A DNA stretch of 64,000 nucleotides, taken from Streptomyces chumphonensis. Its GTDB lineage: Bacteria; Actinomycetota; Actinomycetes; Streptomycetales; Streptomycetaceae. The stretch is taken from the NCBI RefSeq assembly GCF_014779715.1, contig NZ_JACXYU010000002.1, forward strand, positions 186,001-250,000, in the 5' to 3' direction. The position numbers and the translations under genes were made by a program. Of this stretch, positions 1-64,000 are shown piece after piece (the first letter of the stretch is position 1; each line of letters starts with the position of its first letter). The notes under the pieces are model-generated. The model worked only from the letters and a program-made list of their open reading frames with translations. It was not told the origin of the DNA and did no database searches.

Positions 1-1
1 C

Positions 2-3000
2 TCCCCTGCCCGCCCCGTCCCCGAACACGTCCGGCGGTGGAACGCCACGGCTGCCGACTACCCGCGCGACGCCCTGCTGCCGGGGCTCTTCACCGAGCGG
101 GCCGAACGCGACCCCGACGCTCTCGCCCTGGTGTGGTCGGGCGGACGTTGGACCTACCACACACTCCGGGAACGCGTGCGCCGGACGGCAGCGCACCTGC
201 GCCACCGGGGCGTGGGTGACGGCGACACCGTCGCGATGCTCCTGGAGCGGTCCCCGGACGCCGTCGTGGCGGCGCTCGGCATCCTGGAGGCCGGGGGTGT
301 GTACCTTCCCCTCGACCCGGCCCACCCGGAGGCACGGCTGTCCGCGATCCTGACGGACTCCGGGGCCGGTCACGTGGTGGCCGCACCGGGCGCCGACCTG
401 CCCGAGGCCACCACCGCGGTTCTCGTCACGGCCGAGGAGGCGGCCGGACACCCGCTCCCGCCGCGCGGGACCCGGTGGACCGACGGGCGACGGGCGACCG
501 ATGCCGCCTACGTCGTCTACACCTCCGGGTCGACCGGCGCCCCGAAGGGCGTGGTCTGCACGCACCGGGGGCTGGTCCGGTTCGCCGCGGCCGACCATCC
601 CGCGATTCCGGGCCCGGGCGAACGACTGCTCGCCACGACCAACCCGGCGTTCGACGTCTCCTGCTACGAGGTCTTCTGCACCCTGCTCAACGGCGCCTGC
701 CTGGTCCTGCCGGAGCCGGACGCCCCGCTGGACACGGAGTCCCTCAAGGCCACGCTGCGGGAGGAGGGGATCACGGTGGCCTGGCTGAGTGCGGGGCTGT
801 TCCACCAGCACGCGCAGGCCGCACCCGGCATGTTCGCCGGTCTGCGCTGCCTCATGGCGGGCGGGGACACGCTGAGCCCCTCCGCCGTCCGGGCCGTGCT
901 CCGCCGGGGCGGGCCCCGCTTCCTGGTCAACGGGTACGGGCCGTCGGAGAACGCCGTGATCAGCACGAGCCACGTCATCGAGGCGCTCTCCCCACACGCC
1001 GAGCATGTTCCCATCGGCACCCCGTTGCCCAACACCACCGCCTACGTCGTACGCCGCGACGGGCGACCCGCCGCCGTGGGCGAGGAGGGTGAGCTGTGGC
1101 TCGGGGGCGACGGTGTGGCGCTGGGCTACCTCAACGCGCCCGAGATGACGGCCGAACGTTTCGTACCCGACCGCTTCGGCGAGGATCCGGAAGGACGTCT
1201 CTACCGGACCGGCGACATGGCGCGTCGGCGCGCCGACGGCGTCCTGGAGTTCCTCGGCCGCCGGGACCGCCAAGTGCAGCTACGCGGCTTCCGCGTGGAA
1301 CTCGACGAGATCGAGAGCGTGCTGAGCGCCCACGCCGACGTACGGGAGGCGGTCGTCGACGTCCTCGGCGCGGGCGGCGGCGAACAGCTGGGCGCGGCCG
1401 TGGCCTGTGCTCCGGGGACGGATGCCGAAGCCCTCGTGCGGCGGCTCCACGCGCACGCGCGCGACCGGCTCCCGGCGTACATGGTGCCCACCAGGATCGT
1501 CGCCACGGCGGAGTTGCCGCTGACCACGAGCGGCAAGGCCGACCGGGACCGCCTGCTGGCCCTCGTCGCGCGACGGCGGACGACCGCGTCCGGTGGCCCG
1601 CCTCCCCGGGGCGAGGACGAGGAGGCCGTGGCCCGCATCTGGCACGATCGGCTCGATGTCGGGACGGTGGCGCGGAACGACGACCTCTTCGCGCTCGGCG
1701 GTACCTCCCTGCTGGCCACCCAGGTCGCCGCCGCCACCCGGCGACACTTCGGCATACCCGCGCGGCGGAGCACGGAGCTGATCCGCAGCCTGCTGGACGG
1801 GGCCACGCTCGCCACCTTCACAGCCCGGGCCCGCGAGCTGGCCGCTCCGGGCGCACGGCCGACCGACCACGGCGAGCGGCCGGACTTCCGCGCCGAGGCA
1901 CGGCTGGACCCGGCACTGACCTTCACCGCGCCCGAGGCGTCCGGCCGGACACCGGGCCGCGTCCTTCTGACGGGCGGAACGGGCTTCCTCGGTGTCCACC
2001 TGATCGACCGGCTCGTACGGGCGGGAGCGGAGCGGGTGTACTGCCTGACCCGGGCCCGGGACGCCGAGGAGGGTGCCCGCCGCATCGCCGCGCGCATGCG
2101 CCGCTACGGTCTGGACGCCTCGACGTGCGAGGACCGCGTCGTACCCGTTCCCGGCGAGTTGACCGAACCGCGCTTCGGCTTGGACGAGGCGGCCTGGGAC
2201 GCGCTGGCCCGCGCCTGCGACCTCATCGTGCACTCCGGCACCAGCGTCAACTTCGCCTATCCGTACCACGCCCTGGCCCCCGCCAATGTCGGCGGCACCC
2301 GCACGGTGCTCGAACTGGCGGGCACACACCGTCTCAAGGCGGTCCACCACCTCTCCACGATCGGCGTCATCGCGGGCTTCGGCGCCGCCGGCGTGCGCCA
2401 CGTCGGCGAGGACACCCCCCTCGACCACCCCGAACGGTTCTCCCTGGGATACATGGAGACCAAGTGGGTGGCCGAGCGGCTGGTCGCTCAGGCCGCCGAA
2501 CGGGGCCTGCCCGTGGCGATCCACCGCCCCTACGAGATCACCGGCACGACGGACCGGGGGGTGTGGAACACGGACACCATGATGTGCGCGCTGTTCCGCA
2601 CGATCGCCGAGAGCGGTCTCGCCCCCGACATCCCGCTCCCGCTCGACTTCGTCCCCGTGGACTACACGGCCGACGTCGTCACGCGGGTCATCACGCACGA
2701 GAAGCCGGACGGACGCGTCTACCACATCACCAACCCCCAAGCCGCTCTGCTGGACCTGCTCGTCGAGCGGCTGCGCGTCATGGGCTACCAGATCGAGAAG
2801 GTGCCCTACGACACCTGGGTGGACGCGGTGGCCGGGTGGACGGCGCGCGACCCGGAGCATCCCATGGCCCCGTACATCCCCATGTTCACCGAGCCGGCCC
2901 ACGACTCCGCGATGTCGGTCAAGGAGATGTACTTCGCCGGCACCTTCCCGGAGTTCGACCGGCACAACACCGCACGGGCCATGGCCGGCGGCGGGCCCCC

Positions 3001-3118
3001 GTGCCCGCCGGTCGACGCCGGGATGATCGACCTGAACCTGCGCCACCTCCGCGACGTCGGCTACCTGCCCCCGCCGCGGGGGCGGCGACCCGCCCCGCGA
3101 GAGAAGGGACGCACATGA
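2..3118 (+). CDS. NRPS, adenylation-carrier-thioester reductase (5' partial)
   Basis: The frame is open from the window edge, so the gene starts upstream; the first visible residues are the linker that normally precedes an adenylation domain. Seen in order: adenylation domain with A3 (YTSGSTGAPKG), A5 (NGYGPSEN), A7 (YRTGD), A8 (GRRDRQVQLRGFR) and A10 lysine (TTSGKAD); a carrier domain with phosphopantetheine serine in LGGTSLLA; then a C-terminal reductase with the NAD(P) loop LTGGTGFLG and catalytic YMETK. Such proteins activate an amino acid, tether it and release it reductively as an aldehyde or alcohol. A hand-read pocket (about D-V-Y-W-L-A-G-V-I) hints at an aliphatic residue such as valine, with low certainty. 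The last four bases overlap the next start (ATGA), so the two genes are translationally coupled. Product unknown. Confidence 0.9.
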   Translation, partial: SPARPVPEHVRRWNATAADYPRDALLPGLFTERAERDPDALALVWSGGRWTYHTLRERVRRTAAHLRHRGVGDGDTVAMLLERSPDAVVAALGILEAGGVYLPLDPAHPEARLSAILTDSGAGHVVAAPGADLPEATTAVLVTAEEAAGHPLPPRGTRWTDGRRATDAAYVVYTSGSTGAPKGVVCTHRGLVRFAAADHPAIPGPGERLLATTNPAFDVSCYEVFCTLLNGACLVLPEPDAPLDTESLKATLREEGITVAWLSAGLFHQHAQAAPGMFAGLRCLMAGGDTLSPSAVRAVLRRGGPRFLVNGYGPSENAVISTSHVIEALSPHAEHVPIGTPLPNTTAYVVRRDGRPAAVGEEGELWLGGDGVALGYLNAPEMTAERFVPDRFGEDPEGRLYRTGDMARRRADGVLEFLGRRDRQVQLRGFRVELDEIESVLSAHADVREAVVDVLGAGGGEQLGAAVACAPGTDAEALVRRLHAHARDRLPAYMVPTRIVATAELPLTTSGKADRDRLLALVARRRTTASGGPPPRGEDEEAVARIWHDRLDVGTVARNDDLFALGGTSLLATQVAAATRRHFGIPARRSTELIRSLLDGATLATFTARARELAAPGARPTDHGERPDFRAEARLDPALTFTAPEASGRTPGRVLLTGGTGFLGVHLIDRLVRAGAERVYCLTRARDAEEGARRIAARMRRYGLDASTCEDRVVPVPGELTEPRFGLDEAAWDALARACDLIVHSGTSVNFAYPYHALAPANVGGTRTVLELAGTHRLKAVHHLSTIGVIAGFGAAGVRHVGEDTPLDHPERFSLGYMETKWVAERLVAQAAERGLPVAIHRPYEITGTTDRGVWNTDTMMCALFRTIAESGLAPDIPLPLDFVPVDYTADVVTRVITHEKPDGRVYHITNPQAALLDLLVERLRVMGYQIEKVPYDTWVDAVAGWTARDPEHPMAPYIPMFTEPAHDSAMSVKEMYFAGTFPEFDRHNTARAMAGGGPPCPPVDAGMIDLNLRHLRDVGYLPPPRGRRPAPREKGRT

Positions 3119-3780
3119 GCACCACGCACCGCACCGACGTCCGCACGGCCGTCGCCGAGCTCGAACGCCTCCGCGACCTCCGCCCGGTGGACAACCCTCT
3201 CCCCGAGGCCCTGGCCCGCAGCGGGGACCCCACCGTTCAGCTGCGCCGTCTGGTCACCATCGAGGCTCAGTGCCACACGGCGGAACTCGCCGCCTACGGT
3301 GTCCTGCTCACCCGCTTCCACGGCGATCGCGCCACGGAGCTCTGGCTCGCGCTGGGTCGGCTCGTTCACGAGGCGACCCCGAAGCTGCGCGAGGCCGGCC
3401 GCGTGCTGGGCCTGCGGGAGTCCGAGCTGACCCGCCGCTGCGGCGACCCCGGGGCCGCACCGTTCAACGAGGCCCTGTCCTGGGTGGCGCTGACCGGTGG
3501 TCAGGCGGCCGCCGCACTGGCCTCTCACTCCGACATGGTCACGTACTTCGCGGGTGGAGCGGCCGTGGCCCACCGGCTGCGCGAGGCCGGTGCCGACGTT
3601 CCGGAGGCGTTCGTCGACTACTACGACGACACGGGCGACGGCGCCATGCGCGACCTGGCCCTGGACGTGGCCCAGGAGGGTCTGCGTCGCGGCGACGACC
3701 CGGACGAGGCGGTGTTCCACGCCCGCCGCGTCGAGGAGGGCATCGGGGCCATCTGGAGCACGGCGGCGTTCGCGACGTGA
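3115..3780 (+). CDS. TenA/heme-oxygenase-fold protein coupled to the NRPS
   Basis: 221 residues, starting at the ATG that overlaps the NRPS stop (ATGA). The protein is almost entirely helical by composition (long alanine, leucine and arginine-rich stretches) and has a TenA_THI-4-like look, including the helix TIEAQCHTAELAAYG and a C-terminal helix DEAVFHARRVEEG. No canonical thiaminase active-site cysteine and no complete di-iron HDO motif (E-x6-H with D-x3-H) could be made out, so the catalytic type is open. Tight coupling to an A-T-R synthetase suggests it acts on, or assists release of, the reductively released product, for example as an oxidase, cyclase helper or resistance function; that is inference. 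Family assignment is moderate. Confidence 0.7.
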   Translation: MSTTHRTDVRTAVAELERLRDLRPVDNPLPEALARSGDPTVQLRRLVTIEAQCHTAELAAYGVLLTRFHGDRATELWLALGRLVHEATPKLREAGRVLGLRESELTRRCGDPGAAPFNEALSWVALTGGQAAAALASHSDMVTYFAGGAAVAHRLREAGADVPEAFVDYYDDTGDGAMRDLALDVAQEGLRRGDDPDEAVFHARRVEEGIGAIWSTAAFAT

Positions 3781-3794
3781 TCCCGTGACGCCCT

Positions 3795-3846
3795 GAGGGG
3801 CCGTGCCACCCGCCGGTGCGGATGGCGCGGCCCCTCGGTGGCGTCC
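3795..3846. terminator. Bidirectional terminator between NRPS operon and chitinase
   Basis: A 14-bp stem (3795-3808 pairs with 3833-3846, one G-U pair) with a 24-base loop lies between the convergent stops at 3780 and 3852. It has the usual GC-rich Streptomyces form without a strong U tract. Confidence 0.7.
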
Positions 3847-3851
3847 CGTCG

Positions 3852-5552
3852 TTACGGCAGGTTGTGGACGTGCGGTCCGACCGCGTTGGACCAGGCGTTG
3901 CCCGCCGTGGCGTCCCAGTTCGTCGACCAGGTCATCGCGCCGCGCAGGGACGGGTACGTGGTGGACGGCTGGAAGTTGCCGCAGTTCGTGCCGCGGGTCA
4001 GGCAGTTCAGGGCGTTGTTGACGATCGTCGGGGAGACGTAGCCGCTCCCCGCGCCCCGGGTGGACGCCGGGACGCCGATGCCGACCTGGGAGGGGTCGAG
4101 CCCGCCCTCCAGCTGGATGCAGGCCAGCGCGGTGAGGAAGTCCACCGAGCCCTGCGAGTAGACCTGACCGTCGCAGCCGAGCATCGAACCGCTGTTGTAG
4201 TACTGCATGTTGACGACCGTGAGGATGTCCTTCACGGCGAGCGCCAGTTTGAAGTACTCGGTACCGGTGTTCTGCATGTCGATCGTCTGCGGTGCCATGG
4301 TGAGCACCATGGAGGGACCGGCCTGGGCGGAGAGCTGACGCAGCGCCTTGGTGAGGTAGGTGGAGTTGATGCCGTGCTCCAGGTCGATGTCGACCCCGTT
4401 GAAGCCGTACTCCCGCATCAGGGCGTAGGTGCTGTTCGCGAAGGCGGTGGCGGCGGCGTCGCTGTTGATGAGGACGTTGCCCTTCTCGCCGCCGACCGAG
4501 ATGATCACGGACTTGCCGGCGGCCTGCTTGGCCGCGATGTCGGACTTGAACTCGGCCTCGGAGGAGTAGCCGAGGGCCGGGTCGAGGTTGAAGACGATCT
4601 CACCGGGCGTGCGCGTGGAGTCGGCGAAGGCCACCGCGATGATGTCGTACTGGTCCTGCACGTCCCGCAGCTTCTGCACGGTCGCGCCGTTGTCGAAGTT
4701 CTGCCAGTACCCCGTGAGGGCGTGCTTGGGCACCGCCGGGTTGCCGGGCGAGGTGCCGCCCTTGGCGGTGCGCCCGGTGACGCTGGTCGACTTCCCGGAC
4801 TCGCCTGCCGTGTTGGTCGCCGTCACCTGGAAGGCGTACGCCGTGTCCTCGGCCAGCCCGCTCACCGTGGTGGAGGTGCCGCTGACGGACTGGACCCGGC
4901 TGCCGTCGCGGTAGACGTTGTAGCCGGTGGCCCCCGTGACCGGGGCCCAGCTCAGCGCGATCGAGGAGGAGGTGACGGTGCCGACGGTGGGGGCGCCGGG
5001 TGCGTCGGGCACGACGGGGTCGGGGTCGGTGCCGCCGCCTCCGTCCGGTCCGAACACGCTGACGTCGTCGACGTGGTAGGCGGCCGTGCCGTACCAGCCG
5101 TGGGTGTAGACGGTCACCGAGTCGGTGTTGGCGCCGGTGGTGAAGCTGGTGGAGAGCTTGGTCCAGGACCCGCTGCCCTGCGTCCAGGCGGACACGTCGG
5201 TGGTGCCCGTCCCGGTCGCTCCGAGGTAGGTGTAACCACCCTGCACCCAGGCGCTGACGGTGTAGGTGGAGCCGGGCTTGACCTTGAGGGTCTGGGTGCA
5301 CCGGGCGTTGTCGTGTCCGGCGGGCGTGGCCTTGAGCGCGCCGGCGCCGGTGCGGACGGGTGAGGAGACGGCCGCACCGCTGCCGGCGGAGCAGGACCAG
5401 TTGCTGAGGCCGGACTCGAATCCGGCGTTCTTGACGACGTTGACGTCCGCGGCCTGCGCGGTTCCGGCCGTTCCCATGAGGCAGAGTCCGGCGCCGAGGG
5501 CGAGCGCGAGCCCTGCTCCCAGCCCTCTGCGGGCGGGTGTGCTGCGGTCCAC
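3852..5552 (-). CDS. Secreted GH18 chitinase with CBM and FnIII modules
   Basis: 566 residues. The GTG at 5552 is chosen because GGAGG lies seven bases upstream and it yields a clean signal peptide (ARRG n-region, hydrophobic core, AQA-A cleavage near residue 33); the longer upstream frame lacks both. Order: signal peptide, an N-terminal carbohydrate-binding module (about 35-180, NAGFESGLSNW start), a glycine/aspartate linker, one fibronectin type III domain (about 190-275), and a C-terminal GH18 barrel. The GH18 motif reads NGVDIDLE, so the proton-donor glutamate and two aspartates are present while the first aspartate of DxxDxDxE is asparagine. It cleaves chitin outside the cell, releasing chito-oligosaccharides. 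Regulation by DasR is likely from the operator at 5640-5651. Confidence 0.93.
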   Translation of the reverse strand: MDRSTPARRGLGAGLALALGAGLCLMGTAGTAQAADVNVVKNAGFESGLSNWSCSAGSGAAVSSPVRTGAGALKATPAGHDNARCTQTLKVKPGSTYTVSAWVQGGYTYLGATGTGTTDVSAWTQGSGSWTKLSTSFTTGANTDSVTVYTHGWYGTAAYHVDDVSVFGPDGGGGTDPDPVVPDAPGAPTVGTVTSSSIALSWAPVTGATGYNVYRDGSRVQSVSGTSTTVSGLAEDTAYAFQVTATNTAGESGKSTSVTGRTAKGGTSPGNPAVPKHALTGYWQNFDNGATVQKLRDVQDQYDIIAVAFADSTRTPGEIVFNLDPALGYSSEAEFKSDIAAKQAAGKSVIISVGGEKGNVLINSDAAATAFANSTYALMREYGFNGVDIDLEHGINSTYLTKALRQLSAQAGPSMVLTMAPQTIDMQNTGTEYFKLALAVKDILTVVNMQYYNSGSMLGCDGQVYSQGSVDFLTALACIQLEGGLDPSQVGIGVPASTRGAGSGYVSPTIVNNALNCLTRGTNCGNFQPSTTYPSLRGAMTWSTNWDATAGNAWSNAVGPHVHNLP

Positions 5553-5637
5553 TTGCGTCCTCCGGTGGGGGATCGGGAGAGGTGCCGGGGCAGGGGCTTC
5601 CGGCTCCGTGGGTGCGGTGGCCACCGTGGTCGTACAA

Positions 5638-5664
5638 GCTGGTCCAGACCAATTGCGTTGTCAA
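5638..5664 (-). promoter_or_regulatory. DasR-type operator (dre) inside the chitinase promoter
   Basis: On the minus strand a -35 box TTGACA (5659-5664) is followed after 17 bases by CAGCTT as a plausible -10. The spacer contains TGGTCCAGACCA (5640-5651), whose 5-bp arms TGGTC/GACCA are perfect and match the known dre consensus of the GntR regulator DasR, which senses glucosamine-6-phosphate. A repressor bound here would cover the polymerase site. The rest of 5553-5807 shows no gene. Confidence 0.8.
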
Positions 5665-5807
5665 GGCTTCCGACAGGAATCCCGCCGGGACGACGTCCCG
5701 GGCGTGCGCGGGCGCCGTCCGCGACCGCCGGCTCCGCCGCACGTCGGCCGGGGCCGGGCGAACCGGTGCGTGGCGCACGGCGGTTGGCCCGGCCGGCGCC
5801 CCTCACC

Positions 5808-6758
5808 TCACGCCGGGCCGCTCCGGGGGGCCGGAGCACGGACCGTCAGGGCGCGTACGGCGTCGGGCAGGTTCGCGAGGAGAGGTGCGCACGCCGCGTC
5901 GGCCGGCGGCGTGGGCCAGCCGGGGCCCGCCGGGTGCACCGGCGCCGGACCCGCCCTCGCCGTGCGGGCCAGCAGGGCGACGTCGGCCGTGGCGGCCCGC
6001 CGCGCCCACAGGACCACCGCGTGCGGGCGGACGGTGGCGACGGCGTCGGCGAGCGCGCGGCCGGGGAGGTAGCCGGTCAGGACACTGGACTGGCCGCGCT
6101 CGGCGAGCGCGGCGGCCAGAGCCGTCATGGGCAGGGTGTGGTGCTCCCCGGGCGCGGTGGCCAGCAGGACGGGTGGGCGCCGGCCTTCGGCCGCAAGCAC
6201 CGCGAGGTGCCCGCGCAGGGCCGCTTCGAGGATGCCACTGGCCAGGTGCTCGGTCTCGACGCCGCACCCGGTGGCGTCCCAGTGGTCGCCGACGGCCACG
6301 AGGGCGGGCGCGAAGACGGCCGTCCAGGCCCCGGCGGCACCGTGCCGGCGCAGCGCCGCGCCCGCGAGGCGGGTGAGCGCGGGTGCGTCGAGGGCGCGCA
6401 TGGCGGTGAGGAGGTCGCCGACGGCGACGTCGGGCGGCGTGGGGTCGGCGGCCGGGGCCGTCCGCACGACGCGGGCCGCGTCGGCGGCGGCGACGCCCTG
6501 GCGCAGCAGGTCGAGCATGCGCCGCAGGCGCTGGAGGTCGTCCGGGGAGTAGCGGCGGTGTCCGCCGCTGCTGCGCCCCGAGGGGCCGAGACCGTATCGG
6601 CGTTCCCAGGCCCGGAGCGTGGCCGCGTTGGTCCGCAGCCGCTTGGCGGCGGCGCCCACGGGGAGCAGCACCGGCGGTGTCTCGGCGGGCCGGGGCACCG
6701 CCGGGCGGAGGGGTGGGGGGTCGGGCCGCATGGCGCCATGGTCCGGCCGTCGCGGCAT
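5808..6758 (-). CDS. litR: LitR/CarH-type B12-dependent MerR photoreceptor repressor
   Basis: 316 residues from the ATG at 6758, which has GGGAGG ten bases upstream; a TTG nine bases earlier sits on the ribosome site and is less likely. The N-terminus (about 30-100) is a MerR winged helix (AAAKRL..LRAWERRYG..GGHRRYS). The C-terminal half is a cobalamin-binding region carrying the photoreceptor signature W-x9-EH (WDATGCGVETEH). The ExHxxG-like segment reads EHHTLP, so the last glycine is proline. Known members bind adenosylcobalamin, repress carotenoid genes in the dark and release DNA when light breaks the Co-C bond. It is divergent from the crt operon, its presumed target. No ECF sigma gene (litS/crtS) is seen next to it, unlike the S. 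coelicolor arrangement. Confidence 0.88.
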   Translation of the reverse strand: MPRRPDHGAMRPDPPPLRPAVPRPAETPPVLLPVGAAAKRLRTNAATLRAWERRYGLGPSGRSSGGHRRYSPDDLQRLRRMLDLLRQGVAAADAARVVRTAPAADPTPPDVAVGDLLTAMRALDAPALTRLAGAALRRHGAAGAWTAVFAPALVAVGDHWDATGCGVETEHLASGILEAALRGHLAVLAAEGRRPPVLLATAPGEHHTLPMTALAAALAERGQSSVLTGYLPGRALADAVATVRPHAVVLWARRAATADVALLARTARAGPAPVHPAGPGWPTPPADAACAPLLANLPDAVRALTVRAPAPRSGPA

Positions 6759-6764
6759 GCGGCG

Positions 6765-6810
6765 CAAACCTCCCTACGGCAAGCAGGTGCACAACTTCCG
6801 TCGAGGTTTG
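6765..6810. promoter_or_regulatory. Inverted repeat in the litR / crt divergent intergenic region
   Basis: Perfect 8-bp arms CAAACCTC (6765-6772) and GAGGTTTG (6803-6810) are separated by 30 bases in the 133-bp gap between litR and the small gene at 6892. One arm abuts the litR ribosome site. Position suits a LitR or other light-regulator operator; binding is inferred only from location. Confidence 0.4.
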
Positions 6811-6891
6811 GCGTGCCCGGGGTCCGGCTACCCATGTCGGGTCCGACCGCTCTGGCGGTCAGCCCCCCCCCGCACGTGGAAGAGGTACAGC

Positions 6892-7131
6892 ATGATCGTC
6901 AAGAAGATGCATGAAGCGGGTGTACGCAGCGAGCACGCCTACTTCGCCGCGTTCGTGTCCATCGGCGGCGCTCTGGTGACCTGGATGACGTCCAACAGGA
7001 CCGAGCACGCCGGGGTCGACCGCGCGGACCGGTGGGGAATCTTCATCGGCGAGTGGGCACCGACCTTCTTCGGCCTCGGGGTCGCGCTCTCCCAGTACGA
7101 GCAGATCGAGGGGACCCTCGACGCGCAGTGA
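6892..7131 (+). CDS. Small two-helix membrane protein between litR and crtE
   Basis: 79 residues. The ATG at 6892 has GGAAGAGG nine bases upstream; the longer open frame upstream has no ribosome site and skewed composition. Two hydrophobic stretches are visible, AYFAAFVSIGGALVTWM (about 17-33) and WAPTFFGLGVALSQY (about 55-69), joined by a polar loop with DRADRWGIFIGEW. The charged N-terminus (MIVKKMHE) suggests an inside start. It resembles small conserved actinobacterial membrane proteins of unknown function. It is the first gene downstream of the light-responsive intergenic region and is followed 133 bases later by crtE, so it is probably co-expressed with the carotenoid operon. Function unknown; a membrane anchor or adaptor for carotenoid enzymes is speculation. 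Confidence 0.8.
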   Translation: MIVKKMHEAGVRSEHAYFAAFVSIGGALVTWMTSNRTEHAGVDRADRWGIFIGEWAPTFFGLGVALSQYEQIEGTLDAQ

Positions 7132-7264
7132 CGCGGGCGCGGGGCCCCCGCCCCCTCGGGGCCGCCGCACACCGCGCCGCGCCGCCCGTCCGCCCGCCTC
7201 CCGGCGGAGCGACGCCGCGTGCGGACGTCCAGCCAGTTCGCCGATTCCGCCGAAGGGAGCCGCT

Positions 7265-8554
7265 GTGCGGCACCGGGCCCCCACCCCCGCCACGACGCGT
7301 CCGGCCGTCACCGCGAAGAGAGCGGAACGCCCCGTCCCCGCCCCCGCGCTGACGGAGCCACGGGGCCCCTCGGCCCACGGCTCGGTGGGGACCGTGACCG
7401 ACGTGGCCGCGGCGGTCGAGGAGGTGCTGAGCGCGTACCTGGCCGAGCGTGCCGCCGAGAGCGGAACCGTGGGTGCCCGGTTCACCGACGACGTCGTCGG
7501 GCATCTCACCCGATTCCTGCTCGGCGGCGGCAAACGGCTGCGGCCGGCCTTCCTGTGGTGCGGTTGGCGGGCGGGAGGCGGCACGGGGGCCACCGAGGGC
7601 GACGTCCTGCGGATCGGCGCCGCACTGGAGTTGCTCCAGGGGTGCGCGCTCATCCACGACGACCTCATGGACGGCTCGCCCGTGCGGCGCGGCAGCCCCT
7701 CGACGCCCGCCGCGTTCACCGCGCTCCACCGCGCGCGGACGCTGTCGGGTGACCCGGCGCGCTTCGGCGCCTCGGCCGCGCTGCTGGCGGGGGATCTGGC
7801 GCTGGTGTGGGCACAGGACCTGTGGGAGGAGACGGCACTGTCCGCCACCGCGCGGCGGCGCGGCCGGGGGCTGTGGCGAACGATGCGCACGGAGATGGTG
7901 GCCGGGCAGTACCTCGACCTGTACGGGCAGGCCGCGGGCTCCTGGTCACCGCCGGAGACGCTGCGGGTCGCCCATCTCAAGGCCGGGCTCTACACCGTGC
8001 AGCGGCCCCTCGGGCTGGGTGCCGCGATCGCCGGGGCGGGGCGTCGTACGCGCGAGGCGCTGGAGCGGGCGGGGCAGGCCGTGGGCGTGGTCTTCCAACT
8101 GCTCGACGACCTCTCGGACCTCTACGGGCAGCCGTCGTCGGCGGGCCGGCCGGCCGGTGAGGACGTCCGGCGGGGGACGCCGACGTACCTGATGGCCGTC
8201 GCCATGGAACGGGCCCGTGCCGGTGGGCACCGGAACGCCGAGCGGGTCCTCACCGAGGCGCTGGGCGACGCGTCGCTGGACGAGGCGGGACTGGAGCGCG
8301 TGCGCGCCGCCGTGGCCCGGGTCGGCGCGCGCGGTGTCGTGGAGCGGCACATCGAGGAGCTGACCGGGCAGGCGCGGAACGCCATCGCCGAAGCCGGTCT
8401 GGACGACGTCGTGGAAGGGGAGCTGAACCAGGTGATCGAGGACGTCGTACGGGCCCCGCTGACCGCGCCGGACCGGCCGGGGGCCGCCGGGCGGCCCGGG
8501 GAGGACACCGGGTCCCGCGCGGGTCGCGGTGCGCGGCGGGGTGATGCCGCGTGA
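7265..8554 (+). CDS. crtE: Geranylgeranyl diphosphate synthase CrtE
   Basis: 429 residues. The GTG at 7265 follows AAGGGAG by five bases. This trans-prenyltransferase adds isopentenyl diphosphate units to make GGPP, the C20 precursor of phytoene. Seen: GGKRLRP near residue 88, first aspartate-rich motif DDLMD (132-136) and second motif DDLSD (281-285). The first about 45 residues are a proline/arginine-rich extension and the last about 35 are glycine/arginine-rich; both are likely disordered. The stop overlaps the crtI start (GTGA), the first of a chain of three four-base overlaps coupling crtE-crtI-crtB-crtV. Transcription probably starts in the litR intergenic region. Confidence 0.95.
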   Translation: MRHRAPTPATTRPAVTAKRAERPVPAPALTEPRGPSAHGSVGTVTDVAAAVEEVLSAYLAERAAESGTVGARFTDDVVGHLTRFLLGGGKRLRPAFLWCGWRAGGGTGATEGDVLRIGAALELLQGCALIHDDLMDGSPVRRGSPSTPAAFTALHRARTLSGDPARFGASAALLAGDLALVWAQDLWEETALSATARRRGRGLWRTMRTEMVAGQYLDLYGQAAGSWSPPETLRVAHLKAGLYTVQRPLGLGAAIAGAGRRTREALERAGQAVGVVFQLLDDLSDLYGQPSSAGRPAGEDVRRGTPTYLMAVAMERARAGGHRNAERVLTEALGDASLDEAGLERVRAAVARVGARGVVERHIEELTGQARNAIAEAGLDDVVEGELNQVIEDVVRAPLTAPDRPGAAGRPGEDTGSRAGRGARRGDAA

Positions 8555-10095
8555 GGACGGTCAAGGGGGCGACGGACCACGTGGTCGTCGTCGGAGCCGG
8601 GCTGTCCGGCCTCTCGGCGGCGCTGCACCTGCTGGCGGCCGGGCGGTCGGTGACGGTGGTGGAACGGGACGAGGAGCCGGGGGGCCGGGCCGGTCGCCGG
8701 TCGGCGGCCGGCTACCGCATCGACACCGGACCGACGGTGCTGACCATGCCGGACCTCGTGGACGAGGCGATGGGCGCGGTGGGTGAACGGCTCACCGACC
8801 GGGTGGAACTGCACCGGCTCGACCCGGCCTACCGGGCCCGCTTCGCCGACGGCTCGCACGTCGACGTGCACACCGACGCGCAGGCCATGGAGGCGGAGAT
8901 CCTGCGGGTCGCCACCCCGGCGGACGTCGGGGGCTACCGGCGGCTGCGCGACTGGCTGGAGCGGCTGTACCGGGTGCAGATGCGGACGTTCATCGACGCC
9001 AACTTCGACTCCCCCCTCGGGCTGCTCGGTCCCGACCTGGCGCGGCTGGCCGCACTCGGCGGATTCGGTTCGTGGCACGGTCGGGTGGCGCGCTTCGTGC
9101 GCGACGAGCGGCTGCGGCGGATCTTCTCGTTCCAGGCGCTGTACGCCGGAGTCCCCCCGACCCGGGCCCTGGCCGCGTACGCGGTCATCGCCTACATGGA
9201 CACCGTGGCCGGGGTGTGGTTCCCCCGGGGCGGAATGCACGCCGTGCCCCGGGCCATGGCGGACGCCGCGGAGGCGGCCGGGGCCCGGCTCCTCCTGGGC
9301 ACCGAGGTCTCCGCGCTCGAACGGGCGGGGGGCCGCGCCGCCGCCGTACGGACGGCGGACGGGGGCCGCATCGCCTGCGACGCCGTCGTCCTCACCTGCG
9401 ACCTGCCCGTCACGCACCGCCTGCTGGGCGGGGCGCCCCGGCGCCCGCTGGCGCTGCGCTACGCGCCCTCGGCCGTCGTCCTCCACCTGGGCGGGGAGCG
9501 GACGTGGCCGGAGCTGGGGCACCACACGCTGTCCTTCGGCGCCGCATGGGAACGCACCTTCGACGAACTCACCCGGACGGGCTCACTGATGACGGACCCC
9601 TCGCTCCTCGTGACGCGCCCGACGGCCACCGACCCCGATCTGGCCCCGGCCGGACGGCACCTGCACTACGTGCTGGCCCCGTGCCCCAACCTGCACCGCG
9701 GCCCACGCGACTGGGACCGGCTGGCGCCCCGCTACCGCGACGCGATCTGCGCCGAGCTCCAGCGGCGCGGCCTTTCCGGCTTCGGGGACGCGCCGGAGTT
9801 CGAGGAGGTCGTCACCCCGGCCGACTGGGCGCGCCAGGGCCTGGCGGCGGGCACACCGTTCTCCGCCGCCCACACCTTCGCCCAGACCGGGCCGTTCCGC
9901 CCGCGCAACCTGCCGCGGGGGTGGGACAACGTCGTCCTGGCGGGCTGCGGGACGACGCCCGGCGTGGGCGTGCCCACCGCCGTCGTCTCGGGCAAGCTGG
10001 CCGCGGCCCGGGTCACCGGCGGCCCCCGCCGTCCGCGCCGGGGCGGCGCGGACGCGCCCGCGTTCACGACGGTCGGCACGGGAGGTGCGCGATGA
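8551..10095 (+). CDS. crtI: Phytoene desaturase CrtI
   Basis: 514 residues from a GTG overlapping the crtE stop. This FAD enzyme converts colourless phytoene to lycopene by successive desaturations. Seen: N-terminal dinucleotide fold ([17 protein letters not shown], about 11-27), the [12 protein letters not shown] turn, the substrate-side [10 protein letters not shown] motif, and the C-terminal bacterial-type desaturase signature around [17 protein letters not shown]. Length matches the family. Third gene of the crt run and translationally coupled on both sides. Confidence 0.95.
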
Positions 10096-11072
10096 CGGCC
10101 CGCGAACTGGACGCGGCGGGTGTCCACGGCGACGCGCTGCGCGCCGCCTACGCCCGCTGCCGCCGTATCAACGCCCGCGGCGGCGCGACGTACTTCCTGG
10201 CCACCCGGCTGCTGACGGCACGCCAGCGCCCGGCGGTGCACGCGCTGTACGGCTTCGCCCGGTACGCCGACGACATCGTCGACGACCTGGACGCCGACGC
10301 GGACGCGGCCGAGAGGGCCCGCGCCCTGGACGACCTGGACACCACCGTGCGCCGGGCCCTGGCCACCGGGCACAGCGACCACCCCGTCCTGGCGGCCCTC
10401 GCCGACACGGCGGCCCGCTACGCCATCGAGCCCACGCACTTCACCGACTTCATGCACTCCATGCGGATGGACCTGCACATCACCGAGTACCCGACCCTGC
10501 GGGCGCTGCGGGTCTACACGCACGGCTCGGCCGCCGTGATCGGCCTGCAACTGCTGCCCGTCCTCGGCACCGTGGTACCGCGTGAACAGGCGGCGCCGCA
10601 CGCGGCGTCCCTGGGCGTGGCCTTCCAGCTCACCAACTTCCTCCGGGACGTGGGCGAGGACCTGGACCGGGGCCGCGTCTACCTCCCGCTGGACCTGCTG
10701 GCCGCACACGGCGTGGACCGCTCGCTGCTGACGTGGTGCCGGGCCACCGGGCACACCGACCACCGGGTACGGGCCGCCCTGCGGGAGATGATCCACATCA
10801 CGCGCGGCATCTACCGGCACGCGGCGGCGGGCATCCCGATGCTGGACGGCGTCTCCCGGCCCTGCGTGCGCACGGCGTTCATCCTCTACGAGGCGATCCT
10901 GCGCCGCATCGAGGCGGTGGACTGCGCCGTCATCGACCACCGGGCGATCGTGCCGCGCCGGCACCGCGCCGGTATCGCCCTGGGCGGCCTGGCCTCGATC
11001 GTCGCCGGGCGGGTGCGCGGTTCCGCCGTACCGGCCGGGCGGGGGGCCGCGGAGGAAGGAGTTCCGGCGTGA
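10092..11072 (+). CDS. crtB: Phytoene synthase CrtB
   Basis: 326 residues. The ATG at 10092 overlaps the crtI stop (ATGA) and has GGAGG eleven bases upstream. It condenses two GGPP molecules head-to-head into phytoene. Both aspartate-rich signatures are visible: YADDIVDD near residue 57 and [17 protein letters not shown] near residue 183. Length is normal for phytoene/squalene synthases. The stop overlaps the next GTG start. Confidence 0.95.
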
Positions 11073-12070
11073 GGCGGACGCTGTCCTGGCGCAGTCCCCT
11101 GCGGCTGCTGCCCGCCCCGCCGTGGAGTGCCCAGGAGCCCACCTGGCGGGCCGCGAAGCCGCAGCTGATCGCCGACGCGCTGAAGCGCGCGGAGGCCCGT
11201 CCGGCCGGCAACTGGTACGTTCTGGCGGCCAGTCGAGAGGTGGTGCCGGGCCGGCCGCACGGACGCACGGTGGCCGGGCGGGAGATCGTGCTCTGGCGCG
11301 GGGAGTCCGGGGAGCTCACCGCCGGTCCCGGCGCCTGCCCGCATCTGGGAGCACCCCTGTGCCAGGGGGCGGTGACCGACGGACGGCTGGTGTGCCACTG
11401 GCACGGACTCGCTCTCACCACGCGCGGCGGGCCGGGCTGGGAGCCCTTCCCGGTGCACGACGACGGCGTGCTCGCCTGGGTGCGGCTGGACGACGTGGGC
11501 GGGGAGCCGCCGCTCCCCGCGCCCCGGGTGCCGCCCCGGCCGGAGCGCGCCGCGTCGGTGGACGCGGTCACGACCGTGGTGGGCTCCTGCGAGCCCGAGG
11601 ACGTCATCGCCAACCGGCTCGACCCGTGGCACGGCGCATGGTTCCACCCGTACGCCTTCACCCACCTGTCCGTCGTCGAGGAGCCGCGTCCCGAGGACGG
11701 CGACCGGTTCGTGGTGGAGGTCGCCTACCGGCTCGGTACGCGGGCCGCCGTGCCCGTCCGGGCGGTCTTCACCGCGCCGGAACCGCGCACGGTGGTGATG
11801 CACATCGTCGAGGGGGAGGGCGCGGGCTCGGTGGTGGAGACGCACGCCACGCCCCTGACGGCGCCCGGGGCGGCCGAGCCGCGCACCGCCGTCGTCGAGG
11901 CCGTGCTCGCCACGTCGCGGCGCCCCGGGTTCGCGGCCGCCCGGGCCGCCGCGCCCCTGCTGCGGCCGTTGATGCGCCGGGCGGCGGCCCGGCTGTGGCG
12001 CGACGACCTGGCGTACGCCGAACGACGCCGGGAGCTGCGTGGTCAGGGCCGGTTCCCGGGGGCGACGTGA
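11069..12070 (+). CDS. crtV: Rieske [2Fe-2S] protein in the CrtV position (DUF5914-like)
   Basis: 333 residues from a GTG overlapping the crtB stop. A Rieske domain binds a [2Fe-2S] cluster through C90-x-H92 (CPH) and C109-x2-H112 (CHWH). The rest, including [16 protein letters not shown], resembles the C-terminal part of ring-hydroxylating-type oxygenases and the DUF5914 family. It sits where streptomycete clusters carry crtV, a gene often labelled methylesterase; the sequence gives no support for an esterase and clearly supports an iron-sulfur redox protein. It may oxidise an end group or serve electron transfer for aromatic carotenoid formation. The last 28 bases overlap the 3' end of convergent crtT. 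The symbol rests on gene order only. Confidence 0.85.
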
Positions 12071-12801
12071 GCGGCACCGTCCCCGGCGTTCGCCGGACGC
12101 CGGGCGAGGACGGTGTGGACGATGCCGTGCTGCCAGCCCGGGACGGGCGCCGCCCGCACCTGGTCGAACCCGGCGCCCGACAACCGGGCGACGAGCCCGG
12201 GCACCGTGTCGAAGTCCAGGACGCTGCGCCGCAGGTGGTGGTACAGGTCAGCGCCGCCGGGCCCGAGCGCCCCGGCCGGAATGATCACGGCCCGGCACAC
12301 CGCTTCCCACAGCAGCCGGTGCCGCCGCGCGCCGGAGAGGCAGTAGTCGTGGACGGCGAGCCTGCCGCCGGGGCGCAGCAGGGCGCGGACGGCGTCCAGG
12401 ACGGGTGCCGGGGCGCTGAGGTTGCGCACGAGGTAGGCCGCGAACACGGCGTCGAAGGGGCCGGTGACCCCGGCGGGTGCCAGCCGTTCGGCGGGGGCGT
12501 GGACGAACCGCACCTGCGGCGGCCAGCGCTTGTCCGCCGCACGGCGCAGCATCCCCGGCGAGGCGTCGACCGCGACGATCTCGGCCAGGGGGGCCGCGTC
12601 GAGCAGGGCACGGGTGGAGGCACCGGTGCCGCAGCCGAGGTCGAGGACCCGCTGACCGCGCCCGGCGTCCGGCAGCCGCAGCCGCCGCGCGGAGCGCCTG
12701 AGCTGGGTGTGGTAGCCCGGGCTGGCGCCGACGAGCAGGTCGTAGGCACCGGACGCCCGGTCGAAGGCCGTGGCGAGATCGCCGTCGCGGAGCAGGGTCA
12801 C
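12043..12801 (-). CDS. crtT: SAM-dependent methyltransferase CrtT
   Basis: 252 residues. The GTG at 12801 is preferred: AAAGG is about ten bases upstream and homology-like sequence begins right there (TLLRDGDLATAFDRASGAYD), while the longer frame is low-complexity. Class I methyltransferase fold with SAM loop VLDLGCGTGAST near residue 53, acidic VDAS at strand 2 and motif LLRPGGRLAVHDY. CrtT is a conserved member of streptomycete carotenoid clusters whose exact role is unsettled. Unusually it is on the strand opposite crtY and crtU and overlaps crtV tail to tail, so it needs its own promoter in the 131-bp gap before crtY. Confidence 0.88.
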   Translation of the reverse strand: MTLLRDGDLATAFDRASGAYDLLVGASPGYHTQLRRSARRLRLPDAGRGQRVLDLGCGTGASTRALLDAAPLAEIVAVDASPGMLRRAADKRWPPQVRFVHAPAERLAPAGVTGPFDAVFAAYLVRNLSAPAPVLDAVRALLRPGGRLAVHDYCLSGARRHRLLWEAVCRAVIIPAGALGPGGADLYHHLRRSVLDFDTVPGLVARLSGAGFDQVRAAPVPGWQHGIVHTVLARRPANAGDGAAHVAPGNRP

Positions 12802-12932
12802 GGAGGGCGCCTTTCGTTCGGACGGCGGAGCCGCCGGTGTGCGGCTCCGGCCAGGCCGGTACCCCGTCCGGGCGGTTTCTCCCCCGGCCATCGGAGTGGT
12901 GGCCCGCCCGGTACGGCCCGGCGGGGGTGCCT

Positions 12933-14159
12933 GTGAGGGGCCTCGACGTGGATGCCGTGGTGGTCGGCGGGGGCGCCGCCGGGCTGTCGCTGGCCCGGCA
13001 CGTGACGGCCGAGCCCGGACCCGCGCCGACGGTCGCGGTCGTCGAGCCGCCGTCGGGGCCGGTCAGCAGTCCGCCGCGCACCTGGTGCTTCTGGGAGCAC
13101 GGCGACGGCGAACTGGAGGAGTTCGTCCACCGCTCCTGGGGCCGACTCCTCGTACGGGGGACCGACGGCCGCGTGGTGACCGGTGACGGGTGGGACGGCG
13201 TCCGGTACAAGATGATCCGCTCGGCCGACTTCCTGCCCGCCGTCACGGCCGAACTGGCCGCCGACCGGCGGGTGCACCTGGTGACCGCGACCGTCACCGG
13301 CGTGCACGACGGCCCCGACGGAGCCCGGGTCACCGGCGTGGACGCGGCCGGGCGGGCGGTCGCCCTGCGCGGACGGTGGGTCTTCGACTCCCGTCCGCCG
13401 CGCCGGCTGCCGCCCGCCCGCACCACGCTGTTCCAGCACTTCCGGGGCTGGTTCGTGCGCACCGCGACCGACCGCTTCGACCCGGGCGTCGCGGAACTGA
13501 TGGACTTCCGCACCCCGCAGCCGCCGGGCGGGCTGTCCTTCGTCTACGTGCTCCCCCTCGGCCCCCGCGACGCGCTGGTGGAGTACACCGAGTTCGGTCC
13601 GGCGCCGCTGGACGACGCGGGGTACCGGGAGGCGTTGGAGCACTACACGCGCCGCGTCCGGCCGCTCGGGCCCCACACGGTCACCGGCACCGAGCAGGGC
13701 GTCATCCCCATGACGGACGGCCACTTCCCCCGGCGGCTCGGCGATTCGGTCCTCGCGCTCGGCGCCGCCGGCGGGGCGACGCGTCCGGCCACGGGATACA
13801 CCTTCGCCGCCATCCAGCGTCAGGCCGCCGCGGTCGCCGCCGCACTGCGGGCGGGCCGCACGCCCGTGCCGCCGCGTCCGCACGCACGCCGCCACCTGGC
13901 CATGGACGCCGCCTGGCTGCGTGCCCTGGCCGCCGGCCGCATCGACGGGGCCGCCTTCTTCACACGGCTCTTCGCCCGCAACCCGCCCCGCCGCGTCCTG
14001 GACTTCCTCGACGGCACCTCCGGGCCGGTCGGCGACGTCGCCCTCGGGCTGCGCTGCCCGGTCGGGCCGATGGCCCGCTCCCTGGCCGAGCTGCCCTTCC
14101 TGCCCCGCCGGACCGCTCCCCTCCCCCATCCCCGGCCCCTGCGAAAGGCTTCCCGATGA
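12933..14159 (+). CDS. crtY: Lycopene beta-cyclase CrtY
   Basis: 408 residues using the GTG at 12933 with GGGGG seven bases upstream; a GTG six bases earlier is equally possible. FAD-type lycopene cyclase with N-terminal DAVVVGGGAAGLSLARH, the PPRTWCFWEHGDGE segment and C-terminal GAAGGATRPATGYTFAAIQRQA typical of the CrtY family. It converts both psi ends of lycopene to beta rings, giving beta-carotene, the substrate of CrtU. Its stop overlaps the crtU start (ATGA). It is divergent from crtT. Confidence 0.93.
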   Translation: MRGLDVDAVVVGGGAAGLSLARHVTAEPGPAPTVAVVEPPSGPVSSPPRTWCFWEHGDGELEEFVHRSWGRLLVRGTDGRVVTGDGWDGVRYKMIRSADFLPAVTAELAADRRVHLVTATVTGVHDGPDGARVTGVDAAGRAVALRGRWVFDSRPPRRLPPARTTLFQHFRGWFVRTATDRFDPGVAELMDFRTPQPPGGLSFVYVLPLGPRDALVEYTEFGPAPLDDAGYREALEHYTRRVRPLGPHTVTGTEQGVIPMTDGHFPRRLGDSVLALGAAGGATRPATGYTFAAIQRQAAAVAAALRAGRTPVPPRPHARRHLAMDAAWLRALAAGRIDGAAFFTRLFARNPPRRVLDFLDGTSGPVGDVALGLRCPVGPMARSLAELPFLPRRTAPLPHPRPLRKASR

Positions 14160-15757
14160 TCCGTGCTCCCGGCCGTCCCCGGCTGGCCCGTGACCGGCGC
14201 GCCGTCCACCGGCCCGCGCCGCCCGGCGCACCCCGCCCGCGCGGGCCGGTACGGGCCGCCGTGGTGGGCGGCGGCATCGCCGGGCTGACCGCCGCCGTCG
14301 GCCTGGCCGAACGCGGCGTGCGGGTGGAGCTGCTGGAACGCGAACCGGTGCTCGGTGGGCGGGTCGGCGGCTGGGGCACCACGCTGACCGACGGCACGGA
14401 CGTCACGATGAGCCGCGGCTTCCACGCCTTCTTCCGCCAGTACTACAACCTGCGCAACCTCTTGCGCCGCGCCGACCCGACGCTGTCGATGCTGACCCCG
14501 TTGCCGGACTACCCGCTCCAGCACGCGGACGGCGCCCGGGACCGCTTCGCGCACATTCCACGCACTCCGCCGTGGAGCGTGCTCGCCTTCGCCGCCACCA
14601 GCCCCACCTTCACCGCCGCCGGGCTGGCCGGACTCAACGCGCGTGCCGCGCTGCCGCTGCTCGACGTGCACCCCACGGACGTCTACCACCGGCTGGACCG
14701 GCGGAGCGCGGCGGAGTTCCTGGACGCGGTGCGCTTCCCCGAGCCGGCCCGGCACCTGGCTTTCGAGGTCTTCTCCCGGAGCTTCTTCGCCGATCCCCGG
14801 GAGCTGTCGGCCGCCGAGCTGGCCCTGATGTTCCACATCTACTTCCTGGGCTCCGCCGAGGGGCTGCTCTTCGACGTGCCCACCGAGCCCTTCCCGACGG
14901 CCCTGTGGGACCCGCTCGCCGCGCATCTGGACCGGCTCGGGGCCCGCGTCCGCACGCACCGCCGGGTGGAACGGGTGGCACCGCGCGACGACGGCGGCTT
15001 CGAGCTGACCGTCACCGGCCCGTCGACCGAGCTGGTCACCGAGGGGTACGACGCCGTGGTGCTGGCCCTGGACGGCGGCGGACTGCGGACGCTCACCGCC
15101 GCCTCGCCCGACCTGGGGTCCCCCGGGTGGCGCAAGCGCGTGGAGAACCTGCGCACGGCACCTCCGTTCTGCGTCTCGCGCTACTGGTTCGACCGGCCCG
15201 TGGCGGACCGGCGCCCCGGCTTCCTGGGCACCAGCGGGTACGGGCCGCTGGACAACGTCAGCGTGCTGGACCGCTACGAGGGCGAGGCGGCGCGCTGGGC
15301 GCGGCGCACCGGTGGCAGCGTCGTCGAACTGCACGCGTACGCCGTCGATCCGGCCGCCGACCGGACCGGGGTGCAGGAGCGGCTGCGCCGGGAACTGGCC
15401 CGCGTCTACCCGGAGACCGCGGGCGCGGTCGCGGTCGACGAACGGCACGCGTGGCGGCAGGACTGCCCGCTGTTCGCCCCCGGGGGCTACGAGGACCGTC
15501 CCGGCGTGCGCACGCCGCACCCCCGGCTCGTCCTGGCCGGGGACCTGGTGCGCACCGGCGCTCCGGTCGCCCTCATGGAACGCGCGGCCACCACCGGCTT
15601 CGAGGCCGCCAACGCCCTGCTGGCCACCTGGCGGGTGCGCGGGCACCCGCTGCTGACCGTCCCCCGCGCGGGGCGCTCGGTGCTCCTGCGCTCCCTGGCC
15701 CGCGCCCTCTCCCCCGCCACCGCGCGCCACTCCGCCCCGGACCTCCCCCGCCCCTGA
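14156..15757 (+). CDS. crtU: Beta-carotene desaturase/methyltransferase CrtU
   Basis: 533 residues from the ATG overlapping the crtY stop, with GAAAGG upstream. FAD fold (AAVVGGGIAGLTAAVGLAERG) begins near residue 37 after a basic, proline-rich extension. The conserved MSRGFHAFFRQYYN and the C-terminal LVLAGDLVRTGAPVALMERAATTG are typical of CrtU, which aromatises beta rings with methyl migration to give beta-isorenieratene and isorenieratene. With crtE, crtI, crtB and crtY this completes the route from prenyl diphosphates to an aromatic carotenoid. A long frame begins far upstream inside crtY but only this start fits. Confidence 0.93.
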   Translation: MIRAPGRPRLARDRRAVHRPAPPGAPRPRGPVRAAVVGGGIAGLTAAVGLAERGVRVELLEREPVLGGRVGGWGTTLTDGTDVTMSRGFHAFFRQYYNLRNLLRRADPTLSMLTPLPDYPLQHADGARDRFAHIPRTPPWSVLAFAATSPTFTAAGLAGLNARAALPLLDVHPTDVYHRLDRRSAAEFLDAVRFPEPARHLAFEVFSRSFFADPRELSAAELALMFHIYFLGSAEGLLFDVPTEPFPTALWDPLAAHLDRLGARVRTHRRVERVAPRDDGGFELTVTGPSTELVTEGYDAVVLALDGGGLRTLTAASPDLGSPGWRKRVENLRTAPPFCVSRYWFDRPVADRRPGFLGTSGYGPLDNVSVLDRYEGEAARWARRTGGSVVELHAYAVDPAADRTGVQERLRRELARVYPETAGAVAVDERHAWRQDCPLFAPGGYEDRPGVRTPHPRLVLAGDLVRTGAPVALMERAATTGFEAANALLATWRVRGHPLLTVPRAGRSVLLRSLARALSPATARHSAPDLPRP

Positions 15758-15808
15758 CCCACCGACCCCTGCCGTCACCCGGCCGACGCCCCTGAAGGAA
15801 GGACCCCC

Positions 15809-16385
15809 ATGACGCATCCCCCCACGCCCCGGTACACCGTTCCCGGCCTCACGAACGAGGCGGGGCAGCGGGTCATCGAGCTGCTGCGCGGGCGTCTGCA
15901 CGCGCTCAACGACCTGGCCCTCACCCTCAAGCACGTCCACTGGAACGTCGTCGGACCCCACTTCATCGCCGTCCACGAGATGCTCGACCCGCAGGTCGAG
16001 GCCGTGCGGGAGATGACGGACAGCACCGCCGAACGCATCGCCACCCTCGGCGGCTCGCCCCCCCGGAACGCCGGGCGTCCTGGTGGCCGAGCGCAGGTGG
16101 GACGACTACGCCGTCGGACGGGCCGGGGCCATCGAACACCTCGGCGCCCTCGACCTCGTGTACACGGGCCTCATCGAGGACCACCGGCACGCCATGACCA
16201 CGACGGACGACCTCGACCTCGTCACCCAGGACATGCTGATCGAACACCTGCGCCAGCTGGAACTGTTCCAGTGGTTCGTCCGCGCCCACCTGGAGAGCGC
16301 GGGCGGATCGCTGAGCACGGCGGGCGCCGCCACCGAGGGCCAGGCCGCCGGCCAGGCCGCCGAAGGGGCGCGCGACGAGCCCTGA
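15809..16385 (+). pseudogene. dps: Dps-type ferritin with a +1 frameshift in a C7 run
   Basis: The ATG at 15809 follows AAGGAAGGA and begins a Dps protein (LHALNDLALTLKHVHWNVVGPHF, then HEMLDPQVEAVREMTDSTAER, which holds the ferroxidase His/Asp/Glu ligands). At 16058-16064 seven C residues shift the frame; the remainder (GTPGVLVAERRWDDYAVGRA to the helix DMLIEHLRQLELFQWFVRAH and stop at 16385) lies in the other frame. Removing one C restores a continuous 191-residue protein of normal Dps length. Dps stores iron and shields DNA from peroxide. Either this is a sequencing slip in a homopolymer, a real recent mutation, or a slippage site giving some full-length protein. Sequence between the two frames is otherwise intact, which favours error or a very recent change. 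Confidence 0.85.
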
Positions 16386-16557
16386 GCCGCGGCTGCGCCC
16401 GCCGTCCGACGTCCGACGTCCGACGGCGAATCGATGCGCAACCGGTGCGGCTTGCGTTCCGGCGGCGGGGGCGGGGACGGTGGCGTCAGTCGACGCGGGA
16501 ACGCCGCCACCGCCGCGCGGGGCCCGCCGTCCGAGACCGGGCACCAGGGAGGGCACC

Positions 16558-17457
16558 GTGCGCATCGCGATCACCGGTTCCAGCGGGCTCATCGGCTCCG
16601 CGCTGCTGCGTTCGCTGCGGACCGACGGCCACGAGGTCGTCCGGCTCGTGCGGCAGCGGCCGACGGCGCCGGACGAGGTCCGGTGGGACCCGTCCGGCGG
16701 GCGGGTAGACCCCGCCGCGCTCGACGGGCTGGACGGGCTGGTGCACCTGGCCGGTGCGGGGATCGGCGACCGCAGGTGGACGGACGCGTACAAGCGGCGG
16801 ATCAGGGACAGCCGCGTCCACGGGACGACCACCCTCGCCGAGGCGGTGGCCGCCCTCCCCGCGCCTCCCCGCGTGCTGGTGTGCGCCAGCGGCATCAGCT
16901 ACTACGGGGACACCGGGGACCGCCCGGTGGACGAGGAGGCCCCCGGTGGTTCGGGGTTCCTGGCCGACGTCTGCCGGGAGTGGGAGGCGGCGGCCGAACC
17001 CGCGCGCACGGCGGGGGTGCGCACGGTCTTCGCGCGCACCGGCATGGTGGTCTCGGGTGACGGCGGCGCCTGGGGGCAGCGGCTGATGCCGCTCTTCCGC
17101 GCCGGTATGGGCGGCCGGGTCGGCAACGGGCGACAGTACTGGAGCTTCATCTCGCTGCGCGACCACGTCGCGGCCCTGCGCCGGCTGCTGGCGGACGACC
17201 GCTTCGACGGGCCCGTCAACGTCACCGGCCCCCGGCCCGTCACCAACGCCGAACTCACGGCCGTGATGGGGCGGGTCCTGCGCCGCCCCGCGGTGTTCAC
17301 CGCGCCCGCTCCCGCGCTGCGCCTGGCCCTCGGGGACTTCGCCGACGAACTGCTCGCCAGCACCCGGGTGGTGCCGGCCCGGCTGCTGGACGCCGGGTTC
17401 ACCTTCGCCCACCCCGGCATCGAGGACGCCGTGCGCGCCGCCGCCACGCGCCGGTGA
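16558..17457 (+). CDS. TIGR01777-family NAD(P)-binding epimerase/reductase
   Basis: 299 residues. The GTG at 16558 has GGGAGGG five bases upstream and starts directly at the Rossmann strand (RIAITGSSGLIGSALLRSL). The family signatures LAGAGIGDRRW, CASGISYYGDTGD, the WSFISLRDHV block and a C-terminal DUF1731-type end (ADELLASTRVVPARLLDAGF) are present. These are atypical short-chain dehydrogenases (SDR39U1-like, YfcH type) with unknown substrate. It lies between the carotenoid genes and redox genes with no obvious operon partner. Confidence 0.9.
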   Translation: MRIAITGSSGLIGSALLRSLRTDGHEVVRLVRQRPTAPDEVRWDPSGGRVDPAALDGLDGLVHLAGAGIGDRRWTDAYKRRIRDSRVHGTTTLAEAVAALPAPPRVLVCASGISYYGDTGDRPVDEEAPGGSGFLADVCREWEAAAEPARTAGVRTVFARTGMVVSGDGGAWGQRLMPLFRAGMGGRVGNGRQYWSFISLRDHVAALRRLLADDRFDGPVNVTGPRPVTNAELTAVMGRVLRRPAVFTAPAPALRLALGDFADELLASTRVVPARLLDAGFTFAHPGIEDAVRAAATRR

Positions 17458-17527
17458 CGCGCTCGCGCGGGCGCCCGTGGGCCCGGGCGACGCCCCGGGG
17501 CGGAGGCTCGGGGCGGCGGGCCGGGGG

Positions 17528-17944
17528 TCAGTGCGGCGCGGCCGTCTCCACGGTGGACACGGCCGTGGCCACCGGGCACGAGCTCATCGCCTCGCGCACG
17601 ACGCGCTCGCGGGTGTCGTCGTCCACCCCCGGCAGGTCGACGGCGACCCGCGTGCTGAACGAGAAGCGCATCGCGCCGTCGTGCCGCAGCGAGACCTCCG
17701 CCGTGACGCTGCTGCCCCCGAGGTCCGCGCCCATCTCGCTGCCGACGACGCCGAGCGTCTGGTGCAGGCAGGTCGCCACGGCGGCCGCGTAGAACTGCTC
17801 CGGGTTCCAGGCGGCGCTGTCAGCGCTGTTCAACGCCGGGGGTGCGCTGACGGGCAGGGTCCGCCCGTCGGTCTCGATCCGCACCAGGTCTCCCGCGGAA
17901 GCCACGGAGGCGGTGTACAGCGTGCTCTCGGAGGACGTCGACAT
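17528..17944 (-). CDS. Ohr/OsmC-type organic hydroperoxide reductase
   Basis: 138 residues from the ATG at 17944 (GGGAGAGAG upstream). Both catalytic cysteines are seen in family contexts: AATCLHQTL is represented by ATCLHQTLG near residue 57 and SSCPVATAV near residue 122. The pattern is closer to Ohr than to classical OsmC. Such proteins reduce organic and lipid hydroperoxides with dithiols in the cytoplasm. It is divergent from the photolyase gene with 156 bases between starts, so both may respond to the same oxidative or light signal; no MarR-type OhrR gene is adjacent. Confidence 0.88.
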   Translation of the reverse strand: MSTSSESTLYTASVASAGDLVRIETDGRTLPVSAPPALNSADSAAWNPEQFYAAAVATCLHQTLGVVGSEMGADLGGSSVTAEVSLRHDGAMRFSFSTRVAVDLPGVDDDTRERVVREAMSSCPVATAVSTVETAAPH

Positions 17945-18100
17945 GGTCCGGCTCTCTCCCGTAGGCCACCGTCCGGTGGGGTTGGCGCAGGCCCTCACAC
18001 CTACCGTGGCACCACCGCGCGCAAACCCTCCGCGCGTCGCGGCGGACGACCCGCCCCGACGCGTGACACTGACCGGTGACCACAGGAGCGGAGGGCCCAC

Positions 18101-19627
18101 GTGCACACGGACGAGCCGGACGGGGCGGACGGATCGCAGGACGCGGCCTTCCACTGGTTGTTCGGGGACCAGTTGGGACCGCACTTCCTGCGGCCCGGTG
18201 CCACCGTCGTCATGATTGAGTCCCGGGCGGTGTTCCGGCGGCGCCGGTTCCACCGGGCCAAGGCCCATCTGCTGCTGTCCGCGATGCGCCACCGCGCGGC
18301 GGAGCTCGGCGACCGGGTGCGGTACGTCCGGGCCGACACCTACCGCGAGGGGCTGGACCGGGCGGTGGGCGACGCGCCGGTGACGGTGCACCACCCCACC
18401 TCGCACGCCGCGCTGCGGTTCGTGCGGTCGCTGCCGGGCGTGCGGGTGCTGCCGGCGCGGGGGTTCCTCGTCCCCTTCGAGGAGTTCGGCCGGTGGGCCG
18501 GTTCCACCGGTGCCGGACGGCTGCGCATGGAGGACTTCTACCGCACCGTCCGGCGCACGCACGAGCTGCTGATGGAAGGGGACCGGCCCGTCGGCGGGCG
18601 CTGGAACCTGGACGCCGACAACCGCGAGGGCCCGCCCAGGGACGTCGAGGTCCTTCCGGTGCCCGCGCCGTACCGGCCGCGTGAGGACGCCATCGACGCC
18701 GAAGTCCGCGAGGACCTGGACCGCTGGGAGCGGGAGGGGCTGGTCTCCTTCGTGGGCCGGGACGGGCCGCGCCTGTTCCCCGCCCACCGGGCCGAGGCGC
18801 GCCGCGCCCTGCGCACGTTCGTCGAGCGACGACTGCCCACGTTCGGGCGCTGGGAGGACGCCATGCTCGGCGAGGACTGGGCGATGAGCCACAGTCTGCT
18901 CTCCGCTCCCATGAACCTCGGGCTGCTGGATCCGGCCGAGTGCGTCGAGGCGGCCGAGGGGGCCTACCGGGCGGGCCGGGCCCCGCTCAACTCGGTCGAG
19001 GGCTACGTGCGGCAGGTCGCCGGGTGGCGCGAGTACATGTGGCACCTGTACTGGCACTTCGGCCCCGGCTACCGGCGGCACAACGCGCTCGGCCACCACG
19101 GCCGGCTGCCGGAGTGGTTCACCTCGCTGGACGCCGGGGCCGTCGAGGCGCGTTGCCTGTCGACGGCCCTGGCGCAGGTGCGGGACCGGGGCTGGGTGCA
19201 CCACATCCCCCGGCTGATGGTCCTCGGCAACCACGCGCTGCAGCGGGGCTGGGACCCCCGGGCGGTGACGGACTGGTTCCACCGGTGCTTCGTGGACGGC
19301 TACGACTGGGTCATGCTGCCCAATGTGATCGGGATGTCCCAGTACGCCGACGGCGGCCGCATCACCACGAAGCCGTACGCGTCGGGGGGCGCCTACATCA
19401 ACAGGATGAGCGACCTGTGCGGCCCGTGCGTCCACCGGCCCGGGGACCGCACCGGGGAGCGGGCGTGCCCCTACACCGCGGGGTACTGGGAGTTCGTGCA
19501 CCGGCACCGCGAGCGGCTGGCCGGCAACCACCGGACGGTGCGCGCCGTGCGGCAGATGGAACGGCTGCCGGACCTGGACGACGTGCTGCGCGCCGCGGGG
19601 GAACGCGGCCCGGACGACGCGCCCTGA
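18101..19627 (+). CDS. Iron-sulfur bacterial cryptochrome/photolyase (PhrB type)
   Basis: 508 residues; GTG at 18101 with GGAGGG upstream. N-terminal antenna domain begins FHWLFGDQLGPHF. The C-terminal FAD domain contains NSVEGYVRQVAGWREYMWHL style helices and ends with cysteines in DLCGPC and ERACPYT, the ligand pattern for the [4Fe-4S] cluster of FeS-BCP/(6-4) photolyases. Members repair UV (6-4) photoproducts using blue light or act as light sensors. Presence next to litR and crt genes fits a light-response gene neighbourhood. It appears monocistronic. Confidence 0.92.
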   Translation: MHTDEPDGADGSQDAAFHWLFGDQLGPHFLRPGATVVMIESRAVFRRRRFHRAKAHLLLSAMRHRAAELGDRVRYVRADTYREGLDRAVGDAPVTVHHPTSHAALRFVRSLPGVRVLPARGFLVPFEEFGRWAGSTGAGRLRMEDFYRTVRRTHELLMEGDRPVGGRWNLDADNREGPPRDVEVLPVPAPYRPREDAIDAEVREDLDRWEREGLVSFVGRDGPRLFPAHRAEARRALRTFVERRLPTFGRWEDAMLGEDWAMSHSLLSAPMNLGLLDPAECVEAAEGAYRAGRAPLNSVEGYVRQVAGWREYMWHLYWHFGPGYRRHNALGHHGRLPEWFTSLDAGAVEARCLSTALAQVRDRGWVHHIPRLMVLGNHALQRGWDPRAVTDWFHRCFVDGYDWVMLPNVIGMSQYADGGRITTKPYASGGAYINRMSDLCGPCVHRPGDRTGERACPYTAGYWEFVHRHRERLAGNHRTVRAVRQMERLPDLDDVLRAAGERGPDDAP

Positions 19628-19860
19628 GCGACCTGGCGGCGGATGTGGCCGGCGACCTCGCGCAGGTGGGCGCGGTCGTCCTCGCTGAGGTCGGACCGCT
19701 CGGTGCGCCTCAGCTTTACGATGTGCCGGTCAGGTTCCTCCGCCGGAAAACGGCACACCACACAGAGCGACGGGGGCGGCGGTCGCAGGGGGCACCGAAT
19801 GAACGATCATCATGATGGCCGGTTAACATGTGAGCACCGCCTAGCTCGAAAGATGGATCT

Positions 19861-21306
19861 GTGACTGTCACCGTGGACTCGTTCACCAACTGGAAGCACC
19901 GCGAAGAGATCGCGGAATCGATGATTCCGATCATCGGGAGGCTGCACCGGGAGCGGGACGTCACGATCCTGCTGCACAGCCGTTCCCTGGTGAACAAGTC
20001 CGTCGTGAGCATCCTCAAGACCCATCGCTTCGCCCGGCAGATCGCGGGTGAGGAGCTGTCGGTCACCCAGACGCTGCCCTTCCTCCAGACCCTGGCCACC
20101 CTCGACCTCGGTCCGTCCCAGATCGACATCGGCATGCTGGCCGCGCTGTACAAGAGCGACGACCGGGGGCTGTCGGTCGAGGAGTTCACCACCGAGGCCG
20201 TCGCGGGCGCCACGGGCGAGGGCAAGATCGAGCGTCCCGAACCGCGCGACGTCGTCCTCTACGGCTTCGGCCGCATCGGCCGCCTGCTCACCCGGTTGCT
20301 GATCGAGAAGGCGGGCTCCGGCAACGGCCTGCGCCTGCGCGCCATCGTCGTCCGCAAGGGCGCCGGACAGGACCTCGTCAAGCGCGCCTCGCTGCTGCGC
20401 CGCGACTCCATCCACGGCCAGTTCCAGGGCACGATCACCGTGGACGAGGCGAACAGCACCATCGTCGCCAACGGCAACGAGATCAGGGTGATCTACTCCG
20501 ACGACCCGACCTCGGTGGACTACACCGCCTACGGGATCAAGGACGCGATCCTCATCGACAACACCGGCCGGTGGCGCGACCGCGCGGGCCTCTCCCAGCA
20601 CCTGCGCCCCGGCATCGCCAAGGTGGTGCTCACCGCGCCGGGCAAGGGCGACGTCCCCAACATCGTGCACGGCGTCAACCACGACATGATCAAGCCGGAC
20701 GAGCAGATCCTGTCCTGCGCGTCCTGCACGACGAACGCGATCGTTCCGCCGCTGAAGGCGATGGCCGACGAGTACGGCGTGCTGCGCGGCCACGTGGAGA
20801 CCGTCCACTCGTTCACCAACGACCAGAACCTGCTGGACAACTACCACAACTCCGACCGCCGGGGCCGGTCCGCGCCGCTCAACATGGTCATCACCGAGAC
20901 CGGTGCGGCCTCCGCCGTGGCCAAGGCACTGCCCGACCTCGACGCGAAGATCACCGGCAGCTCCATCCGCGTGCCGGTGCCGGACGTCTCGATCGCGATC
21001 CTGAACCTCCAGCTCGCCCGGGAGACCTCCCGCGACGAGGTGCTCGACTACCTCCGCAACGTGTCCCTGACCTCGCCCCTCAAGCGCCAGATCGACTTCA
21101 TCAGCGCACCGGACGCGGTCTCCAGCGACTTCATCGGCTCGCGCAACGCCTCGATCGTCGACGCGGGGGCCACGAAGGTGGAGGGCGACAACGCCATCCT
21201 CTACCTGTGGTACGACAACGAGTTCGGCTACTCGTGCCAGGTCGTCCGCGTCGTCCAGCACGTCTCCGGCGTGGAGTACCCCACCTACCCGGCCCCGGCG
21301 ACCTGA
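19861..21306 (+). CDS. gap: Long-form glyceraldehyde-3-phosphate dehydrogenase
   Basis: 481 residues from GTG at 19861 with GAAAGATGG upstream. The first about 125 residues form a family-specific helical extension (FTNWKHREEIAESMIPIIG) not found in ordinary GAPDH. The Rossmann loop follows (GFGRIGRLLTRLL, about 137), then active-site SCASCTTNAI near residue 285 and C-terminal WYDNEFGYSCQVVRVVQH. It oxidises glyceraldehyde-3-phosphate to 1,3-bisphosphoglycerate, or runs in reverse. Streptomycetes keep several gap copies; this long type is likely a secondary isozyme. The 233-bp gap before it (19628-19860) has an AT-richer stretch with ATCATCATGAT near 19806 and GGTTAAC near 19823, a plausible promoter zone. 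Confidence 0.93.
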   Translation: MTVTVDSFTNWKHREEIAESMIPIIGRLHRERDVTILLHSRSLVNKSVVSILKTHRFARQIAGEELSVTQTLPFLQTLATLDLGPSQIDIGMLAALYKSDDRGLSVEEFTTEAVAGATGEGKIERPEPRDVVLYGFGRIGRLLTRLLIEKAGSGNGLRLRAIVVRKGAGQDLVKRASLLRRDSIHGQFQGTITVDEANSTIVANGNEIRVIYSDDPTSVDYTAYGIKDAILIDNTGRWRDRAGLSQHLRPGIAKVVLTAPGKGDVPNIVHGVNHDMIKPDEQILSCASCTTNAIVPPLKAMADEYGVLRGHVETVHSFTNDQNLLDNYHNSDRRGRSAPLNMVITETGAASAVAKALPDLDAKITGSSIRVPVPDVSIAILNLQLARETSRDEVLDYLRNVSLTSPLKRQIDFISAPDAVSSDFIGSRNASIVDAGATKVEGDNAILYLWYDNEFGYSCQVVRVVQHVSGVEYPTYPAPAT

Positions 21307-21318
21307 CCGCGCCCCCCC

Positions 21319-21364
21319 CCCCGGACCGCCGGCGTTCCGCGACGGAGCGCCGGCACGTCCGGGG
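21319..21364. terminator. Terminator between gap and the sugar operon
   Basis: Outer arms CCCCGGAC (21319-21326) and GTCCGGGG (21357-21364) enclose an inner stem GCCGGCGTTCCG / CGGAGCGCCGGC with one G-U pair and a three-base loop. It follows a run of eleven C (21312-21322) and separates two convergent units. Confidence 0.75.
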
Positions 21365-21377
21365 GCGCCCGGCGGCG

Positions 21378-22235
21378 TCAGGACACGGCCGGGACGCGGG
21401 CCGGGTCGGCGAGTACGGCCAGCAGCCGGGCCACCTCGGCCGCGACGGCGTCCCGGGCCGGGCCGAGGTACCGGCGCGGGTCGGCGACGGCGGGGTGCTC
21501 CTGGAGGTGCGCGCGCACGGCCCGGGTGAACGTCTTGTTGAGGTGGGTGGAGATGTTCACCTTGCGCATCCCGGTCGCGACGGCCTTCCTGAGGTCGTCG
21601 TCCGGCACGCCCGAGGAGCCGTGCAGGACCAGCGGCACGGGAACGGCCTCACCGAGGCGGGCGATGAGGGCGAAGTCGAGTACGGCGTCGCGGGTGAGCA
21701 TCGCGTGCGAGCTGCCCACGGCGACGGCCAGGGCGTCCACACCGGTCGCGTGGACGAACGCCTCCGCCTCGCCGGGGTCGGTCCGCACGCCCGGAGCGTG
21801 CGCGCCGTCCTTGCCGCCGATCTCGCCGAGCTCCGCCTCCACCCACACGTCCCGGCCGTGGCAGTGCGCCGTGATCTCGCGGGTCGCCGCCACGTTGGCG
21901 GCGTAGGGCAGCTTCGCCGCGTCGAACATCACGGACGTGAAGCCCAGCTCGACGGCCGCCCGTACGAGTTCGGGCGACTCGGCGTGGTCGAGGTGGACGG
22001 CGGCCGGCACGTCGCAGGCGGCGGCGATGGCCAGCGTCGCACCGCCCAGCGGTTCCAGCGCCCCGTGGTAGCGGACGGTGTTCTCGCTCAGTTGCAGGAC
22101 CACCGGGCGGCCCGCCGCCTCGGCGCCCGCGACGATGGCTTCGGCGTGCTCGATCTGCACGACGTTGAACGCCCCGACGCCCGCCCCCTCCTCGGCGGCG
22201 GAACGGACGAGGTCACCGGTGGGTGTCAGGGGCAT
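21378..22235 (-). CDS. Class II ketose-bisphosphate aldolase (tagatose/fructose type)
   Basis: 285 residues; ATG at 22235 overlaps the end of the upstream kinase gene by 23 bases. Zn-dependent class II barrel: AFNVVQIEHAEAI at the N-terminus, zinc ligand region HLDHAE, GEIGGKDG loop, and phosphate/zinc segment VLHGSSGVPD, with KVNISTHLNKTF near the end. It splits fructose- or tagatose-1,6-bisphosphate into two triose phosphates. The operon (isomerase, ROK kinase, PfkB kinase, aldolase) matches a GalNAc/tagatose-6-phosphate type route, so a GatY/KbaY-like role is favoured; fructose-bisphosphate cannot be excluded. Last gene of the operon. Confidence 0.9.
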   Translation of the reverse strand: MPLTPTGDLVRSAAEEGAGVGAFNVVQIEHAEAIVAGAEAAGRPVVLQLSENTVRYHGALEPLGGATLAIAAACDVPAAVHLDHAESPELVRAAVELGFTSVMFDAAKLPYAANVAATREITAHCHGRDVWVEAELGEIGGKDGAHAPGVRTDPGEAEAFVHATGVDALAVAVGSSHAMLTRDAVLDFALIARLGEAVPVPLVLHGSSGVPDDDLRKAVATGMRKVNISTHLNKTFTRAVRAHLQEHPAVADPRRYLGPARDAVAAEVARLLAVLADPARVPAVS

Positions 22236-23154
22236 GGAGGTCCTCCAGGCGTACGGCCGTCCGCAGACGGCGGTAGGTGGTGGTGTCGACGTCCCCGGCC
22301 ACGGGGCACACGACGGCGGCGGCGGACAGGGCGACGGCGTCCCGCAGCACGTCCGGCCACGGCCGCCCGTCCGCGAGACCGGCGGCCAGGGCCGCGACGC
22401 AGGCGTCACCGGCGCCCGTCGGATTGCCGCCGAGGTGCTCGGGCGGGACGGCGCGCCAGGCGCCGTCCGGGGTGTGGGCGCGCAGACCGGCGGGCCCGAG
22501 GGAGGCCACGACGGACCGCGCGCCCGCCGCGCGCAGCGTGTCCACCGCGGCGGCCGTGTCGGTGGCGGGAGTGCCGGTGGCGGCGGCGAGTTCGGCGGCG
22601 TTGGGCTTGACCACGTCGGGCCGGGCGGGCAGCGCCGCCCGCAGGGCGGTCCCGCCGGTGTCCAGCACGGTGGGGACACCGGCCGCACGGGCCGTACTCA
22701 GCAGCCGTCCGTAGACGTCCGCCGGAAGCCCCGGCGGGACGCTGCCGGACAGCACCACGACCTCGGCGTGCCCGGCCAGGCGCGTGAAGTGGGCGCGGAA
22801 GGCCGCCCACTCCCGCGGTGCGACCGGCGGGCCCGGCTGGTTGAAGACGGTGGCGTCGCCGTCCTCCCGCGACACCACGGTGAGGGTGCGCCGGGACTCC
22901 CCCGCCACGGTGAGGAGTTCGTCCCGCAGCCCGGCCGTGGCCAGATCCGCGCGGAGGAGGTCGCCGGTCGGTCCGCCGACCAGTCCGGTGACGACCGTCT
23001 CCCGTCCCAGGGCCGCCAGGACGCGGGAGACGTTCACGCCCTTCCCCCCGGCCCTGCGGTGGGTGGTGTCCACCCGGTGCGAGGTGTGGGGGCGGAGCCG
23101 GTCGACGAGGTAGGTGACGTCGAGTGCCGCGTTGAGCGTGACCGTGAGGATCAC
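22213..23154 (-). CDS. PfkB-family sugar-phosphate kinase
   Basis: 313 residues; GTG at 23154 overlaps the ROK stop (GTGA). Starts ILTVTLNAALDVTY, followed by the RAGGKGVNVSRVLAALG signature 1 and the C-terminal NPTGAGDACVAALAAGLADG signature 2 with catalytic aspartate, as in 1-phosphofructokinase, LacC and tagatose-6-phosphate kinase. In this operon it most likely phosphorylates tagatose-6-phosphate or fructose-phosphate to the bisphosphate consumed by the adjoining aldolase. Substrate assignment is from context. Confidence 0.9.
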   Translation of the reverse strand: MILTVTLNAALDVTYLVDRLRPHTSHRVDTTHRRAGGKGVNVSRVLAALGRETVVTGLVGGPTGDLLRADLATAGLRDELLTVAGESRRTLTVVSREDGDATVFNQPGPPVAPREWAAFRAHFTRLAGHAEVVVLSGSVPPGLPADVYGRLLSTARAAGVPTVLDTGGTALRAALPARPDVVKPNAAELAAATGTPATDTAAAVDTLRAAGARSVVASLGPAGLRAHTPDGAWRAVPPEHLGGNPTGAGDACVAALAAGLADGRPWPDVLRDAVALSAAAVVCPVAGDVDTTTYRRLRTAVRLEDLHAPDTHR

Positions 23155-24149
23155 CGCGACGCCACCCCCACCGGCCCGCGGCCGAGCGGGACGGGCGCGA
23201 GGGGCACGCCGTCGGCGGCCCGCCACGCGGCGATGCCCGCACCGACGCGTCCGGCGGCCTCGCCCAGCTCGGCGCGGACGACCCGCGGCACGCGCTGGAA
23301 GGTGAGCCGGCGCGCGAGCCCCTCCCGTACGGGGGCCAGCAGGAGTTCTCCGGACTCGGCGAGTCCGCCGCCGAGGACGACCAGTTCGGTGCCGAGCAGC
23401 GTGGTCGCGGCGGCCAGTGCCGTGGCGAGCCCGTCCGCCGCGCGCTCCCACACGGCGCGGGCGACCGGGTCGCCGCCGGCCACCCGTGCCGCCACCTCGG
23501 CCGCCCCCGCCGGGGCCCGCCCGGCGCGGGCGGCGTACGCGGCCTCGACGGCGGCGGCCGAGGCGACCGTCTCCAGGCATCCGCGGCCCCCGCAGGCGCA
23601 CGGGTCGCCGTCCGGAGCGACGACGAGATGGCCCAGCTCCCCGGCGAGACCCGCACCCGTCAGGGGGCGGCCGTCGCAGATCACGGCGGCCGCGACGCCC
23701 GTGCCCACCGCGACGCACAGGACCTCCCGTGCGCCCCGGGCCGCGCCGACGAGGGCCTCGGCCGTCCCGGCGGCCCGGACGTCGTGGCCGAGGATGACGG
23801 GCAGCCCGGTCCGCCGCGTCAGCACCGCGGCCAGCGGCACGTCGCGCCAGCCGAGGTTGACGGCGCGCAGGGCACGGCCGGCCGGTTCGTCCACGATCCC
23901 CGGCACGACCACCCCGGCGTGGCGGACCGTCCGCGCGGCGGAGCGCGCCAGGACGTCCAGTTCGCGGAGGGTGGCGGCGACCGCGTCGACGACGGCGTCG
24001 GGGCCCTGCCGCCGGGGGGTGGACCTGCGCACGGTGGCCAGCGGCACCAGTGCCCGGTCCAGCAGGACGCCCTTCATGCCGGTGCCGCCGACGTCGAGGG
24101 CGATGACGCAGTCGCCGGGCAGGGCCCGGGCGCTCGGCGGCTCAGCCAC
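23151..24149 (-). CDS. ROK-family sugar kinase
   Basis: 332 residues; GTG at 24149 overlaps the upstream isomerase gene by eight bases. ATP-binding DVGGTGMKGVLLD near residue 19, LAGELGHL metal/sugar loop and the zinc motif CACGGRGCLE are intact, with a C-terminal VVLGGGLAESGELL. No N-terminal helix-turn-helix is present, so it is a kinase rather than a ROK repressor. Likely substrates are N-acetylglucosamine, N-acetylgalactosamine or glucose; the neighbouring SIS protein favours an amino sugar. Confidence 0.9.
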   Translation of the reverse strand: MAEPPSARALPGDCVIALDVGGTGMKGVLLDRALVPLATVRRSTPRRQGPDAVVDAVAATLRELDVLARSAARTVRHAGVVVPGIVDEPAGRALRAVNLGWRDVPLAAVLTRRTGLPVILGHDVRAAGTAEALVGAARGAREVLCVAVGTGVAAAVICDGRPLTGAGLAGELGHLVVAPDGDPCACGGRGCLETVASAAAVEAAYAARAGRAPAGAAEVAARVAGGDPVARAVWERAADGLATALAAATTLLGTELVVLGGGLAESGELLLAPVREGLARRLTFQRVPRVVRAELGEAAGRVGAGIAAWRAADGVPLAPVPLGRGPVGVASR

Positions 24150-25101
24150 GGCCGGGCCCGAGCACGACCGAGCGCGTCAGGTTGCGGGGGCGGTCGGGGT
24201 CCTGGCCCCGGGCGACCGCGCAGGCGACGGCGAGACGCTGCGCGCGGACGAGGTCGGCGAGGGGGTCGAGGTCCTCCGGGCCGTCGCCGGAGGCCGCCAC
24301 CAGGGTGCCCCCGACACCTCGGACGTCGTCGGCGAGGCCGCCGGGCAGGGGGCCGAACGTCCACACGGCGCGGCCGGGGGCGGTGATGCTCACGGGGCCG
24401 TGCCGGTACTCCATCGCCGGGTACGCCTCGGTCCACTCCCCCGCGGCCTCGCGCATCTTGAGCGCGGCCTCCAGGGCGAGCCCGTAGGTCCAGCCCGTCC
24501 CCAGGAAGGTGACCTGCTCCAGGCCGGTGCCGCCGGCCGGGAGGCCGTCGAGCGGGTCGGCGAGCGCCCGCTCGGCGTCCCGCGCCGCGCGGTCGAGCGG
24601 GCGCACCCCGGCGGGCAGGGCGTCCTCGACCTCCAGGTGGGCACGGAGCAGGGCGAGGGCGGAGGTGGCGAACCGGGTCTGCACGACCGACTCCTCGTCG
24701 GCGAAGTCCAGCACGGCGACGGCGTCGGCGGCCCGCCGCACCGGCGTCGCCGGATCGGCGGTGACGGCGCCGGTCGGCGTGCCGCCCCGCAGACGGGCGA
24801 GGAGGTCCAGCACCTCGGTGGTGGTGCCGGAGCGGGTGAGGGCGAGGACGCGGTCGTACTTCCGACCGTGGGGGAACTCGGAGGCGGCGAAGGCGTCCGT
24901 CTCCCCGTGCCCGCCCTGTTCGCGCAGCGCGGCGTAGGACTGGGCCATGAACCAGGAGGTGCCGCAGCCGACGACCGCCACCCGCTCGCCCCTGCGGGGC
25001 AGCACGTCGGCGCACCGGGGTGCGAGGGCTGCGGCCCGGCGCCAGGTGCCGGGCTGGGAGGCGATCTCTTCTGCCGTGCGGGAGGAGGCTGCGATGGTCA
25101 T
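24142..25101 (-). CDS. SIS-domain amino-sugar isomerase/deaminase (AgaS-like)
   Basis: 319 residues; ATG at 25101 with AAGGAG ten bases upstream. Two SIS domains: first with VAVVGCGTSWFMAQS and TRSGTTTEVLDLLARLRG, second with TFLGTGWTYGLALEAALKMREA and the YRHGPVS loop. Resembles AgaS and the isomerase half of GlmS without the glutaminase domain. Expected to convert an amino-sugar phosphate to a ketose phosphate with ammonia release. First gene of the four-gene overlapping operon; its promoter region holds the palindrome at 25183-25208. Confidence 0.88.
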   Translation of the reverse strand: MTIAASSRTAEEIASQPGTWRRAAALAPRCADVLPRRGERVAVVGCGTSWFMAQSYAALREQGGHGETDAFAASEFPHGRKYDRVLALTRSGTTTEVLDLLARLRGGTPTGAVTADPATPVRRAADAVAVLDFADEESVVQTRFATSALALLRAHLEVEDALPAGVRPLDRAARDAERALADPLDGLPAGGTGLEQVTFLGTGWTYGLALEAALKMREAAGEWTEAYPAMEYRHGPVSITAPGRAVWTFGPLPGGLADDVRGVGGTLVAASGDGPEDLDPLADLVRAQRLAVACAVARGQDPDRPRNLTRSVVLGPGRG

Positions 25102-25182
25102 ACGGGGAGACTCCTTGGGAGGCCGGTTCGTTCCGCTGTCGTGTCTGCGGGAGCAGCCCGACGCACGTTCATCGATTGTTTC

Positions 25183-25208
25183 TGCTCGAAGCTAGCTTGT
25201 TTCGAGCA
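25183..25208. promoter_or_regulatory. Inverted-repeat operator upstream of the sugar operon
   Basis: Perfect 8-bp arms TGCTCGAA (25183-25190) and TTCGAGCA (25201-25208) with a ten-base spacer, 82 bases upstream of the isomerase start. On the minus strand the element GAAACAA also occurs twice about 20 bases apart. The site is unlike the dre consensus, so a DeoR- or other GntR/LacI-type repressor encoded elsewhere is more likely. Confidence 0.6.
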
Positions 25209-25273
25209 TAACCGAGCACGCCAGTGGAAGGAACCGGTCTGCGCCCCGTCGACGCGCAGGCGTGGTGCGGGCC

Positions 25274-25290
25274 CCCGGACGGCGTCCGGG
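25274..25290 (-). terminator. Terminator of the conservon operon
   Basis: Perfect short hairpin CCCGGAC-GGC-GTCCGGG, 57 bases beyond the P450 stop at 25347 and upstream of the sugar-operon promoter. Confidence 0.6.
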
Positions 25291-25346
25291 CATGCCGAGG
25301 CCGCCGCGCGGCACGACACGGCCCCGCGTCGAACGCCCCGGGACGG

Positions 25347-26540
25347 TCAGACGGCGAGCGGCGTGAAGCGGACCGGAAGGTGGGTCAGGGCCCGGTGGAA
25401 GGGGCCCGGGCGCCAGATCAGCTCGTCGCCGGGCACCGCCAGCTCCATGTCGCACAGCTGGCCGGTGAGCTGCTCGACGGCCGTCATGGCGATGAGCAGG
25501 GCCGGCTGCCGCGCGGGGCAGCGGTGCGGACCCGCGCCCCAGGCCAGGTGGGCACTCTGGCCCGACCGGACGTCGCGCTCGCCGGCGCCGGGAGCGGCCT
25601 CGGCGTTGGCCGCCGCGTACGAGACCAGCACGGGCTCGTCGGCCCGCAGCAGGTGGCCGTGGAACTCCAGGTCGTGGCGGGGGTAGTGGGCCGAGAAGGA
25701 ACTGAGCGGGGGATCGCTCCACAGGACGTCGTCGATCGCCTCGCGCGCCGTCGTCGCGCCGCCCAGAACGGAACCGGCGGCCTGCGGGCTGCTCAGCAGG
25801 TGGAACAGGGCGTTGCCGATGAGGTTCGTGGTCGGTTCGTGCCCCGCGCTCATGGTGAGCGTGATCTGGCGGACCGTCTCGTCGTTGTCCAGGTCGGCGC
25901 GGTGCCGCAGGAAGTACGAGGTCAGATCCCTGCGCGGGGCGGCACGGCGGTCGGCCACCAGGTCGGTGACGACGGCGACGAGGTCGGCGTAGGCCGCGGC
26001 GGCCTGTTCCCGTGACTCCAGCATCCCCGCCATGCCGGCCACCAGGCGTTCGCTGTCCTCGGGCGGCACACCGAACCACGTGTTGAACACGTGCAGTGGC
26101 AGCTGCCGGGCGTAGCCGTGGATGAGGTCGGCGGTCCCGGTGGCGGCGAAGCGTGCGACGAGCTGCCGGGCCACCTCGGTGACCTGGGACTGCAACACGT
26201 GCGGCTGGATGAACGCCAGGGTGTCGTTGATGGCACGGCGGTAGCGCGTGTGGACCTCGCCGTCGCTGAACAGGGCGGTCGGGCGGTAGCCGAGCATGGG
26301 CAGGATGGGCGAGTCCGCAGGCAGCGTCGACTGCCAGCGGCGCGGGTCACGGGTGAAGCGGTGCTCGTCGCGCAGCAGGTCCAGTGCCGTCTGGTAGTCC
26401 ACCACGAGGGTCGCCTCGACCCCGGGGCTCAGCGCGACGCGCGCGAGGGGCCCTTGGGCCCGCAGCCGCGCGTAGTGGCCGTGCGGGTCGGCGGCGAAGG
26501 CGGGCCCGTAGAGGGCGAGCGGTGCGGTCTCCGTGGTCAC
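25347..26540 (-). CDS. cvnE: Conservon cytochrome P450 (CvnE, CYP157-like, no ExxR)
   Basis: 397 residues; GTG at 26540 overlaps the GTPase stop (GTGA). The I-helix has AGHEPTTN and the heme-cysteine loop reads WGAGPHRCPA. The K-helix ExxR motif, nearly universal in P450s, is replaced: EAIDDVLWSDPP aligns D-x-x-W where E-x-x-R is expected. CYP157 enzymes from streptomycete conservons are known to lose this motif with an arginine-to-tryptophan change. As the fifth gene of cvnABCD-E, it may be a redox or ligand-sensing partner of the GTPase complex rather than a normal monooxygenase. Last gene before the hairpin at 25274. Confidence 0.9.
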   Translation of the reverse strand: MTTETAPLALYGPAFAADPHGHYARLRAQGPLARVALSPGVEATLVVDYQTALDLLRDEHRFTRDPRRWQSTLPADSPILPMLGYRPTALFSDGEVHTRYRRAINDTLAFIQPHVLQSQVTEVARQLVARFAATGTADLIHGYARQLPLHVFNTWFGVPPEDSERLVAGMAGMLESREQAAAAYADLVAVVTDLVADRRAAPRRDLTSYFLRHRADLDNDETVRQITLTMSAGHEPTTNLIGNALFHLLSSPQAAGSVLGGATTAREAIDDVLWSDPPLSSFSAHYPRHDLEFHGHLLRADEPVLVSYAAANAEAAPGAGERDVRSGQSAHLAWGAGPHRCPARQPALLIAMTAVEQLTGQLCDMELAVPGDELIWRPGPFHRALTHLPVRFTPLAV

Positions 26541-27160
26541 GGTCGGTCCTCCGGGGCGGTCCGGTCGTCCTCGGGCAGGCGCGCCAGGACGTGTTCACTG
26601 AGGGCGACCAGGGCCCGCGCGCATCCGGACCGCTCCCGGGCGTCGAGTTGGAGGAGGGGGGTGCCCGGGTGCAGGTCCAGGTGTTTGCGCAGCACCTCGT
26701 CGGGGTGGTGGGGGGACTCGGGGAAGGTGTTCACCGCCACGACGTACGGCAGACCCTGCTCCTCCACCAGGTCCATCACCTCGAACGAGTGGTCCAGGCG
26801 ACGGGTGTCGGCCAGCACGAGGGCGCCGAGGGCACCGCGCGCGATGTCCTGCCACAGCGGCAGGAAGCGGTGCTGGCCGGGGGTGCCGAACAGGTAGAGG
26901 ACCAGGTCGTCGGCGAGGGTGAGCCGGCCGAAGTCGGTGGCCACCGTGGTGGTGGTCTTGCCCGGGACGCCGACGAGGTCGTCGTGCGGGGCGCTCGCCT
27001 GCGTCATCACCTCCTCGGTGTGCAGCGTGGGGATCTCCGACAGGGTGCGGATGAACGTCGTCTTGCCCACCGCGAAGGGACCGGTGACGACGATCTTCAT
27101 CAGCGTCTGGTCCCGGTCGGGCAGGTAGCCGATGCGGTCAGTGGAGGGCGCGGAGTCCAA
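26537..27160 (-). CDS. cvnD: Conservon Ras-like GTPase CvnD
   Basis: 207 residues; TTG at 27160 with GAGG seven bases upstream and a 23-base overlap with cvnC. The P-loop GPFAVGKTT near residue 27, a T-rich switch (KTTTTVATDFG), FGTPGQHRF as G3 and AVNTF near the G4 position are visible. CvnD proteins are soluble small GTPases that associate with the CvnA-B-C membrane complex, resembling eukaryotic G-protein signalling. The unusual TTG start may lower its translation and tie it to cvnC. Confidence 0.92.
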   Translation of the reverse strand: MDSAPSTDRIGYLPDRDQTLMKIVVTGPFAVGKTTFIRTLSEIPTLHTEEVMTQASAPHDDLVGVPGKTTTTVATDFGRLTLADDLVLYLFGTPGQHRFLPLWQDIARGALGALVLADTRRLDHSFEVMDLVEEQGLPYVVAVNTFPESPHHPDEVLRKHLDLHPGTPLLQLDARERSGCARALVALSEHVLARLPEDDRTAPEDRP

Positions 27161-27500
27161 CGAGGAGCCTCTCGACGAGCGTGCGGTCGATGCGCTGCGC
27201 GGGCGGAACGGGGGGACGGATGTGCAGGTGGCCCGACTCGACGAGGTCGGCCGCCAGGAAGACGGCCGCGCTCACGGGAAGCCGCAGGTGCGCGGCGCAC
27301 TCGACCAGGGTCAGCGGCCCCGGTCGCAGCAGCCGCCACAGCCGGTGGTGCTCCTGGCCGAACCGGTCCGACGGCGTGCTGTCGGACCGGGTGAGGATCG
27401 CCAGCCGGTCGTACCCCGCCGCCCGGCGGTCGGCCGGCGCGGCCCGGCCGCCGGTCACCAGGTAGGCGGGGACCAGCCGACGGCCGGGCGGCGGCTTCAC
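27138..27500 (-). CDS. cvnC: Conservon DUF742 protein CvnC
   Basis: 120 residues; GTG at 27500 overlaps the cvnB stop (GTGA). Starts with RRLVPAYLVTGGRA and contains a winged-helix-like stretch (GPLTLVECAAHLRLPVSAAVFLAADLVESGHL), the DUF742 signature. Function is undefined; in known conservons it interacts with the sensor-like CvnA and the GTPase. Confidence 0.92.
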   Translation of the reverse strand: MKPPPGRRLVPAYLVTGGRAAPADRRAAGYDRLAILTRSDSTPSDRFGQEHHRLWRLLRPGPLTLVECAAHLRLPVSAAVFLAADLVESGHLHIRPPVPPAQRIDRTLVERLLVGLRALH

Positions 27501-27904
27501 CGCTCCCGGGCCGGTGCGCCGAGCGCCCTGGCCATCGCCGCCACCTGGACCTGCATGTGGTAGGCGATGTTGCCCAACTGGGCCTCCGGGCCGGCGTACA
27601 CGGCCAGCGACGTGTTGCGGCCCGCCGGGACGATGATGGCGAAACCGTGCTCCGACTCCACCACCGTCTGCGCCAGCCGCGGTGCCTCCTGCCCGGTGAA
27701 GGCGGTGGTGAACGCGCGGGCGGCCGCGTGGAGGGTGGCTCCCATGGCGGCGACGCGCTCACCGGCCGCACGGTCCAGTGAGGCGGACGCGCCCTCCACC
27801 AGGCCGTCACCGGTCGCGATCACGGCGTGCAGGACTCCGGGCAGTTCCAGGAGCGGCTCCAGCACCCAGGACAGGTCTTCTCTGATCTCGCCGGTCGCGC
27901 TCAA
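27497..27904 (-). CDS. cvnB: Conservon roadblock/LC7 protein CvnB
   Basis: 135 residues. The only start that fits is TTG at 27904, which overlaps the cvnA stop as TTGA, with AAGGAG about eleven bases upstream. Roadblock/LC7 fold: WVLEPLLELPGVLHAVIATGDGLVEGAS, followed by a long alanine-rich helix and SLAVYAGPEAQLGNIAYHMQ. This class usually acts as a GTPase regulator (MglB-like) for the Ras-like partner. Confidence 0.92.
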   Translation of the reverse strand: MSATGEIREDLSWVLEPLLELPGVLHAVIATGDGLVEGASASLDRAAGERVAAMGATLHAAARAFTTAFTGQEAPRLAQTVVESEHGFAIIVPAGRNTSLAVYAGPEAQLGNIAYHMQVQVAAMARALGAPARER

Positions 27905-29421
27905 CGCTCGTCGTCTCCTTCGTGGCTGTGCCTGATCGGTGCGGCGCCGGGGGCCGCACCGGTGTCCTCCGTGGCCTCGGCGCCCGTACCGGCGGCGCTG
28001 CGGCCGTCCGCCGTGCCCTCCTGGAGCGCCGCCCAACGGGCCGCCGCCTGTTCGGGGGTACGGGCGGCGGGTACGGTGCCCTCGGCCCCCGTCCCGACCT
28101 GCCCGGAGGCGACGGCGGGGCGGGGCGAACGGCGTCGACGCGTGGGCAGGGGGGCGGAGGGGTCCGCCGACGGCGCCTCGGGCGGCGCCTCGGCGCCCGG
28201 CCCGGAAGCCCTCGCCGGCTCGGCCGGCGCGGTGGCCGGCGCGTCCTCGGGGCCGTCCCCGGGGTCGGGGGTCCGCCGGACGGGGGCGGGCCGCACGGGC
28301 TCGGGCGTGAGGACGGAGAGGTCGTGCTCGGTGTCCACCAGGGTGAGCAGATGGTCGGGCACGCGGACGATGGCCCGGACCCCGCCGTAGGGCGAGGGCT
28401 CGACGTGGCAGGCGAAGCCGTACTGCCGGGCCAGCTTGCCGATGACGGCGAAGCCGGTCTGCGGTGGGTTGCCCAGCTCCGTGAGCAGGACCCCGGAGGG
28501 GCCGTCGAGCAGGCGGCGGGCCCGGTCGAGCTGGTCGGTGTCGATGCCGATGCCCGCGTCGTCGATGACCACCACCGCGCCCTGTCCGCCCTGCTGGACG
28601 GTCACGGGGATCTCCGTCTCGGGGTGGGAGTAGGCCGTCGCGTTGGCGAGGAGCTCGGCGAAGGTGATGACGAGGGGTTCGGCGGCGCGGGCGGCGACCG
28701 CGAGCCGCTGCTCCCGCAGATGGTTGGCGATCTTGACGCGCCCGTACCCCGGAACCCGGGACTGGGCGCCGAGCAGCGTCTCGACGAGGGGGGAGTCGGT
28801 CCGCGCGAGGCCGGGCCACGCCTCGCACAGCACGGCGGTCGCCTGGATGCGGCGCAGGGCGAGTTCGTTGCGGAAGTCCAGCTCCAGCAGCCGGGGGTCG
28901 TCGTGCTCGTGCTGGAGCCGCGTCAGGAGGTTCTGCGCCTGGTGCAGCAGGGTCTGCACCTTCGCGGTGGCGCCGCGCATGGACGCCCGCGCCGCCGCGT
29001 CCACCCGGGCGCGCTCGTCGAGGACGGCCGTGGTGCAGGCGGTCAGCACGGCCTCCATGGCCCGGCCCGCCTCCGCACCGAGCCGGTCGCGGTGCAGGGG
29101 GCCGGGCGGCGCGAGGTCGGGGTGGACCAGGGCGAGCGCGGCGGCCGGTACACGTTCGGCGGCCAGGTGCCCCAGCTCCTCCGTGAGCTCCCGGCTCGTC
29201 CGCTCGGCGGCGGCGGCCCGTTCCTCCGCACGCGTCAGAGCGGCCTGCCGACCGGCGAACCGGTGCTCCTGTTCGGCCAGTTGCGCGGCGTGCCGCGCGG
29301 CCGACGCCTCCGCCGCCGCCGCCCGCCGGAGCGCGTGCTGCCGCGCCCGGGCCAGGCCGAGGGCGGCGAGGACGGCGGCCAGGGCGACGGCCGACGCCGT
29401 GGCCAGCGCGATCTCAGTCAT
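27901..29421 (-). CDS. cvnA: Conservon sensor-kinase-like protein CvnA
   Basis: 506 residues; ATG at 29421 has AAGGA seven bases upstream (a GTG two codons earlier is possible). One N-terminal transmembrane helix (about 3-25), then a coiled, arginine/alanine/glutamate-rich segment, a dimer-helix region, an ATPase domain of the histidine-kinase type (FAELLANATAYSHPET as N box, VVVIDDAGIGID as G1 box, about 235-345) and a disordered proline/alanine tail of about 150 residues. Conservon CvnA proteins lack a standard response-regulator partner and head the cvnABCD operon. A 100-base gap separates it from the lactamase-fold gene. Confidence 0.92.
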   Translation of the reverse strand: MTEIALATASAVALAAVLAALGLARARQHALRRAAAAEASAARHAAQLAEQEHRFAGRQAALTRAEERAAAAERTSRELTEELGHLAAERVPAAALALVHPDLAPPGPLHRDRLGAEAGRAMEAVLTACTTAVLDERARVDAAARASMRGATAKVQTLLHQAQNLLTRLQHEHDDPRLLELDFRNELALRRIQATAVLCEAWPGLARTDSPLVETLLGAQSRVPGYGRVKIANHLREQRLAVAARAAEPLVITFAELLANATAYSHPETEIPVTVQQGGQGAVVVIDDAGIGIDTDQLDRARRLLDGPSGVLLTELGNPPQTGFAVIGKLARQYGFACHVEPSPYGGVRAIVRVPDHLLTLVDTEHDLSVLTPEPVRPAPVRRTPDPGDGPEDAPATAPAEPARASGPGAEAPPEAPSADPSAPLPTRRRRSPRPAVASGQVGTGAEGTVPAARTPEQAAARWAALQEGTADGRSAAGTGAEATEDTGAAPGAAPIRHSHEGDDER

Positions 29422-29520
29422 GAACACTTCCTTGAACCGGCCCTGCGGGGGCCGTGCTGTCCGTGCTGTTCCTTCGGTCCGGGTCGGGGTTCTCCCGCGC
29501 TTCCCGGGCCGCGGTCCCGG

Positions 29521-30492
29521 TCAGGTCTCCAGCTCCGCGGCGAGCGCCGCGACCTCACCGAACAGGTCGAGGACGTTGGGCGTTTCGGCCGGACCGAGGT
29601 GACGGTATTCGGTACCGATGGTGATGACCAGACGTTCGGGCAGGGCCAGTTCGGGGAATCGGTTCTCGGCCACGACCCGGCGGGCGGCCTCGAGCGCCGG
29701 GACCCCCTCCTTGTGGAAGGCGTGGGCCCGCTCGCGCACGTACTCGAGGTAGCCGATGTGGTCGCGCACACCGGCCCGGTCCAGCACCGGTCCGTGGCCG
29801 GGCACGACCGTCTCGGCACCGGTGGCCAGGACGCGTTCGCAGGCGTCGACGACGCTGCTGAGCGGTCCGGCCCAGTGCACCGCGTGGTCGCCCGGCCGCC
29901 GGTCCGTGGAGGCGAAGACGACGTCTCCGCAGAAGACGGTTCCCTGCCCCGGCAGGTGGACCATGAGGTCGCCGGTCGTGTGGGCGGGCGGCAGCGCCGT
30001 CAGTCGCACCTCGTGCGGGCCGACGCGGAACTCCAGCTCGCCCCGGAACAGGGTGGTGGGCCGCACGGGATCGGTGTCGGACCAGTCGAAGACACCGAAG
30101 TGCGCCTTGAGGTAGGCGCCCAGCGGTGTGGCGGGGTCGCTGTCCCGCACGAGGGCGTGCTGCTGCCGCGGGTCGGGCTCGAAGTGGGTGTGCTCCAGGG
30201 CTTCACGGGTGGCGATCAGCTCGGCGTCCGGGACGATGCCCGCACCCCAGAAGTGGTCGCCGTTGGCGTGGGTGACGACGACGCGGTCGACGTCGGCCCC
30301 GGGCGGCAGCAGGTCGCGACTCGCGGCGAGGAACTCGGCCGCCCGGGTCCGGTCGTAGGGCGTGTCGATCCACAGCGCGGTGTCGTCACCGACGAGCAGC
30401 CCGCAGTTGGCCAGCCCCCACCCCCGCCGGGGCGGGAGCCAGGCGTACAGCGCGTCGTCGAGTCGCTCCAGATGAGCTGCGGAAGTCGTCAT
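29521..30492 (-). CDS. Metallo-beta-lactamase-fold hydrolase
   Basis: 323 residues with the ATG at 30492. A strong AAGGAGG lies 14 bases upstream, farther than usual; no in-frame ATG, GTG or TTG is closer, only ATA or ATT. The metal motif reads THANGDHFWGAG, so the second histidine of HxHxDH is asparagine, a variant seen in a subgroup of this superfamily. Later ligands PPAHTTGD and VPGHGPV are present. Cytoplasmic (no signal peptide). Substrate unknown; more likely a thioesterase- or lactonase-like enzyme than an antibiotic lactamase. Confidence 0.85.
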   Translation of the reverse strand: MTTSAAHLERLDDALYAWLPPRRGWGLANCGLLVGDDTALWIDTPYDRTRAAEFLAASRDLLPPGADVDRVVVTHANGDHFWGAGIVPDAELIATREALEHTHFEPDPRQQHALVRDSDPATPLGAYLKAHFGVFDWSDTDPVRPTTLFRGELEFRVGPHEVRLTALPPAHTTGDLMVHLPGQGTVFCGDVVFASTDRRPGDHAVHWAGPLSSVVDACERVLATGAETVVPGHGPVLDRAGVRDHIGYLEYVRERAHAFHKEGVPALEAARRVVAENRFPELALPERLVITIGTEYRHLGPAETPNVLDLFGEVAALAAELET

Positions 30493-30670
30493 GCGGGCAA
30501 TTATGGCCTCCTTGTGATCAGTTGAGGATACGGAGCCGCCAACCAGTCTCAGATCGACGGTCGGCGCCACGGACGGCCGCTCCCGGCCGCTTCACCCGGC
30601 CGGACACGGACGGTACGGTCGGAGCCGCACACATGCACAGGGCGTACAGGGGCAACAGGGGGTGGCCGGG

Positions 30671-32080
30671 ATGACGGCTTTCGGCGGGCGGATTCCGGCG
30701 GTGGAGGGCTTCGCGGGGCGTGCCGGGGCGGGGCCGTCGCCCAAGGAGGCGGGCAAGGCGCTGCGCGAGCGCGTGCCCCGCGCCGCCCACGGAACGGTCG
30801 GGGCCCGTGTGCTCGACGGCGCGCGGCCGGACGCGGTGCGGGCGGTCGAGGAGTCGAGCCGGGGCCGCGTGCCGGAGCTGGCGCCGATCCGGGTCGGACG
30901 CATGGCGGCGTCCCCCTTCGCGTTCCTGAGGGGCTCCGCGGGGCTCATGGCGCACGACCTCGCGGCCACACCGGTGACCGGCGTGGCCGCACAGCTCTGC
31001 GGGGACGCGCACGCGGCGAACTTCGGCCTCTACGCCGACGCACGGGGCGGCCTCGTCATCGACCTCAACGACTTCGACGAGACCGTCGTCGGCCCCTGGG
31101 AGTGGGACGTCAAGCGGCTGGCCACCTCGCTCGTGCTCGCGGGCGGGGCCGGCGGCGTCGATCAGGACGCCTGCCGGGCGGCGGCCTTCGACGCCGTGGG
31201 CGCGTACCGGCGGACCATGCGGCTCCTCGCCAAACTGCCCGCGCTGGAGGCGTGGAACGCGATCGCCGACGAGGAACTCGTCTCGCACACCGACGCCCGG
31301 GACCTGCTCGGCACCCTGGAACGGGTGGCCGGCAAGGCGCGCCGGAACACCAGCGCCCGGTTCGCCGCACGGTCCACCGAGGAGGACCCGGGCGGCGGGC
31401 GGCGGTTCGTGGACGCCCCTCCGGTGCTGCGGCGGGTGCCGGACGCGGAGGCGGCCGCCGTCACGACGGCACTGGGCGCGTACCTGGAGACCGTCGCCGA
31501 GGAGTTCCTGCCGCTGCTCGCCCGGCACCGCGTCCACGACGTGGCGTTCCGGGTGGTGGGCACGGGAAGCGTGGGCACGCGGTCCTACGTGGTGCTGCTG
31601 CTCGACCACCGGGGTGAGCCCCTGGTCCTCCAGGTGAAGGAGGCCCGCCCCTCGGCCCTGGTGCCGCATCTGGCGCACGCGGGGTTCGCCGTGCCGGAGG
31701 TGGACCACGAGGGGCGCCGGGTGGTGGCGGGGCAGCGGCGGATGCAGGTCGTCAGCGACATCCTCCTGGGCTGGACGACGGTCGACGGACGCCCCTTCCA
31801 GGTGCGGCAGTTCCGCAACCGCAAGGGCAGCGTCGACCCGGCGGCCCTGACCGCCGACCAGCTCGACGACTACGGGCGGATGACCGGCGCCCTGCTGGCC
31901 CGCGCCCACGCCCACAGCGCCGACCCCCGGCTGCTGGCCGGCTACTGCGGAAAGAACGAGGAGCTGGACGAGGCCGTGACCGCCTTCGCCGTGGCCTACG
32001 CGAACCGCACGGAGGCCGACCACGCCGACCTGGTGGCGGCGATCAAGAGCGGCCGGCTGGCGGCCGAACTGGGGGTGTGA
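30671..32080 (+). CDS. DUF2252 family protein
   Basis: 469 residues from ATG at 30671 (GGGGGTGG upstream; a GTG nine bases earlier is an alternative). Family motifs: RMAASPFAFLRGSA, QLCGDAHAANFG, DLNDFDET and WEWDVKRLATSL, then FRVVGTGSVGTRSYVVLL and a C-terminal GYCGKNEELDEAVTAFA. DUF2252 proteins have a kinase-like fold (GDAHAANFG resembles an aminoglycoside phosphotransferase catalytic loop, DLNDFDE a metal site), but no substrate is known. Monocistronic by position. Confidence 0.9.
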   Translation: MTAFGGRIPAVEGFAGRAGAGPSPKEAGKALRERVPRAAHGTVGARVLDGARPDAVRAVEESSRGRVPELAPIRVGRMAASPFAFLRGSAGLMAHDLAATPVTGVAAQLCGDAHAANFGLYADARGGLVIDLNDFDETVVGPWEWDVKRLATSLVLAGGAGGVDQDACRAAAFDAVGAYRRTMRLLAKLPALEAWNAIADEELVSHTDARDLLGTLERVAGKARRNTSARFAARSTEEDPGGGRRFVDAPPVLRRVPDAEAAAVTTALGAYLETVAEEFLPLLARHRVHDVAFRVVGTGSVGTRSYVVLLLDHRGEPLVLQVKEARPSALVPHLAHAGFAVPEVDHEGRRVVAGQRRMQVVSDILLGWTTVDGRPFQVRQFRNRKGSVDPAALTADQLDDYGRMTGALLARAHAHSADPRLLAGYCGKNEELDEAVTAFAVAYANRTEADHADLVAAIKSGRLAAELGV

Positions 32081-32232
32081 GGCCCCGGGGGGGGAGCAGC
32101 AGTACCTTCAGCCGCAGGGTCGTACCGAGGTCACCGGTGACTGGTCTCGGGTGACGTTCCAGCGGCTATCCGAGCGTCAGTGATCACTCACGGTGCACGC
32201 CGCACGGAAAGTGAGCCAGAAACCCGCGCGCC

Positions 32233-33072
32233 TCACACCCGCACGTGGCGGCGCGCGGCCAAGACGCGCATGGTCAGCAGTTCCGGGTCCTGCCGCAACA
32301 CCCGCACGTGCAGCTCCCGAAGTGCCGGGCCGGGTTCGCCACCGAGCTCGTCCCCGGTGCGGCGACGGAGCTCCCGATAGACGGCGAGCGCCTCACCGGA
32401 GCGGTCGGAGCGGTACAGCGCCGTCATGAGCAGCCACACCAGGCGCTCGTGCAGTGGGTGCTCGTGCAGCAGGCACCGCAGGTACGGCACGACTTCGCGG
32501 TGCTCGCCCAGTTCCAGGGCGATCTCCGTGCGCAGTTCGTTGTCGGCCAGCCGGCGTGCCTCCGCGAAGACCCGTTGGCGTTCCAGCAGCGGCGCCTCCA
32601 GCCCTTCGGCGAGCGGCCCGGTGCGCAGCTGCCGGGCCTCGTCGAGGAGGGCGGCGGCCTCGGCCGTCCGCCCGGCGGCGACGGCCGAGGCCGCCTCGGT
32701 GGTGAGGCGCTCGTAGACGTAGACGTCGACCTGGGCCGCGCCCGGGTCCAGGAGGTAGCCGGAGTCCGACCAGTCGATGGCCGTGCCGTGGTCGCGCAGC
32801 GCGCTCCGCAGCCCGCTGACGTACTTCTGCACGAGGTTGCGGGCGTAGGCGGGGGGTTCCTGGCCCCAGAGGGCGGCGATGAGCTGATCGGCGCCGACCG
32901 GGGTCGACCTGAGGAGCAGCACGGCGAGCAGGGCCCGCTGCCGGGGCGGGCCGAGCCGGACGGCGTCGCCGGCCCCTCGGCGCACTTCCAGCGGGCCGAA
33001 GAGCGTGACGTGGACGCGGTCGGCGTCGCGGCGCTCCGGAGTGTGGCGGTGCCGCAGCAGACTTCCGGACAT
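32233..33072 (-). CDS. SARP/BTAD-family transcriptional regulator
   Basis: 279 residues; ATG at 33072 with GGAGG seven bases upstream. N-terminal OmpR-like winged helix (VHVTLFGPLEVRRG to the GYLLDP wing, about 20-110) followed by the all-helical bacterial transcriptional activation domain (about 115-265). This is the minimal SARP architecture without ATPase or TPR additions. SARPs activate secondary-metabolite genes by binding direct repeats upstream of the -10 box. It is divergent from the MMPL exporter; the 248-bp gap between them holds the tandem repeat at 33219-33266. Confidence 0.9.
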   Translation of the reverse strand: MSGSLLRHRHTPERRDADRVHVTLFGPLEVRRGAGDAVRLGPPRQRALLAVLLLRSTPVGADQLIAALWGQEPPAYARNLVQKYVSGLRSALRDHGTAIDWSDSGYLLDPGAAQVDVYVYERLTTEAASAVAAGRTAEAAALLDEARQLRTGPLAEGLEAPLLERQRVFAEARRLADNELRTEIALELGEHREVVPYLRCLLHEHPLHERLVWLLMTALYRSDRSGEALAVYRELRRRTGDELGGEPGPALRELHVRVLRQDPELLTMRVLAARRHVRV

Positions 33073-33218
33073 CAGCGGTCCTCCCCCGACCGGTCGGGCC
33101 GCCGCACCCGGCTGCGAGGGCCCCCGGCGAGCCTACGGCGTGTCGGCCCGCGGTCCCAACCTCCGCACGGAGGAGTCCATGTGCCGAGACGGCCCGGAGC
33201 GACGCGGTCGGGTCGGCG

Positions 33219-33266
33219 TCCAGCGGTTGGTCCAGCGGTCGTTCCAGCCGTCGTTCCAGCGGTCGG
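33219..33266. repeat. Four tandem 12-bp repeats between SARP and MMPL genes
   Basis: TCCAGC starts at 33219, 33231, 33243 and 33255, exactly 12 bases apart. Units are TCCAGCGGTTGG, TCCAGCGGTCGT, TCCAGCCGTCGT and TCCAGCGGTCGG. They end about 54 bases before the MMPL ATG. SARP operators are direct repeats, usually 11 or 22 bases apart, so regulation by the adjacent SARP is possible but the period differs. Confidence 0.75.
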
Positions 33267-33320
33267 AGAAGGCGCGGCGCTCAGGGTGGTGGCCACGTCC
33301 CGCAGCGTCCAGGAGGCTCG

Positions 33321-35591
33321 ATGTCCCCGCGTGTCCGTCCCGTTCCCCGCCGTGGTCCCGCGCTGCGCGCCCTGGGGGACGCCGTCGCCGCCCGCCCCCG
33401 GCGCGTGGTCTGGCTGAGCGTGTTGCTGACCGTGCTGGCGGCGGCGCTCGCCGCGGGCACGATGGACCGGCTGGTGCTCAGCCGGTTCGAGAGCCCGGCT
33501 TCGGAGTCGGTGCGGACGAGGGAGGTGCTGCGCGAGGAGTTCGGCACCGGCACGCCCAGCGCACTGCTGCTGGTCACCGCCGAGACCGGCACGGTGGACG
33601 GCCCCCGCGTCGCGGCGGCCGGACGCGCGCTGGAGGCCGAGCTGGCCGCGCGCGACGGCGTGGCCGAGACGGCGTCCTACTGGTCCAGGGGCGGTTCCCC
33701 GGCCATGCGGGCCGAGGACGGCGGCCAGGCCCTCGTCATCGCGCGTCTGAGCGGGACCGTCACCGAGGCGCGTGCCGCGCTCGGCGACCTCTCCCCCGAC
33801 TTCACGCGGGCGGGCGATGTCGTCAGCGTCCGGGTCGGCGGCGGGGACGAGGTCTTCCGCCAGGCGGCCGAGCAGGCGCGGACGGACTTCCTGCGGGCCG
33901 AGCTGATCGTCTTCCCGCTCGTCCTGCTGCTGCTGTTCGTGCTCTACCGGCGCTGGTCGGCCGCCGCGCTGACACTGGCGATGGGCCTGTTCTCCGTCGT
34001 GGCGACGCTCGCCCTGCTCCGGGGCGTGACGTACGTGACGGACGTGTCGACGTTCGCGGCCAACCTCACGCTCGTCATGGGCGTCGGTCTGGGCGTCGAC
34101 TACAGCCTGTTCGTCATCAACCGCTTCAGGGAGGAACTGGCCGTGGGGGCCGAGGTGCGGGCGGCCGTGGGCACGGCCGTGGCGCGCGCCGGGCGCACGG
34201 TCGTCTTCAGCGGCGTGACGGTCGCCGTGTCACTGGCCTGCCTGCTGCTCTTCCCGTTCCCCTTCCTGCGGTCCTTCGCCTACGCGGGCATCGGCACCGT
34301 GCTCACCTCCGTGTTCGCCGCGCTGGTGGTCCTGCCCGCCGCGCTCGCCCGGCTCGGCCACCGGGTGACGCGGGCCGGGGACGGGGCGGCACGCGGCCCT
34401 GCGCGCGGCTGGTGGCACCGCACCGCGCTGCGGATGATGCGGCGCCCGCTGCTCTACGGCGTACCGGCCCTGGCGGTGCTGCTCGTCGTCGCCGCCCCGG
34501 TCCTCGGGCTCACCTTCGGGGTCCCGGACGACCGGGTGCTGCCCGAGCACACCTCCAGCCGACTCGTGCAGCAGGACATCCGCGACCGCTTCGCCGCCGA
34601 GGAGATGGACGCGCTCCAGGTGGTCCACCCGGAACTGGCGGGAACACGGGCCAACCGCGCGGAGATCGCGGCACGTTCCCTGGCACTGTCCCGGATCGAG
34701 GGCGTGTACCAGGTCGACGCCCTGACGGGCTCCTACGCCGACGGCCGGAAGATCGGCGATCCCGGCCGCTCCGCCGAGCGCTTCGCCTCTCCGCGCATGA
34801 CCTGGTACTCGGTGGTGCCCGGCCACGCGGCGCTGAGCGGGGACGTGGGCGACCTGCTCGCCGACGTCCGCGCCGCCACGCCCGGCGAAACCGTCCGGAT
34901 CGGCGGCTATCCCGCCGAACTCGACGACTTCCGGGCCGAGCTGACGGACCGGGTGCCGTGGGTGCTCGGGCTCGTGCTGACCACCACCTTCGCGCTCCTG
35001 TTCCTGATGACCGGCAGTGTCCTGCTGCCGGTCAAGGCCATGGTGCTGAACCTCCTCAGCATGGGGGTGATGTTCGGCACGCTGGTGTGGGTGTTCCAGG
35101 AGGGGAACCTGGCGGGACCGCTCGGCTTCACGGCCACCGGCACCGTCGAGCCGAGCATCCCGATCCTGATGTTCTGCACGGCCTTCGGCCTGTCGATGGA
35201 CTACGAGGTCTTCATGCTGGCCCGGATCAAGGAGGAGTACGACGCCACCGGGGACACGCGCCACGCCGTGGCGACCGGGCTGGAACGCACCGGTCCGCTC
35301 ATCACCGCGGCGGCCGTCGTCCTCGCGGCGTCGTTCGCGACCTACGCCGCCTCGGGGATCGTCTTCCTGAAGATGCTGGCGGTGGGCATGGTCGTCGTCC
35401 TGCTCGTCGACGCCACCCTGATCCGCGCGGTGCTGGTCCCGGTGTTCATGCGGCTGGCCGGGGGCGCGAACTGGTGGGCCCCGCGGCCGCTGCGCGCGCT
35501 GCCCGCCCGGTTCGGCCACACCGCGACCGCGCCGGCGGAGGTCGCGGCAGCGCCGCCGGCGGCTGAGGCGCCCACGGTCAGGAAGGGCTGA
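33321..35591 (+). CDS. MMPL/RND-family membrane exporter
   Basis: 756 residues; ATG at 33321 with AGGAGG five bases upstream. Two repeated halves: a first membrane helix near 30-48, an extracytoplasmic domain, a helix bundle (about 195-350 with GVGLGVDYSLFVINRFREE), then a second helix near 375-395, a second external domain and a second bundle (about 545-720 with FGLSMDYEVFMLARIKEEY). The paired GxxxDY motifs are those used for proton coupling in MmpL proteins. Such pumps export lipids or hydrophobic metabolites. Probably controlled by the divergent SARP. Confidence 0.92.
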   Translation: MSPRVRPVPRRGPALRALGDAVAARPRRVVWLSVLLTVLAAALAAGTMDRLVLSRFESPASESVRTREVLREEFGTGTPSALLLVTAETGTVDGPRVAAAGRALEAELAARDGVAETASYWSRGGSPAMRAEDGGQALVIARLSGTVTEARAALGDLSPDFTRAGDVVSVRVGGGDEVFRQAAEQARTDFLRAELIVFPLVLLLLFVLYRRWSAAALTLAMGLFSVVATLALLRGVTYVTDVSTFAANLTLVMGVGLGVDYSLFVINRFREELAVGAEVRAAVGTAVARAGRTVVFSGVTVAVSLACLLLFPFPFLRSFAYAGIGTVLTSVFAALVVLPAALARLGHRVTRAGDGAARGPARGWWHRTALRMMRRPLLYGVPALAVLLVVAAPVLGLTFGVPDDRVLPEHTSSRLVQQDIRDRFAAEEMDALQVVHPELAGTRANRAEIAARSLALSRIEGVYQVDALTGSYADGRKIGDPGRSAERFASPRMTWYSVVPGHAALSGDVGDLLADVRAATPGETVRIGGYPAELDDFRAELTDRVPWVLGLVLTTTFALLFLMTGSVLLPVKAMVLNLLSMGVMFGTLVWVFQEGNLAGPLGFTATGTVEPSIPILMFCTAFGLSMDYEVFMLARIKEEYDATGDTRHAVATGLERTGPLITAAAVVLAASFATYAASGIVFLKMLAVGMVVVLLVDATLIRAVLVPVFMRLAGGANWWAPRPLRALPARFGHTATAPAEVAAAPPAAEAPTVRKG

Positions 35592-35685
35592 CCGCACGGG
35601 CCGTGAGGAACGTGAAGGGGGCGTTCCGCCGGGACGCGCGGTGCGGGGCCGCGGGGCGTCGGCTCGCAGTCGTCGGCCTCGCTGC

Positions 35686-35700
35686 CACAATGGTCCCGTG
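35686..35700 (+). promoter_or_regulatory. Likely leaderless start of the MocR gene
   Basis: CACAAT (35686-35691) resembles a -10 box and lies six bases before the GTG at 35698; no ribosome-binding sequence precedes that GTG. This spacing puts the transcription start at or next to the start codon. Confidence 0.45.
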
Positions 35701-37215
35701 GACAGGTCCAAGGACACCCCGGGCCAGGGGGCCGAACCGGGCACCGCGGACTTCCTCCAGCTCGACGCCGGGGAGGCGCCCCCGGGCGGACTGGCCGACT
35801 GGCTGGCCGCCCGGCTGCGCCAGGCGGTCCGCGACGGCCGGCTCCCGGTGGGCGGGCGGCTGCCGCCCACGCGCGTGCTGGCAGGGGAGCTGCGGGTCTC
35901 GCGGGGCGTGGTGACGGAGGCCTACCGGCGGCTGGTCGAGGACGGCCACGCCGCCGGGCGCGGACGCAACGGCACCGTGATCGTGGCCGCGCCGGTCGGC
36001 GTGCCCGGCCCGGCCACGACGGCGGACCCCCGGCCCGCTCCCCTACCGCGGCCGCCTTCGCCCCACGCCCTCTTCGCGGGTCCGCCCGGCCCCGAGGTCT
36101 TCGAGACCCTCCGTTCCGTTCCCGTCCGGATCGACCTCTCACCGGGCCGGCCCGACCTGGCGGCCTTCCCCCGGGCCGCCTGGCTGCGCGCCGAGCGCGC
36201 CCTGCTCGGCGGGCTCGCCGCGCCCGAGCTGGGGTACGGCGATCCGCACGGTGCCCCGCGCTTCCGCCGGGCGGTCGCCGACTGGCTGGCCCGCAACCGG
36301 GGCGTCCGGGCGGAGCCCGAGGAGATCGTCGTCGTGGGCGGTGTGGCCCAGGCGCTCGCCCTGCTGGCGCGGGTGCTGCGCGCCCGGGGCACGGCCGAGG
36401 TGGCGGTGGAGGATCCGGGTTCGCTCGGCGTCCGGCAGCAGTTGTCCGGGTGGGGCATCGCCACGCCCCCGGTGCCCGTGGACGCGGACGGCCTGCGGGT
36501 GGACGCCCTGCGCAGGTCGGGAGCGCGCGCCGTCCTGGTCACACCCGCCCACCAGTTCCCGACCGGCGTGGTCCTGAGCGGGCACCGCCGGGGGCAGCTC
36601 GTGGAGTGGGCCGCCGACGGCGGGCTGGTGGTCGAGGACGACTACGACGCCGAGCACCGCTACGGCCGCCCGCCCGTGGCGGCGCTGCGCTCCCTGCTTC
36701 CGGACCACGTCTGCTACACGGGGAGCGTCTCCAAGCTGCTGGCCCCGGCGCTGCGGGTGGGCTGGCTCCTGGTGCCCCGCCACCTGCACGACGACGTCGT
36801 CGCCGCCAAGCGGTTGACGGACCTCGGCAACGCCCTGCTGCCGCAGCTCGTCCTCGCCCGGCTCATGGAGTCGGGCGACCTGGAACGGCACCTGCGGGCG
36901 TTGCGCCGACGGCACCGGCGGCGGCGGGACGTGATGATCGAGGCGCTGGCCGCGCATCTGCCCGGCGCGGTCGTGCACGGCACGGCGGCCGGGCTGCACC
37001 TCCTGGTGACGTTCGACGGCCGCGTCCGCGACACGGACGTCGCGGCGGAGGCGCTGGTGCGCAGCGTCAAGGCGCAGCCCCTGGCGTGGCACGCGATACG
37101 GCCGACGGGACCGGGGCTGGTGCTCGGCTACGCGGCGTGCACGGCGACGGAGATCCGCGAGGGCGTCGCCGTGCTCGCGGGCGTGGTACGGGACCTGAAC
37201 CGGGCCGGGACCTGA
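35698..37215 (+). CDS. MocR/PdxR-type GntR-aminotransferase regulator
   Basis: 505 residues using GTG at 35698, where conserved sequence begins; the longer frame is arginine-rich noise. N-terminal GntR winged helix (GGLADWLAARLRQAVRDGRL, PPTRVLAGELRVSRGVV, about 25-95), a proline-rich linker, then a type I aminotransferase-like domain with PLP lysine in YTGSVSKLLAPALR (near 345) and DDYDAEHRY. MocR regulators sense pyridoxal phosphate or amino-acid adducts and often control vitamin B6 or GABA genes; no such target is adjacent, so its regulon lies elsewhere. Confidence 0.9.
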   Translation: MDRSKDTPGQGAEPGTADFLQLDAGEAPPGGLADWLAARLRQAVRDGRLPVGGRLPPTRVLAGELRVSRGVVTEAYRRLVEDGHAAGRGRNGTVIVAAPVGVPGPATTADPRPAPLPRPPSPHALFAGPPGPEVFETLRSVPVRIDLSPGRPDLAAFPRAAWLRAERALLGGLAAPELGYGDPHGAPRFRRAVADWLARNRGVRAEPEEIVVVGGVAQALALLARVLRARGTAEVAVEDPGSLGVRQQLSGWGIATPPVPVDADGLRVDALRRSGARAVLVTPAHQFPTGVVLSGHRRGQLVEWAADGGLVVEDDYDAEHRYGRPPVAALRSLLPDHVCYTGSVSKLLAPALRVGWLLVPRHLHDDVVAAKRLTDLGNALLPQLVLARLMESGDLERHLRALRRRHRRRRDVMIEALAAHLPGAVVHGTAAGLHLLVTFDGRVRDTDVAAEALVRSVKAQPLAWHAIRPTGPGLVLGYAACTATEIREGVAVLAGVVRDLNRAGT

Positions 37216-37216
37216 A

Positions 37217-37242
37217 CCGGGCCGGGGCCCGTCCCGGCCCGG
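37217..37242. terminator. Terminator between MocR and catalase
   Basis: Perfect 10-bp arms CCGGGCCGGG and CCCGGCCCGG with a six-base loop sit in the 32-bp gap between convergent stops. Confidence 0.6.
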
Positions 37243-37247
37243 GCCGG

Positions 37248-39530
37248 TCACACGGTCGCGGGGAAGCGGTCCCAGACGCGGTGCCGGGCCAGCAGCCGGG
37301 TGATCTCGGACAGGACGTCGGCCGGATCGCCGCCGGTGACCACGCCGGGCCCGCCCGGCGTGACACCGGCCGCCCGCAGGGCCTCCTCGCCGTCGGCCCA
37401 GCCGCCGACGGCCTTGGCGTGCCGGTACGCCTCGGCGACCAGCAGCAGGACGCGCGGGTCGGTGGCGGCCCGGCCGCCGTCGCCCGCCTTGGCGTCGCGG
37501 GCTCCGTGCGCGTCCTCGCCCGGTGCCGGGTTCCCGGCGAGCAGGACGGCGTCGAACTCCACCGAGCGGGCCGTCGCGAAGGTGCGCTGCACGGTGATCG
37601 GGTCGCCGTCGCCGTCGGTGAGCTCCCCTCCGGTGGGGGCGATGACGAGCGGCACCATGTCCGCGTCGAACACGGCCCGGCGCAGTGCCCGCACGCCCGC
37701 CAGGTCGCTTCCCGCATCGGCGACGATCCCGACGACGCGTCCGGTCACCGGCCACTCCCCGCCGACCTGGGAGAGCGCCGGGCTCGGCTCGACGGACGCC
37801 GGTGGCTCGGAGGGTTCGGGGACCGGCATGCCGAGTCCCTTGGCGACCTCCGCGCACAGCCGGGGGTCGATGGAGGCGAGCGTGCGCAGAGCGCGTTCCT
37901 TCACGGCGTTCTCGTAGCACTTGCCCAGCTCGAAGGAGTAGGCGGCGATGACGTGCTCCTGCTCCACGGGCGTGAGGCTGAGCCAGAAGCGGCGCGGTTG
38001 GCTGAAGTGGTCGTTGAAGGACGCGGGGGCCGCGCGCACCTTCGACGACTCGGCGATCGGCACCGGGACCTCGACGTAGCCCCCGGCCTCGGGGCCGGCG
38101 AGGAACGGGCAGCCGCCGTCGAGCGAGTTCGGACGGTAGGGCGCGACCCCCCGGTGGACGGCGTCCTGGTGCAGCCCGTCGCGGGTCATGTCGTTGACCG
38201 GCGCGTGGGGGCGGTTGACCGGGATCTGCGCGAAGTTCGGACCGCCCAGCCGGGTGATCTGGGTGTCGATGTAGGAGAAGAGGCGGCCCGCGAGCAGCGG
38301 ATCGTCCGTGACGTCGATGCCCGGCACCAGGTGGCCGGGGTGGAAGGCGACCTGCTCGGTCTCGGCGAAGTAGTTGGTCGGGTTGGCGTCGAGGGTGAGC
38401 AGCCCGATCGGCTGCACCGGCGCCAGCTCCTCGGGCACGATCTTCGTCGGGTCGAGCAGGTCGATGCCCTCGAAGGTCTGCTCGGGGGTGTCGGGGAAGA
38501 CCTGCACCCCCAGCTCCCACTGCGGGTGGGCACCCGCCTCGATGGCGTCGGCCAGGTCCCGCCGGTGGAAGTCGGGGTCCGCGCCGTTGATGAGCTGGGC
38601 CTCCTCCCACACCAGGGAGTGCACGCCCAGCTTCGGCTTCCAGTGGAACTTCACCAGCGTCGTCGCGCCCTCGGCGTTCACGAACCGGAAGGTGTGGACC
38701 CCGAAGCCCTCCATCATCCGGTAGGACCGGGGGATGCCCCGGTCGGACATGTTCCACAGCGTGTGGTGCGTGGCCTCCGTGTGCAGGGAGACGAAGTCCC
38801 AGAAGGTGTCGTGGGCGCTCTGGGCCTGCGGGATCTCCCGGTCCGGGTGCGGCTTTCCGGCGTGGATGACGTCGGGGAACTTGATGGCGTCCTGGATGAA
38901 GAAGACCGGGATGTTGTTGCCCACCAGGTCGAAGACGCCCTCGCCGGTGTAGAACTTCGTGGCGAATCCGCGCGTGTCGCGCACGGTGTCGGACGAACCG
39001 CGCGAGCCGAGCACGGTGGAGAAGCGCACGAACACCGGCGTCTCCACGCCCTTGCCGAGGAAGGCCGCCTTCGTGAGGTGCGCGGCCGTGCCGTACCCCT
39101 GGAAGAACCCGTGGGCGGCGGCGCCCCGCGCGTGGACGACGCGCTCGGGGATGCGTTCGTGGTCGAAGTGGGTGATCTTCTCCCGCAGGTGGTGGTCCTG
39201 GAGCAGGACCGGGCCGCGCGGTCCGGCCTTCAGCGAGTGGTCGGTGTCCGGCAGCCGCAGTCCCTGGGCTGTCGTCAGGCGTTCGCCGCGCTGGGCCACG
39301 GCCGCCGGATCCACGCCGGTCGGTTCGCCGGTGGGACTGACGGTCTTCGGCCCGCGCTGGTCGGGCTTCGGCGGCAGCGGGCCGCGGGGGCGGGTCGGCT
39401 CCTGCGGCGACGGCGGCTCGGGAGCCGGCCGACCGGGGATCTCGTCGTCCCCGGCGACCTGGCGCACGGCGGCCCGCGCCTTCTCGGCCGCCTTGTCCGC
39501 AGCGGCCTTCACGGGATTCGGCTGGTCCAT
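37248..39530 (-). CDS. katE: Large-subunit (clade 2) catalase KatE/HPII type
   Basis: 760 residues; ATG at 39530 with GGAGGAACG directly upstream. Order: a charged N-terminal extension rich in lysine, alanine and proline (about 1-75), the catalase core with catalytic His in VVHARGAAAHGFF, Asn in FDLVGNNIPVFF, heme-binding tyrosine in RLFSYIDTQ, and a C-terminal flavodoxin/DJ-1-like domain (about 600-760, GRVVGIVADAGSDLAGV) typical of large catalases. It removes hydrogen peroxide in the cytoplasm. Large catalases in streptomycetes are often under stress sigma control; the intergenic region upstream holds striking palindromes. Confidence 0.95.
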   Translation of the reverse strand: MDQPNPVKAAADKAAEKARAAVRQVAGDDEIPGRPAPEPPSPQEPTRPRGPLPPKPDQRGPKTVSPTGEPTGVDPAAVAQRGERLTTAQGLRLPDTDHSLKAGPRGPVLLQDHHLREKITHFDHERIPERVVHARGAAAHGFFQGYGTAAHLTKAAFLGKGVETPVFVRFSTVLGSRGSSDTVRDTRGFATKFYTGEGVFDLVGNNIPVFFIQDAIKFPDVIHAGKPHPDREIPQAQSAHDTFWDFVSLHTEATHHTLWNMSDRGIPRSYRMMEGFGVHTFRFVNAEGATTLVKFHWKPKLGVHSLVWEEAQLINGADPDFHRRDLADAIEAGAHPQWELGVQVFPDTPEQTFEGIDLLDPTKIVPEELAPVQPIGLLTLDANPTNYFAETEQVAFHPGHLVPGIDVTDDPLLAGRLFSYIDTQITRLGGPNFAQIPVNRPHAPVNDMTRDGLHQDAVHRGVAPYRPNSLDGGCPFLAGPEAGGYVEVPVPIAESSKVRAAPASFNDHFSQPRRFWLSLTPVEQEHVIAAYSFELGKCYENAVKERALRTLASIDPRLCAEVAKGLGMPVPEPSEPPASVEPSPALSQVGGEWPVTGRVVGIVADAGSDLAGVRALRRAVFDADMVPLVIAPTGGELTDGDGDPITVQRTFATARSVEFDAVLLAGNPAPGEDAHGARDAKAGDGGRAATDPRVLLLVAEAYRHAKAVGGWADGEEALRAAGVTPGGPGVVTGGDPADVLSEITRLLARHRVWDRFPATV

Positions 39531-39937
39531 CGTTCCTCCGCACCTCGGTACAGCGACGGCACTCCAAGTGACCGGGGGCCAGGGAGCCGAAACCGGGTGG
39601 AGGGGAATCTCACCCGGGCGAAGCGGTCCGGACCGCGCAGGACCGCACCGTTGGCCCGGACGCGTCCGGGCCAACGGCGGTGAGGCTCACTGCCGAACCT
39701 CCGGGCGGGACGGCGGCGCCGTGCCTCCCGCCGTACGGTCCGCAGCGACGCGCGTCGTTCCACCTCCCCCGGAGGGTGACTCCGAACGTGCGGGGGGAAA
39801 CCACTCGATTTCTCCGGCTCCGCCGCGGAGCGCCACGACCGGACGAATCGGGCGCTTGGCCCGGCCGGCCACGGGTACCCGCCGTGGTCCGCGGGCCGAG
39901 GGGCCCGCGTGGACGTGCGGGTCAAGGAGGTTCGAGC
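39531..39937. promoter_or_regulatory. Divergent katE / SDR intergenic region with palindromes and a sigma-B-like promoter
   Basis: This 407-bp gap has no convincing gene. It contains a perfect 14-bp palindrome GCGGTCCGGACCGC (39623-39636) and a perfect 30-bp palindrome (39648-39677, two 15-base arms with no spacer). Further right, GCTT (39854-39857), 15 bases, then GGGTAC (39873-39878) fits the general-stress sigma-B consensus GNNT-N14-16-GGGTAC and points at the SDR gene 60 bases downstream. Confidence 0.55.
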
Positions 39938-41107
39938 ATGCGGGTTCGCGGTTCCGTGGTGGTGGTGACGGGGGCGTCCGGCGGCATCGGCCGGGCCACG
40001 GCCAAGGCGTTCGCCCGAAGGGGGTGCGACGTCGTGCTGGCCGCCCGGCGCGTCCGGGCGTTGCGGGCGGCGGCCGAGGAGTGCGAGCGGCGGCGCGGTG
40101 CGCGCACCCTGGTCGTGCCCACCGACGTGACCGACAACCAGGAGGTGGCGTGGCTGGCGCACCGGACGCTGGAGGAGTTCGGCCGCATCGACGTGTGGGT
40201 GAACTGCGCCGCCGTCTCCGTCTTCGGGCCGTTCCAGGAGGTGCCGCTGCGGGACCTGCGCACGGTGCTGGACGTCAACGTCCTCGGGTGCGTGCACGGC
40301 GCCCGCTCGGCGTTGCGGGTGATGCGGGAGCAGGGCGGCGGGACGCTGGTCAACGTCTCCTCCGTCGTGGGCGAGGTGAGCCGGCCCTACACCCACGCCT
40401 ACGGCATGTCCAAGGCCGCCGTCCGCTCGCTCGGTGCGAGCCTGCGCCAGGAGCTGCTGCTGGAGGGGGAGGCGAACGTCCACGTGTGCACCGTGCTGCC
40501 CCCGACCGTCGACACGCCGCTCTTCCAGCACGCCGCGAACTACACGGGCCGCGAGGTGCTGGCCATGCCCCCGGTCCACAGCCTCGAACGGGTGGCCCGC
40601 GCCATCGTGAGCCTCGCGGCGAAGCCGCGCCGGGAGCTCGTGGTCGGGGCGTCCGCCCGCTCCGCGGTGCGCGGCGCGCGTCGGCGCCCGGCCCGGGCCG
40701 AACGGCTGATGGCCCGCCAGGTCGACCGACGGCACCTGTCCCGGCGGCGGACGGTCCACGCCGGACACGGGAACCTGTACCAGCCGGCCGCCGGGGAGGG
40801 CGCGGTGTCCGGCGGCTGGCGCGGTCGCCGGCGCAGGGCCGTGCGCCGGGCCGCGCTCGTGACGGCGGTGCTGTGGGCCGCAGCGGCGGGCGGGCGGGCC
40901 CTCCGCAGCGGCGGGCGGGCGGGCCCTGAGCCGTTGACGGGTCCGGGCGGGCGCGACGGCGGGCGCGGCGCGGGCCCGAGGAAGCGCCTCGGGCCCCGCC
41001 GCGCCGGTGGTGATCGGCGCGGCGGGGCCCGGAGCACCCGGTGCGGGTCGCGGGACGGGCCGGTCAGGTCCGGCGTTGCTCGGTGCCGAGGCCGAGGGCG
41101 CGCATGA
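39938..41107 (+). CDS. SDR oxidoreductase, 3' end frameshifted by a tandem duplication
   Basis: ATG at 39938 with AAGGAGG seven bases upstream. The classical short-chain dehydrogenase core is intact: TGASGGIG cofactor loop, NVSSVVGE catalytic serine, YGMSK catalytic Tyr/Lys and a C-terminal membrane-type helix (ALVTAVLWAAAAGG). The open frame runs to 41107 (389 residues) through the hairpin at 40991-41030 and into the convergent DUF2795 gene. A perfect 25-bp tandem duplication (40878-40927) explains this: with one copy the frame would end AGGRALSR at TGA 40935, giving 324 residues just before the terminator. Enzyme core is unaffected; substrate unknown. The sigma-B-like promoter upstream suggests stress expression. 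Confidence 0.88.
   Translation: MRVRGSVVVVTGASGGIGRATAKAFARRGCDVVLAARRVRALRAAAEECERRRGARTLVVPTDVTDNQEVAWLAHRTLEEFGRIDVWVNCAAVSVFGPFQEVPLRDLRTVLDVNVLGCVHGARSALRVMREQGGGTLVNVSSVVGEVSRPYTHAYGMSKAAVRSLGASLRQELLLEGEANVHVCTVLPPTVDTPLFQHAANYTGREVLAMPPVHSLERVARAIVSLAAKPRRELVVGASARSAVRGARRRPARAERLMARQVDRRHLSRRRTVHAGHGNLYQPAAGEGAVSGGWRGRRRRAVRRAALVTAVLWAAAAGGRALRSGGRAGPEPLTGPGGRDGGRGAGPRKRLGPRRAGGDRRGGARSTRCGSRDGPVRSGVARCRGRGRA
40878..40927. repeat. Perfect 25-bp tandem duplication
   Basis: Positions 40878-40902 and 40903-40927 are identical. As 25 is not a multiple of three, the second copy shifts the SDR frame by one base. Confidence 0.95.
40991..41030. terminator. Strong bidirectional terminator
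   Basis: A perfect 15-bp stem (40991-41005 with 41016-41030) and ten-base loop, located between the expected SDR stop (40937) and the DUF2795 stop (41064). The shifted SDR frame now reads through it. Confidence 0.85.
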
Positions 41108-41480
41108 TGTCCTGGACGTTGCCGAAGGTGTGCCCCGCCGGGAGCCGGGCGGCGAGGTCGACGAGGCGGTCCGGGGCGTTGTTCCCGCGGAGCGTGCGCA
41201 GGACGGCGTCGCGCTCCGCGGGATAGACGCTGATACCCAGGTGCCGCGCCAGTTCGTTGCGCAGCTCGACGTCGTCCGCGCCCATGCCGGGGGGCGTGCC
41301 GCCGGTCAGGGTGGTGCCGGGGGCCCGGTCGGTCTCGGGCTGGTCCTCCCCGGAGGGCTCCGCCTCGCGCGACTCGTCCGCGCGCGGGGATCGGCCGGCC
41401 CGCAGCTCTCCCCGCAGCGCCTCCTTGGCCGCGTCGTCCCTCATCGCCCCGCGCTTGCCTGGTCCGTGCTCCGTGGTCAT
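41064..41480 (-). CDS. DUF2795 protein
   Basis: 138 residues; ATG at 41480 with GGAGAGAGG upstream. A charged, disordered first half (about 1-75, many Glu, Asp, Arg) precedes a compact C-terminal DUF2795 domain (ELARHLGISVYPAERDAVL and LPAGHTFGNVQDIMRALGL). Function unknown; actinomycetes often keep such genes in stress neighbourhoods. Its last 44 bases are overlapped by the shifted SDR frame. Confidence 0.85.
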   Translation of the reverse strand: MTTEHGPGKRGAMRDDAAKEALRGELRAGRSPRADESREAEPSGEDQPETDRAPGTTLTGGTPPGMGADDVELRNELARHLGISVYPAERDAVLRTLRGNNAPDRLVDLAARLPAGHTFGNVQDIMRALGLGTEQRRT

Positions 41481-41706
41481 CGGGCCTCTCTCCTCCGGAA
41501 GCGGCGAGCCGGTCGGCGTCAGGTGCCGGCCGGGCCGTCTGTCCGCCGTGCGGCGTGGTGACGGCGCGGAGTACCCCGGCCCGGCCCGCCGAAACGATCG
41601 CCACCGCGGGGTTGACACGGCGCACGCCGGGGAACCCGCCGCGCTTCGGGCCCGGCAGGGCCCCGGCACGTTCACGTCTCACAGCCCCGGTCAAGGAGGG
41701 CCCACC

Positions 41707-42267
41707 ATGGGTCACGGCGGAAACGTCATCGACGAGCTCACCACCGACCACCGCGAGGTCGAGGAGCTCTTCGGCCGCATCGACGCGCTGCCGAAGGGTG
41801 ACGGCGGACGCAAGCACTACGCGGACCAGGTGACCATCGAGCTCGTGCGCCACTCGGTCGCCGAGGAGGAGTACCTCTACCCGGCCGTGCGCAGGTACGT
41901 GCCCGGCGGCGACCGCATCGCGGACCGGGAGCTCGCGGACCACGCCGAGGCCGAGCGGATCCTCAAGGACCTGGAGGGCAGCGAACCCGGGGACGCGGAC
42001 TTCGACCGGCTGATGTCCCGGCTCATGGACGAGGTCCGCAGGCACGTGGCCGACGAGGAGCAGAACCTCTTCCCCGCCCTGCGCGCCTCCACCACCCCCG
42101 ACGTCCTGGACGAGCTGGGCGAGAAGGTGCGGCGGGCCAAGAGGACCGCGCCCACCCGCCCGCACCCCTCGGCCCCCGACACCCCGCCCGGCGACAAGCT
42201 GCTCGGGCCGGCGGCGGGCATGGTCGACCGGATGCGCGACGCCCTCTCGGGCCGCGGCCGGCCCTGA
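41707..42267 (+). CDS. Hemerythrin-domain protein
   Basis: 186 residues; ATG at 41707 with AAGGAGGG seven bases upstream. A four-helix hemerythrin/HHE domain with iron-binding histidines and carboxylates in TTDHREVEELF, RHSVAEEEYLYP, ADHAEAERIL and RRHVADEEQNLFP, followed by a proline-rich tail. Such proteins bind oxygen or nitric oxide at a di-iron site or serve stress and iron sensing in streptomycetes. A TTGACA-like box at about 41610 may be its promoter. Terminated by the hairpin at 42282. Confidence 0.92.
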   Translation: MGHGGNVIDELTTDHREVEELFGRIDALPKGDGGRKHYADQVTIELVRHSVAEEEYLYPAVRRYVPGGDRIADRELADHAEAERILKDLEGSEPGDADFDRLMSRLMDEVRRHVADEEQNLFPALRASTTPDVLDELGEKVRRAKRTAPTRPHPSAPDTPPGDKLLGPAAGMVDRMRDALSGRGRP

Positions 42268-42281
42268 GGCGGCGGCCCGGC

Positions 42282-42324
42282 GCCGTGGCACCCGGTCCCC
42301 GGCGGGGAGATCGGGTGCCACGGC
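42282..42324. terminator. Bidirectional terminator after hemerythrin gene
   Basis: Perfect 13-bp arms GCCGTGGCACCCG (42282-42294) and CGGGTGCCACGGC (42312-42324) between convergent stops. Confidence 0.8.
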
Positions 42325-42356
42325 CGTCGCACGCGGGGAGGTGCGGTGAGGCGGTG

Positions 42357-42896
42357 TCAGAAGTCGACGCGCACGTAGTGGTCGACCCGGCCCACGGACT
42401 CCAGGTCCCAGCGGCTGGTGTAGGCCCGGCGGATCTCCTCGATCGCCGCGTCACTGCGCCGCGCGGTGTCGGCCGGGTAGAGCAGGATCAGCTCGTAGGA
42501 CCGTTCGCCGTTGATGTCGCCCTCGCGGTCGCGCCACTGTCCGTACCCCTCCTGAAGGGTGAGGCCGGAGGGGAAGCGCGGGGTGATCTCGCGGTCCAGG
42601 AACGCGTGGAACTCCTCCTCGGTGATGGGCGGATTCCCGTGGTGGCGGCCGGTCCCGAAGAACAGCCGCGTCTCCAGGTACCGGTCCCCCCGCTCCCGGC
42701 CGCGCCCGGCGGCCGGTGCGACGTCCGCCGTCTGCGCGGCCGGTGTGTGGGCGGGCAGGACGGCCCCGCTCCCCTCCCGGTCGAGCGCGACGAGGAGGAG
42801 GGCGAAGGCGCTGGTGACCAGTGCGGCCAGGGCCATGGCGGTCCTGGCGGTCGTTCCGTGCGGTCGGCGCGGTGACGCGCCGGAGGTGCTCCTCAC
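42357..42896 (-). CDS. DUF3574 membrane-anchored/secreted protein
   Basis: 179 residues; GTG at 42896 overlaps the stop of the upstream gene (GTGA). A basic N-terminus and a hydrophobic helix (MALAALVTSAFALLLVAL, about 21-38) suggest export or anchoring. The C-terminal about 110 residues match the DUF3574 pattern (ETRLFFGTGR, EEFHAFLDREITPRFP, GLTLQEGYGQWRD, ELILLYPAD). Function unknown. Coupled to the helical-repeat gene, so it probably belongs to the ImmA/MAB_1171c cassette. Confidence 0.85.
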   Translation of the reverse strand: MRSTSGASPRRPHGTTARTAMALAALVTSAFALLLVALDREGSGAVLPAHTPAAQTADVAPAAGRGRERGDRYLETRLFFGTGRHHGNPPITEEEFHAFLDREITPRFPSGLTLQEGYGQWRDREGDINGERSYELILLYPADTARRSDAAIEEIRRAYTSRWDLESVGRVDHYVRVDF

Positions 42897-43876
42897 GTGA
42901 GCGGGCTCCCTTCTGCGGGACCCGTGTGGCACGGGCCCGACGTCCCGCCGTCGTACGGTGACGGCAGGGTGGTCCACAGGTGCCGCGCGGCGTCCCGCAG
43001 CGGTCCGGGCGGGCGCGGGTCGGCGGCGGCCGTCCGGGCGGCCCGCTCCAGCAGGGTCGTCGCGCGGGCCGATCCGATGACGTGCGCGTGCCCGCTGAGC
43101 CGGGTGGCGAGCTCCGTCGCGTCGTGCCAGGCCGCCGCGCGCAGCTGGGCCGTGAGGAGCTGGGCGTCGAACAGCGCCCGGAACCCCGTCGTCCCGGCCG
43201 GGGCGCCGGGCGCCGCCGTGAGGGTGTCGACGGCCCGGCCCCACGCACCGAGCCCGGCGTGGACGAGGCCCGCGTGTCCGGCGACCTCGTCCTCGTCCAC
43301 CCACCACGCCCAGGCGGGGTCGCGGGGCCCCGGGCCCTCCGCGACGAGGGCGCCGGCCCGGCCGAGGGCCCGCAGAGCGTCCGGCCGCCGCCCGGCCAGG
43401 GCGTGCGCGCCGGCCTCCCGGAGCCGGAAGACGGCGGCGACCCGCGCGGGGAGGCGGGGTCCGTCCAGCACGTCCCGCGCGAGGCGCAGGGCCGCGTCGG
43501 GACGGCCGAGGTGCGCGGCCTGCATGCTCAGGGTCGCGAGGACGAGGTGCTCCACGGATCGCTCGCCGCAGCCGCGCGCCAGGGTCAGGGCCAGTCGGCT
43601 GAACCGGTGTGCCGCCCGGTGCCGTTCGGCGTCGAACAGCAGCCACCCCGCGACCTGGGCCAGTTCGGCCAGCGCCGCGTCCGCCCCGCCGCCGGGCTCT
43701 GCGGCCCGGTCGCCGAGGTGACGCCGCAGGGCGAGGGCGCGGCCGGCCCGGCGGGCGGCCTCGGGGCCGGCCGCCACCGCGCCGGCGCGGGCCTCCAGCG
43801 CGAGCACGGCACCGGTGGCCGCGCGCACGCGGCGGGCGAACTCCTCCGCCGTCAGCGGCGGTCTGCCGGGCTCCAT
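42893..43876 (-). CDS. Helical-repeat (TPR-like) protein without HTH
   Basis: 327 residues; ATG at 43876 with GAAGGAG upstream. Alanine/arginine/leucine-rich helices with repeat-like phrasing (AAHRFSRLALTLARGCGERSVEHLVLATLSMQAAHLGRPDAALRLA) resemble the C-terminal sensor half of streptomycete XRE-TPR regulators, but no DNA-binding domain is visible. It could be a regulator that lost its HTH or a protein-interaction partner of the neighbouring peptidase. Separated by 105 bases from the membrane protein gene and coupled to DUF3574. Confidence 0.75.
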   Translation of the reverse strand: MEPGRPPLTAEEFARRVRAATGAVLALEARAGAVAAGPEAARRAGRALALRRHLGDRAAEPGGGADAALAELAQVAGWLLFDAERHRAAHRFSRLALTLARGCGERSVEHLVLATLSMQAAHLGRPDAALRLARDVLDGPRLPARVAAVFRLREAGAHALAGRRPDALRALGRAGALVAEGPGPRDPAWAWWVDEDEVAGHAGLVHAGLGAWGRAVDTLTAAPGAPAGTTGFRALFDAQLLTAQLRAAAWHDATELATRLSGHAHVIGSARATTLLERAARTAAADPRPPGPLRDAARHLWTTLPSPYDGGTSGPCHTGPAEGSPLT

Positions 43877-43981
43877 GGGCGGGCTCCTTCGGTGCCGGGA
43901 GTGGTACGTGCCCTCGTGCCCTCGTGGCGGCGGGGCGGGCGAACGGGAACGGCAGGGGGACCGTACGGGCCGGACGGCCGT

Positions 43982-45196
43982 TCAGGAACCCGTCGGGGCG
44001 CGGTCCCCGGCCGGGGTGCGGTGCCCGGCAAGGCGGCGGAAGTGCCCGGCCACCTCGGTCAGCCAGGCGATCTCCTCGGTGATGTCGCCGTCGGGTGCGT
44101 GCGTGAACGCCTCGACCGGACCACCGGACGGCGCCGCACCCGCCTCCCGGGCGTCGAGCGCGCCCCGGAGCAGCAGTGCCTCGTGGGCCGTCGACGGGGC
44201 GGCCTCCGGCAGGCCGAGCCGCCGGGCCTCCTGCCGGAGCGCGGTGGGGTCCATGTAGGGACGCAGGGCCAGTTGGCCGTCCCGGATCTCGATCACCCGC
44301 CGGTAGAGCCGGTACTCCAGGTCGCGTCGGGGGACGAGGTCGTACAGCCGCGAGGGCGGGTCGTCCAGAGCGATGCCGGGGTGGGCCCGGTACAGGGCCC
44401 ACCACAGCGGACGCAGCCGCCGGTAGGAGCGGTAGTGGCCGCACCACCGGACCGCTTCGGAGAGCCGGGGCCCCCAGGACGGCACGGTCCAGCCGAAGAC
44501 CTGGAGCAGCGAGCCGATGCTCCCGGCGATCCAGTACAGGTCGGGCCACGGTTCGGGGAGGGCGGTGTACAGGCCGGCGATCTGGAGGTACCGCGTCAGG
44601 CAGTAGACGAGGATGAGCGAGCCGCCGACGGCCACCGCCCACATGCCCGAACGCAGCCAGGAGCGGTGCGCGATCTGCGCGTAGCGCAGCGACAGCCGCA
44701 CGGTCTCGACCTGCCCGACGGCGCAGATCGCGAGGTAGAAGGCGAAGTAGGCGGCGTAGCCGGGGTTCTCCAGGTTGATCAGGACGACGACCTCGGCCGA
44801 GCCGTGCCGGCCGGGCGGGTTGACGAAGAAGAAGAGCACGGCCAGGACGGCGAGGGCCGCGGCGTACCCGAGCGTCCTGTTGCGCGCCTTCGTCCGTGCC
44901 CGCTCCGGCGCGTGGGACCAGTGCACGAGGACGACCTGCTGGGCGGCCGTCAGGACGACCACGGCGGCCTGGCACAGGAACGTCGTGATGCTGGGGTAGT
45001 GCAGCAGCCGGGCGATGTCGTCGCGGATCTGGTCGAGTTCGACGAAGAAGCTGAGGCTGGAACAGAGGAAGTACAGGCACAGGGCGAGGTACGCGACGTC
45101 GCCGCGGTGCCGGGGCAGGGCGGGCAGCTTGTAGAGCAGGGCGACGAGACCGCCGAGCGCGCAGGCCCAGGAGAGGACTTGGTAGAACGTGGTCAC
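43982..45196 (-). CDS. MAB_1171c-like seven-helix membrane protein
   Basis: 404 residues; GTG at 45196 overlaps the peptidase stop (GTGA). Seven hydrophobic helices in the first about 235 residues (for example VLSWACALGGLVALLYKL, AYLALCLYFLCSSLSFF, AAVVVLTAAQQVVLVHW, LILVYCLTRYLQIAGLY), then a cytoplasmic domain with WWALYRAHPGIALDDP, LEYRLYRRVIEIRDG and a C-terminal tail. This matches the actinobacterial MAB_1171c family labelled putative transporter; transport has not been shown. It is regularly found next to ImmA/IrrE genes, and the overlap here supports a joint function. Confidence 0.85.
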   Translation of the reverse strand: MTTFYQVLSWACALGGLVALLYKLPALPRHRGDVAYLALCLYFLCSSLSFFVELDQIRDDIARLLHYPSITTFLCQAAVVVLTAAQQVVLVHWSHAPERARTKARNRTLGYAAALAVLAVLFFFVNPPGRHGSAEVVVLINLENPGYAAYFAFYLAICAVGQVETVRLSLRYAQIAHRSWLRSGMWAVAVGGSLILVYCLTRYLQIAGLYTALPEPWPDLYWIAGSIGSLLQVFGWTVPSWGPRLSEAVRWCGHYRSYRRLRPLWWALYRAHPGIALDDPPSRLYDLVPRRDLEYRLYRRVIEIRDGQLALRPYMDPTALRQEARRLGLPEAAPSTAHEALLLRGALDAREAGAAPSGGPVEAFTHAPDGDITEEIAWLTEVAGHFRRLAGHRTPAGDRAPTGS

Positions 45197-45771
45197 GGTC
45201 GCTCCCCCTGGACGTCCGGTCCGACGACGTTCTCGATGCGGGCGAGGGTCTGCGCCGCCTCGGCGGGCACGGGCCAACTGGCCTCCGCGGGCCGGCGCCG
45301 CACGCGCGTGAGCAGCATGGAGGCCATCACCTCCGCCTCCTGCTCCTCGGCCGCCAGGTAGCCGCACCGCCCCAGCATGCCGCGCACGGTGGACGGCTCC
45401 AGGTGCGGGAACAGGGTGCCGATCGTCGCGTCGTCCAGGTCGCCGCCGCCGTGGTGGTCGCAGAGGATGTGGGCGAGTTCGTGGGCGACGATGTGCTCCT
45501 GGTGGAGGCGGCTGGTACGGGCCTCGTAGAGCACGAAGTCGGCTTCGTGGGTGGCGATCCAGAGCCCGTAGACCCCGGAGTCGCGCAGGTCCACGGGCGC
45601 GGTGCGCACGGAGCGGCCGCGGCTGCGGCCCACCTGCGCGCAGAGGGCGAAGACGTCGGGCGGGTCACCGACGTCGAGCGCGGTGAGGATGTCCTCGCAT
45701 CCCCGGCGCAGGGCTTTGAGGTGACGGCCTCGCCGCTGCCGCGCGTTCGGGCGGGAAGAGGCGGCGTTCAT
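45193..45771 (-). CDS. ImmA/IrrE-family zinc metallopeptidase
   Basis: 192 residues; ATG at 45771 with GGAG six bases upstream. Catalytic zinc motif HELAH in EHIVAHELAHILCDHH (near residue 100), with a downstream glutamate-rich helix (AAEEQEAEVMASMLL) supplying the third ligand. Family members cleave repressors (ImmR, DdrO) in response to DNA damage or mobile-element signals. No XRE repressor is adjacent, so its target is not obvious; the co-transcribed seven-helix protein could be a signal receptor. First gene of the cassette. Confidence 0.88.
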   Translation of the reverse strand: MNAASSRPNARQRRGRHLKALRRGCEDILTALDVGDPPDVFALCAQVGRSRGRSVRTAPVDLRDSGVYGLWIATHEADFVLYEARTSRLHQEHIVAHELAHILCDHHGGGDLDDATIGTLFPHLEPSTVRGMLGRCGYLAAEEQEAEVMASMLLTRVRRRPAEASWPVPAEAAQTLARIENVVGPDVQGERP

Positions 45772-45925
45772 CACGTACTCCGTGGGTGAGGACCCGGTGG
45801 CCGGGCGGTGGGGGGCGGACTCCTCGGGTTGGCCCGTGTGAGTCAAGAGTAGTGGCGTCGTCACTCTCCCGGGCACCCCTGCCCGCGCCGCGTGACCTCA
45901 CCCGTGGGTGGGACGTTGGCGTCAT

Positions 45926-46231
45926 ATGACGCCTTCTTCCGGCTCCGCTCCTTCCGGCTCCGCGTGGCGGGCGCTGCGGACCCCGCCGCTCCCCGCCGCT
46001 GACGAAACGATTCCCCCACCCGGCACCACGCCCATCTACAGCGCCTTGCGACAGCAGTGGGCCGCGGCACGACGAACCGTTCCGGGACGGGTCGACCCCG
46101 AATGGGCCGCGCTCGTGGACTACGCGGCCTGGCGGGAGGCGTCCGCCGGGTGCGGGCGGCACGCTCCCCCGGATCCGCGCCGCGAGGGCGGATCGGGGCG
46201 TTCCGGCCCGGGAGCGTTCCCGCTGGCCTAG
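45926..46231 (+). CDS. Small conserved hypothetical protein
   Basis: 101 residues; ATG at 45926, weak GGTGGGA eleven bases upstream. Serine/proline-rich start, then a compact segment PPGTTPIYSALRQQWAAARRTVPGRVDPEWAALVDY that looks conserved (a short helical motif seen in small streptomycete proteins), and a glycine-rich tail. Divergent from the ImmA/IrrE gene and 43 bases upstream of hyuA. Function unknown. Confidence 0.65.
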   Translation: MTPSSGSAPSGSAWRALRTPPLPAADETIPPPGTTPIYSALRQQWAAARRTVPGRVDPEWAALVDYAAWREASAGCGRHAPPDPRREGGSGRSGPGAFPLA

Positions 46232-46274
46232 CCTGGGCCCGTCAGGCCACCGGCAACCGACGGCGAGGACGTTG

Positions 46275-48317
46275 ATGGGTGACTTACGGGTGGCGATGGA
46301 CATCGGGGGCACGTTCACCGACGTCGTCGTCCACGACGCACGGACCGGGCGCTACCGGGCGGCCAAGGCCTCGACCACGCCCGGCGACCTCAGCGAGGGG
46401 GTGCTCAGCGCCCTGGGGGCCGTCGTGGACTCCGAGGCCGACATCTCCTTCCTCGTGCACGGGACGACGCAGGGCCTCAACGCCCTCCTCCAACGGCGTG
46501 GCGCGCGGGTGCTGTTGCTCGCCTCGGCGGCCGCGGCGGACACGTACCACATCGCGCGGGGGCCGCGCACCCGGCTGTACGACCTCCACTACCGCAAGCC
46601 GGACCCGCTGGTGCCGCTGCGGGACATCGTCCCGGTGGGCGGTCGGATCGACGCCGAGGGGCGGGAGATCGAGCCGCTGGACGAGGCCGCCGTGCGCGCG
46701 GCGGCGACGCGCCTGCGCACCGGGGGATTCACGGCCGTCGCCGTCGGCTACCTGTTCAGCCACGTCAACCCCGCGCACGAACGGCGCACCCGCGACATCC
46801 TCCTGGAGGAGCTGGGCCCCGATCTGACGCTCTCCCTGTCCCACGAGGCGGCCAACGAGTGGCGGGAGTACGAGCGGACCTCCTCGGCGGTGACGGAGGC
46901 GTACATCGGCCCGGTGGTGCGGCGCTACCTCACCGGTCTGACGGGAGCGCTCGCCGCGCGGGGGGTGACGGCGCCGCTGCACGTCATGCAGTCCTCCGGC
47001 GGCGTCATCACGGCCGAGTCGGCACGCCGCAGGCCCCTGCAGACCCTGCTGTCCGGTCCGGTCGGCGGCACGATGGGCGGCGTGGAGCTGGCCCGTCTCC
47101 TGGGCCGGCCGGACCTCGTCTGCGTGGACATGGGTGGGACGTCCTTCGACGTGTCCCTGGTCGTCGACGGCCGCCCGGACGTGGCGGCCGAGGCCCGGCT
47201 GGAGGGCCTGCCGATTCTGATGAGCGTGGTGGACCTGCACACCATCGGCGCGGGCGGCGGTTCGGTCGCGCGGACGGAGGCGGGCGGGCTGCGCGTCGGC
47301 CCGCGCTCGGCGGGCGCCGATCCGGGTCCGGTCTGCTACGGCCGGGGCGGGAGCGAGCCGACGGTGACGGACGCCAACCTCGTGCTGGGCCGCGTCGACG
47401 GGCGGGGTTTCGCCGGGGGCCGGCTGCCCCTGGACACCCGCGCCGCCACCGCGGCGCTCGCACGGCTCGGCGGCACCCTGGGGCTGGGAACGCGGGCGAT
47501 GGCCGAGGGCGTCTGCGACGTGGCGAACGCCAAGATGGCGCAGGCGATCCGCACGATCACGGTCTCCCGGGGCATCGAGCCGCGCCGCTTCACCCTCGTC
47601 GCCTTCGGTGGTGCCGGGCCGATGCACAGCGTCTTCCTCGCCCGGGAGCTGGGGATCGAGGAGGTCGTGGTGCCGCGGTTCCCCGGCGCGCTCTCCGCCT
47701 GGGGCATGCTCCAGACCGAGATCCGGCGGGACTTCGCCGAACCGTACTTCCGGTTGGACGCCGACCTGGACGGCGCGGCCCTGGCCGCGCGGCTCAGCGA
47801 GGTCACCGACCGGGCGCTGGCCTCGCTGGACAGCGAGGGCGTCCCCCAGGACGCGCGGCGGGCCGAGGCGGCCGTCGACATCCGCTACGCGGCGCAGGAG
47901 TACACCCTGACGGTGCCGCTCACCGGTCCCCGGGAGCCGTTGGACGCGGACTTCCGGACCACGGTGGCGAATCGTTTCGCCACCGTGCACCGCAGCCGGT
48001 ACGGGCACGCGAACCCGGGGGCTCCGATCGAGTTCACCGCGCTGCGCGTGACGGCGTTCGGCGACCTCGGCCGGCTGCGGCCCGAGGTGCTGCCGCCGGC
48101 CGAGGACGCGGACGTCCCCGCCGCCGAGCGGGCCGTCGTGTTCGCGGGGCGCGAGCACCGGACGCGCGTCGTGGCCCGCTCGGACCTCCGCCCCGGCCAC
48201 ACGTTCGGCGGACCTGCCGTCATCACCGAGGACACCGCCACCACCGTCGTCCCGCCCGGCCACCGGGTCGCGGTGGAAAGCTCCGGCGCACTCGTCGTCA
48301 CCGGGGAGCGGGAATGA
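46275..48317 (+). CDS. hyuA: Hydantoinase A / N-methylhydantoinase subunit, with TTA codon
   Basis: 680 residues; ATG at 46275 with GAGGA five bases upstream. ASKHA-fold ATP-dependent hydantoinase/oxoprolinase A: DIGGTFTDVVVHD at the N-terminus, FLVHGTTQGLNALLQR, VMQSSGGVI, VDMGGTSFDVSLV and IGAGGGSVA, FGGAGPMHS. With HyuB it opens cyclic imide, hydantoin or 5-oxoproline rings using ATP. Codon 4 is TTA (46284-46286), read only by the bldA tRNA, so translation of the operon is probably tied to development. The stop overlaps hyuB (ATGA). Confidence 0.93.
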   Translation: MGDLRVAMDIGGTFTDVVVHDARTGRYRAAKASTTPGDLSEGVLSALGAVVDSEADISFLVHGTTQGLNALLQRRGARVLLLASAAAADTYHIARGPRTRLYDLHYRKPDPLVPLRDIVPVGGRIDAEGREIEPLDEAAVRAAATRLRTGGFTAVAVGYLFSHVNPAHERRTRDILLEELGPDLTLSLSHEAANEWREYERTSSAVTEAYIGPVVRRYLTGLTGALAARGVTAPLHVMQSSGGVITAESARRRPLQTLLSGPVGGTMGGVELARLLGRPDLVCVDMGGTSFDVSLVVDGRPDVAAEARLEGLPILMSVVDLHTIGAGGGSVARTEAGGLRVGPRSAGADPGPVCYGRGGSEPTVTDANLVLGRVDGRGFAGGRLPLDTRAATAALARLGGTLGLGTRAMAEGVCDVANAKMAQAIRTITVSRGIEPRRFTLVAFGGAGPMHSVFLARELGIEEVVVPRFPGALSAWGMLQTEIRRDFAEPYFRLDADLDGAALAARLSEVTDRALASLDSEGVPQDARRAEAAVDIRYAAQEYTLTVPLTGPREPLDADFRTTVANRFATVHRSRYGHANPGAPIEFTALRVTAFGDLGRLRPEVLPPAEDADVPAAERAVVFAGREHRTRVVARSDLRPGHTFGGPAVITEDTATTVVPPGHRVAVESSGALVVTGERE

Positions 48318-50047
48318 GGCCCACCACCGCCGCGGGGCCGGAGGACGCCGTCGACCCGGTGACCGTGGAGATCATCCGCAACGCCGTCATCTCCGCCGCC
48401 GACGACATGAACGCCACGCTCATGCGCTCGTCCTACACCCCGATCATCTACGAGTGCGGTGACTGCGTCGTGGCGCTGCTGGACGACGAGCACCAGGTGC
48501 TGGGGCAGTCGGCCGGGCTGCCCATCTTCCTGGGCAACCTGGAGAGCTGCACCCGGGCCACCGAGGAACGCTTCGGCCGCTCGGTGTGGCGGCCCGGCGA
48601 CGTCTGGATCCTCAACGACTCCTATCTCGGCGGCACGCACCTCAACGACGTGACGATCTTCGGCCCGGTCTTCGTCGAGGGGGAGCTGGCGGGCTTCACC
48701 GCCACCCGGGCCCACTGGATCGACGTGGGCTCCAAGGACCCGGGCGGGTCGATGGACTCCGTGAGCATCTTCCAGGAGGGCCTGCGCATGGGCCCGCAGA
48801 AGCTCGTCGAGGGCGGCGCGGACGTCCCCGGGGTGCTCGACACCATCGCCACCAACGTGCGCTTCCCCTACCCCACCACAGGCGACATGAACGCCATGGT
48901 CGCCACGGTCCGCACGGGGCAGCGGCGGTTGGCGGAGATCGTCGCGCGCTTCGGGCTCGCGACGCTCCGCGCGGCGCGCGACGAGATCTTCCGTCAGACC
49001 GAACGCCTCGAACGCGCCGTGATCGAGGGCGTCCCCGACGGCGTCTACACCGCCGAGGGATTCCTCGACAACGACGGCATCGACCTCGCCACCCCCGTCC
49101 CGGTGCGGCTGCGGATCACCGTCTCCGGCTCCGACGTCGAGTTCGACGTGACGGAGTCCGCCGACCAGACCACCGGGCCGGTCAACTGCGGTGCGGCCCA
49201 GGCCGTCTCGGCGTGCCGAGTGGGGTACAAGCTGCTGGTCAGCCCGGACGTGCCCGGCAACGGCGGCTCCTTCCGGCCGCTGGCGGTCCGGGTCCGGGAG
49301 GGCTCCGTCTTCGGGGCGCTTCCCCCGGCCGCCTGCCAGTGGTACTTCTCGCACCTGGGGCTGCTCATCGACCTGGTGGCGAAGGCCCTGGCGCCGGTGC
49401 TGCCCGACCGGGTCGCGGCGGCCAGCCACGGCGACTCCATGGTGGTGATGTTCGCCGGTACCGACCCCCGGGTCGCGCGCCCCTACGTGAGCCTGGAGGC
49501 CACGCTCGGCGGGTGGGGCGCATGGCGCGGCGGCGACGGTCAGGACGCCCTCATCAACAACGTCAACGGCTCGCTCAAGGACCTGCCGGTGGAGGTCCTG
49601 GAGGCCCGCTACCCCCTGCGCGTCACGCGGTACCGCATCCGTCCGGACTCCGGGGGAGCGGGGCGCTGGCGCGGCGGCAACGGCGTGGTGCGGGAGTACG
49701 TGGCGCTCGCCGACTGCACCGTGTCGCTGTGGTTCGAGCGCTCGGTGACGCCCGCCTGGGGACTGGCCGGGGGCCACGACGCCGTGCCGCCCGAGGTGGT
49801 GGTCAACCCGGGGCGCCCCGACGAGCGGCGGATGCTGAAGTGCAACGGCGTGGCGCTGCGCGCCGGGGACGTCGTGCGCTGTATGACCGGTGGCGGCGGC
49901 GGGTACGGCGATCCCGCCGGTCGCGATCCGGGGGCCGTGCGGGCCGACGTGCTGGACGGCCAGGTCTCCCCCGCCCACGCGGCGGCGACGTACGGACGGG
50001 TGGCGGACGCGTCCGCCGGGGGGACGCCGGGCGCGTCACAGGGCTGA
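48314..50047 (+). CDS. hyuB: Hydantoinase B / N-methylhydantoinase subunit
   Basis: 577 residues; ATG overlaps the hyuA stop. Hydantoinase B/oxoprolinase family: DPVTVEIIRNAVISAADDMNAT start, SSYTPIIYECGDC, WILNDSYLGGTHLNDV metal-binding block, NCGAAQAVSACR and RWRGGNGVVREY, ending GGGGGYGDP. Forms a heteromer with HyuA. Its last 12 bases overlap the 3' end of the convergent PucR gene. Confidence 0.93.
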   Translation: MRPTTAAGPEDAVDPVTVEIIRNAVISAADDMNATLMRSSYTPIIYECGDCVVALLDDEHQVLGQSAGLPIFLGNLESCTRATEERFGRSVWRPGDVWILNDSYLGGTHLNDVTIFGPVFVEGELAGFTATRAHWIDVGSKDPGGSMDSVSIFQEGLRMGPQKLVEGGADVPGVLDTIATNVRFPYPTTGDMNAMVATVRTGQRRLAEIVARFGLATLRAARDEIFRQTERLERAVIEGVPDGVYTAEGFLDNDGIDLATPVPVRLRITVSGSDVEFDVTESADQTTGPVNCGAAQAVSACRVGYKLLVSPDVPGNGGSFRPLAVRVREGSVFGALPPAACQWYFSHLGLLIDLVAKALAPVLPDRVAAASHGDSMVVMFAGTDPRVARPYVSLEATLGGWGAWRGGDGQDALINNVNGSLKDLPVEVLEARYPLRVTRYRIRPDSGGAGRWRGGNGVVREYVALADCTVSLWFERSVTPAWGLAGGHDAVPPEVVVNPGRPDERRMLKCNGVALRAGDVVRCMTGGGGGYGDPAGRDPGAVRADVLDGQVSPAHAAATYGRVADASAGGTPGASQG

Positions 50048-51613
50048 CGGCCGTCCGGTGGCGAACGGCTCGGTGCTCAGCAGGGCGTGGCAGGCCAGGT
50101 GGAGCGCCAGGCGGCCGTCCGGCGCGTCCGGGTCGACGCCCCGCGCCCGGATGCGTTCCAGGCGGCCGAGGACCGTGTTGCGGTGGACGCCGAGTCGGGC
50201 CGCCGTCTGCCCCGTGGAGCCCGCGCAGTCCAGGAGTGCGGCGAGGGTGACGAGCAGGACCTCGGCCTTGGCGTCGGCCAGCAGCGGGGCGAGCAGCGTG
50301 CGCGCCGCCGCCGCGAGTTCGGCGACGGGCAGGTGGGCGAGGACGGCGCGCGGCCCCAGTTCGGCGTACCGTTCCACCGTGCCCGGGGCGCGGCGGCTGG
50401 CCGCGACGGCGGCCAGCTCCGCCTGCGCCACGGAGTCGCGCAGGCCGTCCAGCCCCTCCCCCGGCTCGCCGACCCCGGCCGTCAGGGGCAGCGGTATGCG
50501 CGCCTGGGCGAGCCTGCGCCCCACGAGCCGGGACACCTGTCCCGGCTCGGTGCCGGTGAACCAGGTCGTCCAGCCCCCGTTCTGCGGCACGAGCGGCGCG
50601 GCGAACCGGCCCGTCTGCCAGGCCGCGATGACGCCGGCGGCCGCGCCGTCGAGGTCGGCCGCGGCGGGCTCGGCGGGGCGCAGCCGCACCGCCACGTGCC
50701 GTCCGTCCACGGGCCAGCCGGCCTCCCGGGCCAGCTGTTCGGCCTCCGGTTCCACGGCGCCGGGCTCCTCGCCGACGGCCCCGCCGGGCGGCGGTGGCGC
50801 GGTCGGGGCGGAGCCGGGCCCGGTGCGCAGGAGGGTCTCCAGGAGCAGGCGGTCCCGTCCGGCCTGGTGGGAGAGGGACATCCGGAGTCCGGCCCCGGCC
50901 GCCGTGATCGAGGACCGGGCGAGCTTGAGGATGGTGGTGACCGTGTCGGCCCAGGAGGGGGACGCCTCGGTGAGCTGGGCGACGAGCACGGCCCACGGAC
51001 CTCCGTCGGGTCCGGGCACGGGTACGCGGACCCGCCGGTCGTGCGCGCCCGTCTGATCGTCGCCCCGGCCCGCCGCGGCCCGACCGGCCAGCAGGTGGCC
51101 CTCCTGGGTGAGCAGCGCGACCAGGGCGCCGGGCACCTCGGCGTTGATGGCCCCGACGATGTCGCGCAGGTTGTGCCGTTCGCTGAACAGCACGGCGCAC
51201 CGGGCGATGAGCCGGGCTCTCGCGGCCTCCGTGTCGGCGACGGCGACCGCGAGGTCGAGGGCGAGCCGGGCCGGATCGGCGACGGACAGCAGCGGCATCC
51301 GCAGCCGCTCGGCGAGCTGCGGGGTGGAGCCGGTCACCGCGACGGAGGCCGGGGCGACCACGCAGGAGGCGTTGCGTTCCCAGGCGAACCGCATCGCCGC
51401 CTCCAGCGCCCAGCTGCCGTGCGCGGCGGCCGGGTGCAGGACCATGGCGGTCTCGGGGGCGCAGCGCCGGGCCTGGTCGAGGTCGGAGATGAGGCTGACG
51501 CCCGTCACCGGCCGGTCGAGCCTGCTGCCGGCGCGTACCTGGGCGCCGCTGAGCGGGCCGAAGCGGACCAGTTCGGCCACCGTCAGCGGGCCGGACGGGC
51601 GGCTAGGGCTCAT
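50036..51613 (-). CDS. PucR-family transcriptional regulator
   Basis: 525 residues; ATG at 51613 overlaps the DUF917 stop (ATGA). N-terminal PucR ligand-sensing domain (TVAELVRFGPLSGAQVRAG, VTGVSLISDLDQARRC), a middle GAF/GGDEF-like region and a C-terminal HTH_30 (TGQTAARLGVHRNTVLGRLERIRARG, given here as two parts around VHRNTV, about 485-505). PucR regulators control purine, hydantoin and amide catabolism. Its location between the two hydantoinase-type operons makes both likely targets. Confidence 0.92.
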   Translation of the reverse strand: MSPSRPSGPLTVAELVRFGPLSGAQVRAGSRLDRPVTGVSLISDLDQARRCAPETAMVLHPAAAHGSWALEAAMRFAWERNASCVVAPASVAVTGSTPQLAERLRMPLLSVADPARLALDLAVAVADTEAARARLIARCAVLFSERHNLRDIVGAINAEVPGALVALLTQEGHLLAGRAAAGRGDDQTGAHDRRVRVPVPGPDGGPWAVLVAQLTEASPSWADTVTTILKLARSSITAAGAGLRMSLSHQAGRDRLLLETLLRTGPGSAPTAPPPPGGAVGEEPGAVEPEAEQLAREAGWPVDGRHVAVRLRPAEPAAADLDGAAAGVIAAWQTGRFAAPLVPQNGGWTTWFTGTEPGQVSRLVGRRLAQARIPLPLTAGVGEPGEGLDGLRDSVAQAELAAVAASRRAPGTVERYAELGPRAVLAHLPVAELAAAARTLLAPLLADAKAEVLLVTLAALLDCAGSTGQTAARLGVHRNTVLGRLERIRARGVDPDAPDGRLALHLACHALLSTEPFATGRPSAL

Positions 51614-52713
51614 CGGTTGCCCTCCTCGTTGGGATGACGCACGGGGAAGCCGAAGGCGCGCGGCCCGGCGAGCGCGAGTCCTTCGGGGGTGTGCCACATG
51701 GGTGCCGCCGGGACGACCAGGACGTCGACGTGGTCCCCGACGGCGACGCCCTCCAGGCCCACCGGCCGCAGCTCCTGACGGTCCAGCAGACACACGACGT
51801 CGGGGACGGCCGCGACGACGGCGCCGTCGACGAGCGCCAGCAGGATCTCGTTCTGGGCCTCCAGCCGCACCACGGGGCCGTCGGTGGCCGGGTCGGAGAC
51901 GACGATGCTGGTCGGCATCGACGGGTACCGGCGGGCTCCCGCCGTGGGGCCGGGCAGGTCCAGCGCGACGACCCGGCCGCTGGCCAGCAGCCGGGCCCCG
52001 ACCGTGCGGGCCAGTCCGGCCAGGACGGCGGCGTGGCGGTTCTGGGTGGTCAGCAGTTCACCCATCCGCATGATGCGGCCGGTGGCCCCGCGGATGGCCG
52101 CGTGCCGCAGCCGGGCCGCCGTCGCCGGGTACATGGCGCAGGCCATCAGTCCGCCGGAGGCGTCCACCACGCCGCGCAGGAGCCGGTCGGCCCGGGCGGT
52201 GGAGGTGTCGAGCACGACGGCGTCCCCGGCGGCGCTCATGGCGGCGAGCGGGCCGACGGGCAGTCCGGCGAGCGCGTAGGTCGTCTGGTGGATGAGCGGG
52301 AGGATACGGCCCATGCCGTCGCAGTCGACCAGGGGCAGCCCGAGGGCGGCGGCCGCGGCGAGGGGCACCAGGGCGTTGGGGCCGGCGGAGTTGAGGGCGA
52401 CGACCGCGTCGAAGCGGTGTCCGACGCGGTCCTCCAGGGCTCGGACGGCTCCGGCGAACTCGTCTCCGCTGAAGGGAAGTTCGATCAGGGGGGCGAACCC
52501 CCCGACGGCGCCGACGGCGACGCACCGCGCCTCGGGCGGCAGCGCGTCCAGGGGCACGAGCGGCACAGGGCCGTACTGTTCGAGCAGGGCGGCGACGCAG
52601 ACCGTCAGGCCGTCGAGCCCCGCGGCGCCCCGGCCGGAGCTGAGCAGCTCGTTCCCGGCGACGAGGACGGGCAGGTCGGCGGCTGCGATGTGGCGCAGCG
52701 GCTCGGGGCTCAC
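51610..52713 (-). CDS. DUF917 / S-methyl-thiohydantoin desulfurase family protein
   Basis: 367 residues; GTG at 52713 overlaps the upstream stop (GTGA). Family features: HIAAADLPVLVAGNELLSSG, the GFAPLIELPFSG and LVDCDGMGRILPLIHQTTYAL blocks, and a C-terminal domain with PDVVCLLD and AFGFPVRH. The family was first DUF917 and later linked to S-methyl-thiohydantoin desulfurases; genes are found with hydantoinases. Here it may process a substrate related to that of HyuAB. Middle gene of a three-gene coupled operon. Confidence 0.87.
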   Translation of the reverse strand: MSPEPLRHIAAADLPVLVAGNELLSSGRGAAGLDGLTVCVAALLEQYGPVPLVPLDALPPEARCVAVGAVGGFAPLIELPFSGDEFAGAVRALEDRVGHRFDAVVALNSAGPNALVPLAAAAALGLPLVDCDGMGRILPLIHQTTYALAGLPVGPLAAMSAAGDAVVLDTSTARADRLLRGVVDASGGLMACAMYPATAARLRHAAIRGATGRIMRMGELLTTQNRHAAVLAGLARTVGARLLASGRVVALDLPGPTAGARRYPSMPTSIVVSDPATDGPVVRLEAQNEILLALVDGAVVAAVPDVVCLLDRQELRPVGLEGVAVGDHVDVLVVPAAPMWHTPEGLALAGPRAFGFPVRHPNEEGNR

Positions 52714-54110
52714 CGTCGCGCCTCCGTTCCCGGACGGCTGCCGGCCCGGATCTGGAGCCGGTAGATGCTCAGGTACCCCACGGCCGTCGCGGAGGAGCGC
52801 ACCACGGCGGCCGTGCCGGGTTCGGCCCCGTGGGCGGCGACGAGGGCGAGCGCGCGGTGTTCGGCCTGGCTCTGGACCTCCTCCAGCGTCTGCCCGGTGC
52901 CGACCGGCACGAGCAGGTCCAGCCAGGCGCCCGGCTCGGTGCCCGCCGCGCCGGCGGCGGCGAGGTCGGCCTCGGGCGTGAGGAGCACGGTGCCGCGCCC
53001 GGCCAGCCGCGCGATCTCCTCGGCCGTCTCCCGGCCCGGCGCGTCGAGGGCCGCCACCACGTCGGCGGTGTGGCGGCTGCGGACGGCGGTGAGCGTCGTG
53101 CCGGGGCTGCGGACGGGCGCGGCGGTCAGGACGGGCTGCGGGGTGACCACGCGGACCCCGCCCACTCCGGGCAGGTCGGCCTCCACGTGCGGCAGCCCGT
53201 CCCGCACCTGACCGACGGTCACGGTGCCGTCTCGGACGAGGACGACGAGCGCGTCGGCGGTGCCGGACTGGCGGGCCGCGGCGACGAGCGCGGTGGCCGC
53301 GGTGGCTCCGAGCCCCAGGACGGGGAGCCAGCACAGTCGGCGGGCCGAGACGCGTCCGCCGTCGCCGGTGGCGAACCAGCAGGCCGGCCCGCCGGGGAGG
53401 GCGGCGGTGGTCAGTTCGCAGCAGGCGATGAGGTGGTCGGCCGGGGCGAGGAGGGCCGCGTTGACGACGGTGGTGGCCTCCCGTTCCAGGAGGCCGAGAC
53501 CGCCCGTCTCGTGCGAGAGGCACACGTGCAGGTCCGGGTGGCGCTCCAGGATGGCGGCGGCGGCCCGGACCTCGTGGTCGGCGCAGGCGGTGGCCCCGGT
53601 GGCGGTGACGGCGACGGTGGAGATCCCGGCCTCGGTGACGGCGTCCGCGCACCGCTGGGCCGCGCGCACGTCGGCCTCGGCGAGTTCGGTGCCGAAGAGG
53701 TCGTGGCCACCCGGCGCGGTGCCGCGCCAGCCGACGAGCGAGCGGATCAGCGCGGCCGGATGGCGGCCCGCCCCGGCCACGGCGGGCGGCCGGGGCACCA
53801 GCCGCAGGGCGGCGACGGGCCGTGCGCGGGGCAGCCAGGAGGCGACGCGGGCCGCCGGAGCCTCACCCTCCGGTCCGGGGGCGGTCGTCCGCGTGAGGGA
53901 GGCTTCGAGTACGTCCGCGACGTCCCAGGTGACGGAGTCGACCCCGGACGGCGCGGCGGCGACCAGGGTGCGCAGGACCCGTTCGGCCGTCTCCCGGGGA
54001 CCGAGGGGGGCGAAGACGTCGAGCGGCGCGGTCGCCGCACCGAGTATCCGTTCGCCGTCGAGGAGTGCGGCGTGGATCTCCCGGGTGCCCAGCCGGACCC
54101 CGATGCGCAT
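52710..54110 (-). CDS. Hydantoinase/oxoprolinase-like ASKHA protein
   Basis: 466 residues; ATG at 54110 with GAAGGGA five bases upstream. Starts RIGVRLGTREIHAALLDG, contains LGTELAEADVRAAQRCADAV-type and CLSHETGGLGLLEREATTVVNAALL, and has GLGATAATALVAAAR and nucleotide-side glycine motifs. Similar to the HyuA N-terminal half and to hydantoinase/oxoprolinase proteins paired with DUF917 genes, but diverged: the first glycine-rich loop reads RLGTREIHA where DxGGTxTD is usual, so phosphate binding may be altered. First gene of the operon that runs into DUF917 and PucR. Confidence 0.8.
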   Translation of the reverse strand: MRIGVRLGTREIHAALLDGERILGAATAPLDVFAPLGPRETAERVLRTLVAAAPSGVDSVTWDVADVLEASLTRTTAPGPEGEAPAARVASWLPRARPVAALRLVPRPPAVAGAGRHPAALIRSLVGWRGTAPGGHDLFGTELAEADVRAAQRCADAVTEAGISTVAVTATGATACADHEVRAAAAILERHPDLHVCLSHETGGLGLLEREATTVVNAALLAPADHLIACCELTTAALPGGPACWFATGDGGRVSARRLCWLPVLGLGATAATALVAAARQSGTADALVVLVRDGTVTVGQVRDGLPHVEADLPGVGGVRVVTPQPVLTAAPVRSPGTTLTAVRSRHTADVVAALDAPGRETAEEIARLAGRGTVLLTPEADLAAAGAAGTEPGAWLDLLVPVGTGQTLEEVQSQAEHRALALVAAHGAEPGTAAVVRSSATAVGYLSIYRLQIRAGSRPGTEARR

Positions 54111-54190
54111 GCGTTCCCTTCGTGCGGTGCGTGGTGCTGTGCTTGCCGTGGTGCGGAGCGCGCGGCGCCGAGGAGGGGCGGCCGGTTCGC

Positions 54191-54745
54191 TCACGAAGTC
54201 CAGCGGTAGTACAGGTCGGCCGCCTCCTGCGGTGGGTGTGGTTCCTGCGGTGCGTAAGGTGACGGATGGGCTTCCGGTGGTGATTCTTCCGGATGCGGGG
54301 CCTCCGTGGGGAGGGTCGCGGCGAACCGGTCCGCACCGTGCCTGCGCAGTGAGCGGACCCGGCAGAGCGTGTCGTAGAGGGCGACGCCGTCGGTGAGCAG
54401 GTCGCCGCCCTCGGGCGGCAGCAGCCAGAAGCGCGCGGCGCACGGCCGGTAGTCGGGCCCGCCGCCGTCGGGGGAGCCGCACCGCGTGGTGCGCCGCCGG
54501 CACAGGGCGCTGGGCGGCGGCCACTGCCAGGGTCCGTCGTCGGGGCCGATGGGGACGTGGGCGAGCTCGTGCACGAGGCAGATGAGGACCGCTCCCACCG
54601 GAAAGCCCTGCTGACGCATCGTCGACAGCGACTCCACGGCGCTGCGGCGGGGCGCCTGCACCACGCTCCCCTGATGTCTGCTCAGTTCGGGCGGTGCGGT
54701 CTCACCGAAACTGACGAGCCACGGTAACCGGACGGCGTCGATCAT
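54191..54745 (-). CDS. Hypothetical protein with a TTA codon and HELAH motif
   Basis: 184 residues; ATG at 54745 with GGGGAG six bases upstream. Codon 7 is TTA (54727-54725), a bldA-dependent signal. The middle reads ICLVHELAHVPIGPDDGPW, a zinc-peptidase-like HExxH, followed by a cysteine-containing region (ALCRRRTTRC) and a C-terminal proline/glutamate/histidine-rich tail. Without homologues it is not safe to call it a peptidase. It lies 80 bases beyond the hydantoinase-like operon start on the same strand, so it could be transcribed into that operon. Confidence 0.7.
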   Translation of the reverse strand: MIDAVRLPWLVSFGETAPPELSRHQGSVVQAPRRSAVESLSTMRQQGFPVGAVLICLVHELAHVPIGPDDGPWQWPPPSALCRRRTTRCGSPDGGGPDYRPCAARFWLLPPEGGDLLTDGVALYDTLCRVRSLRRHGADRFAATLPTEAPHPEESPPEAHPSPYAPQEPHPPQEAADLYYRWTS

Positions 54746-55167
54746 GGTCGCTCCCCTCGCGCGGCGACCCGGTGAACGGCCTCGGACGCTCCCCCCGTCC
54801 GGGGTACACCTCTTCCATCCCGACAGGGACGGTTGTATGTTGACAGCTCAACCATCCTTTGCATGGCTGCCCCCCAGCGGCGAGCACAGCACCGGACCCC
54901 GGTCGGTCGGCCGGGGGCGCTGCGTGACGTGGTACACGGTCGCAAGGGACGCTAGTGGGGCACCACAGGTTGCCCCTGTGCACCGTGCACAGTCACCCCT
55001 CGGCGCACTGTGCCCCGCGCACGGTTCACCGGGCCACGCCGCCCCTGCCTCGGACATGAGCGCAGCATGTCGATGGGTTACCGACGGTTGCACACAGCGC
55101 GAAGCCGCGCCCGCATTCCGTGACCGGCGCCACGCGGACGCCATAGGGCGCCGGGCGCGCGCTCCCG
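54746..55167. other. 422-bp intergenic region with a 17-bp palindrome
   Basis: No convincing gene is seen here. The stretch 54827-54865 is AT-richer than its surroundings, carries GTTGACAGCTCAAC (inverted GTTGA/TCAAC) and is a likely promoter for the TTA-containing gene. A perfect palindrome CTGTGCACCGTGCACAG lies at 54976-54992, with a related half-site (CACTGTGC) about 25 bases further on, consistent with an operator for an unidentified regulator. Confidence 0.5.
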
Positions 55168-55659
55168 TCACGGCCGAAACGAGCCGCTCGGACCCCGCAG
55201 TCGTGGCGCGATCGCAGCGGCCGGGGGAACGGCTCCGGCGGCGCCCAGCTCCCCGGCGAGCGCCTCCGCCCACGCGACGAGCCCGGCCACGTCGACCCCG
55301 TGCGGGGGCTCGGCGGCGTACGGGCCGACGCTGCGCGCGCCCCGGCGCAGCAGCGCCGCGGCGCCCACCGCGTTGCCCCGGGCGGCGTGCGTCACCCCCA
55401 CGGCCAGCTGGGCCAGACCCCGCCACAGCTCCCGCTCGCCCTCCGGCCCGGACTTCCAGGCGTCCTCCAGCACCTCGTGCGCGTGGAACGGCCTGCCCCG
55501 GTCCAGCAGTCGCTGGGCCTCCGTCAGGGACTCCCCCGGGCTCCGCACGACGCCTTCGGGTTGCCGCTCGACGCCGGGCGCTCCGTACGGCAGCGGCCGA
55601 CCGAGCCCGTCGCGGGGCCGGGCGTTTCGGGCCCGGCCCTCCTCGTCACGATCCCGCAT
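55168..55659 (-). CDS. DUF309 family protein
   Basis: 163 residues; ATG at 55659 with GAGGGAG seven bases upstream, overlapping the TetR 3' end by 14 bases. The DUF309 signature FHAHEVLEDAWK (near residue 58) and the following WRGLAQLAVGVTHAARGN helix are present; the first 40 residues are charged. Function unknown; it is probably co-transcribed with the TetR gene. Confidence 0.88.
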   Translation of the reverse strand: MRDRDEEGRARNARPRDGLGRPLPYGAPGVERQPEGVVRSPGESLTEAQRLLDRGRPFHAHEVLEDAWKSGPEGERELWRGLAQLAVGVTHAARGNAVGAAALLRRGARSVGPYAAEPPHGVDVAGLVAWAEALAGELGAAGAVPPAAAIAPRLRGPSGSFRP

Positions 55660-56416
55660 CGCCGCGCTCCCTCACCATCACCTCGACACCGTCCAGGACC
55701 CGGGCGAGGCCGAACTCGAACTCCTCGTCCTCCGCCTGCGGTCCGGCGGTCAGCACCCCGGAGTCGACCACCCGTCGCACCTCGGGGAACCGTTCGGGGT
55801 CGGCCAGCCGGGCGAGCAGGCGGCCGTAGGCGGCGGAGGCGTCCTCCACGGTGCCGCCCGACCGGCGCGCGGCGGAGGCGAGGTCGGCCGTCAGGGCGGC
55901 CTCCGTCCGCACGTACCCCCCGACGAGGCCGAGCACCCCGAGCTTCTCCCCCGCGTCCAGGGCCGTCCCGGAGAGGTGGCGCAGCCCCTGCTCCATCCAC
56001 GCGACGGAGTGGGGGGTGGCCGGCGGCGTGCTGATCGGCAGCCGCAGGAGCCACAGGTTCCGGTGGAGGACGGCCCGGTGCGCCCGGGCCCAGGCGGTCA
56101 GCCCGGCCCGCCAGCCCGAGACCTCCGGCGGGTCGGGCGGCGGCCCGACGGCGGCGTCCTCCATCAGCACGATGAGCTCGTCCTTGGCCGCGACGTAGCG
56201 GTAGAGCGCCATGGCGGAGACGCCGAGCTCCGCGGCGACCCGGGCCATGGAGACGGCCTCGATCCCCTCGGCCACCGCCAGTTCGATGCCCGCGCCGACG
56301 ATCCGCTCGGTGCTCAGCCCCCGGCGCGGCCCCCGGCCGGGCCGTTCCCGCAGCCCCCAGGCGGCCTCGACGCCCGGTGGCAGCCCCGTCGTCGGCGTCT
56401 CCTTGCGCTCTCCCAT
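55646..56416 (-). CDS. TetR-family repressor of the adjacent ABC exporter
   Basis: 256 residues; ATG at 56416, where conserved sequence begins; the longer frame runs back into the operator. HTH near 40-85 (STERIVGAGIELAVAEGIEAVSMARVAAELGVS split around VSMARVAAELG, then MALYRYVAAKDEL), with a C-terminal TetR_C-type ligand domain (LTAWARAHRAVLHRNLWLL, EEFEFGLARVLDGVEV). Divergent from a DrrAB-like exporter, the usual arrangement for drug-responsive autorepression. The 98-bp gap between starts holds the nested palindromes. Confidence 0.92.
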   Translation of the reverse strand: MGERKETPTTGLPPGVEAAWGLRERPGRGPRRGLSTERIVGAGIELAVAEGIEAVSMARVAAELGVSAMALYRYVAAKDELIVLMEDAAVGPPPDPPEVSGWRAGLTAWARAHRAVLHRNLWLLRLPISTPPATPHSVAWMEQGLRHLSGTALDAGEKLGVLGLVGGYVRTEAALTADLASAARRSGGTVEDASAAYGRLLARLADPERFPEVRRVVDSGVLTAGPQAEDEEFEFGLARVLDGVEVMVRERGDAGS

Positions 56417-56429
56417 GGACCCGTGTCTA

Positions 56430-56470
56430 ACATACACACTACTGTTTACGGCATAAACATCTGTGTATGT
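56430..56470. promoter_or_regulatory. Nested palindromic operator between tetR and ABC genes
   Basis: Outer arms ACATACACA (56430-56438) and TGTGTATGT (56462-56470) are perfect, and a second perfect pair TGTTTA (56443-56448) and TAAACA (56454-56459) is nested almost concentrically inside. The region is AT-rich for this genome and sits directly over the likely promoters of both genes. Confidence 0.85.
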
Positions 56471-56514
56471 CATAAGCTCTGCCCGGCGCGGCGGCGGAAG
56501 GGGAAGGGGAGACC

Positions 56515-57501
56515 ATGCGTGGTACGACGGCCGTCGAGGCCGAGGGGCTGCGGAAGTCCTACGGCTCCGTGGAGGTGTTGAGGGGAATCGACCTGTCGGT
56601 CCCGCGCGGCGGCGTGTTCGCCCTCCTGGGGCCGAACGGCGCGGGCAAGACGACGACCGTGCGCATCCTGGCCACGCTCGCGCAGGCCGACGCGGGCCGG
56701 GCCGTCGTCGCCGGCGCGGACGTGCGCCGCGAACGGTCCCTGGTCCGCCGGAGGATCAGCCTGACCGGCCAGTACGCGTCCGTGGACGAGATGCTGACCG
56801 GGGCGGAGAACCTGCGCCTGACGGCCCGCCTCGCCGGTCATCCGCGGCGCGCGGCCCGGCGCCGCGCCGACGAGCTGCTCGAACGGTTCGCGCTCGGCGG
56901 GGCGGCCGGGCGACGCGTCGCGACCTACTCCGGAGGCATGCGGCGGAGGCTGGACATCGCGGCCTGCCTGGTGGGCACTCCCGAGGTGGTCTTCCTCGAC
57001 GAGCCGAGCACCGGGCTCGACCCGCGCAGCCGCCAGACCCTCTGGGACGTCGTCCGGGAACTCGCCTCGGGCGGCGTCACCGTCCTCCTCACCACGCAGT
57101 ACCTGGAGGAGGCCGACCAGCTCGCCGGACGGTTGGCCGTCGTCGACGGCGGGCGCGTCGTCGCCGAGGGCGGCCCGGCCGAGCTGAAGGCACGCGTGGG
57201 CGGGCGGCGGCTGCACCTGGCGCTGCGCGACGCGGACGCCTACACACGGCTGGTGAGCGCGCTCGGCCCCCGGGCCGTCCACCGCGACCCGGAACACCGC
57301 ACCGTCGAGCTCGCCACCGACGGCGGCGCGGCCCACGTCCGGGCCCTGCTGGACGAGGTCGACCCCACGCGCGGTGAGGTGACCCGCTTCGAAGTGCGCG
57401 GAGCCACCCTGGACGACGTCTTCCTGACCCTCACCGGTACGCCCCCCACCGCCCCGGCCCACGCGGCCGGCTCACACCGCGAGGAGCCCGTCCGTGGCTG
57501 A
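56515..57501 (+). CDS. DrrA-type ABC transporter ATPase
   Basis: 328 residues; ATG at 56515 with GGGGAGA upstream. Walker A GPNGAGKTTTV near residue 40, signature YSGGMRRRLDIAA, Walker B VVFLDEPSTGLDPRSR and H-loop-type TTQYLEEAD, then the C-terminal DrrA/DUF4162-like domain. Daunorubicin-resistance-type ATPases pair with a single permease to expel hydrophobic drugs. Overlaps the permease gene by eight bases. Confidence 0.95.
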   Translation: MRGTTAVEAEGLRKSYGSVEVLRGIDLSVPRGGVFALLGPNGAGKTTTVRILATLAQADAGRAVVAGADVRRERSLVRRRISLTGQYASVDEMLTGAENLRLTARLAGHPRRAARRRADELLERFALGGAAGRRVATYSGGMRRRLDIAACLVGTPEVVFLDEPSTGLDPRSRQTLWDVVRELASGGVTVLLTTQYLEEADQLAGRLAVVDGGRVVAEGGPAELKARVGGRRLHLALRDADAYTRLVSALGPRAVHRDPEHRTVELATDGGAAHVRALLDEVDPTRGEVTRFEVRGATLDDVFLTLTGTPPTAPAHAAGSHREEPVRG

Positions 57502-58273
57502 GTTCGCCCCGGCCCGCGGCGCGGGCCACGCCCTGACCATGGTCGACCGCTCCCTGCGGCTCTCCGCCCGCAACGTCGACGCGGTCCTCGTCTCCCTGGT
57601 GCTGCCCGTCATGCTGATGCTGGTCTTCGTCTACTTCTTCGGCGGCGCCATCGACACCGGGGCATCTCACGGGGACTACGTCACCTACGTCGCCCCCGGC
57701 GTGCTCATCCTGTGTGCCGGGTACGGCGCGTCGATGACGGCCGTCAGCGTCACCCGGGACATGGCGGAGGGCGTCATCGACCGCTTCCGCTCCCTGGACG
57801 TCGGCGGCACCGCCGTCCTCACCGGGCATGTGGTCGCCAGCACCGTGCGCAACCTCGCGGCGACGGCGGCGGTACTGGCCGTCGCCCTCGCCATCGGCTT
57901 CCGGCCGACGGCCGATCCGGCCCGTTGGCTCGCCGCCCTGGGCGTCCTGCTGGCCTACGTCGTGGCCCTGGCGTGGCTGGCCGCCGTCGTGGGACTGCTC
58001 GCGCACTCCGCCGAGGCGGCGGGGGGCTTCACGTTCTTCATCCTCTTCCTGCCCTACCCGAGCAGCGCCTTCGTACCGATCGACACGATGCCGGGCTGGC
58101 TGCACGGCTTCGCGGAGCACCAGCCGGTCACCCCCGTGATCGAGTCGATGCGCGCGCTGCTGCTGGACCGGCCGGTCGGGGACGCCCTGTGGCCGGCGCT
58201 GGCGTGGAGCGCGGGCCTGACGGCCCTGGCCCTCCCGCTGTGCGCCCTCGCCTTCCGGCGGCGCACCGCCTGA
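57494..58273 (+). CDS. DrrB-type ABC-2 permease
   Basis: 259 residues; GTG at 57494 overlapping the ATPase gene. Six hydrophobic helices characteristic of ABC-2 permeases (VLVSLVLPVMLMLVFVYFFGG, VAPGVLILCAGYGASMTAVSV, NLAATAAVLAVALAIG, WLAALGVLLAYVVALAWLAAV split, FTFFILFLPYPSSAFVP, LAWSAGLTALALPLCAL). The conserved PYPSSAFVPIDTMP loop is present. Works with the preceding ATPase; likely drug efflux controlled by TetR. Confidence 0.93.
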   Translation: MAEFAPARGAGHALTMVDRSLRLSARNVDAVLVSLVLPVMLMLVFVYFFGGAIDTGASHGDYVTYVAPGVLILCAGYGASMTAVSVTRDMAEGVIDRFRSLDVGGTAVLTGHVVASTVRNLAATAAVLAVALAIGFRPTADPARWLAALGVLLAYVVALAWLAAVVGLLAHSAEAAGGFTFFILFLPYPSSAFVPIDTMPGWLHGFAEHQPVTPVIESMRALLLDRPVGDALWPALAWSAGLTALALPLCALAFRRRTA

Positions 58274-58328
58274 CGCCGCCCGCCCCCGTGGCGCTGCGGC
58301 CCGGGGGCGGGCGGGTGAGGATGGACGC

Positions 58329-59894
58329 ATGCTGCTCGCCGACCTCGCCCGGACGTCGAACGCCGTCGCCGCCGCCTCGGCCCGCTCGGCCAAGGTGGCC
58401 CTCCTCGCCGACCTGTTCCGCTCCACCGAGCCGGCCGAGGCCCCGGTCGCCGTCACCTATCTGGCCGGACGGCTGCCGCAGCGGCGCATCGGCGTGGGCT
58501 GGCGGACGCTCAGGGACGCGGTGGAGGCGACGCCCACCGGGACGGCGGCGACGCTGACCGTCGCGGAGACGGACGCGGCCCTCGGCGCGATCGCGGCCGT
58601 CGCCGGCAAGGGGGCCCAGGGCGAACGCGGGCGGCTGCTGCGCGGGCTGCTGGGCGCGGCCACCGCGCGGGAGCGGGACTTCCTCGTCCGGCTCCTCACC
58701 GGTGAGCTGCGGCAGGGGGCCCTGGACGCCCTCGCGGTCGAGGGACTGGCGGCGGCGGCCGGGGTGGCGGCCGTGCGGGTGCGGCGGGCGGTGATGCTGG
58801 GCGGTTCGCTCGGTGCCGTGGCCCAGGCGCTGCTGGCCGACGGCCCCCGCGCGCTGGACCGGTTCCGGCTCACCGTGGGCCGACCGGTGCAGCCGATGCT
58901 CGCGCAGACCGCGCGGGACGTGGCGGAGGCGCTGACGCGGCTGGGGCCGTGCGCCGTCGAGGAGAAGCTGGACGGCATCCGGGTGCAGGTGCACCGGGAC
59001 GGCCACCACGTGGCCGTCCACACGCGCACGCTGGACGAGATCACCGACCGGCTCCCCGAAGTCGTCGCGGCGGCCCGGGAGCTGACGTGCCGCTCGGCGG
59101 TGCTGGACGGGGAGGTCATCGCCCTGGACGCGACGGGGCGGCCACGACCGTTCCAGGACGTCGCGGGCCGGGTCGGCTCCCGCACGGACGTGGCCACGGC
59201 CCGTGCCGCGCTGCCGCTGTCCGCCGTCTTCTTCGACCTGTTGTCCGTGGACGGCCGCGACCTGCTCGACCTGCCGGCCCGCGAGCGGCACGCCGAGCTG
59301 ACCGCCGTGGTCCCCGAGCCGCTACGCGTCCGGCGGCTGGCCGTGTCCGACCCGGCGGACGACCGCGAGCGCGCCGAGGCCCGCCGTTTCACCGAGGACG
59401 TGCTGGAGCGGGGCCACGAGGGCGTCGTCGTCAAGGCCCTCGACTCCCCCTACAGCGCCGGGCGGCGCGGTGCGGCCTGGCTGAAGGTGAAGCCCGTGCA
59501 CACCCTGGACCTGGTGGTGCTGGCCGCCGAGTGGGGCCACGGGCGGCGCACCGGCACCCTGTCCAACCTCCACCTGGGGGCACGCCGCGCCGACGGCACG
59601 TTCGCCATGCTCGGCAAGACCTTCAAGGGACTGACGGACGCCCTGCTGGCCTGGCAGACGGAACGGCTGTCGGAACTGGCCGTGGCGCACGAGCCGTGGG
59701 GGGTGCGGGTGCGCCCGGAACTGGTCGTGGAGATCGCCCTGGACGGCGTCCAGCGCTCGTCGCGCTACCCGGAGGGGCTGGCGCTGCGCTTCGCGCGGGT
59801 CCTGCGGTACCGGGAGGACAAACGGCCGGAGGAGGCCGACACCGTGGCGGCCGTGCGGGCCCTGCACGGCCGCGAGGAGCCCGGGAGGTCCTGA
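58329..59894 (+). CDS. lig: ATP-dependent DNA ligase (LigB/LigC-like)
   Basis: 521 residues; ATG at 58329. N-terminal alpha-helical DNA-binding domain (VALLADLFRSTEPAEAPVAVTYLAGRLPQRRIGVG), nucleotidyltransferase domain with active-site lysine in EEKLDGIRVQ (near 212), VLDGEVIALDATG, EGVVVKALDSPY, AWLKVKPVHTLDLVV, and an OB-fold end (LRPELVVEIALDGVQRS style). Length fits the actinobacterial LigB family, an accessory ligase beside essential NAD-dependent LigA. Probably monocistronic; no Ku or LigD partner is adjacent. Confidence 0.93.
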   Translation: MLLADLARTSNAVAAASARSAKVALLADLFRSTEPAEAPVAVTYLAGRLPQRRIGVGWRTLRDAVEATPTGTAATLTVAETDAALGAIAAVAGKGAQGERGRLLRGLLGAATARERDFLVRLLTGELRQGALDALAVEGLAAAAGVAAVRVRRAVMLGGSLGAVAQALLADGPRALDRFRLTVGRPVQPMLAQTARDVAEALTRLGPCAVEEKLDGIRVQVHRDGHHVAVHTRTLDEITDRLPEVVAAARELTCRSAVLDGEVIALDATGRPRPFQDVAGRVGSRTDVATARAALPLSAVFFDLLSVDGRDLLDLPARERHAELTAVVPEPLRVRRLAVSDPADDRERAEARRFTEDVLERGHEGVVVKALDSPYSAGRRGAAWLKVKPVHTLDLVVLAAEWGHGRRTGTLSNLHLGARRADGTFAMLGKTFKGLTDALLAWQTERLSELAVAHEPWGVRVRPELVVEIALDGVQRSSRYPEGLALRFARVLRYREDKRPEEADTVAAVRALHGREEPGRS

Positions 59895-59903
59895 GACGCA
59901 CCG

Positions 59904-60326
59904 TCACGACCCGTCCGCGTCCAGGGCGGCGCGCAGCCGTGCGGCGACGCCGGCCGCCTCGGCGTCCTCCGCGTACCGGGTGCGCGGCCAGAAGAAGCCC
60001 CGCAGCCCGTCCTTGCGGTTGCGCGGGACGACGTGCGTGTGGAAGTGCGGCACGGACTGGCTGACCCGGTTGTTGGCCGCGACGAACGTGCCCGCCGCCG
60101 GCATCCCCCGCTCGACCGCGCCCGCGATCCGGCGCACCCGCAGGTAGTAGGGGCCGATCTGATCGGTCGGCAGGTCGGTCAGCGTCTCGTGGTGGTCGCG
60201 CGGGACGACGAGCACGTGGCCGGGGAAGACCGGCCGGTGGTCCAGGAACGCGACGGCCACCTCGTCCTCGAAGACCCGGTGCACGGGGGTTCGTCCGGCG
60301 ACGACGGCGCAGAAGAGGCAGCTCAT
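59904..60326 (-). CDS. HIT-family nucleotide hydrolase
   Basis: 140 residues; ATG at 60326. Zinc-type start CLFCAVVAGRTPVHRVFEDE, PGHVLVVPRDHHETL and histidine triad HFHTHVV near residue 101. HIT proteins hydrolyse nucleotide phosphoramidates or dinucleoside polyphosphates such as Ap4A. Convergent with the DNA ligase (9-base gap). Only one of the CxxC zinc pairs is obvious. Confidence 0.92.
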   Translation of the reverse strand: MSCLFCAVVAGRTPVHRVFEDEVAVAFLDHRPVFPGHVLVVPRDHHETLTDLPTDQIGPYYLRVRRIAGAVERGMPAAGTFVAANNRVSQSVPHFHTHVVPRNRKDGLRGFFWPRTRYAEDAEAAGVAARLRAALDADGS

Positions 60327-60525
60327 GCCCCCAGTCAAGCGTGTCGTCGGGTGCGGCGCCCACGGCCGGGGGTACCGGCGTCGTCCGCGCGGGTGATCCC
60401 GGGTCGGCCGGACGGACGGGCCCCTCGCGTCGCGGGACCGCGCCCGCCCGGCGGGGGCGATGCTGGCCCGGCGGCGGGCGTCGTGAGGACCCGCCACCGT
60501 CGAAACAGCGTGGGAGTGAGCAGCC

Positions 60526-60759
60526 GTGGCCGTGTGCGAAGTGTGCAGCAACGAGTACGACATGTCCTTCGAGGTGCACGCGCAGGGCGCGGTCCACGTG
60601 TTCGACAGCCTGGAGTGCATGGCCCAGCGGATGGCGCCCATCTGTGAGAACTGCTCGTGCCGCATCCTCGGACACGGGGTCCAGTCGGACGGCCGGTTCT
60701 TCTGCTGTGCGCACTGCGCCCGCGTCCAGGGCCACGCCCAGCTCGTCGACCACGCCTGA
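60526..60759 (+). CDS. Small cysteine-rich zinc-ribbon-like protein
   Basis: 77 residues; GTG at 60526 with GGGAG ten bases upstream. Cysteine pairs CEVC (4-7), CENCSC (near 41-46) and CCAHC (near 60-64) with nearby histidines suggest binding of one or two zinc ions in a TRASH or zinc-ribbon fold. Such small proteins are widespread in actinomycetes with no defined role, possibly metal handling. Stands alone between convergent or divergent neighbours. Confidence 0.8.
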   Translation: MAVCEVCSNEYDMSFEVHAQGAVHVFDSLECMAQRMAPICENCSCRILGHGVQSDGRFFCCAHCARVQGHAQLVDHA

Positions 60760-60815
60760 CGGCGGACCGGCCGCCCGGCCCGCCGGCGGGCGCCTGACGG
60801 CCGGACACCCGGCGC

Positions 60816-62729
60816 TCAGCCGTAGAGGGCGTCGACCTCCTCGGCGAAGCGGGCGAGGACGACCTGCCGCTTGACCTTCAGCGACGGTGTCAGCATCCCG
60901 TTCTCCTCGGTGAACTCCCCCTCCACCAGCCGGAAGGTGCGGATGGACTCCGCCCGGGAGACGGCCTCGTTGGCGTGGTCGACGGCCCGGCCGACGTCGG
61001 CGAGGAGTTCGGGGTCCTCGCGCAGGACGGCGAAGGGGGTGTCGCGGGGCCGCTTGCGGACGGCGAGCCAGTGCTCCACGGCCTCGGGGTCGAGCGTGAT
61101 GAGCGCGCCGACGCACGGCCGGTCGTCCCCGACGACCACGCACTGCGCCACCGGCGGGCGGCTGCGCAGTCGGTCCTCCAGCACGGCCGGGGAGACGTTC
61201 TTGCCGCCGCGGGTGACGATGATGTCCTTCTTGCGGCCGGTGATGGTGAGGTAGCCGTCCTCGTCGAGGGCCCCCAGGTCGCCGGTGGCGAACCAGCCGT
61301 CGTTCAGGGCCTCGCGGGTGGCGGCCTCGTTGTTCCAGTAGGACGTGAAGACGATGCTCCCCTTGATGAGCACCTCGCCGTCGTCCGCGATGCGGACGCT
61401 GGTGCCGGGGACCGGCTGCCCGACGGTGCCGGGGCGGGGCCCGAGCGGCGGGATGACGGTGGCGGCGGCGGTCGTCTCGGTGAGGCCGTAGCCCTCGTAG
61501 ACCATGATGCGGCTGGCCGCGAAGAAGAGGTTCAGGTCGCGGTCCAGGGGTGAGCCGCCGCTGATCGCGTACCGCAGCCGGCCGCCCAGTTCCCTGCGCA
61601 CACGTCGGTAGACGAGCAGGTCGTAGAGGCCCCAGGCGAGGGTGAGGCCGGGCCCGGGGCCCTTGCCCCGGCCGAGGAACTCGTCGATGGCCGCCTCGGC
61701 GTACCGCACGGCGACCCGGTCGGCGCGGTCGAAGGAGGAGCCGCGTCCCATCCGCTCGGCCGTCGCCCGCCCGGTGTCGTGGATCTTCTCGAAGAGGTAG
61801 GGGACGCCGACGACGAACGTGGGGCGGAACCTGCGCAGTTCGGGCCGTAGTTCGTCCGGTGTGATGCTCGGCCAGTGGCCCACCTCGATGCGTGCCGTCA
61901 TGCAGGCGATCTGGATGACCCGGCCGAGGATGTGGGCGAGCGGCAGGAACAGCAGGGTCGACGCCGTCTGCCCGGTGACGGCCTGGAAGACCGGGTGCAG
62001 GAGCTGGACGGTGTTGTGCGCCTCGGCGTGCAGGTTGCCGTGGGTGAGGACGCACCCCTTGGGACGGCCCGTGGTGCCGGAGGTGTAGCACACCGTGGCG
62101 ACCGTGTCGGGGGTCAGGGCGGACCGGCGCTTCGTGACGGCGTCGTCGGGGACGTCCCGGCCGGCCTCGGTGAGCTCGGCGACCGCCCCCGCGTCGAACC
62201 GCCACACGCGCGGGTCGCCGCCGAACGTGCGCGCGGCCGTCAGGACGGTCTCCCGGTTCTCGGCGTTCTCCACGACGGCGAACCGGGCGCCGGAGTCCTG
62301 GAGGATCCAGGCGACCTGGTGCACGGAGGAGGTCGCGTAGACGGGCACGCTCTGCCCGCCGGCCGCCCAGATCGCGAAGTCCAGGAGCGTCCACTCGTAG
62401 CGGGTCCGGGACATGACCGCGATCCGGTCCCCGGGGCGCAGACCGGCCGCGACGAGCCCCTTGGCCACGCCGGTGACCTCCCGGGCGAACTCGGCGGCGG
62501 TGACGGGGTGCCAGGTCTTCCCACGCCTGCGTTTGACCACGACGGCGTCGGGCGCCTCACGGGCGTTGGTGAAGGGGATGTCGGCCGTGCTCCCGGCGAC
62601 CGGCGCGGTGGCGAAGGGGGACGTGCGGGCCTCCCGCACGACGCCCCCCTCGCGGATGACGTCGACCGACACCCGGGTGGCCAGGTCGCGGCGGCTGCTC
62701 GCTGCTTTCAGGTCCTTGCGTACGCCCAT
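60816..62729 (-). CDS. Long-chain acyl-CoA synthetase (AMP-forming)
   Basis: 637 residues; ATG at 62729 with AGGAG eight bases upstream. FadD15-like AMP-binding protein: P-loop YTSGTTGRPKG near 190, VYEGYGLTETTAAATV, FATGDLGALDEDGYL and ITGRKKDIIVTRGGKNVSP, and C-terminal lysine in SLKVKRQVV. It activates fatty acids to acyl-CoA, at the membrane or in the cytosol. Divergent from the FabG gene; they share the tandem TTAC-N6-GTAA sites. Confidence 0.94.
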   Translation of the reverse strand: MGVRKDLKAASSRRDLATRVSVDVIREGGVVREARTSPFATAPVAGSTADIPFTNAREAPDAVVVKRRRGKTWHPVTAAEFAREVTGVAKGLVAAGLRPGDRIAVMSRTRYEWTLLDFAIWAAGGQSVPVYATSSVHQVAWILQDSGARFAVVENAENRETVLTAARTFGGDPRVWRFDAGAVAELTEAGRDVPDDAVTKRRSALTPDTVATVCYTSGTTGRPKGCVLTHGNLHAEAHNTVQLLHPVFQAVTGQTASTLLFLPLAHILGRVIQIACMTARIEVGHWPSITPDELRPELRRFRPTFVVGVPYLFEKIHDTGRATAERMGRGSSFDRADRVAVRYAEAAIDEFLGRGKGPGPGLTLAWGLYDLLVYRRVRRELGGRLRYAISGGSPLDRDLNLFFAASRIMVYEGYGLTETTAAATVIPPLGPRPGTVGQPVPGTSVRIADDGEVLIKGSIVFTSYWNNEAATREALNDGWFATGDLGALDEDGYLTITGRKKDIIVTRGGKNVSPAVLEDRLRSRPPVAQCVVVGDDRPCVGALITLDPEAVEHWLAVRKRPRDTPFAVLREDPELLADVGRAVDHANEAVSRAESIRTFRLVEGEFTEENGMLTPSLKVKRQVVLARFAEEVDALYG

Positions 62730-62851
62730 GGACGGCTCCTGTTCGCGAAGGTCGGGTGGGGGGGGTGGGGGACGCTCAGCGTTCGAGGAGGGCGACACGG
62801 CGTCCGGGGGACGTCATGGACGGTTCTCCTTGTGATCCGGGAACACGGTTC

Positions 62852-62881
62852 TTACTCTTGGGTAAACTTACTTGTGCGTAA
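62852..62881. promoter_or_regulatory. Tandem TTAC-N6-GTAA operators between fatty-acid genes
   Basis: Two 14-bp palindromes, TTACTCTTGGGTAA (62852-62865) and TTACTTGTGCGTAA (62868-62881), start 16 bases apart. The second runs up to the FabG ribosome site (AAGGAG). This format suits a TetR-family fatty-acid or acyl-CoA regulator controlling one or both divergent genes. Confidence 0.75.
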
Positions 62882-62892
62882 GGAGAAAATCC

Positions 62893-64000
62893 ATGGCCGA
62901 TCGCTACCAGCGGCTGACCGCCTCCGGGCCGGGGGCGTTCGTCGCCCGCCGGCTCGGGCTGCCGCGCCCGGAGACCCTGCGGCGGCACGAGCCGGGCGGT
63001 CCCGTCGCCGTCGGGCCCGTCGTCCTCGGGGGCGCCGACGGCGGGCGGGCCCGGCAGCCGCTGCGGAAGGTGCTGGACGCGATCGGTGTCCCCGTGCTCG
63101 ACCCGACGGCGGAGCGCGGCGACCCGCCCGGCGCCCTCGTCTTCGACGCCACCGGCATCGGCGCGAGCGCCGACCTGGCGGCGCTGCACGCCTTCTTCCA
63201 CCCGCGCGTCCGCGCGCTCGCCCCGTGCGGACGGCTCGTCGTCGTCGGGACGCCCCCGGAGCGGGCCGGTACGCCGGGCGCCGCGGCGGCGCAGCGCGCC
63301 CTGGAGGGCTTCGTGCGCTCGGCGGGCAAGGAGCTGCGGCGCGGCGCGACCGCTCACCTGCTGCACGTCACGCCGGGGGCCGAGGACGCCGTGGAGTCCA
63401 CCCTGCGCTTCGTGCTCTCCCCGCGCTCGGCGTACGTCTCCGGGCAGGTGCTCCGGATCGAGGGGGCGGGCGGCGTCCCCGTACCGGGCGACTGGGAGCG
63501 GCCGCTCGCCGGGCGGGTGGCCCTGGTGACGGGGGCCTCACGCGGCATCGGCGCGGTCGTGGCCGAGACGCTCGCCCGTGACGGAGCCCACGTCGTCTGT
63601 CTGGACGTCCCCGGACAGAGCGAGGCGCTGCGCGCCGTGGCGGCCCGGTGCGGCGGCGGCGCGCTGGAACTCGACGTCACCGCGCCTGAGGCGCCGGGCA
63701 CCCTGGCGGCCCGTCTGCGCGCGGAGCACGGCGGGGTGGACGTCGTCGTGCACAACGCGGGCATCACCCGCGACCGGACGCTCGGCCGCATGGACGCCGA
63801 CCGCTGGAACGCCGTCATGGCCGTCAACCTGACCTCGGTGGAGCGGATGACGGAGGAGCTCCTGGCCGGGGAGGCCCCGGTGCTGCGGGACGGCGGGCGG
63901 GTCGTGTGCACGTCGTCCATCTCCGGCATCGCCGGGAACGTCGGGCAGACCAACTACGCGGCGAGCAAGGCGGGGCTGATCGGGCTGGTGCGGGCGCTGG
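62893..64000 (+). CDS. Large FabG-type 3-oxoacyl-ACP/CoA reductase (3' partial)
   Basis: At least 369 residues from ATG at 62893 (AAGGAG seven bases upstream); the frame is open to the window edge. It has an N-terminal about 200-residue flavodoxin-like domain (FVARRLGLPRPETLRRHEPG) followed by a complete SDR domain: TGASRGIG cofactor loop, NAGITRDRTL, and SSISG with NYAASKAG catalytic Tyr/Lys at the end. This is the high-molecular-weight FabG (FabG4) architecture, known in mycobacteria beside fadA2 and linked to acyl-CoA metabolism. A thiolase gene just beyond the window is a reasonable expectation. Confidence 0.93.
   Translation, partial: MADRYQRLTASGPGAFVARRLGLPRPETLRRHEPGGPVAVGPVVLGGADGGRARQPLRKVLDAIGVPVLDPTAERGDPPGALVFDATGIGASADLAALHAFFHPRVRALAPCGRLVVVGTPPERAGTPGAAAAQRALEGFVRSAGKELRRGATAHLLHVTPGAEDAVESTLRFVLSPRSAYVSGQVLRIEGAGGVPVPGDWERPLAGRVALVTGASRGIGAVVAETLARDGAHVVCLDVPGQSEALRAVAARCGGGALELDVTAPEAPGTLAARLRAEHGGVDVVVHNAGITRDRTLGRMDADRWNAVMAVNLTSVERMTEELLAGEAPVLRDGGRVVCTSSISGIAGNVGQTNYAASKAGLIGLVRAL

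Follow-up and report, generated by a model that had tools for sequence, protein, structure and literature searches.

What can a peptidase of the repressor-cleaving class act on when it is coupled to a seven-helix membrane protein at a locus that encodes no repressor? XRE regulators paired with a peptidase are familiar chiefly as switches that respond to DNA damage, in mobile elements, in the radiation response and in defence systems. ImmA, IrrE and CapP are reported to cut repressors of the XRE type (PMC11841131, PMC10233336). The four-gene cassette described here is a conserved variant of a common set of genes, from which the neighbouring repressor has been lost and to which genes for a repeat protein and for a protein that is probably exported have been added.

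Results

Gene content and order of the cassette

In the window, i.e. the whole stretch of 64,000 nucleotides of Streptomyces chumphonensis DNA that was analysed, the four genes all lie on the minus strand between positions 42357 and 45771 (Table 1), at the coordinates given by a first-pass annotation, and the recurrence of the same order in 23 distinct loci is beyond chance. The translational coupling of the peptidase to the membrane protein proposed at that stage is borne out by the 4-nt overlap between the peptidase stop and the DUF6545 start, which recurs in 15 of the 19 loci compared (the gap is at most 3 nt in 18/19). The DUF6545 and TPR genes are 105 nt apart in the window; gene calls have them overlapping in 7 of the 18 further loci compared. 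Between the TPR and DUF3574 genes there is a 4-nt overlap in 6 of the 16 further complete loci compared, and also in the window if DUF3574 begins at the GTG overlapping the TPR stop, the start that we infer; the gene caller placed it 60 nt further in. A sigma-70 and terminator scan of the cassette found nothing. The small divergent ORF has relatives, likewise in the divergent position, at two loci, L053 (phmmer 2.7e-22) and L054 (3.5e-13), none beyond these among the 38 loci searched, and no Pfam match.

Table 1. Cassette genes and the adjacent small ORF, in coordinates of the window
Feature	Position	Strand	Basis or remark
ImmA/IrrE-like (M78-like) zinc peptidase, 192 aa	45193..45771	-	HELAH at residues 97-101 and distal EQEAE
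DUF6545 / MAB_1171c-family seven-helix membrane protein with cytoplasmic tail, 404 aa	43982..45196	-	NF042915, PF20182, hydropathy, AF2 model
TPR-like protein of the NsdA family, N-terminal third absent, 327 aa	42893..43876	-	NF053720, AF2 model
DUF3574 protein with N-terminal hydrophobic segment, probably exported, 179 aa	42357..42896	-	PF12098; start inferred
Small divergent ORF, 101 aa, putative fifth gene in some of the window's subclade	45926..46231	+	Relatives at L053 and L054

The encoded proteins

The zinc motif of the peptidase is intact: H97, E98 and H101 together with E143/E145/E147 are invariant in the 17 aligned peptidases. The assignment to the ImmA/IrrE class stands as far as the HELAH and distal EQEAE motifs are concerned and falls short on the Pfam profile, the protein scoring 19.2 bits against M78 (PF06114), under the gathering cut-off of 22; it is thus to be called ImmA/IrrE-like by motif and context. 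M78 is matched at E<=0.01 by 14/17 of the aligned peptidases. In PADLOC, the capP profile gives a weak and partial match (2.7e-5, 21.8 bits, profile positions 5-112 of 242), found at E<=0.001 in 13/17 aligned peptidases, and two further matches are weaker, above 0.04.

The membrane protein belongs to the MAB_1171c family (NF042915, 304 bits, cut-off 100, profile 1-360 of 362) and carries the PF20182 domain at residues 250-387 (127.5 bits). The seven helices announced by the first-pass annotation are found both as seven hydropathy segments and in the AF2 model (pLDDT 84.7), where all seven are long; the loops on the predicted inside are basic, and this loop charge predicts an N-out/C-in topology. 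The 50 matches listed by VIA-align for the model, with Z of 15.3-17.3, are all GPCRs or designed GPCR-like folds, and Foldseek gives E values of 0.013 or worse with a TM of 0.38 for the best, so that the modelled seven-helix part has a GPCR-like arrangement of weak significance.

The helical-repeat protein is indeed all-helical and TPR-like in its AF2 model (pLDDT 89.5), and its label can be refined to the NsdA family (NF053720, 130 bits, cut-off 75, profile 145-419 of 432), of which it lacks the N-terminal third (profile positions 1-144). This family is matched at E<=1e-5 by 18/18 aligned TPR proteins, the relatives measuring 290-368 aa by gene calls; the NsdA and NsdB equivalogs are far under their cut-offs (50.7 of 830 bits and 39.6 of 700, respectively). 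Every genome of the genus (199/199) has proteins that match the TPR profile (E<=1e-10), many of them lying in open frames of greater length. Over almost its whole length the model aligns with Rap 4gyo (Z 17.8, 4.1 A, 271 residues) and with phage Raps (Z 17.5) and NprR (16.8), and as well or better with the unrelated TPR proteins APPBP2 (Z 18.9), TSK (18.5) and MalT (17.6); the predicted fold is thus as close to generic TPR proteins as it is to Rap, NprR and MalT. RapI is itself a Rap-fold TPR protein without an HTH.

The fourth protein matches PF12098 over its full length (108.7 bits, cut-off 25, profile 1-103 of 103) and has a visible N-terminal hydrophobic stretch; judging from its sequence it is probably exported. 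The DUF3574 domain, of ~103 residues, is present in 84/199 genus genomes; the cassette itself is found in just 7 of those 84. Searches of solved structures by sequence returned one chance-level match alone for the peptidase, no match at E<=1 for the DUF6545 and DUF3574 proteins, and one weak TPR match (7.5e-4) for the TPR protein, the rest being at chance level.

The cassette is rare and conserved

The peptidase, DUF6545 and TPR genes occur together in 23 distinct streptomycete loci; L110 and L111, whose DUF6545 proteins are identical to those of L058 and L056, were left out of the counts. DUF3574 is also present in 22/23, the contig ending first in the remaining locus. Conserved co-occurrence, whose absence had been named as the first ground for abandoning the cassette, is therefore what the neighbourhood comparison found. 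The peptidase is kept in 23/23 of these loci, and within subclades the loci have chromosomal neighbours in common. The cassette is rare (7/199 genus genomes), and one locus (L105) has, by six-frame search, the TPR gene without the other cassette genes.

Relatives carry an XRE gene

The cassette belongs, as one branch, to a type of regulatory operon that is common in streptomycetes and usually comprises an XRE gene, an ImmA-like peptidase gene and DUF6545, frequently with an enzyme gene as well. Six-frame profile searches of 60 non-cassette DUF6545 loci of the genus found both ImmA and XRE within 2.5 kb in 56, ImmA only in 3 and XRE only in 1. These loci were hand-picked from the DUF6545 matches, several from one genome, leaving out cassettes, loci fetched earlier and many partial matches. 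The six-frame count supersedes that from called genes (43 with both genes, 10 with the peptidase alone, 5 with the XRE alone, 1 with neither, and 1 uncalled, L255, whose DUF6545 was missed by the gene caller and found in the six-frame search). The loci fetched earlier (L031-L033, L035-L050) have an XRE in 18/19, that of L046 being missed by the gene caller and found in six frames, and L108 likewise carries XRE, peptidase and DUF6545 by six-frame search. DUF6545 precedes XRE and peptidase in 10/60 sampled loci, so the operon form is not fixed.

A co-directional gene lies at most 300 nt downstream in 39 of the 59 sampled loci with a called DUF6545. With families assigned from one representative each, these genes are 15 amidases, 15 P450-like genes (15/15 matching the L050 gene, which matches PF00067), 3 aldo/keto reductases, 2 AMP-binding, 2 FAD-type and 2 of 192 aa. 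The TPR and DUF3574 genes are both absent beside DUF6545 in the sampled relatives.

The repressor is missing in cis

The impression that no repressor lies nearby was correct: six-frame profile searches found an XRE of the relatives' class in 0/23 cassette loci. An XRE is present in 1/24 TPR-bearing loci whereas 57/60 sampled relatives have one, with a Fisher value on loci, 2e-16, that overstates the contrast because the loci are related. The exception, L064 from Actinomadura, has XRE, ImmA, DUF6545 and TPR genes without DUF3574 and is the earliest branch of the 25-member clade (100/99). The absence of the neighbouring XRE is a derived loss.

Candidate repressors in trans

Fourteen cassette genomes were searched with XRE and peptidase profiles. 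In four of them (G062, G102, G227 and G229) all XREs of the class among the matches listed have a peptidase no more than about 2.5 kb away, and the one XRE of the class in a fifth (G197) is weak and unpaired. Within the window's subclade, five genomes (G000, G223-G226) have an orthologous orphan XRE in common. Its orthologues at >=70% identity occur in 19/199 genus genomes, 17/19 of them beside a peptidase and DUF6545; among these 19 it is an orphan only in the window's genome and in G113, which has no DUF6545 match at E<=1e-20. Since 17/19 are paired, and since the copy in the cassette-bearing G035 stays paired too, the orphan state may reflect one shared loss event. A second orphan type, found in G035 (L184), has 15 orthologues at >=66% identity, at least 10 of them paired; the other five are in G035, G018, G173, G116 and G114, four of which lack the cassette, and this type is therefore not cassette-specific. 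A trans-encoded XRE is thus a candidate substrate of the peptidase, not an established one.

Upstream of the subclade orphan XRE and its paired G035 orthologue, TTAAC is present in 6/6 loci and GTTAA in 5/6. An operator shared with the orphan XRE was considered and rejected: GTTAAG and CTTAAC are absent from up to 450 nt upstream of the peptidase in the five window-subclade loci. Separately, a 32-bp upstream block is kept with 0-4 mismatches in 9/10 clade-3 loci and absent from L247; none of 440 shuffled upstreams fell below 10, in a comparison where the pattern came from the very sequences that it was matched to. In a 29-bp form, the block has exactly one site per genome in 8/8 genomes, and none of these 8 has a further site beside a regulator.

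Discussion

We tentatively propose, with a little less than even confidence, that the cassette derives from a switch worked by repressor cleavage on a signal from the membrane, in which the TPR and DUF3574 genes have taken the output slot and the peptidase acts on a target that is encoded at a distance or is no longer the original one. DUF6545 would detect a compound at or outside the membrane and, via its basic cytoplasmic loops and tail, would activate or release the coupled peptidase. In the usual form, the activated peptidase would cut the XRE repressor and derepress the operon. The neighbouring XRE being gone in the cassette, the peptidase would have to cut a repressor encoded elsewhere or another protein. 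The output slot would now hold an NsdA-type TPR protein devoid of its N-terminal part, acting perhaps as a peptide- or protein-binding adaptor or as a competitor of full-length NsdA-type regulators, together with the probably exported DUF3574 protein.

A bolder form of this proposal, which we consider unlikely, is that DUF6545 proteins are bacterial receptor-like seven-helix sensors switching on a site-specific metallopeptidase, in a pathway from receptor through protease to repressor of which some streptomycete genomes have several copies. In this branch the pathway would have been rewired, the repressor being displaced from the locus and a Rap-like TPR protein and an exported partner being gained.

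The pattern of the relatives, in which a seven-helix membrane protein is tied to the XRE-peptidase pair and an enzyme gene often follows, would make the pair a general streptomycete means to sense chemicals at the membrane and to express an amidase, a P450 or another enzyme, and offers a testable job for MAB_1171c/DUF6545, an entire family that is uncharacterised. The cassette is a natural experiment in which the repressor is lost from the operon and the peptidase active site kept.

Other readings deserve consideration. A peptide switch like that of ICEBs1, where RapI is reported to make the protease ImmA cut the repressor ImmR and PhrI to be the inhibitory peptide (PMC11841131), seems quite improbable here: a RapI-like TPR protein would bind and activate the peptidase and would itself be tuned, in the manner of PhrI, by the exported DUF3574 protein or one of its fragments. 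The alignments of the TPR model with Rap 4gyo, phage Raps and NprR, and the 4-nt overlaps of the TPR and DUF3574 genes, are consistent with such a switch, but APPBP2, TSK and MalT score equally or higher, DUF3574 is a widespread conserved domain and not a short pre-peptide, and the sampled relatives have neither gene beside DUF6545. There is also little likelihood that the TPR protein is essentially a competitor of full-length NsdA-type regulators, an output linking the switch to development or secondary metabolism via inactive mixed complexes. The NsdA-family membership of all aligned TPR proteins, the truncation of the window protein, the longer frames matching its profile across the genus and its position in the slot where relatives have an enzyme gene point this way; however, the one longer relative examined (L249) has no Pfam HTH, leaving a DNA-binding role of the missing part unsupported there, and DUF3574 is left unexplained.

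We regard it as very unlikely that DUF6545 is a transporter and that the peptidase regulates expression of a transport operon. This reading follows the NCBIfam name, MAB_1171c family putative transporter, and the biofilm loss of a Mycobacterium abscessus mutant, taken by its authors as a transport defect (PMC8707978), but the available text of that study reports no transport measurement for MAB_1171c, and the seven-helix model aligns best with receptors and designed receptor-like folds, at the weak Foldseek significance given above. A toxin-antitoxin or anti-phage module with an ImmA/CapP-type protease is most improbable: XRE and COG2856 protease pairs are listed as candidate toxin-antitoxin systems (PMC2701414) and the peptidase weakly matches capP, but metabolic enzyme genes are often downstream in relatives, the cassette keeps its chromosomal neighbours within subclades, and the survey is reported to have set aside three pairs of an XRE gene and a membrane-protein gene on the ground that type II systems were not known to include a membrane component (PMC2701414). 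The defence role raised in the first-pass annotation is not supported, PADLOC giving nothing at E<=1 for the DUF6545, TPR and DUF3574 proteins.

Comparison with known systems

The role of such a set had been called undescribed, and our search of the open-access literature agrees, returning a MAB_1171c mutant survey alone, none for DUF6545 and nothing relevant for DUF3574. The window protein shares its NCBIfam subfamily with MAB_1171c of M. abscessus, which is known, by contrast, as a knockout mutant reported to form about half the biofilm (PMC8707978), an effect that does not need a sensor role. With ImmR-ImmA-RapI-PhrI of ICEBs1, the cassette shares an ImmA-class peptidase, a TPR protein lacking an HTH and a gene for a probably exported protein beside the TPR gene; it differs in having no XRE in cis, in its seven-helix protein and in DUF3574 being a conserved domain and not a peptide precursor. 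IrrE-DdrO of Deinococcus and CapP-CapH of CBASS have the same class of zinc peptidase motif, and their peptidase cuts a repressor on a signal, reported to be DNA damage (PMC10233336), whereas the cassette couples a membrane protein to the peptidase and has no XRE at the locus. The XRE-COG2856 pairs of the 2009 toxin-antitoxin survey (PMC2701414), operons of an XRE gene and an HExxH peptidase, correspond to the usual form of the relatives, although the available text of the survey names no DUF6545 partner or enzyme output. Finally, the cassette TPR protein scores above the cut-off of the NsdA-family model and differs from the NsdA/NsdB regulators of Streptomyces by its equivalog scores far under the cut-offs, by its missing N-terminal third and by its neighbours, a peptidase and DUF6545.

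Conservation of a four-gene cassette

The first-pass annotation had placed four genes at 42357-45771, and this reading holds: all lie on the minus strand and together fill that interval of the window, which belongs to a 5.8 Mb genome, the start of the DUF6545 gene overlapping the peptidase gene by 4 nt. The DUF6545, TPR and DUF3574 proteins score well above their family cut-offs; the window peptidase misses that of Pfam M78, which 14 of 17 aligned peptidases match at E<=0.01 (best 1.2e-4), and is named ImmA/IrrE-like from its motif and its setting.

Features of the cassette and its flanks
Feature	Position	Strand	Description
Peptidase (cassette gene 1)	45193-45771	-	192 aa; HELAH and EQEAE both present; M78 19.2 bits (cut-off 22)
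DUF6545 protein (cassette gene 2)	43982-45196	-	MAB_1171c family 304 bits (cut-off 100)
TPR protein (cassette gene 3)	42893-43876	-	NsdA family 130 bits (cut-off 75)
DUF3574 protein (cassette gene 4)	42357-42896	-	DUF3574 108.7 bits (cut-off 25); GTG start assumed
101-aa ORF	45926-46231	+	divergent, upstream of peptidase; motif TPIYxxLxxQW...VPGRxDxEW; kin at L053 and L054 only (38 loci); no Pfam match
Adjoining gene group	37248-42267		catalase-like (by eye), SDR, DUF2795 and hemerythrin-domain genes

Genes around each locus were called with a simple caller based on codon usage, and six-frame profile searches served as a check. The co-occurrence of the four genes, set beforehand as a test, was borne out, since they stand together in the window and at 21 more distinct loci, and at a 22nd, L067, the sequence stops inside the TPR gene; these are the 23 cassette loci (window, L034, L051-L063, L065-L067, L112-L114, L245 and L247), L064, which bears an XRE-type repressor (XRE), being kept separate. 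Against species genomes, the DUF6545 protein found 18 named loci, 17 in Streptomyces and one in Actinomadura. Adjacent DUF6545, TPR and DUF3574 matches occur in 7 of 199 sampled genus genomes, the window's own included, and the top seven DUF3574 matches, a domain matched in 84 of the 199, are exactly those of the seven cassette genomes. Across 394 genomes from 137 genera of the class, the clade's DUF6545 proteins (E<=1e-85) were confined to five genomes of its own genus, one of which has, at L248, a relative that bears an XRE and lacks both the TPR and the DUF3574 gene. The cassette is real, conserved and worth following.

Upstream of the peptidase, a 32-bp block is carried by nine of the ten cassettes of clade 3 (L055, L056, L058, L059, L060, L067, L112, L113 and L114) and is absent from L247; its 29-bp form occurs once per genome in 8/8 genomes. 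The gene group adjoining the window's cassette is perhaps a stress island.

Absence of the repressor

In a comparison sample of 60 other DUF6545 loci (L252-L311), chosen from the genus listing with cassettes left out, the six-frame search found a peptidase and an XRE within 2.5 kb at 56, a peptidase only at three and an XRE only at one. Loci fetched earlier (L031-L033, L035-L050) bear an XRE in 18 of 19 cases, L032 being the exception. These repressors are mostly 110-210 aa long, and 10 of 15 aligned match Pfam HTH_3 at E<=0.01. The six-frame search found an XRE at none of the 23 cassette loci, every one of which keeps the peptidase.

The DUF6545 tree groups the cassette loci in a single 25-member clade (support 100/99), together with four XRE-bearing members, L064, L107, L109 and L068, the Actinomadura locus L064 having XRE, peptidase, DUF6545 and TPR genes. 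No locus of this clade combines an XRE with DUF3574, and neither do L108 and L248, outside the tree. The absence of the XRE from the cassette looks derived, and its loss may represent more than one event; gains and losses cannot be put in sequence from this tree, in which L107 and L109 share a polytomous fork with cassette loci, L068 groups with the window's subclade (96/90), and the branches of all three are long. The window's genome holds three further DUF6545 paralogues (C23:94371, C23:393393 and C52:42809), each with a peptidase; that at C23:393393 (L032) lacks an adjoining XRE.

XRE and peptidase profile searches of 14 cassette genomes found no substrate for the peptidase. The evidence for orphan XREs, encoded apart from any such peptidase, as candidate substrates is suggestive in the window's subclade and non-specific elsewhere. 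In clade 3, no listed XRE of this class is farther than about 2.5 kb from a peptidase in G062, G102 and G227; G197 has one weak unpaired match, G192 likewise has just one weak match, and G191 has two unpaired XREs, of which one sits at the end of a contig. An orthologous orphan XRE is common to five cassette genomes (L179, at G000:C12:461k in the window's own, and L180-L183); at L179 and L183 it lies near genes for binding proteins and permeases that look, by eye, to be of the iron-siderophore type, and its orthologues elsewhere are mostly paired with a peptidase and DUF6545.

The membrane protein and its downstream partners

DUF6545 has seven hydropathy segments. Among 19 relatives, mean K+R is 2.6, 4.6 and 3.8 in loops 1, 3 and 5 and about 10 where the tail begins, whereas loops 2, 4 and 6 have 1.5, 2.0 and 0.4, a contrast from which an N-out/C-in topology is predicted. 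All 50 listed structure alignments of its AF2 model (pLDDT 84.7) are to GPCRs or designed GPCR-like folds (Z 15.3-17.3); Foldseek gave E 0.013 or worse and a best TM of 0.38 and the structure library is rich in GPCRs, so that the modelled GPCR likeness is only a hint. Nothing relevant on DUF6545 was found in the open-access literature searched; for MAB_1171c, PMC8707978 reports a mutant whose biofilm fell by about half, and gives the label 'Integral membrane transporter protein'.

A co-directional gene follows DUF6545 within 300 nt at 39 of 59 sampled loci: 15 amidases, 15 P450-like, three aldo/keto reductases, two AMP-binding, two FAD-type and two that encode 192-aa proteins and have no Pfam match. 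Families were assigned from one tested representative per group, and the first 110 residues of the P450-like representative gave, on their own, no Pfam match. In 10 of 60 loci DUF6545 stands ahead of XRE and peptidase instead. Since enzyme genes often occupy this slot in relatives and the TPR and DUF3574 genes occupy it in the cassette, we read the latter two as outputs or modulators and not as belonging to the core of the proposed switch. The common form at L252-L311 is XRE, ImmA-like peptidase and DUF6545, often with an enzyme gene behind them, an amidase or P450-like gene being the most frequent; no description of this operon form was found in the open-access papers searched. The wider lesson, which we rate of greater interest than the cassette by itself, is that XRE-peptidase pairs at the streptomycete DUF6545 loci sampled regularly have the seven-helix protein as a partner.

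Top solved matches of the TPR model (AF2, pLDDT 89.5) include Rap proteins, NprR and MalT, and APPBP2 and TSK match at least as well. All 18 aligned TPR proteins match the NsdA family, whose N-terminal third, absent here, would, going by the family's names, contain the DNA-binding part. 'Headless' is a state that we infer rather than read off, since in L249, a longer relative, nothing but TPR repeats was found by Pfam; the accessible part of PMC12243394 holds nothing on NsdA domains. At L100, L101, L103 and L104, further NsdA-type proteins, about 300-330 aa long, are also N-terminally short by gene calls, with no called peptidase or DUF6545 in the 12 kb fetched. The DUF3574 protein has a conserved core and a variable N-terminus, hydrophobic by eye; sequence search found no solved relative, and a search of open-access papers nothing relevant.

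Proposed mechanism

Because zinc site and coupling to DUF6545 are both retained in the cassette, its peptidase most likely goes on cutting some protein; candidate targets would be the TPR partner, an XRE encoded at a distance, or a member of the NsdA family. The TPR protein may act in the manner of a Rap protein, going by its generic modelled fold and gene order. A Biol Direct article of 2009 (PMC2701414) set aside three pairs of XRE plus membrane protein. Work on ICEBs1, IrrE and CapP (PMC11841131, PMC10233336) has established that peptidases of this class, once activated, cut repressors; the simplest reading of an ordinary DUF6545 operon would be that the signal comes from the membrane protein.
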